A stretch of 64,000 nucleotides of DNA. Source: Candidatus Gastranaerophilales bacterium (lineage in GTDB: Bacteria; Cyanobacteriota; Vampirovibrionia; Gastranaerophilales; Gastranaerophilaceae). Positions 1-64,000 of the stretch are shown here, in pieces. Location: contig CALUTD010000012.1 in assembly GCA_944323625.1 (NCBI GenBank), forward strand, positions 1 through 64,000. Direction: 5' to 3'. Below the pieces are notes generated by a model that was given only the letters and a program-made list of their open reading frames with translations, searched no databases and was not told the origin of the DNA. Positions within the stretch are counted from its first letter, which is position 1; every line of letters starts with the position of its first letter. Position numbers and translations under genes: made by a program.

Positions 1-315
1 AAAATAGAATGACTCCTATTCAGTATAGAAATTTTTTATTGGCGAGTTAAATGTCCACTTTTTGGGGGACAGTTCAAGGCGAAAGGCAGGTGAAGCGTTT
101 TTGTGTAGGGCGCCGTGGCACAAAGTGCCCCAGCCCGAATATGAGAGGGCAAAAGTGAGTGACAGCGGTAGCGAAACGAACTGCTTGCCCGCGAGGAAAC
201 AAAAACAAGACAAAAGTAAAAACCTAAGGTTTTTACGAAATGGAACAGATTGCCTGAGCCTAAAGGAAAATCCAAGAAGCGGATTTTCGGACGGGCGCAG
301 CCCGGTAAGCGACTC
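1..315. repeat. Structured intergenic repeat, copy A, at the window edge
   Basis: No convincing gene is seen here. From about 92 to 283 the DNA is closely similar to 16770-16960 and is GC-richer than its surroundings. It can fold into several hairpins: GGCAC/GTGCC (117-121 with 125-129), GGGCAA/TTGCCC (147-152 with 185-190), and a 9-bp stem GTAAAAACC/GGTTTTTAC (216-224 with 228-236). An 'aatccaagaagcggatt' hairpin follows at about 270-287. Relative to copy B the stems carry compensating changes, which favours a folded RNA or DNA element over a coding sequence. Reading frames across it look like shadows. Function unknown. Confidence 0.7.
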
Positions 316-705
316 TTAATATTCGGTAATAGATATATTGGTTACTCCGTTATTGCGAGCTTCGTCCATTAATTTTACTACGGCGCCATGGGTCGCATTT
401 TCTTCCGTCATTATCAGAAGTCCGTCAGGATTTGTTTGTGCTTGTTCTGCAATAATTTTTCCTGCTTCATCGGGAGAAATCTCGATGTCTTCAATCATAT
501 ATTTATCATCGTTTGTAACAAGCACTTTAACGAGTTTAGAATCTTTTATTTCATCTTGTACTTCTATCATATTCGGAACTGCAAGGTTTAATCCCTGTTG
601 ATCCAATAACGGCGCTATAACCATCATAATTATTAACAGTACCAAAAAAATATCGGTAAGAGGTGTAATATTTATTTCATTAAAAGTTTTTCTGTGTCCT
701 GCCAT
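316..705 (-). CDS. exbD: ExbD/TolR-family biopolymer transport protein (second copy)
   Basis: This is a small inner-membrane protein of the ExbB-ExbD motor, which uses the proton gradient to energise TonB-dependent work at the outer membrane. The 129 residues begin with the motif NITPLTDIFLVLLI, giving a short cytoplasmic tail, one membrane segment (about 16-34) carrying the conserved proton-carrying aspartate (Asp18), and a periplasmic domain to the C-terminus. Its length is normal for ExbD. It is the last gene of the leftward run TonB-ExbB-ExbD-ExbD and starts 11 bases after the neighbouring ExbD stop. The two ExbD copies share the membrane segment but differ in their periplasmic parts. Confidence 0.93.
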   Translation of the reverse strand: MAGHRKTFNEINITPLTDIFLVLLIIMMVIAPLLDQQGLNLAVPNMIEVQDEIKDSKLVKVLVTNDDKYMIEDIEISPDEAGKIIAEQAQTNPDGLLIMTEENATHGAVVKLMDEARNNGVTNISITEY

Positions 706-716
706 TTTTTATTTCC

Positions 717-1226
717 TTACTCATCCCAGTTATAGTCTTGAGTGTTATTTTGAGAAGTTGTTTGTTGACTTTGTTTTGCCTTTTTTGCGGTTTCCTCCAA
801 ACTTCTCTGTTCTTTTTTTGTTAATGGCTCACCGGCTATAACAAGTTTTGAATATTCCGCTTCTTGAGCGGCTTTCATTATTTTCTGAATTTCAATACTC
901 TTTGTATCTTTATCCGCTTTAACAACTACTTCGGGTTTTTCTAATGATGGTTTTAGCAAATTCAATTCATCTGTAAGGCTGTCAGAAGAAATCGGTTTGC
1001 CGTTTATAAAGTATTCACCCTGTTTTGTAACAGAAATTTCGGCATTTTTATGTTCAATTGAGAGCCCGCTGTTAATTTCGGGTATATTTATATCCTTGTC
1101 AATCGATTGAAAAGAGGGCGCAATTACCATCATGATAATTAGCAAAACCAAAAATATATCGGTTAACGGAGTAATATTTATTTCGGTAAATAAACCTTTT
1201 TCATTATCTGAACTTGAAAATGCCAT
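717..1226 (-). CDS. exbD: ExbD/TolR-family biopolymer transport protein (first copy)
   Basis: A second ExbD-type motor subunit of 169 residues. The membrane segment at about 21-38 has the same NITPLTDIFLVLLI core, with Asp23 as the expected proton carrier. The periplasmic domain follows. The last 30 or so residues are rich in Gln, Asn, Ser and Thr and look like a disordered tail absent from the 129-residue copy. The gene lies 10 bases downstream of the ExbB stop and is co-oriented with it. The system could serve TonB uptake or Tol-Pal-like envelope maintenance; the TonB-type gene upstream favours the former. Confidence 0.92.
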   Translation of the reverse strand: MAFSSSDNEKGLFTEINITPLTDIFLVLLIIMMVIAPSFQSIDKDINIPEINSGLSIEHKNAEISVTKQGEYFINGKPISSDSLTDELNLLKPSLEKPEVVVKADKDTKSIEIQKIMKAAQEAEYSKLVIAGEPLTKKEQRSLEETAKKAKQSQQTTSQNNTQDYNWDE

Positions 1227-1236
1227 TTTAAAATTC

Positions 1237-1872
1237 CTATACTAATGCTTTTGTTTGTGTTTTTTCTTCTGAATCAGTGAAGCTTAAGAATAATAACTTA
1301 ATAAGTTGAAAGTCATCTTCATATCTTTTAACAGTTGATTGGAATAAGTTATAAAGGATTACGGCAACAATAGCAACACCTAACCCGAAGGCTGTAGCAA
1401 TCAATGCAGAGCCGATACCCATAGCAACTGCAGCAGATTGGTTACCCTGTGAAGCTAAATCCTGGAAAGTATATAATATTCTTACTACCGTTCCGAACAA
1501 TCCTAAGAAAGGACAAACGCCGCCAATTGTACCTAAAATTGTTAAATACTTTTCAAGTTTTCTTGTCGCAAGATTAGCTGAAATATCGAATGAGCGTGAG
1601 AATCCTGCCGTTTGTTCAGAAAATATTCTTACGGCTTCTTCCGCAACTTCGCCTATAACACCGCCAAGCTGAATGCTCAAGTTTTTTGCGGCATCTAATC
1701 TGTTATTAACTAATTCTGTTTTTAATGCCCTTATAAAGCGTACAACATCGCGCTTATTTTTGTTATAAAAGCTGAAACGGTTAATTGCTACAGCCAAAGT
1801 TAATATTGAACAAACAAAAATAGGCAGTAATACAGGCCAATCCAGTTTAATTGAGTGTAAAAGTAGTTCCAT
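1237..1872 (-). CDS. exbB: ExbB/TolQ/MotA-type proton channel protein
   Basis: This 211-residue inner-membrane protein forms the pentameric channel around the ExbD helices. Three hydrophobic segments are visible: about 10-30, 113-135 (containing the conserved GLFGTVVRI stretch) and 148-180 (GIGSALIATAFGLGVAI). A soluble loop lies between the first two, as is usual for the family. It sits between the TonB-like gene and the two exbD genes in one leftward operon. ExbB and TolQ cannot be told apart from sequence alone; the neighbouring TonB protein is the reason for choosing ExbB. Confidence 0.92.
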   Translation of the reverse strand: MELLLHSIKLDWPVLLPIFVCSILTLAVAINRFSFYNKNKRDVVRFIRALKTELVNNRLDAAKNLSIQLGGVIGEVAEEAVRIFSEQTAGFSRSFDISANLATRKLEKYLTILGTIGGVCPFLGLFGTVVRILYTFQDLASQGNQSAAVAMGIGSALIATAFGLGVAIVAVILYNLFQSTVKRYEDDFQLIKLLFLSFTDSEEKTQTKALV

Positions 1873-1905
1873 AATTTATTTTCCTCTTTTCTTATTAATA
1901 ATATC

Positions 1906-3105
1906 TTATCCTGATACTCCGAATACGTTATAATCAAATGTAAACTGAATATCAACACTGTTGCCTTTAAATTCGGGCGGCAGCGGTCTGAATGGTGCGG
2001 TTAGTTTAACTGCATCAATTGCGGCCTTATCTGCTTCAGGTAATCCTGAAGAACGATGAACTCCGATGTTTAATAATCTTCCGTCACGTGCAATTGTAAA
2101 TAACAAAATAACACGTTTGCTTTCATTACCTTTTGGCGGATCCCAATTCATTTTAATACGGCGCTGAAGCTCTTTCATATAAGGACCGAAATCGGGTTCT
2201 TTAATTGCATCAATACCGGGAGCTCCCTTAGGATTGCCGGGGCCGGGGTTTCCGACATTTCCGCTGCCTGAACCGTAAGTACCCGAGAATCTGCCTCCTC
2301 CTGCTGAACCGTTTCCTGAAGAGCCGCCTTTGGCAGATGTTGTGGGTGAGAAACTTGGCGACGGTGAAGCACTGCCTTTTCCTGAACCTGAAGAGCCGCC
2401 TATAGATGATTTTGGCGCAGAAGTAACAGGTGCAGTTGATGGCTGCTGAATCTGCGGAATAGCTGATTTTGGAATAGGTATATTAAATTCCGATAGCGGT
2501 TTTGTTGTCGGTTTAGGTGTTGGCTGTTTAACCGTAGGTTTTGGTGCTGCAGGTTTTGGCGCCTGTTGTGTAGGTTTTGGCGCAGGAGTTTGAGGCGCTT
2601 GAGCTTTCGGTGTCTGCTGCGGTTTTGGCTGCTGTGGTTTTTGAACAGGCTTTTGAGGCTGAACCTGCGGTTTCGGTTTTGATGCTTGTTGTTGCGGTTT
2701 TGGACTTGCCGGTGCAGGTTTCTTTTCAGGTCCTTTAGGTGCGGCAGCCTGAGGAAGTGATACCGGACGTTTTGGATCGTGTTCACCGCCTGCTCTTGAA
2801 TTTTTGTCGGCTCTGTTTTTTGTATTCTTATCTATTGGTGTGCCTTCTTTATCAACCAAAACAAATTCTATATCTTTAGGTGCCATTTGGGGTTTATTTA
2901 AAAGGCTAAAATCAATACCTAAAAACTTTAATACTAAAGACATCAATAAAACAAGTAATAATGCTGCCGGGTGAAGTATAAGCGAAGTTACTATTGCTTT
3001 TTCTAATGAAATTTCATCTTTTTCTTTTCGAATAACTGCAGGTACTTCGTACCTTGATGAATTATTATTTGATTTTATATTGTCCTCATTTTTTATTATT
3101 GACAT
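1906..3105 (-). CDS. tonB: TonB-family energy transducer with long Pro- and Gly-rich spacer
   Basis: A 399-residue periplasm-spanning protein. It has a cytoplasmic N-terminus of about 35 residues and one membrane anchor at about 38-65. A Pro/Lys/Gln-rich region (about 110-215) is followed by a Gly/Ser-rich region (about 225-300), and then a TonB C-terminal domain (about 305-399) with 'VILLFTIARDGRLLNIGVHR' and 'AAIDAVKLTAPFRPLP'. Family knowledge: the C-terminal domain contacts the TonB box of outer-membrane receptors, and the spacer crosses the periplasm. No TonB-dependent receptor lies in this window. It is the first gene of the tonB-exbB-exbD-exbD run. Confidence 0.88.
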   Translation of the reverse strand: MSIIKNEDNIKSNNNSSRYEVPAVIRKEKDEISLEKAIVTSLILHPAALLLVLLMSLVLKFLGIDFSLLNKPQMAPKDIEFVLVDKEGTPIDKNTKNRADKNSRAGGEHDPKRPVSLPQAAAPKGPEKKPAPASPKPQQQASKPKPQVQPQKPVQKPQQPKPQQTPKAQAPQTPAPKPTQQAPKPAAPKPTVKQPTPKPTTKPLSEFNIPIPKSAIPQIQQPSTAPVTSAPKSSIGGSSGSGKGSASPSPSFSPTTSAKGGSSGNGSAGGGRFSGTYGSGSGNVGNPGPGNPKGAPGIDAIKEPDFGPYMKELQRRIKMNWDPPKGNESKRVILLFTIARDGRLLNIGVHRSSGLPEADKAAIDAVKLTAPFRPLPPEFKGNSVDIQFTFDYNVFGVSG

Positions 3106-3174
3106 TCCCTAAATTCCCATTTGCTGCTTATTTTACCAAAAACTTAATGATAAAACAAATAGCCTGTTTACTAT

Positions 3175-3984
3175 CTAATATGGAGAATTAGACGAAACCG
3201 TAACAGGTTGATCTAAAACTATATTCAATTGTGCATTTTGCGGTATTTCAACATTTCCGCCTTTTTCTATTAAACTTTTACCAAGTCCCAAACCTCCGCC
3301 AAGAGCCGTTCCGTAAATAGCACCTTTACCTACACTGCCTGAAGATAAAGCGCCCATTGCAGTACCTAGCGCTGCTCCTGCCGCAGCTCCTATACCAACA
3401 TCTTTTACATATTCTTTTGTTGCATCTTTAGCTGTTCCGGCTTTTAAAATACCGCTTCCGTCATCCGTTTGAATACTGGCGGATATTGGTATTGTCTGTC
3501 CTGTAGGGGTTATTAAACTGTTAAATTTTATTTGAAGTTGTCCGTTTCTGTTAGCGAAACCGCCTTTTCTTACTTTTATTACTGTACCATTTATTCTGCT
3601 TCCTGCAGATGCTATAAGATTTTGACCGTAATAAAAATCGTTACTTAAATAAAATGTTACCATATCTCCTAATTTTGAGGTTTCTGACGATAAAGGAGTC
3701 ATTGATACAGCGGCAAATGTTGTTGATGCCGGTACCATTACTACATTACCCTGTAATTGATTAAATTGGTTATTATTATATGTATTGTAATTATTATAGC
3801 CATACCCCTGATTTTGGTATGAATTAACCGGCAGCGGATATTGGGTTTGATACCCTTGATTTTGCTGCATCGGAGTATATTGAATTGAGGGGGTGTTTAT
3901 ATCATAATTAGCTGCTGCAAAGCTTATAACCGGACTGCTTACCATAATAGCCGGAATTAATATTGATAATAGTCTTTTTCTCAT
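3175..3984 (-). CDS. Exported protein with glycine-zipper region, function unknown
   Basis: This 269-residue protein begins with a clear signal peptide (MRKRLLSILIPAIMVSSPVISFAAA). A Gln/Asn/Tyr-rich stretch (about 30-75) follows, then a compact beta-rich domain (about 80-180) with GDMVTFYLSNDFYYGQNLIA and an 'ASAGSRINGTVIKVRKGG' turn. A glycine zipper (about 195-240) with repeated GAAAGAALG and GGGLGLG segments follows, which in other proteins inserts in membranes. The middle domain resembles that of the downstream 182-residue protein (both have GD-[ME]-VTF and a 'GT-G-V' element), so the two may be related envelope proteins. I do not recognise a named family. Confidence 0.75.
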   Translation of the reverse strand: MRKRLLSILIPAIMVSSPVISFAAANYDINTPSIQYTPMQQNQGYQTQYPLPVNSYQNQGYGYNNYNTYNNNQFNQLQGNVVMVPASTTFAAVSMTPLSSETSKLGDMVTFYLSNDFYYGQNLIASAGSRINGTVIKVRKGGFANRNGQLQIKFNSLITPTGQTIPISASIQTDDGSGILKAGTAKDATKEYVKDVGIGAAAGAALGTAMGALSSGSVGKGAIYGTALGGGLGLGKSLIEKGGNVEIPQNAQLNIVLDQPVTVSSNSPY

Positions 3985-4046
3985 TATTTATCCTCCTTAC
4001 TTCATTATATTACTTTTTATATAAAACGAACAAATGTTAACAAAGT

Positions 4047-4595
4047 TCATTTTAAAATTATATCTTCTTCCAAAATTAAAAATAATTCACTCCCCGGCAT
4101 AACTACCGTATGTTTTCCCATATCATATATATTCAAAGGTGCCGCCTGAAGCATTGGTTTCATTCGTTTATTATAGTGAGGTACTTTTCTGTAATATGTA
4201 GGCGGTGTTTGTTTTCCCCCTATATAATTATCATTTTCGCCGTATATATGACCTTTTATTTTGTAAACTTTTTTATCGGGTGTTATCATTTTGTATATAT
4301 ATACTTTTATTGCACCGTCTCTTCCTTCAATCGGTTCCAATACATCTTCAACTTCTCCGTAAAATATTGTACCTTGAGGTATTGCGTTTGTTTCGTATAC
4401 ATACATATCTGAAGTATTAATAAATGTAACTTCATCTCCAATATCTGCAGTAAGAGTTGAAAATTCTTCTCTTGTCATTATTTTAACAAATGTGCCGGCC
4501 CTTAGTTTTTGTATATAATCTTCTGCCATAATACGGGTAGATTGTATTATAGTACACATTAATATTATTGCTGCTATTTTCAAAAATTTTACCAT
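4047..4595 (-). CDS. Exported protein related to its downstream neighbour, unknown function
   Basis: A 182-residue protein with an N-terminal hydrophobic signal (about 1-24). The body contains TLTADIGDEVTFINTSDMYV, IPQGTIFYGEVEDVLEP and, near the end, MPGSELFLILEEDIILK. This pattern of a property that must not change, a limiting value and a final 'L-x-I-L-x-x-x' strand parallels the 269-residue neighbour at 3175-3984. Both may be beta-rich periplasmic or outer-membrane associated proteins. It is transcribed leftward ahead of that neighbour, with a gap of about 60 bases. No catalytic motif is seen. Confidence 0.7.
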   Translation of the reverse strand: MVKFLKIAAIILMCTIIQSTRIMAEDYIQKLRAGTFVKIMTREEFSTLTADIGDEVTFINTSDMYVYETNAIPQGTIFYGEVEDVLEPIEGRDGAIKVYIYKMITPDKKVYKIKGHIYGENDNYIGGKQTPPTYYRKVPHYNKRMKPMLQAAPLNIYDMGKHTVVMPGSELFLILEEDIILK

Positions 4596-4758
4596 AGTAT
4601 AAGTTTACATGCTTTTTCCTGTAAATTCAGATTTTTAATATAATAATTTACAAAAAATTCACACTTTTTGCTCAGACATCATTAATACAACAAGAAAAAA
4701 GATTGATATATTGTCTTATGAGTGATATAAAATATTTATAATAACAAAGGGGAATATT

Positions 4759-6540
4759 ATGGAAAAAAATAATGAAAATTTACATATATTAAGGCATTCG
4801 GCCTCGCATATAATGGCACAGGCAGTACAAAAACTTTTTCCCGATGCAAAACTTGCCATAGGTCCTGCTATAGATAACGGATTTTATTATGACTTTGATT
4901 TGGAAGGTCATTCTTTTACCGACGAAGATTTGACAAAAATTGAAGCAGAAATGAAAAATATTTTAAAACAGAATCTTGTTTTTGAAAAATATACAATCCC
5001 TGATGTTCAAAAACAAATTGATGAATTTAAAGCAGAAGGTGAAATATATAAAGCAGAGTTGTTAGAAGAACACAAAAATGATAATCCTACTTTGTATTTA
5101 ACAAAAGATAAAGACGGAAATGTTTTGTTTAACGACCTTTGCTCAGGTCCACATGTACCAAATACAACATATATAAAAGGAAATTCAATAAAATTATTAA
5201 AAGTTGCCGGTGCATACTGGCGCGGTAATGAGAAAAATAAAATGCTTCAAAGAATTTATGCAACGGCATTTTGGAATAAAGAAGATTTGGAAAAATATTT
5301 AAATTTCCTTGAAGAAGCACAAAAACGCGACCATAGAAAAATTGCAGCAAAAATGGACTTATTTTCAGTCAGAGAAGAAATAGGCGGCGGACTTGTTTTA
5401 TGGCATCCGAATTTGGCAATAGTAAGAGAAGAAATCGAAAATTATTGGCGCACGGAGCATAGAAAAAGAGGATATGTAATAGTACATACTCCTCAACTTG
5501 CAAAATCAAAACTTTGGGAAATATCAGGTCATATTGATCACTATAAAGAAAATATGTTCTTTATACAAAAAGAAAATGAAGATGATGACCAATTTATTGT
5601 TAAACCAATGAACTGTCCTTTCCATATAATGATTTATCAGGCAAACAGATATTCTTATCGTTCATTGCCTTTAAGAATGGCAGAGTTGGGAACTGTATAC
5701 AGAAAAGAAAAATCCGGAGCTCTTTCGGGTTTAACTCGTGTACAAGGTTTTACTCAGGATGATGCACATATATTTTGTACTCCTGAACAGCTTGTTGATG
5801 AAATTAATGCCATTATTGATTTTGTAGCTGATACAATGAAAATATTTAATATGGAATTTGAAGTTGAACTTTCAACTCGCCCCGAAAGCTATGTAGGTGA
5901 CCTTAAAAATTGGGAGCTGGCAGAAGCAGGGCTAAAAGAAGCTATGGATAAACGCGGTATGCAATATGAAATTAATGAAGGTGATGGCGCATTCTATGGC
6001 CCTAAAATTGACTTCAAAGTTAAAGATGCTATCGGAAGAACATGGCAGTGCGCTACTATACAGCTCGATTTTAATCTCCCTGAAAGATTTGAAATAAAAT
6101 ATCAGGATAAAGATGGCCAAATGAAAACTCCTGTAATGCTTCACAGAGTAATATTCGGTTCTATGGAAAGATTTCACGGTATTTTAATAGAGCATTATGC
6201 CGGCGCATTTCCAATGTGGCTTGCTCCGACTCAGGTATGCGTTGTTCCTATTGCAGAACGTCATAATGATTATGCAAAGAAAATTTATGATAAACTTTTT
6301 GCTGCCGGAATAAGAGTAAGACTTGATGACCGTTCTGAAAGTATGAATTATAAAATAAGAGAAGCTCTGCAGGATGATAAAATTCCTTATGTGCTTGTTG
6401 CCGGAGATAAAGAAGAACAAGAAAATACAGTATCTGTCAGGATAAGAGGAATTGGAGAATCAGGTAAGTTATCAGTTGATGATTTTGTTCAAAAAGCTCT
6501 TGAAAAAATTCACTCAAAAACTCAAGATTTAACATTATAA
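4759..6540 (+). CDS. thrS: Threonyl-tRNA synthetase, short form lacking the TGS domain
   Basis: Charges tRNA-Thr with threonine. The 593 residues start directly in the N2 editing domain (HILRHSASHIMAQAVQKLFP, with the HxxxH zinc/editing signature). The class II catalytic core follows (motif with MNCPFHIM, zinc ligands Cys, and His in the DDAHIF and EHYAGAFPMW segments), then the anticodon-binding domain (about 495-593, VCVVPIAERHNDYA). Typical bacterial ThrRS is about 640 residues with an N-terminal TGS domain, which is absent here. The start follows an AAGGGG ribosome-binding site at 4747-4752, so the short form is probably genuine. Confidence 0.97.
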   Translation: MEKNNENLHILRHSASHIMAQAVQKLFPDAKLAIGPAIDNGFYYDFDLEGHSFTDEDLTKIEAEMKNILKQNLVFEKYTIPDVQKQIDEFKAEGEIYKAELLEEHKNDNPTLYLTKDKDGNVLFNDLCSGPHVPNTTYIKGNSIKLLKVAGAYWRGNEKNKMLQRIYATAFWNKEDLEKYLNFLEEAQKRDHRKIAAKMDLFSVREEIGGGLVLWHPNLAIVREEIENYWRTEHRKRGYVIVHTPQLAKSKLWEISGHIDHYKENMFFIQKENEDDDQFIVKPMNCPFHIMIYQANRYSYRSLPLRMAELGTVYRKEKSGALSGLTRVQGFTQDDAHIFCTPEQLVDEINAIIDFVADTMKIFNMEFEVELSTRPESYVGDLKNWELAEAGLKEAMDKRGMQYEINEGDGAFYGPKIDFKVKDAIGRTWQCATIQLDFNLPERFEIKYQDKDGQMKTPVMLHRVIFGSMERFHGILIEHYAGAFPMWLAPTQVCVVPIAERHNDYAKKIYDKLFAAGIRVRLDDRSESMNYKIREALQDDKIPYVLVAGDKEEQENTVSVRIRGIGESGKLSVDDFVQKALEKIHSKTQDLTL

Positions 6541-6715
6541 ATAATAAAAGTAATTTTTATACTTACTCTTTTTTAATGTAATATAGTAGGTTTTTTATGG
6601 GTGGTGCTTTAAAATATGAGTCCCGATTTTCGGCGTTGATGAAATTGTGAAAATGAGAGTGATACTTGATTAAATATTTTTATCTGCAGTGTTAATATGT
6701 CATAGTATAACAAAA
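6541..6715. terminator. Convergent intergenic gap with a weak thrS terminator
   Basis: Between thrS and the oppositely oriented ispF. A small stem AGTAA/TTACT (6549-6553 with 6563-6567) followed by CTTTTTT can act as a weak intrinsic terminator for thrS. Nothing else supportable is seen in the remaining roughly 130 bases. Confidence 0.4.
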
Positions 6716-7195
6716 TTAATTGTCTAATTTTAACAGTATAATACTATGTACTGCAACGGATTTTTTTTGACCTATAGAATCTTGCTCTTCCATTGTTTTT
6801 GCTTTTATTGAAATCAAATCTTCATCAATTTCCATAACTTCCGCAAGCTTTTTTTTCATTAATGGAATATAAGGTTTCATCTTTGGTTCCTGAACCAAAA
6901 TAGTATTATCAAGATTGTTAATCCTGTATCCTTTTGATTTTACAGTATTATAAGCTTTTTTTAGAAGTATCATACTGTCAATATCTTTGTATTCAGGAGA
7001 ATTATCAGGGAAATGCGTGCCGATATCTCCTAAATTTAATGCTCCAAACATAGCATCAATGATTGAATGGACAAGTGCATCGGCATCAGAATGACCTAAA
7101 AGTCCTTTATTATAATCAATTTCAACACCGCCAAGAATAAATTTCCTGCCGTTTGTTAATTTATGAATGTCAAATCCCTGCCCGATTCTGTACAT
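6716..7195 (-). CDS. ispF: 2-C-methyl-D-erythritol 2,4-cyclodiphosphate synthase
   Basis: Converts CDP-methylerythritol 2-phosphate to the cyclic diphosphate in the MEP route to isoprenoids. The 159-residue length is normal. Metal ligands are seen in GFDIH (Asp9, His11) and in GLLGHSDADALVHSI, and the C-terminal KAKTMEEQDSIGQ stretch is typical of the family. It is the last gene of a leftward group with HAD and Nudix hydrolases, 24 bases after the HAD stop. The single-copy MEP enzyme implies the non-mevalonate route. Confidence 0.97.
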   Translation of the reverse strand: MYRIGQGFDIHKLTNGRKFILGGVEIDYNKGLLGHSDADALVHSIIDAMFGALNLGDIGTHFPDNSPEYKDIDSMILLKKAYNTVKSKGYRINNLDNTILVQEPKMKPYIPLMKKKLAEVMEIDEDLISIKAKTMEEQDSIGQKKSVAVHSIILLKLDN

Positions 7196-7219
7196 TTTTA
7201 TTCCTTTATTTAATATGAA

Positions 7220-8008
7220 TTATAATACAAATTTCTTTACTGCTTTTACAAATCCGTCATTTTCCACGGTATCTGTTATATAATCTGCTGAGCATTTTAT
7301 TTCTTCGGTTCCGTTTCCCATCGCAACACCTATCCCGGCAGTTTCAATCATTTCTATGTCATTATTTTGATCTCCGATTGCCATTACTTCATCTGTTGTT
7401 ATACCGTATTTTTCTGCCAAAAATTTTATTGCATGCCCCTTTGTTGCTTCTTTATTTGCTATTTCACAAAAATAATCATAAGATTTTACTACATATATAT
7501 CGGGATATTTTTCTCTTAGTTCTTTAATCAGATTATTTATAAAATTTGTATCATATTTTATTGCCAAAAGCTTATTCAGTTTTGTAAAATCAAGTTCATC
7601 AAAAGATTCTACTTTGAAATAATCGATTCCTTTATCTCCTATATAATCTTTTATATATTTGTTATCATCTTCAACATAAAGTTTATCTTCAACATATACA
7701 TTTAAATGTATATTCCTTTTTCTGAAATCTTTTATTATTTTCCTTGCCGTTTTTTCATCCAAATATTTTGCATCAAGTATTTCACCTTCATAAGAATTGA
7801 CAAGTCCGCCTTGATAGCATATTAAAGGACATTTAATTCCTATTCTGTCCGCAACGTTTTTTGCACTTCCGTATGTTCTTCCCGTTGCAATTGCAACAAT
7901 TATTCCTTGATTTGTTAATTGTTTAATACATTCTTTAACACTATCTTTTATACCTGATTCAGGTGAATATATAGTGCCGTCAATATCTGTTACAACAAGT
8001 TTAATCAT
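7220..8008 (-). CDS. Cof-type HAD hydrolase
   Basis: This is a 262-residue phosphatase of the haloacid dehalogenase superfamily, Cof type. Motif I is VVTDIDGTIYSP (nucleophile Asp8, acid/base Asp10), motif II ATGRTYGSA, motif III a Lys in the KGHAIKFLAEKYGI segment, and motif IV AIGDQNNDIEMIETAG. The C2-type cap lies between about 85 and 190. Relatives dephosphorylate sugar phosphates, flavin or other small metabolites; the substrate cannot be read from sequence. Its start overlaps the end of the Nudix gene by 4 bases, so the two are translationally coupled. Confidence 0.92.
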   Translation of the reverse strand: MIKLVVTDIDGTIYSPESGIKDSVKECIKQLTNQGIIVAIATGRTYGSAKNVADRIGIKCPLICYQGGLVNSYEGEILDAKYLDEKTARKIIKDFRKRNIHLNVYVEDKLYVEDDNKYIKDYIGDKGIDYFKVESFDELDFTKLNKLLAIKYDTNFINNLIKELREKYPDIYVVKSYDYFCEIANKEATKGHAIKFLAEKYGITTDEVMAIGDQNNDIEMIETAGIGVAMGNGTEEIKCSADYITDTVENDGFVKAVKKFVL

Positions 8009-8550
8009 AGCTTATATGCCCTCATAAGCGCCGAAATTGTTTTGGCATCATTGATTTTACCCGTTTTTATCATATTAAAAACTTCATTTTTGTCAATTTC
8101 AATAAAATCAAGTATTTCACCTTCATCAAGATGTTGACCTTTGAAAGATAAATCTGATGCTTTAAACAAATATAATTTTTCCGTACAAAATCCCGGGCTT
8201 GTATAAATAAACCCTAAAGACGCCCATATTGCTGCAATATGTCCTGTTTCTTCTTCCAACTCTCGTTTTGCGGCAGAAAGAATATCTTCATTTGGCTTAT
8301 CTAACTTGCCTGCCGGAAGTTCGTATAAAACATCATTAGCAGGATATCTAAATTGTTTTACCATTAAAATTTTATTATTTCTTTCTGCGGCAATTACTAC
8401 TCCGCCATTATGATGAACTACTTCACGCTTTGTTTTATAGCCGTCAGAAAGTATAACATCGTCACTGGTAATTCGAAATACTTTGCCTTCATATATTGTT
8501 TCAGATTTTATTGTTTTTTCGTTTAATTTTTCCATAGAAAAATTATACAT
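8005..8550 (-). CDS. Nudix hydrolase, ADP-ribose pyrophosphatase type
   Basis: A 181-residue Nudix enzyme, probably hydrolysing ADP-ribose or a similar nucleoside diphosphate sugar. The Nudix box runs over about 98-120 (ELPAGKLDKPNEDILSAAKR followed by ELEEETG). It has one more residue than the standard spacing between the first Gly and the first Glu. Upstream, MVKQFRYPANDVLYELPAG is typical of the NudF/YffH group. An internal Met at position 6 (8535) is an alternative start; neither has a strong ribosome-binding site. The gene overlaps the HAD gene by 4 bases. Confidence 0.93.
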   Translation of the reverse strand: MYNFSMEKLNEKTIKSETIYEGKVFRITSDDVILSDGYKTKREVVHHNGGVVIAAERNNKILMVKQFRYPANDVLYELPAGKLDKPNEDILSAAKRELEEETGHIAAIWASLGFIYTSPGFCTEKLYLFKASDLSFKGQHLDEGEILDFIEIDKNEVFNMIKTGKINDAKTISALMRAYKL

Positions 8551-8567
8551 TTTTTTTTAAAAAAATA

Positions 8568-8816
8568 CTATTCTTCTGTTACTTTTCTTACATATAATCC
8601 GATTTTATTCATAAGTTTTAAGAAAGCGTTTTCTTTATCATCTTTTATGTTAAAAATAAATTCATCTCCATTTTTAACAAGATAACTTCCTTTTTTACAA
8701 TATGTTTGAAAAAGTTTATCTTCATGTTTGCATAGCTGAGCTTTTTTAGAAAGTGTTAATCGTTTGAATTGATTCGTATTAATAGAAAATTTTCCTGAAA
8801 AACTTACATTATTCAT
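8568..8816 (-). CDS. Small protein of unknown function with SFSGKF N-terminus
   Basis: An 82-residue soluble-looking, Lys-rich protein. I place the start at the second Met (8816) because the AAGGT element then stands at a normal distance; an ATG six bases earlier is possible. The N-terminus reads MNNVSFSGKF, similar to the SFKGG motif near the start of several larger proteins at 47-60 kb. The rest, with KLFQTYCKKGSYLVKNGDEF, could be a small alpha/beta fold. No function is assigned. It heads the leftward Nudix-HAD-ispF group. Confidence 0.65.
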   Translation of the reverse strand: MNNVSFSGKFSINTNQFKRLTLSKKAQLCKHEDKLFQTYCKKGSYLVKNGDEFIFNIKDDKENAFLKLMNKIGLYVRKVTEE

Positions 8817-8915
8817 AACCATTACCTTTTTTCTTTTTTGTCTTGTTTTTATAAAAACAAGTAAAAAAAATTTTTGCTATTACGTAAAAACTCCGATATA
8901 AGATAATTTTATTGC

Positions 8916-8952
8916 AAGAAAACACTTACAATTTAATTGTAAGTGTTTTCTT
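8916..8952. terminator. Strong bidirectional intrinsic terminator
   Basis: A perfect 17-bp inverted repeat around a TTA loop (AAGAAAACACTTACAAT and its complement) lies between the ribbon-helix-helix gene and the 82-residue gene. The stem ends in an A-run on one side and a T-run on the other, so it can stop transcription in both directions, chiefly the leftward unit from 9174. Confidence 0.85.
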
Positions 8953-8985
8953 CATCCCCAAATCTTTTCACAGCCTGTAGTCTAA

Positions 8986-9174
8986 CTAATCTAGTAACGC
9001 TTCTAAGATATTTGCGTTTTTAATCGCTAATGCATTTTCTTTAACTTTTTGTTTGTGAATATAAGTTCTTAGTGCTTCACGAATTAATTCACTTCTTGTT
9101 CTGTTTTCCCCTTCTGCTACTTCATCAATTTTTGATAAAAATTCTTCGGGCATTGAAATTAAAACTCTTGCCAT
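8986..9174 (-). CDS. Ribbon-helix-helix DNA-binding protein (CopG/Arc type)
   Basis: A 62-residue protein. MARVLISMPEEFLSKIDEVA is the beta strand plus first helix of a CopG/MetJ/Arc repressor, and ENRTRSELIREALRTYI is the second helix with the usual N-R-T-R-S-E turn. It is likely a dimeric repressor. It stands alone between a terminator and a gap of about 130 bases, with no toxin-like partner, so an antitoxin role is not supported. Confidence 0.85.
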   Translation of the reverse strand: MARVLISMPEEFLSKIDEVAEGENRTRSELIREALRTYIHKQKVKENALAIKNANILEALLD

Positions 9175-9307
9175 TTATGTTTCCTCTTTTTATATAGCTC
9201 TCATATTTATATAAAAACATTACAGAGATAAAAATTGCATAAATTGTATATACATTTTGCAGAATGCCTTGGTCCTAACACTTTTGAGTATTTACAAAAC
9301 TTAATGT

Positions 9308-10300
9308 TTAATCTTCTTGCTTAAGTTTTCGATTCATAAGTTTATTTAATATTTCGTTCGGAGTTATATCAGTATATACAGCTTCATATATAGCAGAAGA
9401 AACGGGAACTTCAAGATTAAGTTTTTCAGCAAGTTCACAAAGAGCTTTAGATGTTTTTACACCTTCGGCTACGGAACCGAGTTCGTTTAATATATCATTA
9501 ATCTTTTTTCCTTTCCCAAGCATAGAGCCAACAGTAAAATTGCGGCTAAATGGGCTTGAACAAGTTGCAATTAAATCTCCCATTCCGGATAGTCCGTATA
9601 AAGTGGATGGATTTGCGCCAAGAGCTGCACTTACTCTTACTATTTCGGCCATACCGCGGGTTAACAGAGTGCCGCGGCAATTATCGCCTAAATTCATTGC
9701 ATCTGCAAACCCCGAAGCTATTGCAATAACGTTTTTCAAACTTCCGCCGAGTTCAACGCCAATAACGTCAGAATTAGTGTATAATCTGAATTTTGACGGT
9801 ACATTCAGATATTTTTGTACAAATTCCGCCGTTTCCATCTCATCAGAAGCAACTGAAGCTGCTGTAGGACAGCCGTTGAGAATTTCTTTGGCTAATGTAG
9901 GGCCCGACAAAACAGCGAGTTTAGCATTTGGAAGTTCATCTTTAATTACTTCGGACATACGTTTTAAAGAAGGAAGTTCTAAGCCTTTAGCGAGATTAAC
10001 AAGAATTTGATTTTCTTTCAAGCCTGCTTCTTTTAGTTGTCTGCATACGGGTCTGATTCCCGAAGTCGCAACAACAAGCAGAATAATTTCGGCATTGTTT
10101 ATAGCTTTTTTCAAATCATCTGTAATTTCAACTTTGTCATCAAGTTGAACGGAAAGAGGTTTAGATGTTCTTTTGTACGTCTTTAGTTCATCGGAAATAT
10201 CCTGACTCCTTCCCCAAACACAGATTTCGTCAAAGTTATTATTTAAAAGCCATGCCAGTGTTAACCCCCAGCATCCGGGTCCCAGAACTGTCAGTTTCAT
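9308..10300 (-). CDS. gpsA: NAD(P)H-dependent glycerol-3-phosphate dehydrogenase
   Basis: Reduces dihydroxyacetone phosphate to sn-glycerol 3-phosphate for phospholipid synthesis. The 330 residues start with the nucleotide-binding loop VLGPGCWGLTLAWLL (here GPGCWG, where GAGxWG is more common). AKGLE and VLSGPTLAKEI follow, then the catalytic Lys in ELGGSLKNVIAIASG and the GLSGMGDLIATC signature. It follows murE leftward with a gap of 21 bases, in a group with envelope genes. Confidence 0.97.
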   Translation of the reverse strand: MKLTVLGPGCWGLTLAWLLNNNFDEICVWGRSQDISDELKTYKRTSKPLSVQLDDKVEITDDLKKAINNAEIILLVVATSGIRPVCRQLKEAGLKENQILVNLAKGLELPSLKRMSEVIKDELPNAKLAVLSGPTLAKEILNGCPTAASVASDEMETAEFVQKYLNVPSKFRLYTNSDVIGVELGGSLKNVIAIASGFADAMNLGDNCRGTLLTRGMAEIVRVSAALGANPSTLYGLSGMGDLIATCSSPFSRNFTVGSMLGKGKKINDILNELGSVAEGVKTSKALCELAEKLNLEVPVSSAIYEAVYTDITPNEILNKLMNRKLKQED

Positions 10301-10321
10301 ATATTTCCTCCGATAGATTTA

Positions 10322-11782
10322 TTATACACCAAAGACTTTTTTTGCTTCTTCTCTGTCATCAAAATGTATTGTTTTATCTTTAAGAATTTGATAATCTTCA
10401 TGTCCTTTACCTGCTATAACTATGACATCGTCCGCACCTGCTATGGTTTTTAAAAATTTTATTGCTTCTCTTCTGTCAGGTTCAACAAATATTCTTTGGG
10501 TATCAACTGTTTTAATACCTGTCATAATATCAGAAATAATGAGCTGCGGGTCTTCACTTCTCGGGTTATCGGAAGTTACCACTACTTTATCAGACAATTC
10601 ATCTGCAATTTTACCCATTTTGGGGCGTTTTGTTGTATCTCTGTCTCCGCCGCAGCCGAATAGGCATATTAAATTTGAGGTTTTAGGAGTTAATTCTCGT
10701 GCAGCCTTGAGTACATTTTCAAGTCCGTCAGGAGTATGGGCATAATCAACAATTACAAGCGGTTTTTTGTTAACTATTTCAAATCTTCCGGCAACGCTTT
10801 TTGTATTTTCAAGTGCTTTAATTATTGTTTGGACCTCAATATTCATCAAAAGTGCTGCAGTAAATGCCGCTAATGCATTGTAAACACTAAACATACCGTT
10901 TAAATGAAGATTCATTTTTTTTGAGATGTTTTGGAAATTTGCGGTTAATTCTGCACCGTCAACAGAGAAATTTATATGTTCTGCTTTTACATCCGCTTCT
11001 TTTTTTACACCGTATGTTAATATTCTTACTCCCTTCGGAATAATACTAAGGAAATCTTTTGCGTATTCATCGTCCGCATTTATAACCGCAAAGGCGCCTT
11101 CTTTTAAATTTTCAAACAAAATTGCTTTAGCTTTAAAGTAGTTACCCATTGTAATATGATAGTCCAAATGGTCTTGAGTGAGATTTGTAAATACGGCGCC
11201 GTCAAAATCACAGCAGCCTACTCTGTTTTGTTCCAAAGAATGAGAACTTACTTCCATTACAACGTTTTTTATTCCCTTATCTGCCATTAATCTTAAATCG
11301 TGCTGTAATTCTGGCGGCTGCGGAGTTGTGTGTTTTGCTTCTTTGTAATCATCAGTGCTTGAAAGTTTATAGCCTAAAGTGCCTATAAGTGCGCATGTTT
11401 CATTATTTTCCTCAAGTATTTTTTGTATTAAATGAGTAACCGTTGTTTTTCCGTTAGTACCGGTAACACCTATTAAATTTAACTCTTTTGAGGGTTCATT
11501 ATAAAATGCAGCGGCAATATTTGCCATTGTTCTTTTTGTATCTTTTACTATAATTTGAGGAACGTCAACGTCTGATTTTTCTTCGCAAAATAATGCTTTG
11601 GCTCCTTTTTCAACTGCATTTTTGGCATATTTATGCCCGTCTTGCGCCTCTCCCCTTATACATATAAAAATATCACCTTCTTTAGTATTGAGAGAATTAT
11701 AAGATAATCCGGTTATTTCAACATCTTTATAATTTTCACATTCATAATCATTTAACAGTTTTAGTAAATTACTTAACAACAT
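10322..11782 (-). CDS. murE: UDP-MurNAc-L-Ala-D-Glu--meso-diaminopimelate ligase
   Basis: Adds the third residue of the peptidoglycan stem peptide. The 486 residues contain the P-loop GVTGTNGKTTVTHL (about 107-120), TTPQPPEL, MEVSSHSLEQNRV and VDYAHTPDG. The substrate-selecting motif is TSDNPRSEDP; DNPR is the known signature for meso-diaminopimelate rather than lysine. The gene follows the penicillin-binding protein by 11 bases and precedes gpsA. Confidence 0.97.
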   Translation of the reverse strand: MLLSNLLKLLNDYECENYKDVEITGLSYNSLNTKEGDIFICIRGEAQDGHKYAKNAVEKGAKALFCEEKSDVDVPQIIVKDTKRTMANIAAAFYNEPSKELNLIGVTGTNGKTTVTHLIQKILEENNETCALIGTLGYKLSSTDDYKEAKHTTPQPPELQHDLRLMADKGIKNVVMEVSSHSLEQNRVGCCDFDGAVFTNLTQDHLDYHITMGNYFKAKAILFENLKEGAFAVINADDEYAKDFLSIIPKGVRILTYGVKKEADVKAEHINFSVDGAELTANFQNISKKMNLHLNGMFSVYNALAAFTAALLMNIEVQTIIKALENTKSVAGRFEIVNKKPLVIVDYAHTPDGLENVLKAARELTPKTSNLICLFGCGGDRDTTKRPKMGKIADELSDKVVVTSDNPRSEDPQLIISDIMTGIKTVDTQRIFVEPDRREAIKFLKTIAGADDVIVIAGKGHEDYQILKDKTIHFDDREEAKKVFGV

Positions 11783-11793
11783 ATCACACCGCC

Positions 11794-13515
11794 TTAATTT
11801 TTAGTTATTTCTTTGTCCGGGGGAATATTTAAAATTCTTGCACATTGGTTTGCTACTTCTTTAAATATCGGACCCGCAACCGTATTACCCCAAACGGGTC
11901 CTTTGGATGAATTAGCTTCTACAACAACATATATCAGTAATTGAGGATTGTCCGCCGGAAGATACCCTATAACAGAAGCATATAAAGAATCTGAATATCC
12001 TTTGGATTTTTCCTTTGGTTTCCTTGAAGTTCCGGTTTTGCCTGCAACGGAATAATTTTCAAGATTTATAATAGCTTTAGAATTTTCAACACTTTTTTTA
12101 AGTAATTGTGTAACCACTCTTGCTGTTTCAGGGCTCAAAGCTTGAACTTTTTCAATTTTTTCAGCTTCTTCCTCGGGTGAATATTTTATGACATGCGGAG
12201 TTACTCTTACCCCGTCATTAGCCAATGCGCTTACTGCCGATATCATCTGTATTGCTGTAACGGAAGCTCCGTAACCATAGCCCATTGTTGCTTGTCTTGA
12301 TTTATCCCATTGGAATGGTTTCGGAAGAAGTCCTGCCGATTCACCGGCTAAATCTATTCCTGTTTTCTTTCCTATACCAAGTTTTGATAGTGTATTGTAA
12401 AACTCCGCGGGACTCATCATTAATGCTATATTTGCGCTGCCTACATTACTTGAATGTTCTAATAAGTAAACAAGACTTATCATTCCGGGATTTGGATTTT
12501 TATTATAGTCATAATTTTGAATAGTCCAATTTCCCAATTGCATTTTACCGGTATCTAATATTTTCGTTGCGGCATTTATTTTGCCATTTTCTATCCCCGA
12601 TGCAACTGTTAGAGTTTTAAATGTTGAACCGGGAGGATATACGTCTGTTAAAGTCCAGTTTTTCAGATTAATTGCCGGAGTATTTTTATAGTTATTCGGG
12701 TTATAACTTGGATACACTGCATACCCTAATATTTCTCCATTTTTTGGGTTCATTACTATAACGGCCCCTCTTGCGGCTTCCCGTTGGTTAATCATATTCA
12801 TAAGTTCATGTTCACAAACATGCTGAATAGCCGAATCAATTGTCAATACAACGGTTTGGCCGACTCTTGGGGTTGAAGCCAATATTGGGTCTGTTTGTGC
12901 TTCATATATTATATCTCCCCTCGGAGTTCTTTGGAATGAAATATCTTCTTCTGTTTCTTCAAGCTTATCTTTTGCTGTTAATTCTACTCCTGAAGCCGTA
13001 TCCGCATCAGGATTATAATACCCTATGATGTGAGCTGCAAGTTCATCCTGAGGATATACTCTTTCATTCTTTTTATCAAGACTTAATTCTCTCAGACCGA
13101 GTTTTTTTATTTTTTCCGCTGTATGTCTGTCTAAATCCTTCTTTATCAGAATTACAGTTGCTCCTTTATTTATTGAGTCAATTATGTCTTTTTTCGGAAT
13201 ATCCAAATATTCGGTTAATATATCTGCAAGTTCTTCGGGAGTATGGTCAAAATATTCTCTATGTGCATATAAGTTATACGATGTTGTATCTGTTGCGAGT
13301 CTGACATTATTTCTATCTGTAATTTGCCCTCTCATTATGAAATTTTTACTGAATCTTTGGTTCATTGCTTTATTTCTGTAATGTCTGAAATCAATAATTT
13401 GGAGCATAAACAGGTATATTACAATTATTAAAAATATAACCAGTATAAATATATGTAATGCTTTTATACGTGTTTCAACTTGTTTTATTTTATCTTTTTC
13501 GCTGTTAGCTTTCAT
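11794..13515 (-). CDS. ftsI: Class B penicillin-binding protein (FtsI/PBP2 family)
   Basis: A peptidoglycan transpeptidase of 573 residues with a single N-terminal membrane anchor (about 21-42). The dimerisation domain (about 60-225) is followed by the transpeptidase domain with the three serine-acyltransferase motifs: STFK (in YPPGSTFKTL), SSN (in LEHSSNVGSA) and KTG (in SVAGKTGTSRKP). The adjacent murE favours a septal FtsI (division) role over PBP2. There is no C-terminal PASTA domain. It is the first gene of a leftward group with murE and gpsA, divergent from nrdD. Confidence 0.93.
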   Translation of the reverse strand: MKANSEKDKIKQVETRIKALHIFILVIFLIIVIYLFMLQIIDFRHYRNKAMNQRFSKNFIMRGQITDRNNVRLATDTTSYNLYAHREYFDHTPEELADILTEYLDIPKKDIIDSINKGATVILIKKDLDRHTAEKIKKLGLRELSLDKKNERVYPQDELAAHIIGYYNPDADTASGVELTAKDKLEETEEDISFQRTPRGDIIYEAQTDPILASTPRVGQTVVLTIDSAIQHVCEHELMNMINQREAARGAVIVMNPKNGEILGYAVYPSYNPNNYKNTPAINLKNWTLTDVYPPGSTFKTLTVASGIENGKINAATKILDTGKMQLGNWTIQNYDYNKNPNPGMISLVYLLEHSSNVGSANIALMMSPAEFYNTLSKLGIGKKTGIDLAGESAGLLPKPFQWDKSRQATMGYGYGASVTAIQMISAVSALANDGVRVTPHVIKYSPEEEAEKIEKVQALSPETARVVTQLLKKSVENSKAIINLENYSVAGKTGTSRKPKEKSKGYSDSLYASVIGYLPADNPQLLIYVVVEANSSKGPVWGNTVAGPIFKEVANQCARILNIPPDKEITKN

Positions 13516-13777
13516 TTAAACCCCTGTCTAAATAAAAGGGTATCACAATATTTATTTTATTAAAACTATTTAATATAAATTTAAAAATCTTTTTTATTAT
13601 ACTTTAGATTTAAATAAATATGATAATATTTATCATATTATTATATTTTTTATTTACAGTCATGCAAAATTATTGTAAAATATTAAAATAATAAAAATTA
13701 AAGATTTGGGAATGTATATTAGAGCGTTTATATTAATTTATGTTTTGATATGCAAAAGTGGGGGATAGGAATTCATT
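13516..13777. promoter_or_regulatory. Divergent intergenic region between ftsI and nrdD
   Basis: 262 bases of very AT-rich DNA carry the promoters of both divergent units. A purine-rich ribosome-binding site (GGGGGATAGGA, 13761-13771) precedes nrdD. I looked for NrdR-type boxes and saw no convincing pair. Confidence 0.4.
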
Positions 13778-15919
13778 ATGCAAAGTGAAGAATCAGAAAA
13801 ATTTTTTGTTATCAAAAAAGACGGAACTAAGGAAAACTATGATATTCAAAAAGTTGTTAATGCTGTAAAAAAATCTGCAAGACGTGTTTTGATTGATTTT
13901 ACACCGGAAGAACTGGAAAAAATCTGTTCAATAGTGGATAATGAAGTAAAAAATATAGGCCGCAATGAAATATATATCCAGGAAATGCATAATATAGTTG
14001 AAGAAGCGCTTGAAACCGTAAAACCGAAAGTCTGCCAAAGCTACAGAAACTATCGAAACTATAAGCAAGACTTTGTCAGAATGCTTGATAAGGTTTATCA
14101 GGAAAGCCAAAAAATTATGTATATCGGAGATAAAGAAAATTCAAATTCCGATTCTGCACTTGTTTCAACAAAACGTTCTTTGATTTTTAATCAATTAAAC
14201 AAAGAGTTATATAAGAAATTTTTCTTAACAGTTGAAGATTTACAGGCAATTCGTGACGGTTATATATACATACATGATATGTCGGCAAGAAGAGATACTA
14301 TGAACTGCTGCTTGTTTGATGTGGCATCTGTCTTAAAAGGCGGTTTTGAAATGGGTAATCTTTGGTACAATGAACCAAAGACCTTATCAGTTGCTTTTGA
14401 TGTAATAGGTGATATTGTTATGGCGGCAGCAAGCCAGCAGTATGGCGGCTTTACTGTTCCTGAAGTAGATAAATTACTTGCTCCTTATGCGGAAAAAACA
14501 TTTGATAAACAATATACGCGTTATATTTCTATGGGAATACCGTTCGAACAGGCAAGAAAAGAAGCAATGAACGATGTAAGAGTAGATTTTGAACAAGGTT
14601 TCCAGGGCTGGGAATATAAGTTTAATACCGTTGCATCATCAAGAGGCGATTATCCGTTTATAACAATTACCCTAGGGCTTGGTACAAGCGAGTATGAAAA
14701 AATGGCTTCAATATGCGCATTGAAAACAAGAATGAACGGTCAGGGCAAAAAAGAATGCAAAAAACCCGTTTTATTCCCGAAAGTTGTATTTTTATATGAT
14801 GAAAATCTTCACGGCGAAGGTAAAGAGCTTGAAGATGTATTTGAAGCAGGTATTGAATGCTCTCAAAAGTCAATGTATCCCGATTGGCTGTCTTTAACAG
14901 GAGAAGGTTATGTTGCCGGAATTTATAAAAAATACGGCAAAGTTATTTCTCCTATGGGCTGTAGAGCGTTCCTCTCTCCGTGGTTTGAAAGAGGCGGAAT
15001 GCATCCTGCCGATGAAAACGATACTCCGATTTTTGTGGGCAGATTCAATATAGGTGCTATAAGCCTTCATCTGCCAATGATTTATGCTAAAGCAAAAAAA
15101 GAAAGTAAAGATTTTTATGAAGTTCTTGATTATTATCTTCAATTAATAAGAAAACTTCATATAAGAACATACGAATATTTGGGAGAAATGAAAGCTTCAA
15201 CAAATCCTTTGGCTTATTGTGAAGGCGGTTTTTACGGCGGACATTTGGGATTCCATGACAAAATAAAACCATTGTTGAAATCCGCTACGGCTTCTTTTGG
15301 TATTACTGCGTTAAATGAATTACAAGAATTGTATAACGGTAAATCACTTGTTGAAGACGGTCAGTTTGCAATTGAAGTTATGGAATACATTAATAAACGT
15401 GTAAATGAATTTAAGGAAGAAGACGGAAATCTATATGCTTTATATGGTACCCCGGCAGAAAATTTATGCGGATTGCAGGTAAAACAATTCCGTGAAAAAT
15501 ATGGAGTTGTTGCTAATGTTTCAGACAGAGGATATGTGTCAAACAGTTTCCATTGTCATGTTACTGAAAATATAACTCCTATTGAAAAGCAAGATTTGGA
15601 AAATCGTTTTTGGGATTTAATGAACGGCGGAAAAATTCAATATGTTAAATATCCTATAGCATATAATAAAGAAGCAATAAAAACGTTAATAAAAAGAGCT
15701 ATGAAAATGGGATTTTATGAAGGGGTAAATTTATCGCTTTCTTATTGCGATGACTGTGGATACCAAGAACTGAATATGGATGTTTGTCCAAAGTGTGGAA
15801 GCCGTAATTTAACAAAAATTGACAGAATGAACGGATATTTATCTTATTCAAGAGTAAAAGGTGATACCCGTTTAAATGAAGCAAAAATGGAAGAGATAAA
15901 AGACAGAGTCAGTATGTAG
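13778..15919 (+). CDS. nrdD: Anaerobic ribonucleoside-triphosphate reductase (class III)
   Basis: A glycyl-radical enzyme that makes dNTPs without oxygen. The 713 residues start with an ATP-cone regulatory domain (about 8-100, FFVIKKDGTKENYDIQKVV). The barrel domain includes SARRDTMNCCLFDVASVL. Near the C-terminus a four-Cys zinc site (CDDCG, CPKCG) is followed by the radical loop MNGYLSYSR, where the Gly of NGYLS is the expected radical position. Length and layout are normal. nrdG follows after two bases. Its presence supports an anaerobic life. Confidence 0.97.
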   Translation: MQSEESEKFFVIKKDGTKENYDIQKVVNAVKKSARRVLIDFTPEELEKICSIVDNEVKNIGRNEIYIQEMHNIVEEALETVKPKVCQSYRNYRNYKQDFVRMLDKVYQESQKIMYIGDKENSNSDSALVSTKRSLIFNQLNKELYKKFFLTVEDLQAIRDGYIYIHDMSARRDTMNCCLFDVASVLKGGFEMGNLWYNEPKTLSVAFDVIGDIVMAAASQQYGGFTVPEVDKLLAPYAEKTFDKQYTRYISMGIPFEQARKEAMNDVRVDFEQGFQGWEYKFNTVASSRGDYPFITITLGLGTSEYEKMASICALKTRMNGQGKKECKKPVLFPKVVFLYDENLHGEGKELEDVFEAGIECSQKSMYPDWLSLTGEGYVAGIYKKYGKVISPMGCRAFLSPWFERGGMHPADENDTPIFVGRFNIGAISLHLPMIYAKAKKESKDFYEVLDYYLQLIRKLHIRTYEYLGEMKASTNPLAYCEGGFYGGHLGFHDKIKPLLKSATASFGITALNELQELYNGKSLVEDGQFAIEVMEYINKRVNEFKEEDGNLYALYGTPAENLCGLQVKQFREKYGVVANVSDRGYVSNSFHCHVTENITPIEKQDLENRFWDLMNGGKIQYVKYPIAYNKEAIKTLIKRAMKMGFYEGVNLSLSYCDDCGYQELNMDVCPKCGSRNLTKIDRMNGYLSYSRVKGDTRLNEAKMEEIKDRVSM

Positions 15920-15921
15920 CC

Positions 15922-16431
15922 ATGAATTACCATAATATTACAAAAGATGATATGTTAAATGGTGACGGTTTGAGGGTTGTGTTATGGGTTGCAGGCTGTA
16001 ATCACCAGTGTGATGAATGCCAAAACCCTATAACCTGGGATATAACAGGCGGTATTCCGTTTGATGAAGCGGCCGAAAAAGAACTTTTTGATGAACTTGC
16101 AAAACCTCATATATCGGGAATAACTTTTTCAGGCGGTGACCCTTTACATCCGTTTAACAGGCAAACAACTTTTAGATTAATGAGAAAATGTAAAGAACTT
16201 TTTCCTGAAAAGACTGTTTGGGTTTATACGGGGTTTTTGTGGGAGGAGTTTCAAAATAATCCTAAAATGAAATATATTGATGTTTTATTGGACGGAAGAT
16301 TTGTCAAGTCTTTATTTGACGAAAAATTACGCTGGGTGGGAAGTTCTAATCAACGTATTATTGATGTTCAAAAAACGCTTAAAGAAGGTCATGTAGTCCT
16401 TTATTTTGATAATGATAGCGGATTTGCGTAG
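15922..16431 (+). CDS. nrdG: Anaerobic ribonucleotide reductase activating protein
   Basis: A radical-SAM activase that puts the glycyl radical on NrdD. The 169 residues contain the iron-sulfur motif CNHQCDEC (CxxxCxxC) after VLWVAGC, and the SAM-binding GGDPL in ITFSGGDPLHPFN. It starts two bases after the nrdD stop and is surely co-expressed. A non-coding, hairpin-rich island follows directly. Confidence 0.97.
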   Translation: MNYHNITKDDMLNGDGLRVVLWVAGCNHQCDECQNPITWDITGGIPFDEAAEKELFDELAKPHISGITFSGGDPLHPFNRQTTFRLMRKCKELFPEKTVWVYTGFLWEEFQNNPKMKYIDVLLDGRFVKSLFDEKLRWVGSSNQRIIDVQKTLKEGHVVLYFDNDSGFA

Positions 16432-16769
16432 GGCGGAGTTGAGGCGAACGCCGAACGAGCCCGAGGGCTAGATGTCACACATACTTCAATTGTCATCCTG
16501 AGGAGCGGAGCGAGCTCAGGATCTTACCGGCATGGGATAAACACATGAGTACTATAAAGAATCTTGTAAAATCAATGTGAGATTCACTATCGGTAAGATT
16601 CTGAACCGGCAGAGCCGGCTTCTAACTGGCTTAAATTGTAATTCTCCATTGGTAAGATTCTGAACAAGTCAAAATCTACGCAATAAATTGCTTGATTTTT
16701 AGACTTTTCAGAATGACGGAAAATGAATTGTGTATATTACGTAATTTAATAATAAAAATGTCATTCCAA
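16432..16769. repeat. Imperfect palindromic repeat unit with GTCATYCTGA ends
   Basis: No gene is seen from 16432 to 17185. Within it, about 16490 to 16715 is bounded by GTCATCCTGA on the left and TCAGAATGAC on the right, an imperfect terminal inverted repeat. Inside are further stems, for example CTGAG/CTCAG around 'gagcggagcgag' and CCGGC/GCCGG. 'GGTAAGATTCTGAAC' occurs twice. It resembles the short hairpin repeats scattered in many bacterial genomes; it has no transposase. Confidence 0.6.
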
Positions 16770-16980
16770 GAAGCGTTTTTGCGTAGGGCGCCGTGGCACA
16801 AAGTGCCCAGGCCGAAAATGTGAGGACAAAAGTTTGCGGCAGCGATAGCGAAGCAAACACTTGTCCGAGAGGAAGCAAAAACAAGACAGCAGCAAGAAAC
16901 CGAAAGGTTTCTGAAAGCGGAGATACAAGATTGAGCCGAGAGGAAAATCCAAGAAGCAGCCCGAAGGGTGTGATTAACTT
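16770..16980. repeat. Structured intergenic repeat, copy B
   Basis: Closely similar to 92-283 over about 190 bases. The hairpins correspond: GGCAC/GTGCC at the start, GGACAA/TTGTCC (16824-16829 with 16861-16866), and AGAAACC/GGTTTCT closed by a GAAA tetraloop (16895-16901 with 16906-16912). The second and third stems have different bases from copy A yet still pair, which supports selection on structure. Single-stranded parts such as 'gcaaaaacaagac' are nearly identical. Function unknown. Confidence 0.75.
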
Positions 16981-17009
16981 TTTATTACAAAATTAACAGT
17001 ATTAAAAAA

Positions 17010-17085
17010 GTAGGTTTTGGTAATCTTTGATTACCGAAACAAATACATTGTTGATGCGGTAAATCGTTGATTTACCGCATCCTAC
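17010..17085. repeat. Tandem hairpin pair closed by an outer stem
   Basis: Two adjacent perfect hairpins are seen: a 7-bp stem with a TTT loop (17019-17035) and a 13-bp stem with a GTT loop (17053-17081, GATGCGGTAAATC). They are enclosed by GTAGG/CCTAC (17010-17014 with 17081-17085, sharing one base with the second stem), giving a three-way junction. There is no T-run, so it is not an ordinary terminator. The rest of the island up to 17185 holds a TCAGAATGAC end at about 17112-17121 and nothing coding. Confidence 0.6.
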
Positions 17086-17185
17086 TAAAACTGAGCCGAA
17101 AGAAAATCCGCTATCAGAATGACAGTATGATTTTTTCTGTCGCGGAATTACGCAACATATACAAGGATAAAATAATAAATCAAAA

Positions 17186-19435
17186 CTAAACCGGGCGTGA
17201 AAGAACAAGCGGTATGTCTTTTGGATATATATCTTCCGTTACACCGCTGCAGCCTGTTATAAAGAAGAAATCAAAACTTTCTCCCGGATTTATCCCTAAA
17301 TCATCATAGGGTATTGAAATTTCCAATATTTCTTTATGAACATATTTTATATGGTGTCCCCATTTTAGCTCCCACAAACCGTCTTTTACAGCTTGCGAAT
17401 ATTGAAGCGGATATTTCCTGTTACTTGTTAGAGCAATTTTAACTTCATGTGTATATCCATCCAGCAGAACGGGAAGCAGATTGTCTGTTTTATTTGTTGT
17501 TCTTGAAGGGGATGTAATTTCAAACGCACTATTATGTGCTTTTATGTATATATATATTGAAAAATATTCTTTAAAACTATCTTTACTGTCTAAAAGATAT
17601 TTGTTAATGTCAAATCTTACATATAAATTTTCTTTGTCAGTTCCAAAGTATATTCTGTTAAATATTTTATTTTCCTGTAAAATAGGTCCTGCAGGAATAT
17701 CAATACATCCTGCAGAAAGCCATTCTTCATTATCCTTAACCATTCCGTTTATATTCGGGGTTATTTCTCTGCGTGGATTTCTCAACGGTTTACCTATAAA
17801 AGATATTAAAGGCATTTCAAGATAACTTGGTATCGGTTTTTCCAAAATATTATACACATTTTTAAGGTGTTCTCTAAAAAGAAAATCAAAAATATGGTCT
17901 TGACCAGAATTATTAGGTTCGCCATACCACCAAAACCAGTCCGAACCTTCTGCAATATATAATTCTGATTTTGCGGATTTAATCTGTTCTTTTGTTAATC
18001 TGCCTGATTTTTCGGCAATTTTTAAATCATTTCTTGTTTGAATCAGATAATTCCAGGCAAGATTTTTGGTAGGTTCTGCAACCCAAAGTTGAAATTCCTG
18101 ATTTACCCATGACCCTGCTGTAACTTTCTTTAATATTTTTTCCGTTTGTTTATTTTCATTAATATATTCACTTATTAAAACTGTTTTTATTGATTTATCT
18201 TCATTAATTAAAGAATAAAGTCTTTCGAGGAATATAGCACCGTCACGAGGATAAGAATCCCAACAATTTTCTCCATCCATTGCTATTGTGAATATATGTT
18301 TTTTATCGGGTGAATTCTTTAATTTATCATGTACAGTCTTTATTCTGTCAAATAAATCGTTTGCACATAAAATACTGTCATGGTGTGAATATTCAAAGTT
18401 TATTAAGTTTGGAATAACTGAATCTCTAAATAAAATATTTATTTCTTTATCACGTTTTGTTTTATACAAGTAAAGAGAACATACATCGTAAGGATCTTCA
18501 TAACAACCTCTGAAATCTCTGATAAATTCTTTATTTATTGAATTTGATAACACACTTTCATCAGTAATTACCCATTTAATATCAAGATTTGCGAGTACAT
18601 CGAGAGTTTTTTGGCTGATACAGTGTTCACTTGGCCATATACCTTCGGGTTTTTTGCCAAAGACTTCTTCTAACCTTTCAAGTGCCAGTTTTACTTGTTC
18701 TTTTGCATCAACCATCAATGCCATTTTTTCGCTCGGTAATGAATGTTTTAAAGACGGATTTTTCAAATCATTTACATTTATAAGTATGGGTAAAATAGGA
18801 TGATTGTATGGGCTTGTTATTATTTCTATTCTTCCTGAGTCTTGATATTGCTTAAATGACGGGATAATCTGTCTTATAATTTTTCTGTTTAATTCTATTA
18901 AATCTTGTCTGTCTTTGAGATTATATTTTTTTCCTTTTTTTTCAAATTTTTTTAATTCAGGATATACATTTTTCCAAATAGGGTCAAACCAAACGAAGTT
19001 AAACAGAAACATTATATCTTCATATTCTTGATTATTAAAATCTTCTATTCCTATTTCGCTTTTGCTGTATCTTTTCAGATATAATTCGTTATATCTTGGG
19101 TTTTTTGAAATTAAATTTTCATAATTTGCATCAAAAAAATAGTTTAAAATATAAAGTTTATCATCATCTGTTAATTCTTCAACAGGAGTAACGGTTAATT
19201 TTGAATGAATATCATGACCTTCATTGCTGTAGTCTTCTATTGCATCAATCAAAGTCGGAACAAGACTGAAGTTTAATTTTAAGTTTGGAAACTTATCAAG
19301 CAATAAAAGCATATCAAGATAATCTTTTATTGCATGTAATCTTGCCCATGGCATTAACCTTATTCCATTAGGCTGCGCCTGATAATTAGGCTGATGAAAA
19401 TGCCATACAAATGCTACTGATAATTTTCTTTGCAT
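17186..19435 (-). CDS. Glycoside hydrolase family 57 protein, alpha-amylase/pullulanase-like
   Basis: A 749-residue enzyme, probably acting on alpha-glucans such as glycogen or starch. The N-terminal VAFVWHFHQPNYQ is a GH57 hallmark. The catalytic region contains GIWPSEHCIS (the Glu is the expected nucleophile) and FTIAMDGENCWDSYPRDGA (the Asp is the expected acid). After about residue 520 a beta-rich domain follows that resembles those of amylopullulanase-type GH57 proteins. No signal peptide is visible, so it is probably cytoplasmic. glgC at 36.8 kb is consistent with glycogen turnover. Exact bond specificity is not readable. Confidence 0.88.
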   Translation of the reverse strand: MQRKLSVAFVWHFHQPNYQAQPNGIRLMPWARLHAIKDYLDMLLLLDKFPNLKLNFSLVPTLIDAIEDYSNEGHDIHSKLTVTPVEELTDDDKLYILNYFFDANYENLISKNPRYNELYLKRYSKSEIGIEDFNNQEYEDIMFLFNFVWFDPIWKNVYPELKKFEKKGKKYNLKDRQDLIELNRKIIRQIIPSFKQYQDSGRIEIITSPYNHPILPILINVNDLKNPSLKHSLPSEKMALMVDAKEQVKLALERLEEVFGKKPEGIWPSEHCISQKTLDVLANLDIKWVITDESVLSNSINKEFIRDFRGCYEDPYDVCSLYLYKTKRDKEINILFRDSVIPNLINFEYSHHDSILCANDLFDRIKTVHDKLKNSPDKKHIFTIAMDGENCWDSYPRDGAIFLERLYSLINEDKSIKTVLISEYINENKQTEKILKKVTAGSWVNQEFQLWVAEPTKNLAWNYLIQTRNDLKIAEKSGRLTKEQIKSAKSELYIAEGSDWFWWYGEPNNSGQDHIFDFLFREHLKNVYNILEKPIPSYLEMPLISFIGKPLRNPRREITPNINGMVKDNEEWLSAGCIDIPAGPILQENKIFNRIYFGTDKENLYVRFDINKYLLDSKDSFKEYFSIYIYIKAHNSAFEITSPSRTTNKTDNLLPVLLDGYTHEVKIALTSNRKYPLQYSQAVKDGLWELKWGHHIKYVHKEILEISIPYDDLGINPGESFDFFFITGCSGVTEDIYPKDIPLVLSRPV

Positions 19436-19609
19436 ATTTGATATTACTTTCCAAACTCAATTAAAATAATAGCATTTTATTATGAATTAGACAACAGTAT
19501 AAGTTTGTCCCAACAAAATTCGCCGAGCAGTGTTTGACTTGTTGTTCCAAAATTTAGAAAGTTCTAATATTTTTGTCATCGAATTTTGTAACATGTAAAT
19601 TATTAATAC

Positions 19610-19637
19610 TTGTCAAAAATATAGAATATATGATAAT
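19610..19637 (+). promoter_or_regulatory. Promoter of poly-G pilin locus 1
   Basis: TTGTCA (19610-19615), a 16-base spacer and GATAAT (19632-19637). The following 25 bases carry AAAAAAGGAGAAT, then the leader ATG. The block from TATGATAATAT to GGAG is nearly identical in front of the other poly-G leaders. Confidence 0.65.
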
Positions 19638-19661
19638 ATTGAGTAAAAAAGGAGAATAACT

Positions 19662-20428
19662 ATGAATATATCTAATAACCGCAACGGGGGGGGGGTAAAA
19701 AGGGGCTAAAATTCAAAAACTCTTTTTTAGACATAAAACATTCATTTACACTTGCCGAAGTTTTAATTACTCTTGTTATTATTGGAATTATAGCAGCAAT
19801 AACCGTGCCGATGATTATGGCTAATCATAAAAAAACAGAATATTCGGCCAGGTTGAAAAAGTTTTATTCAACAATGTCAAATGCAATTAAATTAGCGGAA
19901 ACAGAAGAAGGCATTCCCGCTTCTGAATGGGATTACAGCCTTACTACTATTGACTTTTTTAACAGATATCTTGCAAAATATATAAGCTGTAATTGGATTA
20001 AAGTACAATTTAAAGAAGTTAACGAAGGCGGATCATATCGAGGTGGTTATATACCAACTGATAAAGAAAATGGGTCTGATGCATGTGTATTAAATGACGG
20101 AACATTTTTTGTATTCTATGTACAAGGAGATGTTAATGGAAATGGTGATGGAACAGCTTGGTTTAATTTTGATTTAAACGGCAACAAAGGACCAAATAAA
20201 GAAGGTTCAGATGTTTATCAATTTCTTATGGGTAAAACTTGTATGTCGAAAAATAATTGTTTTGTCTGTGACGGCTTTACAGTGCCAAGTATTGATGGAT
20301 GTGATCTTTCTGCCTCGAAGAATAGAGAGTGGGTTAAACGTTATTGTGAAGGTGGTGCATATAGTTGTGCAAGATTATTATTCCTTGACAGCTGGGAATT
20401 TAAAGACGATTATCCTTACAGGTTATAG
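19662..20428 (+). CDS. Pilin-like protein with poly-G leader; out of frame as sequenced (locus 1, 10 G)
   Basis: A type IV pilin/pseudopilin-like protein whose start is separated from its body by a G tract. The leader ATG at 19662 follows GGAG and reads MNISNNRN before a run of 10 G (19686-19695). As sequenced it then stops at 19707-19709. The pilin frame runs from the G tract to 20428 with no ATG, GTG or TTG before the motif [20 protein letters not shown]. With 8 G (or 11) leader and body join to give 254 residues, with 27 residues before the FTLAE cleavage site. The body has the conserved loop DLNGNKGPN and ends WEFKDDYPYRL. The Met at 19805 lies inside the membrane helix and is not a credible start. 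Function as a surface or secretion filament subunit is inferred. Confidence 0.8.
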
Positions 20429-20439
20429 GCTTTTATAAA

Positions 20440-21030
20440 CTAAAGTCCAAGCCAGTTTCTGAAAAATTTTAAGCCCGCATTGGCACTTTTCTCGGGATGG
20501 AATTGCACTGCCGTTATGTTGTCTTTTTCTACGGAAGCACAAAAATCTATGTAATAATTGCAGTATGAGCTAATTATGTCTTTATTATCAGGTACTACAT
20601 AATACGAATTAACAAAGTAAAAGTAGTCTTTTGGAATAAAAGAATTATTTTTTGTCGGAATAACCTTGTTCCAGCCAATTTGAGGAATTTTTCCTTTTGT
20701 AAATCGTTTAACCTCTCCTTTAAAAATTCCGAGTCCTTCAACTCCGGGAGCTTCTTCACTTTTTTCAAACAGAATTTGAAGCCCTACACATATTCCTAAA
20801 AAAGGAATATTACTGTTGCAGCATTCTTTTATAACCGGAATTAAACCTTTTTTATCAAGGTTATTCATTGCTTGCGCAAAATGCCCCTGCCCGGGGAAAA
20901 TAATTCTTTGAGCTTTTAAAATTTTATCTTTATCAGAGGTTATCTCAAACGGACAATTAAGAAATGCCAGCATGTTTGCGGCACTTCTTAAATTTCCCGA
21001 ATCATAATCTACAATTACTGTTTTACTCAA
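20440..21030 (-). CDS. hisH: Imidazole glycerol phosphate synthase, glutaminase subunit
   Basis: Supplies ammonia from glutamine to HisF in histidine synthesis. The 196 residues contain the class I glutamine amidotransferase nucleophile in FLGICVGLQILF, the GQGHF oxyanion region, and the His-Glu pair in VQFHPEKS. The start is TTG, 8 bases inside the end of the aminotransferase gene, with GAGGAC as the likely ribosome-binding site. HisF and the other his genes are not in the window. It is the last gene of the serS operon. Confidence 0.95.
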   Translation of the reverse strand: MSKTVIVDYDSGNLRSAANMLAFLNCPFEITSDKDKILKAQRIIFPGQGHFAQAMNNLDKKGLIPVIKECCNSNIPFLGICVGLQILFEKSEEAPGVEGLGIFKGEVKRFTKGKIPQIGWNKVIPTKNNSFIPKDYFYFVNSYYVVPDNKDIISSYCNYYIDFCASVEKDNITAVQFHPEKSANAGLKFFRNWLGL

Positions 21031-22264
21031 AACGGAAGCCGTCCTCTTTTAATCTTCTGATAACTTCATGCATTTGATCTTCAGAAGCAACAATTGATAA
21101 TCTGAACCAACCTTCGCCGTTTTTACCAAATGCATTACCGGGAACTAGTACAACTCCCGATTTATTCAGGACTTCATCCGTAAATTCTTTTGATGTTTTA
21201 TATTTTGGAGGTATCGGAAGCCATAAATAAAAAGTAGCTTTCGGCGGATTTAACTCATCTGTTTTCCATCCGAGTTCTTTAAGTCCGTCAAGAACAATTT
21301 TTTGTTTCTTTTCAAAACGTTTGTTTGCTTCCGCAATATATTCATCTCCCTCTTTTGAGTTTAATACTTCAGAAGCGGCTTTTTGAATAGGTTTATATAT
21401 CCCTGTGTCAATGGTAGATTTCAATTTCCCAAAAATGCCAACAGCTTCTTTATTGCCGCAAACCCAGCCGATTCTCCAACCTGTCATGGAATAAGGTTTT
21501 GAAAAACTGAAGAACTCAACGGCAATATCTTTTGCCCCTTCTATTTCAAGAACACTCGGCGCTTTTTCTTCGCCTTCAAATGTCATATCAATATATGCAG
21601 CATCGGATATTAAAAGAATATTGTGTTTTTTACAGAATTCAACAGCTTTTTTTAAGTATTCTTTATTTGTAACGGCACCTAACGGATTATTCGGGTAGTT
21701 TAATATAAGTGCTTTAACTTTTTTCAAAGAATATCCGTCTTTTTCAATGTTTCGAGCAAGTTCATCCAAATCCGGCATATAATTATTTTCTGCAGTAAGC
21801 GGTATTCCGTATGCCATACCGCCTGAAACTTTTACCATTTCTTTATATGAAGCATATCCGGGGTCAGGAATTAAAATAATATCTTTATTTTTTATATCTG
21901 TTGTCGGGTTAACTAAGGCTCTTATCATATTTGCAATACCTTCTTTAGACCCGATTAAAGAGAATACTTCTTCTTTTTCCAAGTCAACGTTAAAACGATT
22001 TTTCATTCTCTTTATTATTGATTCAATAAGATAGCTTTCACCTTTCGGAGTTGTATAAGTGTGCATTCCTTCGCCTGATATTGCTTCAATAAGTTTTTTA
22101 TTTACAAATTCCGGCGGCGGTTCAACAGGCGCACCCATTGAAAGCGAAATTGGTTTTCTTCCTTTTGCCGTTAATTCGGGAGTTAAGCGCTGTGTTTCCT
22201 GTTTTATTTGAAACATTATGTATGTTTCAAGTGTTTGCACATAATCGTTAAATAGTTCTTTCAT
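21023..22264 (-). CDS. PLP-dependent class I/II aminotransferase, LL-diaminopimelate type
   Basis: A fold type I aminotransferase of 413 residues. SLSMGAPVEPPPEF, GSKEGIANMI, NYPNNPLGAV, SDAAYIDMTF and the PLP lysine in FSFSKPYSMTGWRIGW are seen. GSKEG and the overall style fit LL-diaminopimelate aminotransferase, which would feed MurE, but aspartate or aromatic aminotransferases are close relatives. I start at the ATG at 22264, placed after TTGGAG; a TTG 15 bases earlier is the only other choice. It overlaps folE2 by 17 bases and hisH by 8. Confidence 0.8.
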   Translation of the reverse strand: MKELFNDYVQTLETYIMFQIKQETQRLTPELTAKGRKPISLSMGAPVEPPPEFVNKKLIEAISGEGMHTYTTPKGESYLIESIIKRMKNRFNVDLEKEEVFSLIGSKEGIANMIRALVNPTTDIKNKDIILIPDPGYASYKEMVKVSGGMAYGIPLTAENNYMPDLDELARNIEKDGYSLKKVKALILNYPNNPLGAVTNKEYLKKAVEFCKKHNILLISDAAYIDMTFEGEEKAPSVLEIEGAKDIAVEFFSFSKPYSMTGWRIGWVCGNKEAVGIFGKLKSTIDTGIYKPIQKAASEVLNSKEGDEYIAEANKRFEKKQKIVLDGLKELGWKTDELNPPKATFYLWLPIPPKYKTSKEFTDEVLNKSGVVLVPGNAFGKNGEGWFRLSIVASEDQMHEVIRRLKEDGFRFE

Positions 22265-23072
22265 TTTCTTTATCTCCAATTAGTTTATTTTCAGATTGCC
22301 ATGCCCAGGCATTATGGTTATGTATACTTTCCTGAGCTTCAACTTCTGCTTCATAATAAGTAATTTTTTCGTTATTTTTTATTTGACAAATTAAATCTCT
22401 TAAAACATCTTCTACAAATTTAGGATTTTCATACGCTCTTTCAGTAACATATTTCTCATCACATCTTTTTAAAATGGAATAAATTCTTGAAGACCCGCAG
22501 CGCTCTGCCATTTCAACCAAATCTTCAATCCATATAATATCATTTTCGCCGTAACTCACTTTTAACTTTATCATTGTTCTTTGGTTATGAGCAGAATATT
22601 TTGATATTTCTTTTGAACAGGGGCACAGCGTTGTAACGGGAACTTTAACCCCTAAAATAAATTTATAATCATCTCCCGTTAAATCCCCCTGAAAAGAACA
22701 GTCATAACCTACAGGAAATTCCATTTCGCTAACCGGAGCTTTTTTATTTATAAAATATTTAAATTCAAATTTAACATGTGCGCTTTTAGATTCTAACTTT
22801 TTTTGAACATCATACAAAAGCCCTTTTATATCAACGCCTAAAAGATTTCTTCTTGAATAATCACTCAAAATTTCTATAAAGCGTGACATGTGTGTGCCTC
22901 TGTAATTATGCGGCAAAGTAACACTAAGCCGTGCTTTTGCCGATACAATTTGGCTTTGGGCATTTTTACGTTCAATAATAAGAGGAACTTCAACTCCGTT
23001 TACACCGACTTTTTGGATGTCTATTCCTCTTTTATCACTTTGATTTTGAATATCTTTGAGCTGACTATTCAT
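22248..23072 (-). CDS. folE2: GTP cyclohydrolase FolE2 (type IB)
   Basis: Converts GTP to dihydroneopterin triphosphate, the first step to folate and to queuosine-type bases. The 274 residues carry the FolE2 features VPVTTLCPCSKEIS (metal-binding Cys) and GTHMSRFIEIL, and end HNHNAWAW. Family knowledge: this metal-flexible type replaces zinc-dependent FolE in many bacteria. It overlaps the preceding small gene by 8 bases and the following aminotransferase by 17, inside the serS operon. Confidence 0.95.
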   Translation of the reverse strand: MNSQLKDIQNQSDKRGIDIQKVGVNGVEVPLIIERKNAQSQIVSAKARLSVTLPHNYRGTHMSRFIEILSDYSRRNLLGVDIKGLLYDVQKKLESKSAHVKFEFKYFINKKAPVSEMEFPVGYDCSFQGDLTGDDYKFILGVKVPVTTLCPCSKEISKYSAHNQRTMIKLKVSYGENDIIWIEDLVEMAERCGSSRIYSILKRCDEKYVTERAYENPKFVEDVLRDLICQIKNNEKITYYEAEVEAQESIHNHNAWAWQSENKLIGDKENERTI

Positions 23073-23406
23073 TATCCTCTGATTCCAATGATTCCATATC
23101 GTTATTTTCCATAGCCAAAAGCAACTTTAAAGCTGCAACTCTTTGTGTTTTTGCAGGTGCCGCCCTAAGTAATTCAATAGCTTTTAGCATTACAGGATCT
23201 TTATCATACCAGCGATTGCCTTTTTCTGAATATTTTTTTGTTATTTCGTATATACGTTCAATAACATCCTGTGCAACCTGCTCTTGCAGCGAAATGATAA
23301 AATCTGCCGCCGCTGTTTTGTTGTCATCTGTTTGTAATTGTAAAAGCTCAAGCGCTTCTTTTAAAATCGGGTCATTATCATACCAGCGTTTAAATCCTGA
23401 TGTCAT
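23065..23406 (-). CDS. Small protein with two RWYDxDP repeats, unknown function
   Basis: A 113-residue, mostly helical acidic protein with an internal duplication. RWYDNDPILKEALELLQ (about 7-23) and RWYDKDPVMLKAIELLR (about 67-83) align without gaps. Each repeat is followed by a helical segment of about 25-35 residues. It abuts tmk (stop and start adjacent) and overlaps folE2 by 8 bases, so it is co-translated with nucleotide and folate genes. I do not recognise a named function. Confidence 0.8.
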   Translation of the reverse strand: MTSGFKRWYDNDPILKEALELLQLQTDDNKTAAADFIISLQEQVAQDVIERIYEITKKYSEKGNRWYDKDPVMLKAIELLRAAPAKTQRVAALKLLLAMENNDMESLESEDNE

Positions 23407-24036
23407 TTATTCTCCGTACTTTTCTTGTAGTAAACATTGTATAAGCTTTTTTGTTTCTTCAAATACTTTTTCTATATCATTATCTGCGTTTACGCATTTT
23501 ATTCTTTCGGGATTAGCTTTTTGAAGTTCTTTGTATCCGTTTCTTACTTTTTTATGAAACTCAATTCCGGTTGATTCCATTCTGTCCTTTTCATTTCCGA
23601 TACGCTCTTGTGCAATTTCGGTTGATACATCAAAAAGGATTGTTAAATCGGGAACGGTTCCGTTTATTGCAATATTATTCAAATTATTTAGCAAATTTAT
23701 ATCCTGACCTCTTGCATAACCCTGATAAGCAATTGTTGAATCGGTATAACGGTCGCAAAGTACTATTTTCCCCTGTTCTATTGAGGGTTTTATTAAAGTT
23801 TCAACATGCTGAGCTCTGTCTGCCAAAAATAAGAACATCTCACATTTGTCTGATACTTTTTCTTCCGAGTGAAGTAAAATCTCTCTTATTTTTTGCCCCA
23901 ACTTTAAAGCTCCGGGTTCTCTTGTTACAATGGTATTATATCCGTTTTGTTCAAGAAAACTCTTAACTTTATTGAGCTGGGTTGTTTTACCTGACCCGTC
24001 CGCCCCTTCAAATGTGATAAATAATCCTTTTTTCAT
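23407..24036 (-). CDS. tmk: Thymidylate kinase
   Basis: Phosphorylates dTMP to dTDP. The 209 residues contain the P-loop FEGADGSGKTTQ, the DR-x motif in CDRYTDSTIAYQGYARG and a lid region around GNEKDRMES. Its length is standard. It starts one base after the serS stop, and the next gene starts directly at its own stop. Confidence 0.97.
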   Translation of the reverse strand: MKKGLFITFEGADGSGKTTQLNKVKSFLEQNGYNTIVTREPGALKLGQKIREILLHSEEKVSDKCEMFLFLADRAQHVETLIKPSIEQGKIVLCDRYTDSTIAYQGYARGQDINLLNNLNNIAINGTVPDLTILFDVSTEIAQERIGNEKDRMESTGIEFHKKVRNGYKELQKANPERIKCVNADNDIEKVFEETKKLIQCLLQEKYGE

Positions 24037-24037
24037 A

Positions 24038-25303
24038 TTATAGAATATCCCATCCCGTATATTTTCTTAATACTTTAGGAATAGTGACGCTGCCGTCTTC
24101 ATTTTGAAAATTTTCCAAAATCGCGGCAAAAGTTCTGCCCACAGCCAGTCCTGAGCCGTTTAATGTATGAACAAATACCGGTTTACCGGTTTCTTTTGAA
24201 CGATATCTTATATTTGCTCTTCTTGCTTGAAAATCTCCAAAGTTTGAACAGCTTGATATCTCTTTGTATGTGTTATAAGAAGGAAGCCAAACTTCAAGGT
24301 CAAAACATTTTCTTGCCGAAAAACCTATATCACCGGTTGACAAAGCAACTCTTCTGTATGGAAGTTCTAATAATTCCAATATTTTTTCGGCATTTCTTGT
24401 AAGTTTTTCATGTTCTTCCACACTGGTTTCGGGAGTACAGAGCTTAACAAGTTCTACTTTGTTAAACTGGTGCTGTCTTATAAGCCCTCTCGTATCTTTA
24501 CCGGCACTTCCGGCTTCTCTTCTGAAACATGGTGTATATGCCGTCATATATTTTGGAAGTTCATCTTCAGATAATATTTCACCTGAATAAATATTGGTAA
24601 CGGGAACTTCTGCTGTTGGAATTAAATATAAGTCTTCTTCTTCACATTTATACATATCTTGCGCAAATTTAGGGAGCTGTCCTGTGCCTGTCATAGCTGC
24701 GGCATTAACCATAACGGGAGGAAGAATTTCTTCATATCCGTGTTCTTGTGTGTGAGTATCTAAGAAAAAGTTAATAATGGCACGTTCTAACTGTGCACCT
24801 TTGCCTCTATACAGTGAAAATCTTGATTGAGAAAGTTTAACACCTCTTTCAAAATCAACTATATCCTTATCTGTGCATATATCCCAATGAGGTTTTTGCT
24901 CAAAACTTACTTTTCTTGGTTCTCCCCATCTTTTTACTTCGACATTGTCATCTTCTGATAAGCCTATGGGAGTAGTTTCATCGGGAATATTAGGTGTTGA
25001 CAAAAGTAAATTCTTTTGTTCACAATCCAGCTGTTGTTCTTGTTCTTCCAATGCTTTTATTTCGTCTGCCATTTCTTTAACTTGGGCTTGAATTTCATCC
25101 GTATTCTGACCCTGTTTTTTTAAAATACCAATTTCTTGCGACATTGATTTTCTTTTTGCACGAAGTTCATCTGCTTGAGTTTGAACTTTTCTTCTTTTAA
25201 CATCAATATCTAAAATACCGTCTATCGAAAGAGAAGGATTTCTTCTTTTTAACAATTCATTGATTTTTTCGGGATTTTCTCTGATTAATCTTATATCTAA
25301 CAT
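24038..25303 (-). CDS. serS: Seryl-tRNA synthetase
   Basis: Charges tRNA-Ser and tRNA-Sec. The 421 residues have the N-terminal coiled-coil arm (about 30-105) and the class II core, with TGTGQLPKF, CFRREAGSAGKDTRGLIRQH (motif 2) and LNGSGLAVGRTFAAILEN (motif 3). I start at MLDIRLIRENPE (25303) because GAGGTGAG stands five bases upstream and this is the family's usual N-terminus; an ATG seven codons earlier is in frame. It is the first gene of a six-gene leftward operon. Confidence 0.96.
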   Translation of the reverse strand: MLDIRLIRENPEKINELLKRRNPSLSIDGILDIDVKRRKVQTQADELRAKRKSMSQEIGILKKQGQNTDEIQAQVKEMADEIKALEEQEQQLDCEQKNLLLSTPNIPDETTPIGLSEDDNVEVKRWGEPRKVSFEQKPHWDICTDKDIVDFERGVKLSQSRFSLYRGKGAQLERAIINFFLDTHTQEHGYEEILPPVMVNAAAMTGTGQLPKFAQDMYKCEEEDLYLIPTAEVPVTNIYSGEILSEDELPKYMTAYTPCFRREAGSAGKDTRGLIRQHQFNKVELVKLCTPETSVEEHEKLTRNAEKILELLELPYRRVALSTGDIGFSARKCFDLEVWLPSYNTYKEISSCSNFGDFQARRANIRYRSKETGKPVFVHTLNGSGLAVGRTFAAILENFQNEDGSVTIPKVLRKYTGWDIL

Positions 25304-25450
25304 TATACTCACCTCGTATTTCATTAATTATTTTATTAAAAACACATTTAAATTTAAAGATGATTTTAGTGTTTTGTTAAAAGTTTATAAAATGTAAAAA
25401 CAAATATACTTATTATAGCGGCTAATTGTCAAATAAAATTTTTGTATGTC

Positions 25451-25479
25451 TTTACAAAAAATAGAAAATATATGATAAT
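25451..25479 (+). promoter_or_regulatory. Promoter of poly-G pilin locus 2
   Basis: TTTACA (25451-25456), a 17-base spacer and GATAAT (25474-25479), followed by the shared AAAAAGGAGATAAAATT stretch and ATG at 25504. Confidence 0.65.
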
Positions 25480-25503
25480 ATAAAATAAAAAGGAGATAAA
25501 ATT

Positions 25504-26248
25504 ATGAATAAAACAATAAAACGCCACGGGGGGGGGTAAAATAGAATTAAATTTTAAAAACTCTTTCTCAAATAAAAATCATTCTTTCACACTTGCGGAA
25601 GTATTAATTACTCTTGTTATTATTGGTATTATAGCTGCAATAACAGTTCCTGTTGTTATGGCTAATCATAGAAAAACTGAAACTACAGCAAAACTTAAAA
25701 AGTTTTATTCAAATCTTTCTAATGCTGTTAAATTAACAGAAATTGAGTACGGGCAGCCTGTTTATGAGTTTGATTTTGCCGGAGGTATGCATACTACTGA
25801 AACTTATAATGTTCTAAGTTCAATTTTATCAAAACTATCTGCTGAATACCTTGGCACTGAATACGCTCAAAACAGATTCAAGGATGGTGAAAGTTATATT
25901 GTGTATTGTGAAAATGTATTTTGGAATTTAGATTCATATATGTTACCTGATGGTACATTATTAGGAAGTGAATCAAGTCATGATGAATATTTACTTGTTG
26001 ATATAAATGGAGAAAAAGGTCCTAATGTATGCGGCAGGGATATTTTCGGGTTTAATATAGGTATCGGAAATATATGTTCACATAGTAAAAATAAAAGTTT
26101 GTGTTTCCCACAAAAAGACAAAAATATTCAAACAACAAGGGAAGAATTGATAACTTCCTGTGCTGACGGCCAATCACCTGTAGGCTGTACAAAACTTATA
26201 GCAGATGACGGTTGGGAAATAAAAGATGATTATCCTATAAGATTGTAA
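25504..26248 (+). CDS. Pilin-like protein with poly-G leader; out of frame as sequenced (locus 2, 9 G)
   Basis: Same architecture as the locus at 19662. The leader reads MNKTIKRH, then 9 G (25528-25536), then TAA directly in frame. The pilin frame opens at the G tract and has no start codon before [20 protein letters not shown]. With 8 G the two join to give 247 residues, again with 27 residues before FTLAE; leader positions 17-21 then read FKNSF, as in locus 1. The body has DINGEKGPNVCGRDIFGF and ends WEIKDDYPIRL. The Met at 25658 lies within the helix and is rejected as a start. Confidence 0.82.
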
Positions 26249-26349
26249 TATTTAATGAATTTTTGAAATATTAGAAATTCAAATTTTGTCATTGAATTAC
26301 GTAACATATACAAGAATGACAAATAAAATGGACGAATGCGAAATAATTA

Positions 26350-26841
26350 TTAATAAAAATTTGCTTCTTTATATTTTCTGTATTCTGACAGTGTTGCATA
26401 AAAATCAGGCCACCAAACTCTGATGAGGCCATCTATTATTCCGACGTCATCATAATATGAACCTAAATCTCTGGGATTAATGTATTTTTTATTAAAAGTA
26501 TCATCCATCATAGGGGTCATAGGTGTTCCTCTTAGTGCAACTTTTGTACTTTCAAGTCGCAGGGCATTCACTCTTTGAGCAGGTGTTCCGCTTTGAATTT
26601 CCTGAAATAAGTCCATTTCAAGTCGTTCAATTCTGTCCATGGTATTTTCAAAGGCAAAAGAGTTGTTATAAATTCTCTTTTCTACGGTGTCTAATGCTCT
26701 ATATTGTTCAGGAGCAAGATTTACAAGTCTAGGATTATCGGCTGTATTTTCTATAACCGTATTATCATAAGCCAAAACAGAACAATGAAAAACAAAAATA
26801 ATAGCAGACAAAACAATAGATATTTTCGGCAATTTGCCCAT
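26350..26841 (-). CDS. Exported protein of unknown function
   Basis: A 163-residue protein with an N-terminal signal peptide (about 1-24). It continues with NLAPEQYRALDTVEKRIYNN and a helical stretch IERLEMDLFQEIQSGTPAQR (about 71-90), then a region ending WWPDFYATLSEYRKYKEANFY. It has the look of a small periplasmic protein with an N-terminal helical module. No catalytic motif is seen. Co-oriented with the POTRA-like gene upstream. Confidence 0.7.
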   Translation of the reverse strand: MGKLPKISIVLSAIIFVFHCSVLAYDNTVIENTADNPRLVNLAPEQYRALDTVEKRIYNNSFAFENTMDRIERLEMDLFQEIQSGTPAQRVNALRLESTKVALRGTPMTPMMDDTFNKKYINPRDLGSYYDDVGIIDGLIRVWWPDFYATLSEYRKYKEANFY

Positions 26842-26960
26842 AACACACTTCCCGTAAACTAACGAATATAATTATTCTTTTTCAGTTTACGGGTATTTAA
26901 TGATTAAAAAATCAGAAAATTGGTTATTTAGATTTAACAATTTTTGTAAATATTAAAACT

Positions 26961-27422
26961 TTATTGATTATCTTCAATAGAAATTGAATTTTTTCCGCCT
27001 TCACTGATATCAATAACAAGTTCACCATTTTCCGAGTTTTGTGAAGAAATCGTTGCGACAGCAGAATAATAACCCAATGACTGGTAATATTTCATAATAT
27101 CTTTTCTTATTTCCGCAACACTTTCGGGAGTCATGGGTTTGTTAATTTTGTCTTGAACAAGAGTCAACAATTGTTCAGATGAAACAGAGCTGTTGTTTAT
27201 GAATATGACCGATTTTAGTTCAGAATTAGATAATTTATCGGGTTCAGGGCGTGTTGTGTGAGTTATTGCACTTTTTTTAGCTCTGGTCTGTGCTTCATGG
27301 AATCTTAAATCTTTCATATATTGTGTATTCAATGCTCCTGCATCCATGCCTCCAAATTGAGAAGCTATAGACATTTGCTGCATTAATCCTGTCAAACATA
27401 GTGCAATTAAAACTTTTTTCAT
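26961..27422 (-). CDS. Exported single POTRA-like domain protein
   Basis: A 153-residue protein with a signal peptide (about 1-20). The domain at about 66-145 reads LKSVIFINNSSVSSEQLLTL, then a helix with MTPESVAEIRKDIMKYYQSL, and ends GELVIDISEGG. This matches the POTRA_2 layout found in two-partner-secretion and BamA-family proteins. There is no beta-barrel downstream, so it is a free POTRA domain. It may bind unfolded outer-membrane proteins or a barrel encoded elsewhere; that is inference. Confidence 0.7.
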   Translation of the reverse strand: MKKVLIALCLTGLMQQMSIASQFGGMDAGALNTQYMKDLRFHEAQTRAKKSAITHTTRPEPDKLSNSELKSVIFINNSSVSSEQLLTLVQDKINKPMTPESVAEIRKDIMKYYQSLGYYSAVATISSQNSENGELVIDISEGGKNSISIEDNQ

Positions 27423-27613
27423 AATTTCCTCACTCCTTTACATGAACTATTATAACATAGTCATATCCATATTTATCACTATACAAAAGCATATTTAACA
27501 ATTAACTTTATTCTCTAAACCTTATGTTGTATATTAATACAAAATGTTTATGATATAATTTTCAGTAGTATAAATATGTGTATTAATGTAAAAAATGGAA
27601 AAGGTGACACAAG

Positions 27614-28915
27614 ATGGCAGTAACAGTTGAAAAATTAGAGAATAATGAAGTTAAATTAAATATTGAAATTGAACCTTCGGTTTCATCATGGGAATACGAC
27701 AAAGCATGCAAAAGACTCGCTCAAAGAGTGAATGTTCCAGGGTTCAGACAGGGTAAAGCTCCTAAAAATATTTTGGAAAAATACGTAGGTATAGCGGCAC
27801 TTCAAAGAGAAGTTTTAGACAGTCTTCTTCCTACAATATTTGAATCCGCAATAACCGAAAATAATTTTGAACTTATTGCCCCTCCAAGTATTGAATCTTA
27901 TGAATTCGGAGAAGATAAATCATTAAAAGTTACGGCTAAATTTGAGCTTAAACCCGAAGTTAATCTTTGTGATTATAAAGGCATGGAAATAGAAGTTGAA
28001 GAATTTAAAAATGGCGATGATGTAGTTGAAAAAGAACTCCAAATTATTGCGGACAGATATTCAACTTTAAATGATGTTACGGATAGAAAAACTAATAATA
28101 CTGATATAGTAAATATAGACTTTGACGGATATGTTGACGGAGAAGAAATTAAAGGCGGTTCGGCTAAAGCATATATGCTTGATTTGGGACATTCTAATTT
28201 TATCCCGGGCTTTGCCGAACAATTGGTTGACCGTTCTCAAGGTGAAGAATTTAAAATTAATGTTAAATTCCCCGATGAATACCATGACGAAAAATTAAAA
28301 GGAAAAGATGCGGAATTTAATATTAAAATAAATGCAATAAAAGAAAAAGTTCTTCCTGAAATAAATGATGAACTTGCCAAAAAAGTTAACCAAAAATTTT
28401 CAACACTTGAAGAATTGAAAGAAGATATTAAAAAGTTTGCGGAAAATACTGCTAAAATGGAAAATGAAAAAAGAGTAGCAGCAAAAATAATGGATACTTT
28501 ACTTGAAAAAATTGATATAAATATCCAAAATCAGATGATAAACCGCGAAATACAGGCATTAATGGGAGAATTTAAACAAAGAGTTAATATGCAAGGCGGC
28601 AATTTTGACCAAATGCTTGAAAAAGAAGGTCATCAAAAAGTATATGAACAAATGAAAGAAGAAGCTGTTAAAAGAATCAAAACTTCTTTAATCATAGGTA
28701 AAATAGCACAAGAAGAAAAAATTTCCGTAACGCAGGAAGATGTTCAGAATAAAATATCTTATTTTGCACAAATTTATAATACAACAACAGATAATATAGT
28801 ATCTGAAATCCAAAAAAATATGAATATTTTGCATTCAATTAACCAGCAGATAATATCGGAAAAAGTTACAAGGTTATTAATTGATAATGCAAAAGTAAGT
28901 TATAAAAATAATTAA
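27614..28915 (+). CDS. tig: Trigger factor
   Basis: A ribosome-bound chaperone and prolyl isomerase, 433 residues. The N-terminal ribosome-binding domain carries VNVPGFRQGKAPKNILEKYVG (the GFRxGKxP signature, about 37-50). The FKBP-like domain is at about 145-235, and the C-terminal chaperone arms are helical. It heads the tig-clpP-clpX cluster, a common gene order, with 22 bases to clpP. Confidence 0.96.
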   Translation: MAVTVEKLENNEVKLNIEIEPSVSSWEYDKACKRLAQRVNVPGFRQGKAPKNILEKYVGIAALQREVLDSLLPTIFESAITENNFELIAPPSIESYEFGEDKSLKVTAKFELKPEVNLCDYKGMEIEVEEFKNGDDVVEKELQIIADRYSTLNDVTDRKTNNTDIVNIDFDGYVDGEEIKGGSAKAYMLDLGHSNFIPGFAEQLVDRSQGEEFKINVKFPDEYHDEKLKGKDAEFNIKINAIKEKVLPEINDELAKKVNQKFSTLEELKEDIKKFAENTAKMENEKRVAAKIMDTLLEKIDINIQNQMINREIQALMGEFKQRVNMQGGNFDQMLEKEGHQKVYEQMKEEAVKRIKTSLIIGKIAQEEKISVTQEDVQNKISYFAQIYNTTTDNIVSEIQKNMNILHSINQQIISEKVTRLLIDNAKVSYKNN

Positions 28916-28937
28916 TGAAGGTTAGAAAGGCAAAAAT

Positions 28938-29546
28938 ATGAGTTTTGTACCGGTAGTAATTGAACAATCGAGCAGAGGAGAAAGATCATTCGATATTTTC
29001 TCAAGATTATTGAGGGAAAGAATAATCTTTTTAGGTACTCCGATTGATGATATGGTTGCAAATTTAATTGTTGCGCAGTTGTTATTATTAGACAGTGAAA
29101 ATCCCGAAAAAGATATAATGTTATATATAAACTCTCCGGGAGGAAGTGTAACTGCAGGGTTTGCAATATATGATACAATGCAGCATATAAGAGCGGATGT
29201 TTCAACAATTTGTTTGGGACAGGCTGCTTCAATGGGCGCATTTTTACTTTCATCGGGAACGCCCGGAAAGAGAATGGCGCTTCCTCATTCAAGAGTATTG
29301 ATTCACCAGCCTTTAGGCGGTGCACAAGGTCAAGCTACCGATATTGAAATTCAAGCTGCCGAAATTATCAGAATTAAAAAATCATTAAATGAAATTTTGG
29401 CTAAAAATACAGGTCAATCTATCAAGAAAATAGAAAAAGATACTGACAGGGACTACATCATGACTCCTGAAGAAGCTTTAGAATACGGAATGATTGATAA
29501 AGTAGTAACTGCAAATACAACGCCAAAACCAAGTCAGGAGATATAA
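28938..29546 (+). CDS. clpP: ATP-dependent Clp protease proteolytic subunit
   Basis: Serine protease forming the two-ring ClpP barrel. The 202 residues show the catalytic Ser in [14 protein letters not shown] and the His in [14 protein letters not shown]; the Asp follows in the [10 protein letters not shown] stretch. Its length is standard. clpX starts three bases after its stop, so protease and unfoldase are made together. Confidence 0.98.
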
Positions 29547-29549
29547 TTA

Positions 29550-30893
29550 ATGGCAGCAATGGATGACAGTCGTTTAAAATGTTCATTTTGCGGTAAAACA
29601 CAAGAACAGGTAAAAAAACTTATTGCAGGTCCTGATGTGTATATCTGTGATGAGTGTGTTGAATTGTGTAATGAAATTTTGGATGAAGAATTTCTTGAAA
29701 ATAAGGGCAAAACCGAAGAGTCTGAAATAAAAGAAACGGACATTACAAAAGTGCCAAAACCGCATGAAATTAAGGCTTATTTGGATGAATATATTATCGG
29801 CCAGGATGATGCAAAGAAAGTTTTGGCGGTAGCTGTTTATAACCACTATAAACGAATTGCGCATAATGCTTCTACCGATGAAAAACAAGTTGAAATCCAA
29901 AAAAGTAATATTTTGTTAGTAGGTCCTACGGGAAGCGGAAAAACTTTATTAGCTCAAACACTTGCAAAAATGCTTGATGTTCCGTTTGCTATTGCCGATG
30001 CAACTACATTAACTGAAGCGGGTTATGTAGGTGATGATGTTGAAAATATCTTATTAAGACTATATCAGAGTGCCGATTTTGATGCTCAAAAAGCTGAAAG
30101 AGGTATTATTTATATAGACGAAATAGATAAGATATCAAGAAAATCCGAAAATACAAGTATAACAAGAGATGTATCGGGTGAAGGTGTACAACAGGCATTG
30201 TTAAAAATGATAGAAGGTACTGTTGCAAATGTTCCGCCGCAAGGAGGCAGAAAACACCCTCATCAGGAATTCATTCAAATAAATACTGCAAACATATTGT
30301 TTATTGTTGGCGGTGCGTTTGTAGGATTGGATAAAATAGTAGAAAGAAGAGCCGGAGATTCAACAACTATCGGTTTTGGGGCAAAAGCACCGAGAACTCA
30401 AGCCGAAAAAGAACTTGAAGCTCAAAAATTATTGAAAAAACTTCAGCCCGAAGACTTACTAAAATTTGGTATGATTCCTGAATTTATCGGTCGTATTCCT
30501 GTTTATGCAGTTTTAGATCCATTGGAAGAATCAACATTGAAAAATATTTTGACACAACCAAAAAATGCATTGTTGAAACAATATCAATGTTTATTAAATA
30601 TGGATGGCGTTGAATTAAAATTTGAACCCGAAGCTATTGATTTAATTGCTTCTGAAGCAATTAAACGCAAAACAGGTGCAAGGGCTTTGAGATCAATTGT
30701 TGAAGAAATAATGATGGATATTATGTATGCACTTCCTTCTCAGGAAAATGTAAAAGAGTTTACCGTAACTGCTGATATGGTAAAGAAGAAAAGTGAAGGA
30801 AACGGCGAAGTAATTAAACTTCCTACAAAAAATGAAGAAGGAAAACCCGAAATTCTTCAACCTAAATTAAAAGCGACCGAAGAAATAGCATAA
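29550..30893 (+). CDS. clpX: ATP-dependent Clp protease ATP-binding subunit ClpX
   Basis: AAA+ unfoldase that feeds ClpP. The 447 residues begin with the four-Cys zinc-binding domain ([16 protein letters not shown]). Walker A ([12 protein letters not shown]), Walker B (IIYIDEIDK), the pore loop GYVGDD and IGF loop residues TIGFGAKA follow. A strong terminator follows the stop at once. Confidence 0.98.
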
Positions 30894-30894
30894 A

Positions 30895-30926
30895 AAAAGC
30901 CCTCTTTTATAAGAGGGCTTTTTTGT
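30895..30926 (+). terminator. Intrinsic terminator after clpX
   Basis: AAAAGCCCTCTT and AAGAGGGCTTTTTT form a GC-containing stem with a short TTAT loop and a T-run. It ends the tig-clpP-clpX unit. A second small palindrome, ACCGGCTTAGCCGGT, follows at about 30951-30965, near the end of the convergent ilvD. Confidence 0.92.
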
Positions 30927-30973
30927 GGTTGTAATAAAAAGAAATAATTCACCGGCTTAGCCGGTTATCAAGA

Positions 30974-32638
30974 TTATATACTTGTAACAGCCCCTTTATC
31001 TGCAGAAGCAACAACTGCTGCATAACGTTTTAAGTACCCCTTTTTAACTTTTACGGGCAGAGGTTTAAAGTTTTTCATCCTTTGTTCTATTGTTTTTTCA
31101 TCAACTTTCAAAGTCAGTTCACGTTTTGGAATATTAATATATATTTCATCCCCGTCCTCAACAATACCGATAATACCGCCAGCCGGAGCTTCAGGAGAAA
31201 TATGCCCTATACATAAGCCTCTTGTTCCGCCTGAAAATCTTCCGTCTGTAATTAAAGCAACTTGTTTCCCCAATCCTTTACCGACAATGGCAGAAGTTGG
31301 CGAGAGCATTTCACGCATGCCCGGGCCGCCTTTTGGGCCTTCGTATCTTATAACAACAACATCACCTGCTTTGATTTTATCTTCCATTATTGCATTCATT
31401 GCATCTTCTTCACTGTTAAAAGTTTTTGCTTTCCCAGTAAATTCAAGACATTCTTTTTCAACACCTGAAATTTTAACGACTGCGCCATTCGGTGCTAAAT
31501 TTCCGTGAAGTACTGCTAGTCCCGGGTTTGAAGTAACAGGGTCTGAAACAGGTCTTATAACTTCATTATCGCACCAAATTTCAGAAGCTGCTATTTCGGA
31601 GAGTTTAATACCTGAAACACCTGTTGTATCATTCATTTCGGGAATATTTTTATATAATGTTTTTAATACGGCAGGAATGCCGCCCGCATTATCAAGGTCT
31701 GTCATTGTTTTAGCGGCGGAAGGGTCAAGCTTAATAATTTGAGGTACTTTAAAGCTTAACTCTTCAAAATCTTTAAGAGTAATGTCAACACCGGCTTCAT
31801 TTGCTATTGCAAGGAGGTGAAGTATTGAATTTGTTGAACCTCCGAGTGCTAAATCAACAATTATTGCGTTTCTTATTGAATCTTTTGTAATTATTGAAGA
31901 TGGGCGAATGTCTTTTTCAATTAATTCATTAATTACAACTCCCGAGTCAAAAGCTATGCGGCGTGTTTTAGCGCTTACCGCTGCCGATGTGGCACATCCG
32001 GGAAGGCTCATACCCATAACCTCGGTTAAACAAGCCATCGTATTAGCTGTATATAACCCCTGGCATGCGCCTTGTGACGGGCATGAAGTAATTTCCATGG
32101 CTTTGAGCATTTTCTCATCAATTTCTCCGCTCGTGTATTTTCCTACAGCTTCAAAAGTTCCTCTAATCATTGTCAAAGTGTGGTTTTGGCATTTTCCGTC
32201 AAGCATAGGACCGACTGTAACAACAATGCAAGGGATATCAAGCCTTGCCGCTGCCATAATCATGCCGGGTGTAATTTTATCGCAGTTTGTTAATAAAACA
32301 AGACCGTCAAGTTTATGCGCCGTAGCAACAGATTCAACGCAATCGGCAATTAAATCACGAGATGGAAGTGAATAGTTCATACCGCTATGGCCCATTGCAA
32401 TTCCGTCACATATAGCGGGAACTCCGAATATAAAAGCTTGTCCTCCGCCGGAGTGGATACCTTTTTCAATTTGGCGTTCAATTTCTCTCATACCGCTATG
32501 GCCGGGAACTAAATCGGAAAAGCTGCTTGCTATTCCTATGAATCTTTTATTCATTTGTTTTTCACTCACACCGGTTGCATATAAAAGTGACCTGTGTGGA
32601 GTTCTTTGTAAACCTTGTTTTATTTCATCACTTCTCAT
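30974..32638 (-). CDS. ilvD: Dihydroxy-acid dehydratase
   Basis: Iron-sulfur dehydratase of the branched-chain amino acid pathway, giving 2-keto-isovalerate and 2-keto-3-methylvalerate. The 554 residues contain the cluster ligands and signatures [28 protein letters not shown] and [15 protein letters not shown]. Its length is normal. It is monocistronic, convergent with clpX; no other ilv genes lie nearby. Confidence 0.97.
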
Positions 32639-32693
32639 TTTTATCTCCTTGATTTTCTTGCTAAAAATATCATACCAAAGAGAATTGATTTTG

Positions 32694-33393
32694 TTAAATT
32701 TCTGTTAATACATTTATTGTACAACCTGCCCCATTCATTGTATTTGAAGATGTTGAAGCACAATATTCATTATTTTCTGAATAATAATCAGTTCCTTTTG
32801 CTCCCATTGGTAAGAGTTCACCGTTATTCATAATTTGAAACATAAAAAGATCTTTGCCTAATCTGTTAGGTTTTTTACCGATTCCGTTTACATCAACAGA
32901 AATATATGTTCTTACAGATGAACCATTTTCTAAAAGTATCAAGCTTCCGTCATTTAATACGAATTGTCCGTCATCAAACTTACTTAAATCGATTTGAATA
33001 CCAGAGTATGTTTTGTATGTTTTTGAACTTTTTTCGTCTGCTCCATAATTTTTTATGCAAGAATTTTCAACATCAGTTGAACCGTAACCGCAATCGAACA
33101 TTACATTAAGGTATTTCATTAATATTGTTTTTAAAGTATGTTGTCCTAAATCTGAACTCGTAATTCTCTCTCCGTTTTCAACTTGATATTTATCGAGAGC
33201 TTGTTTTAAAACCGAGTAATTTTTCTTTAATGATGATTTTATTGCTTGATTTTGGTAATTTGCAAATATTACAGGTACTGTTATGGATGCAATAATTCCG
33301 ATGATAACTAATGTTATTAATACTTCTGAAAGTGTAAAAGATTTTTTACTTAAAAATCCCCCCCCCCGTGCTAAATTTGCAATTTTTCAACAT
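32694..33393 (-). CDS. Pilin-like protein with poly-G leader; out of frame as sequenced (locus 3, 10 G)
   Basis: A more diverged member of the poly-G pilin set. The leader starts at 33393 and reads MLKNCKFST before a run of 10 G (33358-33367 on the given strand as C). As sequenced it stops at 33348-33346. The pilin frame has no start codon before [20 protein letters not shown]. With 9 G the two join to 232 residues with an 18-residue leader. In-frame removal of one G gives [11 protein letters not shown] before the cleavage motif. The body contains [17 protein letters not shown] but lacks the WExKDDYP ending of its relatives. The Met at 33119 is far inside the body. Confidence 0.78.
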
Positions 33394-33420
33394 TTTTAAT
33401 ACTCCTTTATTGTTATTTAT

Positions 33421-33449
33421 ATTATAACTGTATATTTTATTTTTTTCAA
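33421..33449 (-). promoter_or_regulatory. Promoter of poly-G pilin locus 3
   Basis: On the minus strand TTGAAA (33449-33444), a 17-base spacer and TATAAT (33426-33421), followed by AATAAAGGAGT and the leader ATG. Confidence 0.6.
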
Positions 33450-33612
33450 TAAAGGTTTTCAGAGCGAAAAGAATAGCATAGCAAAATGCGATACTGGATT
33501 AATTATATTATCCGACTGTACAACATAATTATTATCAAAAGGGTAATAGATTTTAAAATAATTCCGTTTCATTATTGATATGTGAAGAATTTGTTCAGAA
33601 AAGGAAAATCAG

Positions 33613-34899
33613 ATGATTGAGGAATTAAAAGTAAAAGAATCTATGAACATTAAGTTTGAGAATTTTGTTGATACACTTGCGGGTGAAGATTTATTAGATA
33701 AAACACAGCGGGTAAATAAAGTACTTGAAAGCGGTGTAATGACTGGGAATGAAGCATTGGGTATGGTTACAATGAATAAGGTTCAACCGTATTCTCAAAT
33801 TAAAGAAAAGGATGGAAAAATACATCCTGTTATAATGTTGGGGTCAAATTCTTACTTGAATTTATCAACTCACCCAAAAGTAATGCAAGGTGCTCAAGAA
33901 GCATTGGAGCGTTTTGGTTATGGAATGGGTGCTGTATCGAATTATGCCGGAATAACTGATATACATAAAGAATTAGAAAAACGGATTGCGGATTTTTACG
34001 GAACGGAAGATTCAATTGTATTTGCAAGCGGATACGGGGCTAATGTCGGAATTATTTCCGCTCTTTGCGGAAAAAATGATGTAATAATAAACGATTCGGC
34101 AAATCATGCTTCTATTTTTGACGGATGTTTATTATCAGGCGCGGAAGTTAAAATTTATCCACATAGAAATATGAAATATTTGGAAAAAATTCTATCCAAA
34201 ATTCCCGATTATAAAACCGGCAGATTGATTATAACAGACGGAGTGTTTTCAATGGATGGTGATATAGCGCCATTAAATGAAATAACAAAACTGGCAAAAA
34301 AATATAAAGCACGGGTTATGGTTGATGATGCTCATGGGTTGGGAGTAGTAGGAAAGACCGGACGCGGTTCATCTCAGCATTGTAATACGGAAAGGTTAAT
34401 TGATTTAAATGTGGGAATGTTAAGTAAAGCGCCCGGCGGGCTTGGAGGATACTGTGCGGCATCAAAAGAAGTTATACAATATTTAAGACTTTATGCAAGA
34501 AGTTATTTTTTCTCTACTGCACTTCCGGCTTCAGTTGCGGGAGGATTAAACGAAACTTTTAAATTGTTTGAAACAGATTCTGCAGGAAGAGAACAATTAT
34601 GGATTAATATAGAATATCTTAAACGTAAGCTTGTTCAAAACGGATTTGATATAGGACATTCTCAATCGGCCATTATTCCCGTTATGATTTATAATGAACC
34701 TGTTTTATTTGAAATGTATGACAGACTAAGAAAACTGGGGGTGTATGTAAATATAGTAACATATCCTGCAGTCAGAAGAAAAGAATGCCGCCTGCGGCTT
34801 TGTGTTATGAAAGATTTGACTTTTGAACAAATAGATAAAGCAGTTGAAATTATGACTGATTTGGCAAAAGAATTCGGGGTAATAAATAATTTAGTGTGA
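33613..34899 (+). CDS. Alpha-oxoamine synthase family PLP enzyme (BioF/KBL/serine palmitoyltransferase-like)
   Basis: A 428-residue PLP enzyme that condenses an amino acid with an acyl-CoA or acyl carrier. It has LGSNSYLNLSTHPKV, the substrate region YGMGAVSNYAGITDIHKELE, VDDAHGLGVVGKTGRG, and a PLP lysine in GMLSKAPGGLGGYC. It carries about 45 extra N-terminal residues compared with BioF. The biotin neighbours bioA/B/D are absent, so biotin synthesis, threonine degradation, a sphingolipid-like lipid or an autoinducer are all possible. It is monocistronic and divergent from a pilin locus. Confidence 0.85.
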   Translation: MIEELKVKESMNIKFENFVDTLAGEDLLDKTQRVNKVLESGVMTGNEALGMVTMNKVQPYSQIKEKDGKIHPVIMLGSNSYLNLSTHPKVMQGAQEALERFGYGMGAVSNYAGITDIHKELEKRIADFYGTEDSIVFASGYGANVGIISALCGKNDVIINDSANHASIFDGCLLSGAEVKIYPHRNMKYLEKILSKIPDYKTGRLIITDGVFSMDGDIAPLNEITKLAKKYKARVMVDDAHGLGVVGKTGRGSSQHCNTERLIDLNVGMLSKAPGGLGGYCAASKEVIQYLRLYARSYFFSTALPASVAGGLNETFKLFETDSAGREQLWINIEYLKRKLVQNGFDIGHSQSAIIPVMIYNEPVLFEMYDRLRKLGVYVNIVTYPAVRRKECRLRLCVMKDLTFEQIDKAVEIMTDLAKEFGVINNLV

Positions 34900-34977
34900 A
34901 ATATTTTTCAAAATATATAGTTTTAATTTTGCTGTTATAATATTGGCAAACTTGTTTTTCTGTAATACACTAGGATT

Positions 34978-36780
34978 ATGAAATACATAGAAAATGTCAG
35001 AAATTTTTGTATAATAGCTCATATAGACCATGGTAAATCTACACTGGCAGACAGGCTTTTGGAAAAAACAGGAACAATTCAGGAGCGTGATATGCAGGAT
35101 CAACTGCTTGATACCATGGATATTGAGCGTGAGCGCGGTATAACAATCAAACTTAATGCCGCAAGAATGAATTATAAAGCAAAAGATGGCAAAGATTATA
35201 TACTTAATCTTATAGATACTCCCGGACACGTAGATTTTTGCTATGAGGTTTCAAGGTCTTTAGCCGCTTGTGAAGGAGCACTTTTAATAGTTGATGCTAC
35301 TCAAGGGGTGGAAGCGCAAACTCTTTCAAATGTTTATCTTGCAATAGAACAGAATCTTGAAATAATTCCCGTAATAAATAAAATTGACCTTCCATCTGCA
35401 GATGTTGAACGAGTTAGAGAAGAAATTGAAGAAGTTTTGGGAATTGACGCCTCTATGGCAATACCTGTCAGCGCAAAAGAAGGAACAGGAATTGAAGATG
35501 TATTGGAGGCTGTTGTTAATTTTATTCCTCCGCCAGAAGATACTTCAGATAAGCCACTGAGGGCTTTAGTGTTTGACAGTGCTTATGATCCGTATTTGGG
35601 TACATTATGTTTTTTTAAAGTTGTTGACGGAGATATAAAACTCGGTGACAAAATAAAATTTATGGCATCGGGAAAGGTTTATGAAGTAACGGAACTCGGA
35701 TATTTGAATCCAAACAGAGTTCCGGTTAAAGCACTTAAAACCGGTGATGTAGGATATATGGGCTGTTCTATAAAAGAAATTACCCGCTTTGTAGGAGATA
35801 CAATTACTCATGTAGAAAATGGCGCTTCAGAACCTCTTGCAGGGTATAAAGAGGCTTTGCCTATGGTGTTTTCAGGCATGTATCCGGTTGATAATGACCA
35901 GTATCAGGACTTAAAAGAAGCTTTGGAAAAACTTAAATTAAATGATTCAAGTATTACTTTTGAACCTGAAACTTCTTCGGCATTGGGGTTTGGCTTCAGG
36001 TGCGGTTTTTTGGGCATGCTCCACATGGAAATTGCGCAGGAACGATTAGAAAGAGAATATAATCTTTCTTTGGTAACAACGGCGCCAAGCGTAATATACA
36101 GAGTCCATAAGACTAACGGTGAAGTTATTGAGATTGATAACCCCGCAAACCTTCCTGAGGCTCAATACCGTGATTATATTGAAGAACCTTATGTAAAAGC
36201 CTCAATTATAACTCCTAATGAGTATGTGGGATTATTGATGGAGCTTGCACAATCAAAACGCGGTATATTCCAAAATATGACATATTTGGATAAGGTCAGA
36301 GTTTCTCTGCACTATGAAATACCTTTAAGCGAAATAATTACCGATTTTTATGACCAATTAAAATCACGTTCTAAAGGATATGCAAGTTTGGATTATGAAT
36401 TTAGTGATTATAAACGTTCGGATTTGGTAAAACTCGATATTCTTCTCGCAGGAGAAGTTGTAGATGCTCTGAGTGCAATAGTTCATAAAGACAGCGCTTT
36501 TTATGTGGGGCAGAAATTGACTTCAAAATTAAAAGATATAATTCCGCGTCAAATGTTCGAAGTTGCAATACAAGCGGCAATTGGCGGAAGAATAATAGCA
36601 AGAACAAATATAAAAGCACTTAGAAAAAGCGTTTTGGATAAATGCTACGGCGGCGATATTACAAGAAAAAGAAAGCTTTTGGAAAAACAAAAACGCGGTA
36701 AAAAACGTATGAAAGCCGTAGGCCGTGTTGAAGTACCGCAAGAAGCATTTATGGCGGTTTTGAGTTTAAATGATGATTAG
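34978..36780 (+). CDS. lepA: Elongation factor 4 (LepA)
   Basis: Ribosome-associated GTPase that back-translocates or aids late ribosome assembly. The 600 residues show G1 [11 protein letters not shown]3 DTPGHVDF and G4 NKIDLP. The LepA-specific C-terminal domain ends with [20 protein letters not shown]. It heads a run with glgC (11 bases downstream) and a thioredoxin-like protein. Confidence 0.98.
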
Positions 36781-36791
36781 AGGAGGTTATT

Positions 36792-38027
36792 TTGGCACTT
36801 GATACATCACTCGTTATGATTTTAGCGGGAGGCGAGGGAAAAAGATTATACCCTTTGACAAGAGACAGGGCAAAACCGGCAGTACCATTCGGCGGTAGGT
36901 ACAGAATTATTGATTTTGTAATTAATAATTTTATTAATTCGGGATTTTATAAAATTAAAATACTGACACAATATAAATCAGATTCCCTGAATCAGCATAT
37001 AGCAAGAAGTTGGCCTGTATCACCTATTTTAGGTCAGTATATTGATTTAGTGCCTGCTCAAATGAGAACGGACGGTAATTGGTATAAAGGTACTGCAGAT
37101 GCAGTGTATCAAAATATAACTCATATTAATGATGAAAATCCTAAACACGTTTGTGTATTTGGTGGTGACCATATATATAGGATGGACGTATCTCAAATGA
37201 TGAGATTTCATAAGAAAAAAGAATCTGTTCTTACAATTTCGGCTATTCCTATTCCTATCTCTGAAGCAGGTGAGTTTGGTATAATAGAAGTGGATGACGA
37301 TTGGAGATTAACAGGATTTCAGGAAAAACCCAAGTCAAAACCTAAATCTATTCCGGGGAATCCTGATATGTGTCTGGCTTCTATGGGTAACTATATTTTT
37401 GAAACCGAAGAACTTGTTCAAGAAGTTCAAGAAGATTCAAAAAATCCTGATTCAAGTCATGATTTTGGAAAAAATATTATTCCCAAAATGCTTAATGAGG
37501 GAAAAGCTATCTATGTTTATGATTTTTCTCAAAATGAATATACCGGCATGACAGAATCAGAACGCGGATATTGGAGAGATGTCGGAAGTATAGACAGCTA
37601 CTGGCAGGCAAATATGGATTTACTTGATTATGATCCCGAGCTTAATTTATACTGCACGGGCTGGCCATTGAGAACTTATAATTACAACTTACCTCCCGCA
37701 AAATTTTTGTGGGAAGAAAAAGATAGAGTCGGTATGGCAACTAATTCAATGGTATCAGAAGGCTGCATAATTTCAGGCGGAAGTATATCAAGATGTATAC
37801 TGTCGCCTCAGGTAAGAATTAACAGTTTTGCTAATGTTACAGAGTCTATTTTAATGGAAAACGTAACTGTAGGAAGATATTCCGAAATAAAAAAAGCGAT
37901 AATAGATAAAAATGTCGATATTCCACCTTATACAAAAATAGGGTTTAATGTTGATGAAGATATAGCAAGAGGTTTTATTGTATCGTCGAACGGCGTTACC
38001 GTCGTTCCAAAAGGAGCTAAATTATGA
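36792..38027 (+). CDS. glgC: Glucose-1-phosphate adenylyltransferase
   Basis: Makes ADP-glucose, the donor for glycogen synthesis. The 411 residues begin with the nucleotidyltransferase signature LAGGEGKRLYPLTRDRAKPA and FGGRYRIIDF, and end in a left-handed beta-helix domain. The start is TTG, fixed by an excellent AGGAGG at 36781-36786. It follows lepA closely and overlaps the thioredoxin-like gene by 4 bases. With the GH57 enzyme at 17-19 kb it suggests storage of alpha-glucan. Confidence 0.96.
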   Translation: MALDTSLVMILAGGEGKRLYPLTRDRAKPAVPFGGRYRIIDFVINNFINSGFYKIKILTQYKSDSLNQHIARSWPVSPILGQYIDLVPAQMRTDGNWYKGTADAVYQNITHINDENPKHVCVFGGDHIYRMDVSQMMRFHKKKESVLTISAIPIPISEAGEFGIIEVDDDWRLTGFQEKPKSKPKSIPGNPDMCLASMGNYIFETEELVQEVQEDSKNPDSSHDFGKNIIPKMLNEGKAIYVYDFSQNEYTGMTESERGYWRDVGSIDSYWQANMDLLDYDPELNLYCTGWPLRTYNYNLPPAKFLWEEKDRVGMATNSMVSEGCIISGGSISRCILSPQVRINSFANVTESILMENVTVGRYSEIKKAIIDKNVDIPPYTKIGFNVDEDIARGFIVSSNGVTVVPKGAKL

Positions 38028-38506
38028 AAAAAAAGTTTTTTATAGGTGTTTTTATTGTAGCCTTAATAGGTTTGATAGGGCTTTCTGTTTATGTATATAA
38101 AGTAAAAACGCAACCAAGAGAAAGATACATTCCTCCTCAATTAAATGCACCAATCGAAATTCCTGACACCGGAATTTTAAAAATGAACGAGATTACAGAT
38201 TTTGAAAAACCGGTTGCAGTTATGTTCTATGTAGATTGGTGTACATATTGCAGAAGGTTTATGCCTATTTTTGGTGAAGTTTCAAAAGCGCTTAAAGATA
38301 AATATACTTTTGCGGTAATTAATTGTGATTATCCTGAAAATATTCAATATGTTGAAAAGTTTCATATAGTTGCATTTCCTTCTGTATTTATTTTTGATAA
38401 GAAATATGATTATTCAACTCCTATAAGTTCTTATGCAACAACTAAAAAACAATTTATGATAGATGAATTAAACAAATATATTAAACTAAGAAGTCGAATA
38501 AAATAG
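38024..38506 (+). CDS. Membrane-anchored thioredoxin-like protein
   Basis: A 160-residue protein with an N-terminal membrane anchor (about 3-26) and a thioredoxin fold facing the periplasm. The redox motif is WCTYC in FYVDWCTYCRRFMPIF, followed by the cis-Pro region IVAFPSVFIFD. It probably oxidises or reduces envelope thiols, or serves cytochrome or envelope maturation; the partner is unknown. It overlaps glgC by 4 bases (ATGA). Confidence 0.85.
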   Translation: MKKKFFIGVFIVALIGLIGLSVYVYKVKTQPRERYIPPQLNAPIEIPDTGILKMNEITDFEKPVAVMFYVDWCTYCRRFMPIFGEVSKALKDKYTFAVINCDYPENIQYVEKFHIVAFPSVFIFDKKYDYSTPISSYATTKKQFMIDELNKYIKLRSRIK

Positions 38507-38518
38507 TAAAATATATTG

Positions 38519-38578
38519 TTGACATTTATTATTAGTTTAGTATAATAGTCCATATTAAGACTGTACAATTTTGGACTA
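38519..38578 (+). promoter_or_regulatory. Promoter and palindromic operator of the marR-RND operon
   Basis: TTGACA (38519-38524), a 16-base spacer and TATAAT (38541-38546). The last base of the -10 begins an inverted repeat TAGTCCA (38546-38552) ... TGGACTA (38572-38578), 19 bases apart, covering the likely transcription start. This is the position expected for autorepression by the MarR protein encoded 23 bases downstream. Confidence 0.7.
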
Positions 38579-38600
38579 ATCTATATGGGGATAGTTACAC

Positions 38601-39035
38601 TTGGATAAGCTGAAACTAAAAGAACAAGCGGAAAAACTATTAGAAATTCACAGAGAAATTTCGGGTTTTTATAATGAATATGCAAAGTCTATGGGGGCAA
38701 CCCTTGCCGGGCTTGAAGTTTTGCTTATAATATGGAATGAAAAAGTGTGTACACAAAAAATGATTGTACAAAAGACTTTTTTACCAAAACAAACAGTAAG
38801 TGCAATTATTCAAAAACTTAAAACAAAGAATATAGTTGAGATAAAACTAGAAACAGCTTCAGACAAAAGGAATAAAGAAATAAAGTTTACCGAATTAGGT
38901 AAAAAGTTAGCTGATAAATTTATACCTATTATGAAAGAAGCTGAATATAGGGCTTTGGATACTTTAGGCGAAGCAAAAAGAGAAAGTTTAATAGAAATAA
39001 TTACCGAATATAAAAATAATTTAAATATAGAATAA
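38601..39035 (+). CDS. MarR-family transcriptional regulator
   Basis: A 144-residue winged-helix repressor. The helix-turn-helix and wing are seen in KMIVQKTFLPKQTVSAIIQK and KLKTKNIVEIKLETASDKRNKEI. The start is TTG after a weak GGGGAT ribosome-binding site. It is the first gene of an operon with an RND adaptor, pump and channel, and a palindrome covers the promoter, so it likely represses the pump until a ligand binds. Confidence 0.9.
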   Translation: MDKLKLKEQAEKLLEIHREISGFYNEYAKSMGATLAGLEVLLIIWNEKVCTQKMIVQKTFLPKQTVSAIIQKLKTKNIVEIKLETASDKRNKEIKFTELGKKLADKFIPIMKEAEYRALDTLGEAKRESLIEIITEYKNNLNIE

Positions 39036-39053
39036 ATAATAGAGGATATATAT

Positions 39054-40232
39054 ATGAGCTATTTAAAAAATAAAAAAACAAGGTGGATATTATTTTTAAT
39101 TTTGTTAATAGTTGTACCTATTGCATATCATCAAATATCAGGTGCAATAAAAGGATATTTACAGCAAAAGGCTAATAGTATTCCAAAAGCTGTACAAACC
39201 ATGCATCCGATAGCCAAAGATATATATTATTCAACGGAATCGGCAGGAAGAATAGAGGCAAAATATTCTGTTGATGTAATAGCAAGAATTAATGGTTGGC
39301 TTCAAAAAAGATTTTTTGATGAAGGTGCAAAGGTTGAAAAAGGTCAAACGTTATTTTTAATAGAACCTGATCAGTATGAAATAGCGGTCAGTAATGCTGC
39401 TGCTAATGTAAGACAAAATCAGGCTACATTAATAAATGCGGAAAAAGAGCTTGAAAGAGCAAAAGAACTTGTAAAGCAAGATTATGTAAGTAAATCATAT
39501 TTTGATCAGGCTCTTGCAACAAGAGATCAGAGTAAAGCGGCATTGGATGCTGCAAAGGCTCAACTCGAAAATGCAAAGTTAAATTTGAGTTATACCAAAA
39601 TAGTTTCGCCTATTGATGGTAAAATAGGTAAAATTATGATAACGGAAGGAAACCTTGTAAATACTACATCAGGAGCGCTTGCAAGAATTGTAAGTGTTAG
39701 TCCTATATATGTTTATTTTACTTTAAAGAGTAGTGAATTTTTGAATTTTAGAAAAACTGACAGTTCAACAAATTTTAGTAATATGAATGTTCAAATTCAA
39801 CTTGCTAACGGAAATATTTATGATGAAGTTGGTGTAATTGAGTTTATAAACAACGAAGTAGATGAAACAACCGGTACAATAAGTTTAAGAGCAACTTTTG
39901 TAAATGAAGATGAACTTTTAGTTCCGGGTGATTTTGTAAAAGTTATTGCTACCTCCAAAACATCAAATAAAGTAATGTTAGTTCCTCAATCTGCCGCATT
40001 AAATGATGCAAATGGTTATTATGTATGGGTAATTGGTGATGAAAATAAAATTGTAAGAAAGAATATAAAAGTATCTGATGAAATAGATAAAAATTGGATA
40101 GTTGAAGAAGGGCTTGAATATGAGGATACTATTGTAGCAAAAGGTATTCAAAGTATTACAAGAGAAGGTCAGGTAGTAAATCCGGAACCTTTAGTTACTG
40201 ATATTAATGATGAACAAGAAAACCAAGAATAA
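39054..40232 (+). CDS. RND efflux periplasmic adaptor subunit
   Basis: Membrane-fusion protein of 392 residues that links pump and outer-membrane channel. It has an N-terminal anchor (about 10-30), the lipoyl halves (INGWLQKRFFDEGAKVEKGQ and ending YTKIVSPIDGKIGKIMITEG), a helical hairpin between them (about 115-175), and the beta-barrel and membrane-proximal domains after. Unlike AcrA it lacks an obvious lipobox Cys. The pump gene starts 23 bases later. Confidence 0.94.
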   Translation: MSYLKNKKTRWILFLILLIVVPIAYHQISGAIKGYLQQKANSIPKAVQTMHPIAKDIYYSTESAGRIEAKYSVDVIARINGWLQKRFFDEGAKVEKGQTLFLIEPDQYEIAVSNAAANVRQNQATLINAEKELERAKELVKQDYVSKSYFDQALATRDQSKAALDAAKAQLENAKLNLSYTKIVSPIDGKIGKIMITEGNLVNTTSGALARIVSVSPIYVYFTLKSSEFLNFRKTDSSTNFSNMNVQIQLANGNIYDEVGVIEFINNEVDETTGTISLRATFVNEDELLVPGDFVKVIATSKTSNKVMLVPQSAALNDANGYYVWVIGDENKIVRKNIKVSDEIDKNWIVEEGLEYEDTIVAKGIQSITREGQVVNPEPLVTDINDEQENQE

Positions 40233-40255
40233 AATAACAGGGATGCAAAAGAAGA

Positions 40256-43200
40256 ATGGAAAATAATACTAAAAAGAATGATTTATATTTCTTTATAAGA
40301 AAACCTCGTTTTGCAATGGTAATTTCAATATTTATAACATTGATAGGTTTAGTATCAATGTTTGGATTACAGCTTGAAAAATATCCGAATATTACACCGC
40401 CTCAGGTAACTGTTTCAGTATCGTATCCGGGGGCAAGTGCTTCGGTTATTGAATCATCCGTTGCTTCTCTTATAGAAGCACAAGTTAACGGTGTTGAAAA
40501 TATGTTATATATGTCTTCTACCTGTTATGATGAAACTTATACATTAAATATATTCTTTAAAGTAGGAACCAATAAAGATATAAACCTTGTAAACGTTCAA
40601 AACCGATTACAGCAAGTAGAAGCACTTTTGCCCGAGGACGTTAAACGTTTAGGGGTAACTGCTACAAACAGAGTATCAGGTGCAGGGGCTTGTATATTAA
40701 ACCTTGAATCAAGTGATAATTCCTGGAATCAGTTGGATTTAACCAACTATGCGACAATATATATTAAAGATGAAATAAAACGTTTAGATGGTGTAGGTGA
40801 AGTTAACGTATTCGGGGCTGCCGATTATAGTATGAGAATATGGCTTGATCCTACAAAGATGGCAAACTTGAATGTTTCCGTTCAGGAGGTTCAAGCGGCA
40901 GTTACAACTCAAAACACTTTGGTATCTTCAGGTGCATTAGGTGCATTGCCGAGTAATTCAAATCAAACACTCAGAATGACCTTAATGACAAAAGGACGTT
41001 TATTAGAACCTGCCGAATTTGAAGAAATTATTATCAGAGCTAATACTGATGGGTCAAACATAAAACTTAAAGACATTGCAAGAGTAGAACTTGGTGCTTA
41101 TTCATACGACAGACTCGGTATGATTGACGGTAAACCCGCAGCACTTATTCAGGTAGTTCCTCTGCCGGGTGCTAATACTATAAGTATTGTAAATTTAGTA
41201 AATAAAAAAATCGCAGAATTAAACAAATCACTTCCCGCTTCTTTGGAAGTTAAAATGATGCATGATGATTCTGAGTTTATTCGTGAATCAATGAAAGAAG
41301 TTGTATTTACAATTTTACTTACATCTTTAATCGTTATAGTGGTTATATTTGTATTCTTAGGTGATTGGAGATCAACACTCGTTCCTTGTGTTACAATACC
41401 TGTATCTTTGGTGGGTACGTTTGCTGCCTTGCCTGTGTTCGGTATGTCAATAAACCTGTTAACTTTGTTCGCGATGGTACTTGCAGTTGCGGTTGTTGTT
41501 GACGATGCTATTGTTGTAATAGAAAACGTAAAACGACATTTGGAAGAGGGAAAGACTCCTGTTGAAGCTACTCAACTTACAATGCAAGAAGTTGGCGGAG
41601 CTTTGGTCGCAATGGCAATGGTACTTATGGCGGTATTTGTTCCGGTTTCGTTTGTATCAGGTTTATCAGGTTTAATGTATAGACAGTTTGCTGTTTGTAT
41701 TGCAGTATCTATTGCATTATCTGCAGTTTGTGCGTTAACTCTTTCTCCTGCTATGTGTTCAATTATCTTAAGAAAAGAAGATCCGAACAGAAAGCCGAGT
41801 AATTTTGTTACTGCATTTATTAAAAAAGTATTTGTAGCTTTTGATGAAAAATTTGCAAAAGTGACACAAGTATATTTAGAAGTTGTAAAGAAATTTGTTT
41901 ATAATAAAAAGTTAACAATCGGATTGTACGTTACATTCCTGATTTTAATGGGTTTTCTATTTAAAATAATCCCGACAGGGTTTATTCCTGATGAAGACCA
42001 AGCTGTTTTAATGGCACAATTTGTGCTTCCTCCGGGGTCTGCATTAAATAAAACTCAAGAAGTATTAGAGAAATTTACAAAGGCTATTGAAAATATAGAC
42101 GGTGTAGAAAAAGAAAGAATTATTGTTTTTGCCGGAGGTATGGGACCTACAAACCAGGCATTTTGTGTTGTACCTTTAAAAGACTGGGGAGAAAGAAAAA
42201 TATATCCCTGGGATTGGGTAATAAGAAAAATGCAGGGCAGAACTACCGATTTATCTCATAACGGAATTTTAAGTGAAATAAGAAAACGTGCAGCGAAAAT
42301 TAATGAAGCTTCAATAGCTGTTTTCTCTCCGCCTGCAATTTCAGGTATGAGTATGTTAGGTGGTTTTGAGTTCCAAATGCTTTCAAAAGGCGAACATTCA
42401 TTGCAGGATATAGAAAATTTTGCAAATCAATTGACTGTTGCGGCAAATAGTGACCCTCGTTTGAGCAGTGTTTATACAACTTATCAGGCAAATGTTCCTC
42501 AGTATAGATTAAATATTGATTATGCAAAAGTTTTGTCTCAAAATGTTGATATACAGGAACTATACTCAACTTTGGCTTCTACTTTGGGTACATACTATGT
42601 AAATGACTTTAATAAATTAGGGCGTGTATTCAGGGTTCAACTTCAGGCTGAAGACAGTTTCAGAAATAAGGCTACTGATTTACAAAAGATATATGTTAAA
42701 AACATGAACGGTCAAATGGTACCTTTGATGACTATGATAAATATAGAGCAGACGGTAGGTGCTGCATCTATTACAAGGTTTAACCAATATCGTTCTGTTC
42801 AGTTCTCAGGTCAGCCATCGGCAGGAAAAAGCTCGGGTGAAGCAATGACGGCAATGGAAGAAGTTGCATTAAAAACACTTCCGTCTGATGTTGGTTATGA
42901 CTGGTCGGGTACTTCTTTGCAGGAACGTGAATCTTCGGGACAGACAACAATAGTTATTGCACTTGCATTAACCTTTGTATATTTGTTCTTGGTTGCACTA
43001 TATGAAAGTTGGTCAATTCCGGTTGCAGTACTTCTGATTGCACCTGTTGCGGCTCTTGGAGCGCTTGTTTTCCAAATGATGATTGGTCAGTCATTTGACT
43101 TATATTCTCAGGTGGGTATGATAGCATTAATAGGTATTGCTGCTAAACAATCAATATTGATTGTTGAATTTGCTAAAAATCTTCATGAAAACGGTATGGG

Positions 43201-43468
43201 AATTGAAGAAGCGGCAATCGAAGCGGCAAGAATAAGATTCAGAGCTATCATGATGACCGCGTTAGCGTTTGTATTCGGGGTACTTCCGATGGTATTCGCA
43301 ACCGGCGCCGGTGCTCAATCCAGAGTATCTGTCGGTTCTACCGTTTTTGGCGGTATGACAGCTGCAGCTACAATAGGTACTATTTTGACTCCTGTATTCT
43401 ACGTATTAGTTCAATCATTAGTTGAAAAAGTATCTTCTAACAAGAAACATGAAAGTACAAATAATTAA
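40256..43468 (+). CDS. RND efflux pump permease (HAE1/AcrB family)
   Basis: Proton-driven multidrug exporter of 1070 residues, with twelve expected membrane segments in two halves. It starts PRFAMVISIFITLIGLVSMF and has YPNITPPQVTVSVSYPGASA near the start of the porter domain. The proton-relay pair is seen in AVAVVVDDAIVVIENVKRHL (two adjacent Asp, TM4), and the TM10 Lys in IGIAAKQSILIVEFAK. Its length is typical of AcrB/MexB. Substrates cannot be read from the sequence. Confidence 0.96.
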   Translation: MENNTKKNDLYFFIRKPRFAMVISIFITLIGLVSMFGLQLEKYPNITPPQVTVSVSYPGASASVIESSVASLIEAQVNGVENMLYMSSTCYDETYTLNIFFKVGTNKDINLVNVQNRLQQVEALLPEDVKRLGVTATNRVSGAGACILNLESSDNSWNQLDLTNYATIYIKDEIKRLDGVGEVNVFGAADYSMRIWLDPTKMANLNVSVQEVQAAVTTQNTLVSSGALGALPSNSNQTLRMTLMTKGRLLEPAEFEEIIIRANTDGSNIKLKDIARVELGAYSYDRLGMIDGKPAALIQVVPLPGANTISIVNLVNKKIAELNKSLPASLEVKMMHDDSEFIRESMKEVVFTILLTSLIVIVVIFVFLGDWRSTLVPCVTIPVSLVGTFAALPVFGMSINLLTLFAMVLAVAVVVDDAIVVIENVKRHLEEGKTPVEATQLTMQEVGGALVAMAMVLMAVFVPVSFVSGLSGLMYRQFAVCIAVSIALSAVCALTLSPAMCSIILRKEDPNRKPSNFVTAFIKKVFVAFDEKFAKVTQVYLEVVKKFVYNKKLTIGLYVTFLILMGFLFKIIPTGFIPDEDQAVLMAQFVLPPGSALNKTQEVLEKFTKAIENIDGVEKERIIVFAGGMGPTNQAFCVVPLKDWGERKIYPWDWVIRKMQGRTTDLSHNGILSEIRKRAAKINEASIAVFSPPAISGMSMLGGFEFQMLSKGEHSLQDIENFANQLTVAANSDPRLSSVYTTYQANVPQYRLNIDYAKVLSQNVDIQELYSTLASTLGTYYVNDFNKLGRVFRVQLQAEDSFRNKATDLQKIYVKNMNGQMVPLMTMINIEQTVGAASITRFNQYRSVQFSGQPSAGKSSGEAMTAMEEVALKTLPSDVGYDWSGTSLQERESSGQTTIVIALALTFVYLFLVALYESWSIPVAVLLIAPVAALGALVFQMMIGQSFDLYSQVGMIALIGIAAKQSILIVEFAKNLHENGMGIEEAAIEAARIRFRAIMMTALAFVFGVLPMVFATGAGAQSRVSVGSTVFGGMTAAATIGTILTPVFYVLVQSLVEKVSSNKKHESTNN

Positions 43469-43494
43469 TAATTTACAGAATAAGAGTGGAAAAT

Positions 43495-45207
43495 ATGAAC
43501 AAAAAATTATTTATATTAATGTTTTTAATAATGGCATCGCCTGTTTTTGCGGATGATAGCCCCTTCAGAGATGAAGTAATTAATGAACTTCCTCCTTCTG
43601 TTAATACAGTTCAATCAGATGTAACGGCAGAAAGTAAAACAACATTTTCTCAAAAAATTAAAAATATTTTTAGTAAATCTGATGAACCAAAACGGGCAAA
43701 AGAAGTTGATGTCGTTGAACCCGAGGATATTAAAACAATAGATTCCGTTACAAAAGAACAGAAAAAAGCTGAAAAAGAACGACAAAAACAGCTTAAAAAA
43801 GAACAAAAAGAAGCTGAAAAACTTGCTAAAAAACAGGCAAAACAAAACAAAGAAACAACGAATCAAGAGGAAACAACATCAGAACAAGTTCCAAATGAAG
43901 GTACGTCACCTGCTGTTAATCAAGGTGAACAAAATACCGTCTTAACTGATACTGCTTATCAAACAGGAATACAAAAAAATAAAATAATAGAAGTAAATGA
44001 CTGTGTTAGAATAGCGCTTGAGCATCATCCGGCTATTCAATCAGCAATGAGTAATGCAGAAATTTATAAAAGCAGAATAGCGCAAGCATGGGCAAATTAT
44101 TTTCCTACTTTTTCTGCAGGTGTCGAATATTCAAGAAATGATATGCAGGTATCTAACTTTGCATTTCCTATTCAAAGATACGATATGTTTTACGTACCTA
44201 CAATATCGGGTAATATGCTTTTGTTTGACTTTGGAAAAACAAAAGCTCAAGCTGATATGGCTAAAAGAACTTATGAATCTGCAAATTTTAGTTTACAAAC
44301 CAGTATAAATTCCGTAATATTCGGTGTAAAACAAGCATATTATAATTTGTTATTTGCACAACAGCAGGTGAAAGTTTATGAAGATACGGTTCAGGATTTT
44401 ACTCTGCATTTAGAACAGGCAAAAGCATATTATGATATTGGTTCAAAAGCCAAAATTGATGTTTTGACTGCCGAATATAATTTGGGTAATGCTAAATTGC
44501 AGTTAATTCAAGCAAAAAATACTTTGAAAATTGCTTTTGTTCAATTAAGCAATGCAATGGGTATGCCTGAATTTTCAGATTATGAAGTAATAGATAATTT
44601 AACAACAAAAGCTTATGATATTAAAGTGGAAGATGCAGTAAAAACTGCGTTTGAAACAAGTCCTGAATTATTGGCGGCAAAAAAGAAAGCTGATGCATCA
44701 GAGATATTAATTCGTGCATCAAAAAGAGCGTTCACTCCTAATATTCAGGGTTTTGCTTCATATTCCAGGGGCGGAAAAAGGGTTGATACAGACTATGGTT
44801 ATCAATTCGGTGCCGAGCTAAGTTATAATACCGTTAACTTAATGTTATTGAAGAAACAGGTTGATGAAGCTAAAGCTACATATAAAAAAGATTTGGCGGA
44901 TTATGAAAACACAAAACAAACTATTTATTTTGAGGTAAAGCAGGCATATATTAATCTTACTAATGCACAGGATAGTATTGAAGTTGCAAAACTGTCAATG
45001 GATCAGGCAAAAGAACAATATGACCAGGCTTCGGGCAGATATAAAGTAGGTCTTGGTGATGCAATAGAGCTTAAAGATGCCGAAACAACATATAGAAATT
45101 CGCAGCTTGAATATTATAATACTCTGTTAAATTATCATGTGTCTGCGGCAAATCTTGAACAGCTAATGGGGGTACCTTTAGAATCATCAGATGTTGATTT
45201 GTTGTAA
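43495..45207 (+). CDS. TolC-family outer-membrane efflux protein with charged N-terminal insert
   Basis: Outer-membrane channel of the RND system, 570 residues. I start at the ATG at 43495 (MNKKLFILMFLIMASPVFAD, a signal peptide); a GTG three codons earlier is possible. Between the signal peptide and the channel domain lies about 140 residues of unusual sequence, including a Lys/Glu/Gln-rich stretch at about 84-121 (e.g. KKAEKERQKQLKKEQKEAEK). The OEP domain then spans about 165-565 in two repeats. The insert is not usual for TolC and may be a periplasmic linker or binding region. Confidence 0.9.
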   Translation: MNKKLFILMFLIMASPVFADDSPFRDEVINELPPSVNTVQSDVTAESKTTFSQKIKNIFSKSDEPKRAKEVDVVEPEDIKTIDSVTKEQKKAEKERQKQLKKEQKEAEKLAKKQAKQNKETTNQEETTSEQVPNEGTSPAVNQGEQNTVLTDTAYQTGIQKNKIIEVNDCVRIALEHHPAIQSAMSNAEIYKSRIAQAWANYFPTFSAGVEYSRNDMQVSNFAFPIQRYDMFYVPTISGNMLLFDFGKTKAQADMAKRTYESANFSLQTSINSVIFGVKQAYYNLLFAQQQVKVYEDTVQDFTLHLEQAKAYYDIGSKAKIDVLTAEYNLGNAKLQLIQAKNTLKIAFVQLSNAMGMPEFSDYEVIDNLTTKAYDIKVEDAVKTAFETSPELLAAKKKADASEILIRASKRAFTPNIQGFASYSRGGKRVDTDYGYQFGAELSYNTVNLMLLKKQVDEAKATYKKDLADYENTKQTIYFEVKQAYINLTNAQDSIEVAKLSMDQAKEQYDQASGRYKVGLGDAIELKDAETTYRNSQLEYYNTLLNYHVSAANLEQLMGVPLESSDVDLL

Positions 45208-45209
45208 TC

Positions 45210-45872
45210 ATGAATTGTAATTTTGATTTTTTAAAAAAAATTGATAATAATCTGTTTGATATAATATTTGAAGCCGAAAAACTTTATAGGGATGAATATT
45301 TTGAACAGTGTATGGTTCAGACAAGAAAATTTGCTGAACAAATATGTAAAAATATTCTGATTCAAAATGGTAAATCTATAGGTTCTTTTGACGAAATGAT
45401 AGAAACACTTAAATATCATTCTCAAGGTAGTGTTCAGGAAAAAGAATTTATAGACGATTTATATTTTTTAAAAAAGAATGGTAATATTTCCGCACATTCG
45501 GGCAAAATTAAAAATGCCGGAATGACGGCACTGGAATGCTTAAAACGTTCTTTTGAAACGGCAATAAGTTATAGTGTTTATAATCAAGGAGCTCCATCAA
45601 ATATTTTAAAATCCGAATATGATATCAATTTATTGGTAACAAATAAAAAATCAAAATCTTCTTTAACAAAAAAATATGAAAAAATACAAGGAGTAGAGCA
45701 AAAAAAGATAAATACTTCAAAAAAGAATGAAACTAAAGTGGATATAAAAAAAGAACATAAATTTTTTTCTAATGTTTCAATTTTTTGGAAAATTGTCGGA
45801 GTTTTATCTTTATTTTCGGTTTTAATAATATTAGTTTTTTGTGTTTGGATACTGTTAAGCAAAATATTTTAA
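45210..45872 (+). CDS. DUF4145-like protein with C-terminal membrane anchor
   Basis: A 220-residue protein. The first 120 residues, with EAEKLYRDEYFEQCMVQTRK, FAEQICKNIL and DDLYFLKKNGNISAHSG, fit the helical DUF4145 pattern seen near restriction and abortive-infection genes and in other settings. A Lys-rich linker follows and a membrane segment at about 195-217 ends the protein. It starts 2 bases after tolC and is likely co-transcribed. The tail anchor would place the domain in the cytoplasm. No defence partner is nearby. Confidence 0.75.
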   Translation: MNCNFDFLKKIDNNLFDIIFEAEKLYRDEYFEQCMVQTRKFAEQICKNILIQNGKSIGSFDEMIETLKYHSQGSVQEKEFIDDLYFLKKNGNISAHSGKIKNAGMTALECLKRSFETAISYSVYNQGAPSNILKSEYDINLLVTNKKSKSSLTKKYEKIQGVEQKKINTSKKNETKVDIKKEHKFFSNVSIFWKIVGVLSLFSVLIILVFCVWILLSKIF

Positions 45873-45907
45873 TAATGTTGTGGTAAAATCTGATATGGAG
45901 AAAATAT

Positions 45908-47206
45908 ATGAGACTTTGCGTAATAGGAACAGGGTATGTAGGTTTAGTTGCCGGTACATGTCTTTCTGATATGGGCAATCAGGTGATATGTGTTGATAAT
46001 GATGAAGAAAAAATTAATAAATTAAAATCAGGAATTATACCTATTTTTGAACCGGGATTAGAAGAATTAATAAAAATAAATGTTAGAGAAAACAGGCTTT
46101 CTTTTTCAACAAATTTAACTGAAGCCGTTAAATTATCACAGGTTTGTTTTATAGCAGTTGCAACTCCGCAGGATAAAGACGGGTCTTGTAATTTGGATGC
46201 GGTAATCGGTGTTGCAAAAGATATTGCAAAAAGTATAAATGAATATAAGGTAATTGTTAACAAATCTACAGTTCCTATGGGAACGGCGGAAAAGCTTACA
46301 GATATAATGAAAAAACTTACTATGGTTCCGTTTGATGTGGTTTCTAATCCCGAATTTTTGAAGCAAGGTGCTGCAGTAGATGACTTTTTAAATCCCGACA
46401 GAGTAATTATTGGTTCTGATTCTCCTAAAGCCACGGAAATTATGAAAGAAATTTATACTCCTTATTTTAAAGGCGAAGATAAAATAATATATATGGATGT
46501 TAAATCTGCAGAAATGACAAAGTATGCAGCAAATGCCTTTCTTGCTTCAAAAATTTCTTTTATTAATGAAATTGCCAATATATGCGAAAAAGTGGGCGCA
46601 GATATAGATAAAGTAAGGATGGGAATATCTTCTGACAGACGAATAGGCAAAGATTTTTTATTCGCCGGAATAGGATTTGGCGGAAGTTGTTTCCCAAAAG
46701 ATGTAAGTGCTTTAATTTCTGTAGCTAAAAACCATGATTGCGGCTGCAGCATGCTTGAGGCTGTTAAAGAAGTAAATATAAATCAAAGAAAATTGTTTAT
46801 TGAAAAAATTCTTAAATATTATGGCAATAATATTGAAGGAAAAACGTTTGCGGTTTGGGGGTTGTCTTTTAAACCAAAAACAAATGATATGAGAGAGGCT
46901 CCATCTATCGAAATTATAAATTCTTTGCTCGAGCATGGTGCATTTATTAAGGCTTATGACCCTCAGGCAGGTGAAAATGCAAAATTAATTTTTAAAAATT
47001 CAATTATATATTCAAAATCTTCTTATGAAGCGCTGGAAAATGCAGATGCATTAATTCTTTTAACAGAATGGAATGAATTTCTTAAACCGGATTTTGAAAG
47101 AATAAAAACAGCGTTAAAAGACCGTGTAATTTTTGATGGTCGAAACCAGTATAATCGCTTGCAATTAAAAGATTTTGGACTTAATTATATTTGTATCGGA
47201 AGTTAA
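45908..47206 (+). CDS. ugd: UDP-glucose 6-dehydrogenase
   Basis: Oxidises UDP-glucose to UDP-glucuronate for capsule or lipopolysaccharide sugars. The 432 residues begin with the Rossmann motif MRLCVIGTGYVGLVAGTCL. The active-site Cys is in GFGGSCFPKD, and the C-terminal domain has GLSFKPKTNDMREAPS. GDP-mannose dehydrogenase is a relative, but the overall match favours the UDP-glucose enzyme. It follows the DUF4145-like gene by 35 bases. Confidence 0.94.
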   Translation: MRLCVIGTGYVGLVAGTCLSDMGNQVICVDNDEEKINKLKSGIIPIFEPGLEELIKINVRENRLSFSTNLTEAVKLSQVCFIAVATPQDKDGSCNLDAVIGVAKDIAKSINEYKVIVNKSTVPMGTAEKLTDIMKKLTMVPFDVVSNPEFLKQGAAVDDFLNPDRVIIGSDSPKATEIMKEIYTPYFKGEDKIIYMDVKSAEMTKYAANAFLASKISFINEIANICEKVGADIDKVRMGISSDRRIGKDFLFAGIGFGGSCFPKDVSALISVAKNHDCGCSMLEAVKEVNINQRKLFIEKILKYYGNNIEGKTFAVWGLSFKPKTNDMREAPSIEIINSLLEHGAFIKAYDPQAGENAKLIFKNSIIYSKSSYEALENADALILLTEWNEFLKPDFERIKTALKDRVIFDGRNQYNRLQLKDFGLNYICIGS

Positions 47207-47391
47207 AATGTTAAGTTTTGTTAAATTGAATTTTTAGAGCTCAAAACTTGATAGAATAAGGAAAATTAAAAAAAATAAAAAGGTATTTTTAAAAAAGTAA
47301 TAAAATTTTTTGTTATAATTAAGGTGCCTAGGTAGCAAAAAAATAATTTTTTGCGGTTTAGGATAAGTGTAAGAGTGTATGGAAAGAAATT
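47207..47391 (+). promoter_or_regulatory. Promoter and hairpin leader of the 47.4 kb gene pair
   Basis: A TATAAT element at 47314-47319 precedes a leader that can fold: GCAAAAAA/TTTTTTGC around an ATAA loop, enclosed by CCTA/TAGG (about 47327-47363). The T-run of the inner stem lies inside the hairpin, so it is not a standard terminator. The coding start at 47392 follows GGAAAGAAATT. Confidence 0.5.
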
Positions 47392-48357
47392 ATGAAAATT
47401 AATTCTGTTAATAACACTATAGGGCACTATCGAAAGAGGAATAACGAGAATTCCTCCACAGTGATGAGAGAGTATGCCCACGAGCGACATAATTTAGAAC
47501 ATAATAAAGATAATAATGACAAAATAAACACGACCATCAGGAATAATTCTGATGGTCGTGTGAGTTTTAAGGGGGGTGCACCGCTATTACATAATTTAGC
47601 GAATTTTGCACACCATAATCCGTTAGTTGCCGAAGCATTGTTTGCAATATTTATTACATGCGGTGCAAGACCATTATCAATTTGGGCAACGGCAAAAACA
47701 GATGAAGATAAAGAAAAGTGTTCGTTTCAGGTAGCAAAATCAATATCATCAGGGCTTATAGGTTTAGGTGCAACTGCAATTATTGGTACCCCAATAGCAA
47801 AAGCGGTTAAAAAAGCAAAAGAAAATGCTGCATTTAATATGCCAGAAGGAGTAAAAGAACAAGCTCAGTCAGTTGTTAAAAAAGGAGTTGATGTTTTAGA
47901 TGATTTGGCTGCAAAAGCTCTTAAAGAAGGTAAAAATACCGAATTGGCTAAAACTATAAAAGAACTTACTCATGGCGGAAAATTAAATTTAAATGTTTTA
48001 TATAACAAAGGGAAAAAAGCTGATAAAAAGTTTTTGAATGTTATTTCAGAAAAAGCACCTGATATTGCAGGTAAAGTAAAAGATGCGTTTACAAATCAGA
48101 AAATATTAAATAATTACGAAAGTACTGCAAAAAACGTTTCCGATAAATTTTTCCAACCTGTATTTATGCCGTTAAGAGCGACTATTACAATTGCAATGGT
48201 TCCTGTTCTTTTATCTTTATTAGGAATGAAAAAGCCTTCATCAAAACCAAAAGAAGAGAATCCTTTTGAAACGTTAAAGTACAATGTTTTACAAACACCA
48301 AATGACGAAAGAGTATTTCAATCTTTCTCGGGAGTAGAAAAATATGATAGTAAATAG
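47392..48357 (+). CDS. SFKGG-motif membrane protein, unknown function
   Basis: A 321-residue protein. A hydrophilic N-terminus of about 55 residues ends in the motif RVSFKGGAP (Ser58-Gly62). Hydrophobic segments follow at about 78-95 and 115-140, then a long soluble Lys-rich helical region, and a third hydrophobic segment at about 272-290. The C-terminal tail ends SFSGVEKYDSK. The SFKGG codons contain a run of six G (47571-47576). I do not recognise a function; several window proteins share the motif. Confidence 0.75.
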   Translation: MKINSVNNTIGHYRKRNNENSSTVMREYAHERHNLEHNKDNNDKINTTIRNNSDGRVSFKGGAPLLHNLANFAHHNPLVAEALFAIFITCGARPLSIWATAKTDEDKEKCSFQVAKSISSGLIGLGATAIIGTPIAKAVKKAKENAAFNMPEGVKEQAQSVVKKGVDVLDDLAAKALKEGKNTELAKTIKELTHGGKLNLNVLYNKGKKADKKFLNVISEKAPDIAGKVKDAFTNQKILNNYESTAKNVSDKFFQPVFMPLRATITIAMVPVLLSLLGMKKPSSKPKEENPFETLKYNVLQTPNDERVFQSFSGVEKYDSK

Positions 48358-49309
48358 TATAAATTCTCAATATCAAAATAAAAATTATAAACGCAGCGGT
48401 AAAAATTATACGGCGCAAAAAAATAATACTCCCTCTTTTAAGGGTGGTGCGGCTGATGTTTTTAAAAGCAAGGTTTCTGAACCCGTTGTCAACGGACTTT
48501 CAAAATTTTATACAGGGTTAGCTAAAACAAAACCGTTTCAAAAGTTTGTAGCCGGTTTTAGTAAATCAAATAAAACATTTACTCATTTACTGATTGGTGA
48601 AAGTATATTCCTTTCGGGGTTCTATATGATTAATACCCTGAAAAATAAAAAAATAGAAAAAGAACAAAAACCGCAAATGATAATAAATGATGCGCTTACA
48701 CTTGGTGTTTCATGTGCCGGTGCATATTTTGCGGAAGATAAAATTACTAATTTGGTTAAAAAAGGATCTGAAAAATACTTCCAAAAACATAGTGATTTTT
48801 ACACTGAACTCGGGAAAAAAGCATTAGATGGAATGAAAGATAAAACACCTCAAAATGCGCTTTTAGAAAAAGTATCGGAAGTTGCTTCTTCAAGTGGTGA
48901 AAAATTAAAACAAGGTCTTGATGATGTTGCCAATATGATGAAGGGACAACTAAAGAATGTTGTCGGAGAAAAAGGTAAGTTAAAAACTTTCCAGGTTGCT
49001 TCGGAAACAATGGATAATGTTACAAAATCAGTAAAAGAGGCGGTAGTTAATAATCAGGGTAACGCTAAAAAAGCTGTAGAAACAGTTAAAAGTTTAGTTG
49101 ATGATGTTTATACAAAATCGGCAGCAAGAACTCAGGCAGAAAATACATTTGTTGGTATTAATAAACTAAAAGTTCTTGTAATATTCGGTATAATATACAG
49201 ATATTTAGGGCCGGTTGTTATTACTCCAGTTGCAAATAAAATAAGTGCCAAGTTGTTTAGTAACGAGCCAAAAGATAAAGAAGCTGCAAATAAAACTCAG
49301 AAAAAGTAG
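48344..49309 (+). CDS. SFKGG-motif membrane protein, partner of the preceding gene
   Basis: Also 321 residues, overlapping the previous gene by 14 bases, so the pair is translationally coupled. After a short basic N-terminus comes TPSFKGGAADVFKSKVSEP (motif at residues 31-35), then membrane segments at about 80-98 and 110-130. A soluble helical stretch follows, with KLKQGLDDVANMMKGQLKNV, and a final hydrophobic segment at about 275-300. The layout parallels its neighbour, suggesting duplication. Function unknown. Confidence 0.75.
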   Translation: MIVNSINSQYQNKNYKRSGKNYTAQKNNTPSFKGGAADVFKSKVSEPVVNGLSKFYTGLAKTKPFQKFVAGFSKSNKTFTHLLIGESIFLSGFYMINTLKNKKIEKEQKPQMIINDALTLGVSCAGAYFAEDKITNLVKKGSEKYFQKHSDFYTELGKKALDGMKDKTPQNALLEKVSEVASSSGEKLKQGLDDVANMMKGQLKNVVGEKGKLKTFQVASETMDNVTKSVKEAVVNNQGNAKKAVETVKSLVDDVYTKSAARTQAENTFVGINKLKVLVIFGIIYRYLGPVVITPVANKISAKLFSNEPKDKEAANKTQKK

Positions 49310-49326
49310 TAAATAATACAATCATG

Positions 49327-49354
49327 ACCACCGGCTAAGCCGGTGGTTTGTTTT
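49327..49354 (+). terminator. Intrinsic terminator after the 47.4-49.3 kb gene pair
   Basis: CCACCGGC and GCCGGTGG form an 8-bp GC-rich stem with a TAA loop, followed by TTTGTTTT. It ends the gene pair 18 bases after the stop. Confidence 0.88.
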
Positions 49355-49405
49355 ATGGCTATAGATATTTATCTCCTTTTGGTTTTAATCAAGATATGTT
49401 TGTGT

Positions 49406-49558
49406 TATAATAAACCGGTTAATACGAGGAAATAAGGTGGAAGTCCTTAGCCGGAAGGCGGCCGTTACAGCCGGAATGCTCCATATATATTATTAACTGC
49501 CAAATCCGGTTAATAATTGTTTTTGGAGTCCTTACATTGATAAAAGTAAGGCTTTTTT
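49406..49558 (+). ncRNA. Structured leader with intrinsic terminator, riboswitch-like
   Basis: TATAAT at 49406-49411 predicts a transcript starting near 49418. GGTTAATACGAGG and AAGGTGGAAGTCCTTAGCCGG follow, then GGCGGCCGTTACAGCCGGAA. This order partly resembles the 5' half of cobalamin riboswitches (TTAATA, GGAA, GGTG-AA-TCC), but the usual CCCCGC/ACTGT core is not a clean match. TATTAAC can pair with either of two copies of GTTAATA, one upstream and one downstream, giving exclusive folds. A terminator stem CCTTAC/GTAAGG with a T-run (about 49529-49557) ends at the next ATG, and its 3' arm holds the AAGG ribosome-binding site. The family is not certain. Confidence 0.6.
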
Positions 49559-50266
49559 ATGTCATCAACATCATCAGTAACACAAACAAATACACGCGCA
49601 GGACTTTGTCCGCATGGGTTGCCGCCGTCGGCATGCCCGATATGCGGTTCAAAAACCATGTCGGGCTCAGGAAAAATGAGAGATAATGCACCTTTAAAGC
49701 AGACTCATTCGGGTGAATGGTCGTTTATGAAATGCTATGCTGCAGGCATGGCAATAAAGGCTCAACAGATTAGAGCGGAAAATGCAAAAAATGTATTTGA
49801 AAAACAAATTGAGTTTGCTCAGAAACTCGGAGAAAATATACAAAAGCTTGCGGATAAAATAAAGTCTGTTTTGGAAAATATTAACAAAACTATGCCTGAA
49901 AATTTAAAACCGGCCGGTCAATTCGTATTAAATAATATTGTTAATCCTATTTTAAATTTGTTCTCTCAAATTCCTAAAATAGTTGAAAAATCCATAATTT
50001 TAGAAAAAAATTTTGCAGGGCTGTTATCTAATGCAGTTGATAAACTTACCGCTATTTTAGCGGATATGAAAAACTTTATTGACAAAAAGATAGTTGATGA
50101 TTTGAAAAGAAAAGTAAAAAATTTCTTTTTATTTTTTATTTCGAATTTAGAGGATGAAAATTATAAAAATGATGATACTCTTGCTGTTTTTAAATCAAGA
50201 GAGTTAAAAAAGTTTGTATCAAAAATTATTAGATTAGGCAAGAAACGGAATAATCATGCAAATTGA
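49559..50266 (+). CDS. Protein with N-terminal Cys/His cluster, unknown function
   Basis: A 235-residue protein. Near the start, LCPHGLPPSACPICGSK has three Cys and one His arranged like a small metal-binding knuckle. The rest is helical, with a stretch EKQIEFAQKLGENIQKLADK and a Lys-rich C-terminus (RKVKNFFLFFISNLEDE). The ribosome-binding site lies in the 3' arm of the upstream terminator, so expression is probably set by that leader. It overlaps the next gene by 11 bases. No function is assigned. Confidence 0.7.
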   Translation: MSSTSSVTQTNTRAGLCPHGLPPSACPICGSKTMSGSGKMRDNAPLKQTHSGEWSFMKCYAAGMAIKAQQIRAENAKNVFEKQIEFAQKLGENIQKLADKIKSVLENINKTMPENLKPAGQFVLNNIVNPILNLFSQIPKIVEKSIILEKNFAGLLSNAVDKLTAILADMKNFIDKKIVDDLKRKVKNFFLFFISNLEDENYKNDDTLAVFKSRELKKFVSKIIRLGKKRNNHAN

Positions 50267-51785
50267 ACCATTAAGTAAACAAAAATATATATCAAATAAT
50301 CAAAAACAGGGTATAAATAAAACGCTTAAAGGTGTTTTAGTAAATAATCATTTTAAAACTCAAGATAATATTTCATTTGATGAAATTCAAGATTCTCTTT
50401 TAATTTGTGACAACCCGGAATCTTATTCAAAGAATACAGCAAAATATGATATTGAACAAGATAAAAAAGAAAGTTCTTTTGATGCAGGTAAGGCAATAAA
50501 GCCTTTATTGGCAGCTACTGCAATTATAGTCGGAGGCACGTTTTTATTAAGCAGTATTATAAAAAAGTCATCAAAAACAATATTGAAATCAAAAAGTTTT
50601 GAACAGCTTCCCGATTTAGCCGTTAATATGAATATAAAAGAAGAACCGCAATTCGCTATATATAGAGCAATCAGGGATCCGAACTATAAAAACATAATCG
50701 GTGCTGCTGCTGTTATTATGATGAGTGCGGTTACAATAGGCTGTAAAAATTTTGTTGACGGAGCAAAAGAAATTTGGATAAAAAAACAGTCTGCCGATAT
50801 AGAAAAGAATCTGCAAGAAAATTTGATTGAGATTGAAACAAATGCGTTTTCAGGTAAACTTCAAACTGTAAATAATTTAATGGCCCAAAATGTTGAATAT
50901 TTTGACAGGGTTTTAAATAAAGATTCAAGTAAATCTTCAGATATATTCAAAGGTTTTGTTTCTTTTAAAAGTCAAAATTTGGAATCAAAACATCAAAAAC
51001 AAAGTGAGCCGCAAAAACCGAATAAGAAGTTTGAATTAAATAAGAATGTTAAATATGTATTATTAACATTGGGGGTTTTAACGGGGGCAGTGCTTTTGGG
51101 GAAATTCAGCATTTCAAATTTGAAAAAGACTGTTAATTATACACAAAAATATGCAAATGAATGCAGTGAAAAGACTATTGATGCTATAAAAAATATTAGT
51201 GAAAAAGCAAATAAAGACGATATTCCGCGTGTAGTCGAATTAATGAAATCAATATGTGCAAAACCCGAATTTATAGAAGAAGTCGGGAAAAAGTATAAAA
51301 TGAGCTCAGATGAAATAAACACAATAAAAGAAGCGGTTAATACTTCAAAAAAAACAATATTTGCGGATGCTCCGACTGCTTTAGGCGGCATTCCGAAAAA
51401 AATTCAATATTATTGTTACATTGATGAAAACAGAGGTCATTTATATAATTGGATTCTTAACCCTGAAAATAAGTTTACAAAATATATTTTTGGCGCATTT
51501 ACTCTTTCAAGTGCAATCGGGTATGTATTTAAACAGGGAATGGATGCTGTAAAAGAAGTTACGGTTCAAAAGGAAAATGCCAAAACCGAACTTGATTTGA
51601 GAAAACGATTGGTTGATGTTGAAATAAGAAACTTTAAGTCAAAAAAAGAGAGTGCAATTAACCCTCTGATTGAAAATTTTGATAAACAACTTAAAGAAGG
51701 TAAAAAATCAAAAGAAGAGTTAAAACAATTGGCAGATAATATTTTAACAGAAACTAAAAACGGCCCTCCGTATGTTTATACATAA
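50256..51785 (+). CDS. Large membrane protein of unknown function with two repeated halves
   Basis: A 509-residue protein. A soluble N-terminus of about 75 residues is followed by four hydrophobic segments: about 80-100, 145-165, 265-285 and 405-425. The two halves look related: DPNYKNIIGAAAVIMMSAVT with KNFVDGAKEIWIKKQSADIE, and NPENKFTKYIFGAFTLSSAI with KQGMDAVKEVTVQKENAKTE. This suggests internal duplication. It is co-oriented with and overlaps the preceding gene. Function unknown. Confidence 0.72.
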   Translation: MQIEPLSKQKYISNNQKQGINKTLKGVLVNNHFKTQDNISFDEIQDSLLICDNPESYSKNTAKYDIEQDKKESSFDAGKAIKPLLAATAIIVGGTFLLSSIIKKSSKTILKSKSFEQLPDLAVNMNIKEEPQFAIYRAIRDPNYKNIIGAAAVIMMSAVTIGCKNFVDGAKEIWIKKQSADIEKNLQENLIEIETNAFSGKLQTVNNLMAQNVEYFDRVLNKDSSKSSDIFKGFVSFKSQNLESKHQKQSEPQKPNKKFELNKNVKYVLLTLGVLTGAVLLGKFSISNLKKTVNYTQKYANECSEKTIDAIKNISEKANKDDIPRVVELMKSICAKPEFIEEVGKKYKMSSDEINTIKEAVNTSKKTIFADAPTALGGIPKKIQYYCYIDENRGHLYNWILNPENKFTKYIFGAFTLSSAIGYVFKQGMDAVKEVTVQKENAKTELDLRKRLVDVEIRNFKSKKESAINPLIENFDKQLKEGKKSKEELKQLADNILTETKNGPPYVYT

Positions 51786-51796
51786 AGGAAATGATT

Positions 51797-52282
51797 ATGA
51801 ATGTTATAAATTCAATTTTGATAAATAAAATATCTAAACTCGGGACTGATGTATCTTTTCCGAATTCAAAAAGAAATTATTGTACGTTTAATGAAAAGAG
51901 AACTTCTTTTATTGTAAACGAAAAAGAAAGAGCACTTCCATATCTTAATGTTTTTTTAAAAAGTGCAAATACCGAAGAACAGGTTCTAGATGGACTTCAA
52001 ATATTGGATAAAATGCTTGATAAAGGGGTTAAAGGGATTGATAAAATGTATCCGGTTTTGTCAAAATTTAATGATGTAACTTCGCCGAATGTACAGGTAA
52101 TGCTTGCGGGGATATATAGAAAAACACTTGTTCCTGATGCTTTTGGCCCGTTAAATAAAATGCTGCTAAGACAAACTTTTATGCCAAATTCTCCTTATTT
52201 TGACCCGACTGAAGAGATAGGCGGTGCAATTATGGAATATTTGAAAAATCAATCTAATATTAATAAAGTATTGGTTAGTTGA
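51797..52282 (+). CDS. Soluble protein of unknown function
   Basis: A 161-residue protein. I start at the second ATG (51797) because AAGGAA then lies at the usual distance; the ATG at 51791 is adjacent to it. The middle, with ANTEEQVLDGLQILDKMLDK and FNDVTSPNVQVMLAGIYRKT, looks like a helical repeat fold. It follows the 509-residue membrane protein by a few bases. Its end overlaps the oppositely oriented next gene by 8 bases. Function unknown. Confidence 0.68.
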   Translation: MNVINSILINKISKLGTDVSFPNSKRNYCTFNEKRTSFIVNEKERALPYLNVFLKSANTEEQVLDGLQILDKMLDKGVKGIDKMYPVLSKFNDVTSPNVQVMLAGIYRKTLVPDAFGPLNKMLLRQTFMPNSPYFDPTEEIGGAIMEYLKNQSNINKVLVS

Positions 52283-53624
52283 TGTCGCTTTTTTGTTGAT
52301 ATTTCTCTTTTAACTCTTTTTCATACTCTGTTTTAACATGAAAATCATTTTTTCCATTTTGATTTTTTTGTCTTAACTCATACATTTTTTTAGGAACTAT
52401 ATACCCCAAAGCAAAACAACATATTGCAACATTTAATATAGTTGCACCGATTTTCATTCCTTTTACTCTGTTTAAATATTTTCCCATATTTGATGAACTT
52501 TTACCTGCTGTTATAAATGAATCTAAATTTTTTGCGAGTTTTTCCATTTTTTTTGGGTCTATATATTTTCTCGGGTCTATTTTGGTTATACCGTCAGATG
52601 TTTTTACAGTCGAAACTATTCCTGATTTTTTCGCGGCTTCTACAACTATATTATCGGGATTTTTAAATATAAAGTTATATAATTCATTAGCATTTTCATT
52701 TTTTATAAATTTTGAACCGAAATCTTTTATTTCCTGCTGCAGTTCTTTTTTATTTAATATATCATTTGCAATATCGGAAGAAAGAACTTTAGCATCCAAT
52801 CCTACAGGATGTTTTATTAATTCTGATAATTTTTCTATTCCTTTATTTATTAATTTGCCCGCACCATAAACAAAGAAAAGAAAAGAACCTTCTTTTAACG
52901 CGTATTCTTTAAATTCTCCTTCCGTTCTTGCTTCTGATAATCTTTCAGAACTTATTCCCATATCAAGTAAAAACATATTTTTTACGGGATTAAACATAAA
53001 ATCTTCAGCAACACTGATTAATGCTCCTGACTTAAACGAAGGATTATTATTAGGCTTTTTAAATTCTTCAAACACTTTTGGAGATTGTAAATTTAATTTG
53101 TCATAAGGAGTGTTTGTTTTTTCTTTTTCTTGATTCTGTAAAAACTCTTTTTCAATATTTTTCTTTGTCATATTATGCTTAAATTTAGTTAATGCAAAAT
53201 ATGACACCATTGTAAGCCCTAAAGCTATAACGAATTTGAGCATATTAAGCTGTTTTGTCTTTTTAATATTCTCAGCTGCTTTTGTAAGTTCACTCAATAT
53301 TTTTTCATCAGGTGAATTTTTAAGTGCTGTCTTTAGGTAATCAGGATTTTTTAATACTCTAACATCTATCTCGGATGATATACCTGCTTTTTTAAATATA
53401 GTTTTATCAATAATTTTTTTGTATGTAGGAATACCGAATAACCACAATAAACCTGTCCCTAGCTCATCTACAAATCTGTCTTTTCCTTCTACTTTACCAC
53501 CGGCATCATAAGAAAAATATGTATATCCTGCACAATTAAAAACATCTTTTGCCGCCAATGGAATTTTTGAATCCGGCGAGCCAAGTTTTGATAACAGTTG
53601 AGAACCGACTGAAGATATATTCAT
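52275..53624 (-). CDS. SFKxG-motif membrane protein with internal duplication, unknown function
   Basis: A 449-residue protein, started at the ATG at 53624 (a TTG four codons earlier is possible). An N-terminal domain ends at a membrane segment about 132-152. A central motif NPSFKSGALIS then leads into a second copy. DELGTGLLWLFGIPTYKKII and LKEGSFLFFVYGAGKLINKG stand in equivalent places, each followed by a soluble helical region. A last hydrophobic segment lies at about 400-420. Function unknown; related in style to the protein at 58298-59953. Confidence 0.72.
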   Translation of the reverse strand: MNISSVGSQLLSKLGSPDSKIPLAAKDVFNCAGYTYFSYDAGGKVEGKDRFVDELGTGLLWLFGIPTYKKIIDKTIFKKAGISSEIDVRVLKNPDYLKTALKNSPDEKILSELTKAAENIKKTKQLNMLKFVIALGLTMVSYFALTKFKHNMTKKNIEKEFLQNQEKEKTNTPYDKLNLQSPKVFEEFKKPNNNPSFKSGALISVAEDFMFNPVKNMFLLDMGISSERLSEARTEGEFKEYALKEGSFLFFVYGAGKLINKGIEKLSELIKHPVGLDAKVLSSDIANDILNKKELQQEIKDFGSKFIKNENANELYNFIFKNPDNIVVEAAKKSGIVSTVKTSDGITKIDPRKYIDPKKMEKLAKNLDSFITAGKSSSNMGKYLNRVKGMKIGATILNVAICCFALGYIVPKKMYELRQKNQNGKNDFHVKTEYEKELKEKYQQKSDIN

Positions 53625-53772
53625 TACAGCCCCCAAACCATATTTAAAAGTCTTTTTATTTTTTTATTTATATGCATACAAATTTAATTTCACACTTATC
53701 TGTAAAATTAAATACATGAGCATATAAAAAATTGTTATTTCTTTTTTACTTTGTTATTTTTTGTAACAAGAA

Positions 53773-54426
53773 TTATAATTTTAACGGATAATCATTCTTT
53801 ATTTCCCAACCGTCCATTTGAATAAGCTGTGTACATGAATAACCAGTAGTTTTGCAATCAGAAATTACTTCTTCTCTTGTGCAATCATAACAATCAACGG
53901 AGCTAAAAGATTCAACATTATGATTTTTCATTTCTCCTGAATTGTTAATTGCAAAATAAAAAATATCTCTTCCTAAAATATTAGGATTTTTTTCACCATT
54001 TATATCAACGTAAACATATATAGAGGCAGGAATAGAATTATCAATACTTGGTGAATTATTGTCAAATCCAATAATTGTACCATCATTTAAATATACGGTA
54101 TAAAGCCCTCTTGGCTGTCCTGCTTGAAATTCTTCGCCGCTTATTAAACCGGCAGAAGTATAGCTAAAATATTTTTGTAAATATGTTTCAAAAAATGCTG
54201 TATAACCTGCGTTTCTAAAATCCCATTCATAGGAAGGTACTCCTTGTTCGATTTCTGCCAATCTTACTGCATTAGAGAAAGTAGAATAAAATTTTTTCAA
54301 CTTTGCAGCTGTTTCGGTTTTTTTATGATTTGCCATAACAACAGGTACTGTAATTGCAGCAATGATTCCTATAACTACAAGCGTAATTAATACTTCTGCC
54401 AAAGTGAATGATTTTATCTTTTTCAT
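53773..54426 (-). CDS. Pilin-like protein with its own start (locus 4)
   Basis: A 217-residue type IV pilin-like protein that starts at its own ATG: MKKIKSFTLAEVLITLVVIG. The leader before FTLAE is thus only six residues, with Ser rather than Gly at -1. The body contains DINGEKNPNILGRDIFYF and ends WEIKNDYPLKL, like loci 1 and 2. GGAG stands 10 bases upstream of ATG. The gene is preceded by a hairpin (54491-54517) and by a poly-G leader ORF at 54601. Its closest relative in the window is the cut-off gene at 63794. Confidence 0.93.
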   Translation of the reverse strand: MKKIKSFTLAEVLITLVVIGIIAAITVPVVMANHKKTETAAKLKKFYSTFSNAVRLAEIEQGVPSYEWDFRNAGYTAFFETYLQKYFSYTSAGLISGEEFQAGQPRGLYTVYLNDGTIIGFDNNSPSIDNSIPASIYVYVDINGEKNPNILGRDIFYFAINNSGEMKNHNVESFSSVDCYDCTREEVISDCKTTGYSCTQLIQMDGWEIKNDYPLKL

Positions 54427-54471
54427 ATTTTAAATTCTCCTATATAATAATATACCAATATTTGTCAATAT

Positions 54472-54601
54472 TTAAACAAAACAAAACAAAATCAATATTT
54501 CCTTGTGAAATATTGATTGAAATTTTTTAAAAAAATATGACATATAGATGTTTTTAGGCTCTAATTTACCCCCCCCCGTAGCGGTTTAATGAATTATTCA
54601 T
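54472..54601 (-). CDS. Poly-G leader ORF of locus 4 (9 G, stops early as sequenced)
   Basis: The ATG at 54601 follows AAAAAAGGAGAT and reads MNNSLNRY, then 9 G (54569-54577) and an immediate TAA (54568-54566). With 8 G the frame stays open for 31 more codons, passes fully through the hairpin at 54517-54491 and its T-rich tail, and stops at 54474-54472. It never joins the pilin at 54426. I propose a leader peptide whose translation decides whether the hairpin forms. It may instead be the remnant of an older fused pilin. Confidence 0.6.
54491..54517 (-). terminator. Terminator-like hairpin between poly-G leader and pilin (locus 4)
   Basis: On the minus strand ATCAATATTTC and GAAATATTGAT form an 11-bp stem with an ACAAG loop, followed by TTTGTTTTGTTT. 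It is AT-rich, so termination may be partial. The same stem occurs at 63703-63728. Confidence 0.6.
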
Positions 54602-54625
54602 ATTTTTATCTCCTTTTTTATTTAT

Positions 54626-54653
54626 ATTATCATATATTCTTGAATTTATGCAA
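54626..54653 (-). promoter_or_regulatory. Promoter of poly-G leader, locus 4
   Basis: On the minus strand TTGCAT (54653-54648), a 16-base spacer and GATAAT (54631-54626), followed by the shared TATAAATAAAAAAGGAGAT stretch. Confidence 0.6.
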
Positions 54654-54746
54654 ATATTAATCAAAGTATTAGTTATATATTTTATTACAATTAAAATTGT
54701 TCAAACAAGATTTCAATAAATCTAAATACCTGTAAAATATTAAATT

Positions 54747-54767
54747 AAGCCGGCATAATACCGGCTT
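54747..54767 (-). terminator. Terminator after metK
   Basis: AAGCCGG and CCGGCTT form a 7-bp stem 28 bases after the metK stop, read leftward, with an A/T-rich tail. A T-run on the other side makes it usable in both directions. Confidence 0.75.
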
Positions 54768-54794
54768 GTATATTTTTATTTATTAATAATTATT

Positions 54795-56066
54795 TTATAC
54801 TTCGCAAAAACATTTAGAAGCCTGAGCTTTTAAAATTTGGGCTTTATCGGTTTGTTCCCAGGGAACGGCAATATCGGTTCTACCCATATGTCCGTATGCT
54901 GCAAGTTTTTGATAAAATTTACCGCCATTTTTAGCCGGTAAATTTCTTAAGTCAAAATAACTGATAATTGCGCTGGGTCTTAAATCAAAATTATTTTGAA
55001 TAAGCTGCATTATTTCATCATCTGAAATTTTTCCTGTTCCGAATGTTTCAACATAAATAGAAACAGGCTTTGCAACACCTATTGCATAAGCAAGCTCAAC
55101 TTCACATTTAGAAGCAAGCCCTGCAGCAACAATATTTTTTGCAACATATCTTGCAGCATAAGCAGCACTTCTGTCAACTTTTGTAGGATCCTTGCCTGAA
55201 AATGCGCCGCCGCCATGTCTTGAATAACCGCCATATGTATCAACAATTATTTTTCTTCCTGTTAAGCCTGAATCGCCTTGCGGACCGCCTATTACAAATC
55301 TTCCCGAAGGATTAATTAAGTATTTAGTTTTGCTATCAGGTTTTAATTGTTCATTTTCAAAAACATAATTTATTACATGTTTGATTATATCTTCAGTTAT
55401 AATGTTTTGAACTTTTTCATTATTTTCAAACCCTTTTACAATTTCATCATGTTGAGTGGAAATAACAATTGTATCAATTCTGACAGGTTTATCATTTTCA
55501 TATTCAACAGTAACCTGTGATTTACCATCAGGTCTTAAATAATCTAAAATTCCCTGTTTTCTTACTTGTGAAAGTCTGTAAGAAAGTTTATGTGCCAAAC
55601 TTATAGGAAGCGGCATTAATTCAGGGGTTTCATCACAGGCAAAACCAAACATTATACCCTGATCTCCCGCACCTATATCTTGAGTTTCAGAATTCGATAC
55701 ATTAGCGTTATTATCTCGTGCTTCAAGTGCTTTATTAACGCCTCCTGCTATATCAGAAGATTGTTCATCTATACTTGTTATAACCGCGCATGTTTTACTG
55801 TCAAAACCGCCTGAAGATTTGCCTGTATAACCTATATTTTCAATTGTTGTTCTTACAACATGAGGTATATCAACATAGCAGTCAGCGGTAATTTCTCCCG
55901 TAACAAGTACCATACCGGTAGTTGCCATTGTTTCTGCAGCAACTCTTGCTTGAGGATAAAGTGTTAAAAATTCATCCAGTATTGCATCTGATATTTGGTC
56001 GCAAACCTTATCCGGATGCCCTTCTGTTACGGATTCTGATGTAAATAAATATTTTTTCGAACTCAT
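54795..56066 (-). CDS. metK: S-adenosylmethionine synthetase
   Basis: Makes S-adenosylmethionine from methionine and ATP. The 423 residues contain [32 protein letters not shown] (the ATP-binding motif) and [20 protein letters not shown]. The C-terminal half ends [15 protein letters not shown]. It is somewhat longer than the common 380-400 residues. It is monocistronic between two pilin loci; no SAM riboswitch is seen upstream. Confidence 0.97.
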
Positions 56067-56132
56067 ATTATTAATCTTTCCATTATGTACATTTATCTAA
56101 TAATTTTACTCTAAACACATAACTGGGTCAAA

Positions 56133-56922
56133 TTAATATTCATTTGAAATATCACGCCTTCTATAGTCCATGTTACCTTTTGTTATAACCCAATATGTGC
56201 ATACAAGACCATTCCTACTTGATGTATCCTTATACTTACATATACTGCCGTAAGCAGAATTATAATCTTTTTCTCCAGGAAGCAATATGCCATCTTTTGA
56301 AATTAAAAAATTGAAATAATCAACGCCTGCTCTATTAGGCCCTTTATCACCATTTATATCCACGTGTATAGCACCGCAAACCCTACTAAACTTTCCGCTA
56401 CCAAATATACTACTATCTGTAATGCACCCACTTCCTCCTGACCATAAGCCAAATGCTACTCCGTTTGCAAGAATACCCCTAGAATATGCACTATGGGTTG
56501 ATGGCTGCCAAGCATATTGTGCGCCGAATAATGATTTATAAGTCCCCGAATAAAAACATCCTGAATCAGTTTCACATTCTTTTGCTTTGTTTAGATAAGG
56601 TTTTAATATATTGTATAACTTTTTTGCACCTGCTTGAGAATCTTTATTTCCTAAATCCCAATCTTCTATAGCTCCATTGTCTTTAATTGCCAATATGTAA
56701 GCCTGTGAAAAAATAGAATAAGTTTGTTTTAAACGTTCTACCAAAATTCTTTCTTGATATTTGTTAACTATAACAGGTACTGTTATTGCTGCAATAATTC
56801 CGATAACAACAAGAGTAATTAAAACTTCCGCCAGTGTAAATGAATATTCCGGAAATAAAAAATATTTTCCGAAAATCGACCCGTGTTTACCCCCCCCCGT
56901 AATGAGTTGTTGTATTATTCAT
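56133..56922 (-). CDS. Pilin-like protein with poly-G leader; out of frame as sequenced (locus 5, 9 G)
   Basis: The ATG at 56922 follows AGAGGAGATAAGATT and reads MNNTTTHY, then 9 G (56890-56898) and an immediate TAA. The pilin frame has no start codon before YSFTLAEVLITLVVIGIIAA. With 8 G the two join to give 262 residues, again with exactly 27 residues before FTLAE. The body differs from loci 1, 2 and 4 (NKYQERILVERLKQTYSIFS) but keeps DINGDKGPNRAGVDYFNF. It ends RRRDISNEY and lacks the WExKDDYP ending. The Met at 56744 lies after the helix. Confidence 0.82.
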
Positions 56923-56947
56923 AATCTTATCTCCTCTTTTTATTTAT

Positions 56948-56976
56948 ATTATAATATATTCAATAAAATTAGTAAA
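56948..56976 (-). promoter_or_regulatory. Promoter of poly-G pilin locus 5
   Basis: On the minus strand TTTACT (56976-56971), a 17-base spacer and TATAAT (56953-56948), followed by ATAAATAAAAAGAGGAGAT. Confidence 0.6.
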
Positions 56977-57049
56977 ATTTTATTTGGATAGAATTTCACT
57001 CTCATTACTTCATATATACAAGGTAATTAGATTTCACAAAATTCAGTAT

Positions 57050-58261
57050 TTAAAGTAAACTTTTTACAAATTCCAGTTCTTCATTTTTTGTTTTAATTCC
57101 GTTAAAGATTTTTTCTTTTAATATTTTGTCAAATATTTTATTAAAATATTCAGAAGGTTTTAATCCGAGAGCTATTAAATCATGCCCGGTTGTTAAAACT
57201 TGTATGTCTTTAAGTTCTTCTATAAATTTAATAAGATTTTCATCCGTCGTCAAAACATAATACGCCAAAAGAGATAAATTATTTTTATCTTTAAATAATT
57301 TGTATATTTCAAAATTATCAAATGTTTTTTCCGCCTCAAGCATTTCTTTAGTTTCTTGTATTATCTTTTTTTGTTTGGAATCTAAATTGAGCCGCTGCGG
57401 AATTGAACTACAATTAACAAGCAAAAATATTATATATATAAACCATTGTTCCTTTTTGCTTAAAGAAATATACTTTTTTATTTTGCAAATATTTGATTCT
57501 TCTATTTTAATAACAGGGTTATCGGTTATTAATTTATACGCATTTGTATTGATTAATTCTTTATACAAATTATTTTTATTCATGGAAAAATAACTGCAAA
57601 GCTCATGTTTTATTCGCTCTAAAGGGATAGATTGGTTTATTTGCTTCAGATAATTTTGCATTAAAGTATATGTATTTGTTTCATATTCAAAATCAAGTCT
57701 TTTTTTGAATTTTATTGCTCTTATTATTCTTGAAGGGTCATCTGAAAAACTTTTTGGGTGTAATATTCTGATTTTACAATCATTCAAATCTTGCAAGCCG
57801 CCAAAATAGTCAATAATATTATATTCACCCGGTTCATTCAATTTAATTGCGAGTGTATTTATTGTAAAATCACGTCTTTTAACGTCTTTAGACAAGTCAC
57901 ATCCAAAATTATACGCTTCAGGCATAACTCCAGGTGAAAGATATTTTTCTTCCCTTGTTGAAGCAAAATCTATGTCGATACAATCATGTATTCTAACTTT
58001 TGCTGTTTTTAGATTTTCTTGTACTGCAATAATCTTACAATTTTTTTTCGATTCAAGAAATTTAGCAAACTCTATTGCATTACCTTCTACTGTAATATCT
58101 ATGTCTTTTAGTTCTTTTTCAAGAAGTAAATCTCTTACAATTCCGCCAATAAGGTATATATTTACCCCGTATTCCTTTGCAGCGGAAATACAAACTTCCA
58201 GTGCATTACATGAAAGTTTATTTATATGACTTAAAAAAGAATTTATCGAGTTTGTATACAT
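57050..58261 (-). CDS. cca: CCA tRNA nucleotidyltransferase / poly(A) polymerase family
   Basis: Adds or repairs the 3' CCA of tRNAs, or polyadenylates RNA. The 403 residues show the class II signatures LIGGIVRDLLL and LKDIDITVEGNA (metal-binding Asp pair), RRDFTINTLAI, and the DDPSRIIRAIKFKKRLDF region. The C-terminal half is helical and has no HD domain. The exact activity (CCA or A-adding) cannot be told here. Confidence 0.92.
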   Translation of the reverse strand: MYTNSINSFLSHINKLSCNALEVCISAAKEYGVNIYLIGGIVRDLLLEKELKDIDITVEGNAIEFAKFLESKKNCKIIAVQENLKTAKVRIHDCIDIDFASTREEKYLSPGVMPEAYNFGCDLSKDVKRRDFTINTLAIKLNEPGEYNIIDYFGGLQDLNDCKIRILHPKSFSDDPSRIIRAIKFKKRLDFEYETNTYTLMQNYLKQINQSIPLERIKHELCSYFSMNKNNLYKELINTNAYKLITDNPVIKIEESNICKIKKYISLSKKEQWFIYIIFLLVNCSSIPQRLNLDSKQKKIIQETKEMLEAEKTFDNFEIYKLFKDKNNLSLLAYYVLTTDENLIKFIEELKDIQVLTTGHDLIALGLKPSEYFNKIFDKILKEKIFNGIKTKNEELEFVKSLL

Positions 58262-58297
58262 TTTGCCTCAGATTTATTCAAATTTGATTATACCAAA

Positions 58298-59953
58298 TTA
58301 TTTAAAGTCTTTAAATACTGTACTTGACTGCTGCTGCGTTTTCATTACATAATTTGTATCTATTTTATCAATTTTGGCAACCTGTTCATTCATTTGTTTT
58401 TTTGCATCTCTTTTTGCTTGAACTCTTCTTGTAATAAAAATGTTTAGCTTGGAAATACCTATACCTAAGACAAGTCCTGAATATAAATACCCTGCAATTT
58501 GAGCACCTGCGGCCTTATATACTTTTGATTTTGTTGCACGGTCTGCATTTTTTAATATTTCCGAGAACTTCATCATTTTACCGTTTTTAGCAAATTCTTT
58601 TGCTTTAGGCAATAGAATTTCGTCATAAGACTTAACAGAAGCCTGAGTCAACCATTTAGCCGCATATTTTATACCTTTTTTTCCGTTCTCATGTGCTACG
58701 GGGTTATTTATCAAATCCTTTCCGCCTAAAGCTCTTGCCGTAAGTTTTGATACCATTCCCCCTAAAATGAGCCAGTTTGTATATCCTAATGTATCTTTTA
58801 TTGCACTTTCTCTCAACTCATTTTTATCTCTTGCAGACATAAATCTTGAACCGATTGTCAGACCGTATATAAGTTTAAAATGGTTTAATGACGGTATCTT
58901 ACTGTTAAATTGTACATTTGCTAAAAGTTCAGAGGGTTTACCTATAGTACTTGCCGCGAATATCGGGAATGCAATACCCATAGCTGTTTTTGCAGCTTTG
59001 AATCCTTTTGAATTATCGGGTTCTCTGTTTTCTACGCCAACAAAACCGTCTTGCCCCGTACGTTTTTTAGTAAGGTATCTGTTAAACGGTTGAACAGACA
59101 TACACAACGCCGCACATATACTAAGCCCTAATATTGTTGAAACTGTTTTATTTCCTTTTAATGCTTTAAGAAATGACGGCAAATTTTCCTTTGCTGTCGA
59201 GCTAAATGTATTAGAAAGTGTTACGGCATTATCAGTAAGCTCTGATAGGCTTGATGAAATACCTTTATGAATAACTTTACCGGCTTCATCTTTTACTGCG
59301 TTCAATTTAAATGAAGTCTGAGCTCCTGTGTCCTTTATAATTTGAGATGTAACAATATCTTTTAAAGCTTTAACTTCTTTAGATAGGTTTTTCTTTTCTG
59401 CTCCTGTTTTTGTAGCCATCTCACCTGCTTTATCAGAAAGTTTAACAAGATTTTGAACCAGTCCTGATTTTGCTTCTTGAGATATTTCTTGCCATTTTGT
59501 TCCGTTAAGACCTTTGATATTATTTAAAAATCCTTCAAAAAACTTATCTTTTTGTCCGCCGGCTTTATCCCATAATGAGGACATATTATTTATTGTATTA
59601 CTCGAGGCAAAAATATTTTGTGCCTTTACTCCGTACTTTTCATTAAATTTGCCCGAAACAGTTGTTGCAGCTCCAAGACCTATAAGCCCCAAACAGGCAT
59701 GTAAAAGACAACTTGAGCCTTCTCGAAATAGTGCTTCAAACCCTGCTTGAGGACCTCTGTTCTTCATTTCTATAACAGTTCTTGGTGTAACCATTGAACA
59801 CGCGTCAACAGCACATGCACCCAATGCAGGACTGTTACTTAATCCTCTAAGCCCTGTTACAACCGGAGTTAATCCGCCTTTAAAGCTTTGTTTGTCTTTT
59901 TTATTTTCTTGTTTGTTATTATATGTTATTTGATTCGATAGCTTACTTATCAT
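58298..59953 (-). CDS. SFKGG-motif membrane protein, unknown function
   Basis: A 551-residue protein, started at the ATG at 59953 (a TTG seven codons earlier is possible). The motif KQSFKGGLTPVVTG stands near residue 25. Membrane segments lie at about 80-100, 265-285, 330-350 and 490-515. REGSSCLLHACLGLIGLGAA and RESAIKDTLGYTNWLILGGM may be two copies of one element, each preceded by a charged helix. It stands alone in a leftward unit. Function unknown. Confidence 0.72.
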   Translation of the reverse strand: MISKLSNQITYNNKQENKKDKQSFKGGLTPVVTGLRGLSNSPALGACAVDACSMVTPRTVIEMKNRGPQAGFEALFREGSSCLLHACLGLIGLGAATTVSGKFNEKYGVKAQNIFASSNTINNMSSLWDKAGGQKDKFFEGFLNNIKGLNGTKWQEISQEAKSGLVQNLVKLSDKAGEMATKTGAEKKNLSKEVKALKDIVTSQIIKDTGAQTSFKLNAVKDEAGKVIHKGISSSLSELTDNAVTLSNTFSSTAKENLPSFLKALKGNKTVSTILGLSICAALCMSVQPFNRYLTKKRTGQDGFVGVENREPDNSKGFKAAKTAMGIAFPIFAASTIGKPSELLANVQFNSKIPSLNHFKLIYGLTIGSRFMSARDKNELRESAIKDTLGYTNWLILGGMVSKLTARALGGKDLINNPVAHENGKKGIKYAAKWLTQASVKSYDEILLPKAKEFAKNGKMMKFSEILKNADRATKSKVYKAAGAQIAGYLYSGLVLGIGISKLNIFITRRVQAKRDAKKQMNEQVAKIDKIDTNYVMKTQQQSSTVFKDFK

Positions 59954-60151
59954 AGTGTATTTATCTTTTACCAAATGTTTAAATATCCCTAAAAAAAATT
60001 TTTGCCTGTTTTTATACTATTTCTTTACATAATTTACATTATGAATAAAATCAATTGTAACAAACCATAAAATTTTCTTTACAATTTAGAATAAATAATT
60101 AAAGTTTAATTATTTCGTGCCGATAAGAATATTACAGGAAAAAATAAAAAA

Positions 60152-60418
60152 ATGGAAGATAACAGCTTAATACAAAAGAATCCTTTCGGATTTAATATAA
60201 CACTGCCGAAGCGGACAATCCAAGAAGTTAAAAAGGTTGTTCAACAAGAGATAGAAAATATTGCAGTTAATCCTGTAAATGATTTTTTAGAATCGGCAGA
60301 TAGCGTATTTTCGGGGCAAACTGCCAAAGAAATAAGAAAATACCAGGCACAAATTTATTCACTCGGACAGATTATGAGAGAAGGTCAAGCTCGATCTACG
60401 TTCAATGTGAAAATATAA
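60152..60418 (+). CDS. Small protein of unknown function
   Basis: An 88-residue, probably helical protein: KNPFGFNITLPKRTIQEVKK, then DFLESADSVFSGQTAKEIRK and RSTFNVKI at the end. No signal peptide or membrane segment. A GC-containing terminator follows. Divergent from the 551-residue membrane protein. Function unknown. Confidence 0.65.
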   Translation: MEDNSLIQKNPFGFNITLPKRTIQEVKKVVQQEIENIAVNPVNDFLESADSVFSGQTAKEIRKYQAQIYSLGQIMREGQARSTFNVKI

Positions 60419-60454
60419 GTACATATTATGTACAAAAATGGTCTCTTCTTTACT

Positions 60455-60479
60455 GCCTTCAATTTTTGAAGGCTTTTTT
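60455..60479 (+). terminator. Intrinsic terminator after the 88-residue gene
   Basis: GCCTTC and GAAGGC with an AATTTTT loop, followed by six T (60474-60479). It also lies near the end of the convergent phosphorylase gene. Confidence 0.85.
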
Positions 60480-60511
60480 CTATGAATAATTGTATTTTCG
60501 AGTAATATTTA

Positions 60512-61816
60512 TTAATTTAATATTTTATATATTAAAGATTTTTCCTTTGGTTCTTCTAAAGAATATTCATAAGCCGCTTTAACAAGCTCTTCCGATTCTT
60601 TAATTGAAGATTTTTTGTTTGTATAAATAATTGCAATTGTTTCGCCTTGTTGTACTTTCTCTTTAAATTTTTTTGTCAGATAAATACCGGCGGAATAATC
60701 TATTGAATCTGTTTTCTTTTCTCTTCCTGCGCCCAAATTTTTACAGGCTTTTGCTATTTTAAGCGCATCAATATTAGATACAAAACCATCTTTATCCGAT
60801 TTTACTTCATATTTTATCGAAGCTTGAGGCATTTTGCCGTAATCTTCAATTACAGATACATCACCATTTTGTTCTTTTATAATTTCTCTGAATTTTTCAA
60901 GTGCTTTTCCGCTTAATATCAATTCGTCAAGATATTCACGAGCCTTTTGAGGGGCATTAAATTTACCTGTTTTTTCAAAAGCACTTTGAGCCAGGGCATA
61001 AGTAATTTCCTTCAAATCAGGTTCGATATTTCCTTTTAAAAACTCAATAACTTCTATTATTTCAATTGAGTTACCTATAGCTCTTCCCAAAGGTTGTTCC
61101 ATAGAACTAATAACAGCACAAATATTTCTGTTAAGTCGTTTCCCGACTTCTACCATAATTTCTGACAGCTTTTGCGCTTCTTCAGGCGTTTTAATAAACG
61201 CTCCCGAACCATATTTAACATCCAAAACAATATGGTTTGCTCCTGAAGCAATTTTTTTTGATACAACAGAAGAGGCAATTAAAGGAATAACATCAACAGT
61301 TGAAGTTACATCACGAAGCGCATATAATTTTCCGTCGGCAGGTGCTAAAGCACGAGTTTGAGCAGCAATTGCCGCTTTGACTTTTTTTACTTTTCCTTTA
61401 AATTCTTCAATTGATAAATTTGTTTGAAATCCGGGTATAGATTCAAGTTTGTCTATGGTTCCCCCGGTATGTCCCAAGCCTCTACCCGATAATTTGGCGT
61501 TATATATACCTGCTGCAGCCATAAGAGGAAGAAAAATTAATGTTATTTTATCTCCCACTCCGCCTGTTGAATGTTTATCAAGAACATCATTTGAAATATC
61601 GGTAAAATCCAGTATTTCTCCCGATTCAACCATATATTTTGTTAAAAATGTCGTTTCATCAATATTCATGCCCTGAAAATATATTGCCATAAGCAGCGCA
61701 CTAATTTGATAATCTTCTATAGTTTGACTCATAACCCCGTCAATAAAAAACTTTATTTCTTCTTCACAAAGAGGAAATCCTTTTTTCTTTTTTTCAATAA
61801 TATCAATAATTTTCAT
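60512..61816 (-). CDS. Pyrimidine-nucleoside phosphorylase / thymidine phosphorylase
   Basis: Splits thymidine or uridine with phosphate, in nucleoside salvage. The 434 residues contain DKHSTGGVGDKITLIFLPLM (phosphate binding), KLSGRGLGHTGGTIDKLESI (the family signature) and DVKYGSGAFIKTPEEA. Pdp and DeoA cannot be separated by eye; the length fits both. It is monocistronic after a terminator. Confidence 0.93.
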   Translation of the reverse strand: MKIIDIIEKKKKGFPLCEEEIKFFIDGVMSQTIEDYQISALLMAIYFQGMNIDETTFLTKYMVESGEILDFTDISNDVLDKHSTGGVGDKITLIFLPLMAAAGIYNAKLSGRGLGHTGGTIDKLESIPGFQTNLSIEEFKGKVKKVKAAIAAQTRALAPADGKLYALRDVTSTVDVIPLIASSVVSKKIASGANHIVLDVKYGSGAFIKTPEEAQKLSEIMVEVGKRLNRNICAVISSMEQPLGRAIGNSIEIIEVIEFLKGNIEPDLKEITYALAQSAFEKTGKFNAPQKAREYLDELILSGKALEKFREIIKEQNGDVSVIEDYGKMPQASIKYEVKSDKDGFVSNIDALKIAKACKNLGAGREKKTDSIDYSAGIYLTKKFKEKVQQGETIAIIYTNKKSSIKESEELVKAAYEYSLEEPKEKSLIYKILN

Positions 61817-61883
61817 ATAAACTCCGTTTTAATGAATTGTGGCAGTTATACCCCATAAAATATAATGCAACGATTGTTAAATA

Positions 61884-61925
61884 AAAGAAGCCTTTATTAT
61901 TTTATTAAATTTCAGGCTTCTTTAC
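61884..61925 (-). terminator. Terminator after the Skp-like gene
   Basis: On the minus strand GAAGCC and GGCTTC pair around a 22-base AT-rich loop, followed by TTTTATTT. The gene upstream on this strand is the OmpH/Skp-like gene. Confidence 0.7.
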
Positions 61926-61946
61926 AATAATAAAACTTACATTTTG

Positions 61947-62399
61947 TTATTTTTTTTGTGTATTTAAATATTGAATAATATCATTGGTAACATCAACACC
62001 GCCGGCATAAACGACTCCGTAATCAAGAATTACGTCTAATTTTTTAGCTGCGGCAACAGCTTTTGACGCTGCAAGAATATTATCTTTGATTATTTTTTCT
62101 TTTTGAGTTTTCAATGTATATATTTTATCTTCTTTTGTTTTAAACTCTTTTTGAATCTGTTCTTCAAAAGTTTTCTTTTGGATAGGAGATTCAATTGCCT
62201 TAAATTGTTTATCTTTATCAATTACATATTGTTGCAGTTCAAGCAATTTATTATCAATATCTTTATATGCATTACGAGCAAAAGTATATTCTGTTATAAC
62301 TTTTTGAAAATCAGCATAACCTATCGTAGCGGCATTTGCCGACAAATTAACCGCAAACATTATCAATAATGCTGCCAAAATCAATTTAAATTTAGTCAT
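61947..62399 (-). CDS. OmpH/Skp-family periplasmic chaperone
   Basis: A 150-residue exported protein with a signal peptide (about 1-23), then IGYADFQKVITEYTFARNAY and two long charged helices (about 45-115, with ELQQYVIDKDKQFKAIESPI). The end reads DVILDYGVVYAGGVDVTNDI, a typical OmpH ending. The family holds unfolded outer-membrane proteins in the periplasm. AGGAGGAAAAA precedes the start. It stands apart from bamA. Confidence 0.88.
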   Translation of the reverse strand: MTKFKLILAALLIMFAVNLSANAATIGYADFQKVITEYTFARNAYKDIDNKLLELQQYVIDKDKQFKAIESPIQKKTFEEQIQKEFKTKEDKIYTLKTQKEKIIKDNILAASKAVAAAKKLDVILDYGVVYAGGVDVTNDIIQYLNTQKK

Positions 62400-62497
62400 T
62401 TTTTCCTCCTGTTAATATTAATTTTAACAAATCAACAAGATAAATACAATATTATTTTTATGTCTATTATATAATTTAAGACAGGGAGAAAAAGAAT

Positions 62498-63508
62498 ATG
62501 TTGATAGTAATGCAAAGTCAAGCAAGTGACGATAAAATAAAAAAAGTAATAGATTTTATACGCCAAAAGGGATTTGATGCTCATGTATCAAAAGGGGAAG
62601 ACCACACCGTAATAGGTGCCGTAGGCAAAAAAGTTATTGATAAAAGAGATATTGAACTTTTGGATGGAGTAAAGGAAGTAATAAGAATATCATCTCCGTA
62701 TAAACTTGTAAGCCGTGTTTTTAAACCTGAAGATACAGTAATACAGGTAAAAGATGTAAAATTTGGCGGCGGACATATAGGTATGATTGCAGGGCCTTGT
62801 ACTGTTGAATCTTATGACCAAATGGATGCTACAGCCGAAAAGTTGTCAAAATGTGGCGTAAAAGTATTGAGAGGCGGAGCATTTAAACCTAGAACTTCTC
62901 CATACGCTTTTCAAGGGTTAGGTGAAGAAGGTTTGAAAATACTTCGTGAAGTGGCAGATAAATATAATATGGCAGTTACATCAGAAGTTATGGAAGTTTC
63001 GCAAATCCCTATGTTTTTAAAATATGTGGATATTTTACAGGTCGGCGCAAGAAATATGCAGAATTTTAACCTCCTGAAAAGTTTAGGAGAAATAAGAAAA
63101 CCTGTTCTTCTTAAACGCGGTTTAAGTGCAACAATTGAAGAATGGCTTATGTCGGCTGAATATCTAATGGCAGGCGGGAACAGAGAGATTATCTTCTGCG
63201 AACGAGGTATAAGAACATTTGAGCGCATGACGAGAAATACTTTGGATATATCGGCAATTCCGGTTGTTCAAAAAATAAGTCATTTGCCTATAGTAGTGGA
63301 CCCCAGTCATGCAACAGGTTTAAGAGATAAAGTGGCACCAATGTCAAAAGCTGCTGTTGCAGCCGGTGCTGACGGGTTAATAATCGAAGTTCATAACACA
63401 CCCGAAACTGCTCTTTGTGACGGGGCTCAGTCGCTTTACCCCGAAGAATTTTCAGATTTGTTTGGCGAACTTAAAATGCTTGCCTCTGTAATAAAAAAAC
63501 AATTTTGA
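62498..63508 (+). CDS. 3-deoxy-7-phosphoheptulonate synthase (AroF/AroA-beta type)
   Basis: First step of the shikimate pathway: PEP plus erythrose 4-phosphate. The 336 residues have an N-terminal ferredoxin-like domain (about 1-65, MLIVMQSQASDDKIKKVIDF), then the barrel with MIAGPCTVESYDQM, LRGGAFKPRTSPYAFQGLG, GARNMQNFNLL and VVDPSHATGLRDKV. This type is usually sensitive to aromatic end products or chorismate mutase partners. Monocistronic. Confidence 0.96.
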   Translation: MLIVMQSQASDDKIKKVIDFIRQKGFDAHVSKGEDHTVIGAVGKKVIDKRDIELLDGVKEVIRISSPYKLVSRVFKPEDTVIQVKDVKFGGGHIGMIAGPCTVESYDQMDATAEKLSKCGVKVLRGGAFKPRTSPYAFQGLGEEGLKILREVADKYNMAVTSEVMEVSQIPMFLKYVDILQVGARNMQNFNLLKSLGEIRKPVLLKRGLSATIEEWLMSAEYLMAGGNREIIFCERGIRTFERMTRNTLDISAIPVVQKISHLPIVVDPSHATGLRDKVAPMSKAAVAAGADGLIIEVHNTPETALCDGAQSLYPEEFSDLFGELKMLASVIKKQF

Positions 63509-63561
63509 TTGTAATAAAATAAATTTGTCTGAACAAAATGGCTGTTAATACTGTGTTATAT

Positions 63562-63589
63562 TTGCCAATAACAGGGAATATATGATAAT
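63562..63589 (+). promoter_or_regulatory. Promoter of poly-G leader, locus 6
   Basis: TTGCCA (63562-63567), a 16-base spacer and GATAAT (63584-63589), then the shared TATAAAATCAAAAAAGGAGAT stretch before ATG. Confidence 0.6.
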
Positions 63590-63615
63590 ATAAAATCAAA
63601 AAAGGAGATAAAATT

Positions 63616-63718
63616 ATGTATAAACCAGTAAACCGCCACGGGGGGGGGTAGAACAAAAGAAAAAAGTACAGAAATAACATATTTTATAAATAATAAATTA
63701 TTATCAATATTTCAATAG
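63616..63718 (+). CDS. Poly-G leader ORF of locus 6 (9 G, stops early as sequenced)
   Basis: The ATG at 63616 reads MYKPVNRH, then 9 G (63640-63648) and TAG at once (63649-63651). With 8 G the frame stays open for 22 more codons after the G tract and stops at TAG 63716-63718, which overlaps the loop of the hairpin at 63703-63728. It does not join the pilin at 63794. Same architecture as locus 4. Expression of a peptide is unproven. Confidence 0.6.
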
Positions 63719-63728
63719 AAATATTGAT
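63703..63728 (+). terminator. Terminator-like hairpin between poly-G leader and pilin (locus 6)
   Basis: ATCAATATTTC (63703-63713), AATA loop, GAAATATTGAT (63718-63728), then TTTATTTTGTTT. It matches the stem of locus 4. AT-rich, so its strength is uncertain. Confidence 0.6.
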
Positions 63729-63756
63729 TTTATTTTGTTTAAATATTGAATAATAT

Positions 63757-63796
63757 TGGTATATAATTATTATTACATAGGAGAGATTATAATATG
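63757..63796 (+). promoter_or_regulatory. Possible second promoter in front of the locus 6 pilin
   Basis: AATATTGGTATATAATTATTA just upstream has an extended -10 (TGGTATATA) and is shared with locus 4 (AATATTGGTATATTATTATA). GGAG follows at about 63780-63783. A separate weak promoter would partly bypass the hairpin. Confidence 0.4.
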
Positions 63797-64000
63797 AAAA
63801 AGATAAAATCATTCACATTGGCAGAAGTACTTATAACCCTTGTTGTTATAGGAATTATTGCCGCTATAACCGTACCTGTAGTAATGGCAAACCATAAAAG
63901 AACAGAAACTGCTTCAAAATTGAAAAAGTTTTATTCAACAATGTCTAATGCCGTTAAACTTTCAGAAACGGAAAATGGCATTCCGAGTTATGAATGGGGT
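63794..64000 (+). CDS. Pilin-like protein with its own start (locus 6), cut by the window end
   Basis: The first 69 codons of a type IV pilin-like protein: MKKIKSFTLAEVLITLVVIG, then PVVMANHKRTETASKLKKFY and a region ending SYEWG. It starts six residues before FTLAE, like locus 4 (53773-54426), to which it is closely similar. The rest lies outside the window. Confidence 0.93.
   Translation, partial: MKKIKSFTLAEVLITLVVIGIIAAITVPVVMANHKRTETASKLKKFYSTMSNAVKLSETENGIPSYEWG

Follow-up and report, generated by a model that had tools for sequence, protein, structure and literature searches.

A poly-G leader and a terminator-like hairpin ahead of pilin genes in Gastranaerophilales: a candidate slipped-strand attenuator

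How could a poly-G tract act on a pilin gene whose reading frame it leaves untouched? This question is raised by a locus, designated locus 4, in a stretch of 64,000 nucleotides from a Candidatus Gastranaerophilales bacterium (this whole stretch is referred to below as the window). A short leader ORF containing the tract is followed there by a hairpin, a promoter-like element and a pilin-like gene with a start of its own. We describe this layout, its recurrence in two species and the explanations that may account for it.

Layout of leader, hairpin and pilin at locus 4

All features of locus 4 are on the minus strand. The pilin-like protein (217 aa, 53773-54426) contains a class III signal and an N-terminal methylation motif, MKKIKS/FTLAEVLITL (Pfam N_methyl, PF07963, 24.1 bits versus a cut-off of 21.2). 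It starts with its own ATG at 54426, preceded by its own Shine-Dalgarno sequence (GGAG, 54437-54440, as read from the sequence), and lies behind a hairpin with a T-rich tail, each of these elements being found where the initial annotation had placed it. The hairpin (54518-54490) is terminator-like, with a 12-bp AT-rich stem, and reads AATCAATATTTC-ACAAG-GAAATATTGATT, followed by the tail TTGTTTTGTTTTGTTT (54474-54489, likewise read from the sequence). The free energy of the stem is about -10.3 kcal/mol, and the z score of the region is -2.6. A terminator scanner passed over this hairpin, as it demanded three G-C pairs and the stem has two; in place of the consensus terminator scan, hairpins were then searched for specifically, with shuffles for comparison. 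Between the hairpin and the pilin is a second promoter-like element (54441-54468; TTGACA, 16 nt, TATATA; 10 of 12 matches), which was recognized in the family alignment and is statistically indistinguishable from chance at locus 4.

The leader begins with an ATG at 54601-54599, preceded by GGAG (54610-54613, read from the sequence) at a place where AGGAG recurs in paralogs. Further upstream, a promoter-like element was detected at 54626-54654 (TTTGCA, 17 nt, GATAAT; 9 of 12 matches); sites as good as this one occur in the region at chance level, and a ATATGATAATATAA block is found again ahead of most leaders in the family. As assembled, the tract has 9 G (54569-54577), and the leader ORF (54566-54601) encodes only MNNSLNRYGGG, with a TAA (54568-54566) directly after the tract, which agrees with the initial annotation that the leader stops at once with 9 G. 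Its companion claim, that the 8-G frame stays open through both arms of the hairpin and the T-tail, was also confirmed: with 8 (or 11) G the leader ORF spans 54472-54601 and ends at a TAA (54474-54472), 31 codons past the tract.

It had also been proposed that a stop-free run of this length is not expected in such AT-rich DNA, which is too strong a statement for one locus. In dinucleotide shuffles of locus 4, the 8-G frame was open this far with P = 0.059 and any frame with P = 0.16, and the 31-codon open run was dropped as a significant feature by itself. The joint pattern, in which one frame is open for at least 94 nt and both others are closed within 5 nt, has a P of about 0.003. The open run at a single locus is weak evidence, and the case is carried by the family pattern. 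Poly-G tracts are strongly enriched in this genome: 14 G8 matches were found in the window versus 0.28 expected, and TACG8 had 44 matches genome-wide versus none for the reversed-pattern control.

Split leaders in two species

The layout of locus 4 and its kin (leader, hairpin, promoter-like element and pilin with its own start) is referred to as split. The set comprised 20 split leaders, 17 from this genome and 3 from a relative (G008), to which 3 further leaders from G008 were added, giving 23 in two species. In all 23, the frame set by 8 or 11 G was open for 37-125 nt past the tract (one of these frames reached the contig end), and the frames set by 9 and 10 G stopped at 0-26 nt. A hairpin with a T-tail was detected in 21 of the 23, starting 41-56 nt after the tract, and no good hairpin was found at the split loci L003 and L009. 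Conservation of the open frame in relatives, which the initial annotation had named as a check, was borne out in both species: in 21 of 21 hairpin-bearing leaders the 8/11-G frame stopped inside or beyond the hairpin or no more than 15 nt before it (13-15 nt short in L004 and L043), whereas this was true for none of the 42 other frames. The paralogs are related by descent and such locus counts are not independent. When hairpins were grouped, the open frame reached the hairpin in 7 of 11 groups (P = 2e-4 if the groups are independent, which they are only in part). Besides locus 4, the window contains one split locus with a hairpin layout like that of locus 4, at 63640.

The hairpins themselves are conserved as structures. 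Comparably stable hairpins were obtained in 1 of 1200 shuffles. Among 11 similar stems, 8 of them from other loci and of the locus 4 type, five base pairs were changed on both sides with pairing kept (0 of 500 shuffles), and 97.8% of the cells in these stems were paired versus 41-51% in slid controls. In G008 this position is occupied by a hairpin whose stem (TGCAC...) is unrelated in sequence. Codon differences among leaders were mostly non-synonymous (120 versus 23 synonymous); purifying selection on the leader peptide is unsupported, its amino acids are not conserved, and what is kept is therefore the openness of the frame. Tract lengths of 8, 9, 10 and 11 are all present among paralogs (one genome was available per species), and most loci have 9-10 G, which is the OFF phase under an attenuation reading.

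The sequence shows the elements, the frames, their conservation in the family and the covariation of the hairpins; that the tract slips in vivo, that transcripts terminate, that ribosomes block the hairpin and how large the effect would be are all inferred. Locus 4 would be a slipped-strand, translation-controlled attenuator ahead of a type IV-like pilin gene, with a leader that is both transcribed and translated. With 9 or 10 G, the ribosome would halt 45-50 nt before the hairpin, which would then fold and end most transcripts (OFF or low); with 8 or 11 G, the ribosome would enter the hairpin and prevent its folding, and transcription would go on into the pilin (ON or high). It is by analogy that we expect low expression at locus 4 from 9-10 G and high expression from 8 or 11 G. 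In Streptococcus gallolyticus pil1, mutants proved that expression is low when the leader stop lies about 40-50 nt ahead of the stem-loop and high when it lies 4 nt ahead of it or inside it (PMC3894217). In another study, a single inserted G shifted the stop so that it lay 5 bp instead of 28 bp ahead of a terminator; termination dropped from around 90% to less than 10%, and full termination needed a distance of >27 nt between stop and terminator (PMC4824070). The tract-length and ribosome-blocking logic put forward in the initial annotation fits locus 4 and 20 further hairpin-bearing split leaders, whose stop distances match these measured thresholds (PMC4824070, PMC3894217); the part that needs qualification is the dependence of the pilin on read-through, since its transcription may not depend wholly on it.

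Several features may weaken such a switch. The AT-rich stem may give weak termination, and the leader, with about 83 nt between its ATG and the hairpin, may be too short for the ribosome to catch up fully; it has been argued that, if RNA polymerase does not pause, it is rarely reached by a ribosome within the first 100 bp (PMC4824070). In addition, the pilin probably has a weak proximal promoter that allows some expression independent of the leader, and the switch would therefore set a level and not an absolute state; judging by the promoter-like element ahead of the pilin, it may modulate rather than gate. With these reservations, the sequence features lead us to consider attenuation at locus 4 somewhat more probable than not.

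Fused pilins and alternative explanations

This genome encodes 59 pilin relatives of locus 4. Two species of the same genus have 54 and 61, and most other genomes have fewer than 20. An orthologue of the locus itself was not found among the contigs of the named genomes, where relatives were only 31-43% identical; the closest of the named relatives place the organism in Candidatus Gastranaerophilales. Many of these pilins have a fused layout, in which the leader and tract are followed by about 16 codons that run straight into FTLAEVLITL; the leader is continuous with the pilin, and the tract therefore switches the pilin frame directly. Promoter, Shine-Dalgarno sequence and leader are common to the split and fused genes. 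An 8- or 11-G tract is needed for the in-frame pilin in 38 of 48 fused loci of this genome (the phaseable loci in the part that was sampled) and in 17 of 19 in G008, i.e., the ON phase of most fused paralogs is that of the split leaders. As assembled, 5 of the 48 and none of the 19 are in frame, and a third would be expected. Two loci, L129 and L130, were excluded, the grounds being an upstream poly-C without a leader and a tract that belongs to a divergent neighbour.

Additional observations were made on these tracts. The window contains four poly-G leaders fused to pilins, on two strands (19686, 25528, 33358-33367 and 56890-56898). Tracts in the opposite orientation (poly-C) are present in the pilin leaders L005, L020 and L021 and in most G008 fused pilins (L149, L151, L155 and others), and when reverse-complemented their flanks, TTA-C9-GTAGCG, give the common CGCTAC-G9-TAA. 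Two fused pilins of this genome (L122 and L140, C6) share 99-100% identity over about 160 nt beginning with the tract, compared with 55% beyond this patch and 38% upstream, a pattern that points to recombination or gene conversion in the conserved N-terminal part. In one region of this genome (L056, C4:4000-11000), G10-G11 tracts occur within genes resembling those of surface-sugar biosynthesis, and poly-G switching is therefore not limited to pilins.

Genes with a Shine-Dalgarno sequence, ATG, leader and poly-G tract were detected in 102 of 286 genomes of the order, often dozens per genome; their distribution was patchy by genus, and they were almost absent in reversed-pattern controls. In an order-wide sample of 30 loci, many ran into the pilin motif close to the tract. 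In this small sample the hairpin-bearing split layout was found in G008 only, and elsewhere it was observed in this genome alone. It is possible, and we suggest this tentatively and with less than even confidence, that one promoter-Shine-Dalgarno-leader-poly-G module has two uses within the same genome, serving dozens of fused pilins as a direct frame switch and about twenty split ones as an attenuator, with ON at 8 or 11 G and the usual 9 or 10 G being OFF in most loci, such that each cell would draw a small random subset from some sixty pilins.

The common leader module can also be read differently. The pilin may be transcribed from its own promoter just 3' of the hairpin, which would end the leader transcript and insulate the pilin, leaving the leader and tract as a remnant, or as a stretch copied from the beginning of a fused phase-variable pilin, that does not control the gene behind it. 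This is consistent with the promoter, Shine-Dalgarno sequence and leader held in common with fused genes and with a promoter-like element (TTGAYW-N16-TATWAT) that most split loci have at a constant position between the hairpin and the pilin; the element is near-perfect (TTGACT-N16-TATAAT) in G008 and in L123, a pilin without a tract. However, L004, L041, L029 and L009 no longer have the -35 box, and the element of locus 4 has a shorter spacing than in paralogs, with its -10 box, TATATA, abutting the Shine-Dalgarno sequence; dependence on read-through may thus differ by locus. An independent promoter also leaves unexplained why the open frame runs into or close to the hairpin in all 21 leaders and the other frames close at once. 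We regard such an origin of pilin transcripts as unlikely, yet deserving of serious consideration.

A second alternative keeps a role for the tract and removes heritable switching: non-mutational slippage, either of RNA polymerase on G9-10 or as ribosomal frameshifting at GGG.TAA, would give a fixed low level of ON product. The open frame is one base of slippage away from 9 G, the stop immediately after 9 G recurs, few fused pilins are in frame as assembled, and tract lengths are very uniform (9 G in 17 of the 19 fused genes of G008), all of which would suit such a process. On the other hand, lengths of 8, 9, 10 and 11 are found among paralogs, as in slipped-strand loci, and G10-11 tracts are also present inside other genes, of the surface-sugar type; we therefore consider fixed slippage improbable. 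The inverted repeat could also be read as an operator, bound by a protein that regulates the pilin promoter, with the tract unrelated to it. This reading was suggested by the stem arm AATATTGA, which resembles AATATTGA of the adjoining promoter-like element, and is disfavoured as very improbable, since stems of differing sequence occupy the same place, compensatory changes keep their pairing, and each is followed by a T-run on the sense strand.

Comparison with known systems

In Campylobacter, Neisseria and Helicobacter, poly-G/poly-C contingency genes have G8-11 tracts near the starts of surface genes, where they switch the frame. The fused pilins of this genome match these genes. The split locus differs from them: in contingency genes the tract is in the switched gene or in its promoter spacer, whereas the tract of locus 4 leaves the reading frame of the pilin intact. 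With regard to ribosome blocking, the proposed attenuator resembles E. coli pyrBI, in which a ribosome close behind RNA polymerase enters a terminator within the leader ORF (pyrL) and blocks termination; however, control there is by UTP-dependent pausing and not by a mutable tract (PMC4824070). The literature searched yielded nothing relevant to phase variation in either Gastranaerophilales or Melainabacteria.

As far as this literature shows, slipped-strand attenuation has one worked example. If the attenuation reading is true, more than 20 natural copies in uncultured gut Cyanobacteriota would mean that the principle arose independently, and their differing hairpins, stop distances and tract lengths would offer a ready series on how the stop-to-hairpin distance sets read-through. 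Pilin expression in these common gut bacteria would then be mostly off and randomly drawn, and consensus assemblies would hide this draw by calling such genes frameshifted.

The worked example is S. gallolyticus pil1/pil3, where the joining of slipped-strand repeats to attenuation was proven by mutants in 2014 (PMC3894217), so that the suggestion in the initial annotation that such a switch is undescribed does not hold. Locus 4 has the elements of an attenuator of this type: a leader ORF with a Shine-Dalgarno sequence, an ATG and a slippage-prone repeat, a stem-loop with a T-run between leader and pilus gene, and one phase that stops well before the hairpin while another stops in or near it. 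In both systems a short repeat lies in the leader ORF and its number sets the frame, the stop geometry is similar, pilus genes are downstream, and the OFF-type length is the common one. The differences are also clear. The S. gallolyticus repeats are GCAGA pentamers (13-22 copies) at two loci controlling Firmicute sortase pili, whereas those described here are G8-11 homopolymers at more than twenty loci ahead of Gastranaerophilales N-methyl pilins, with a promoter-like element after the terminator and with the same leader module fused directly to other pilins; and the S. gallolyticus switch was proven by mutants, whereas the present system is known from sequence alone. Phase variation joined to attenuation is thus already known, and the novelty lies in the tract being a homopolymer, in the number of copies, in the class of pilin and the lineage, and in the occurrence of one module as both frame switch and candidate attenuator.
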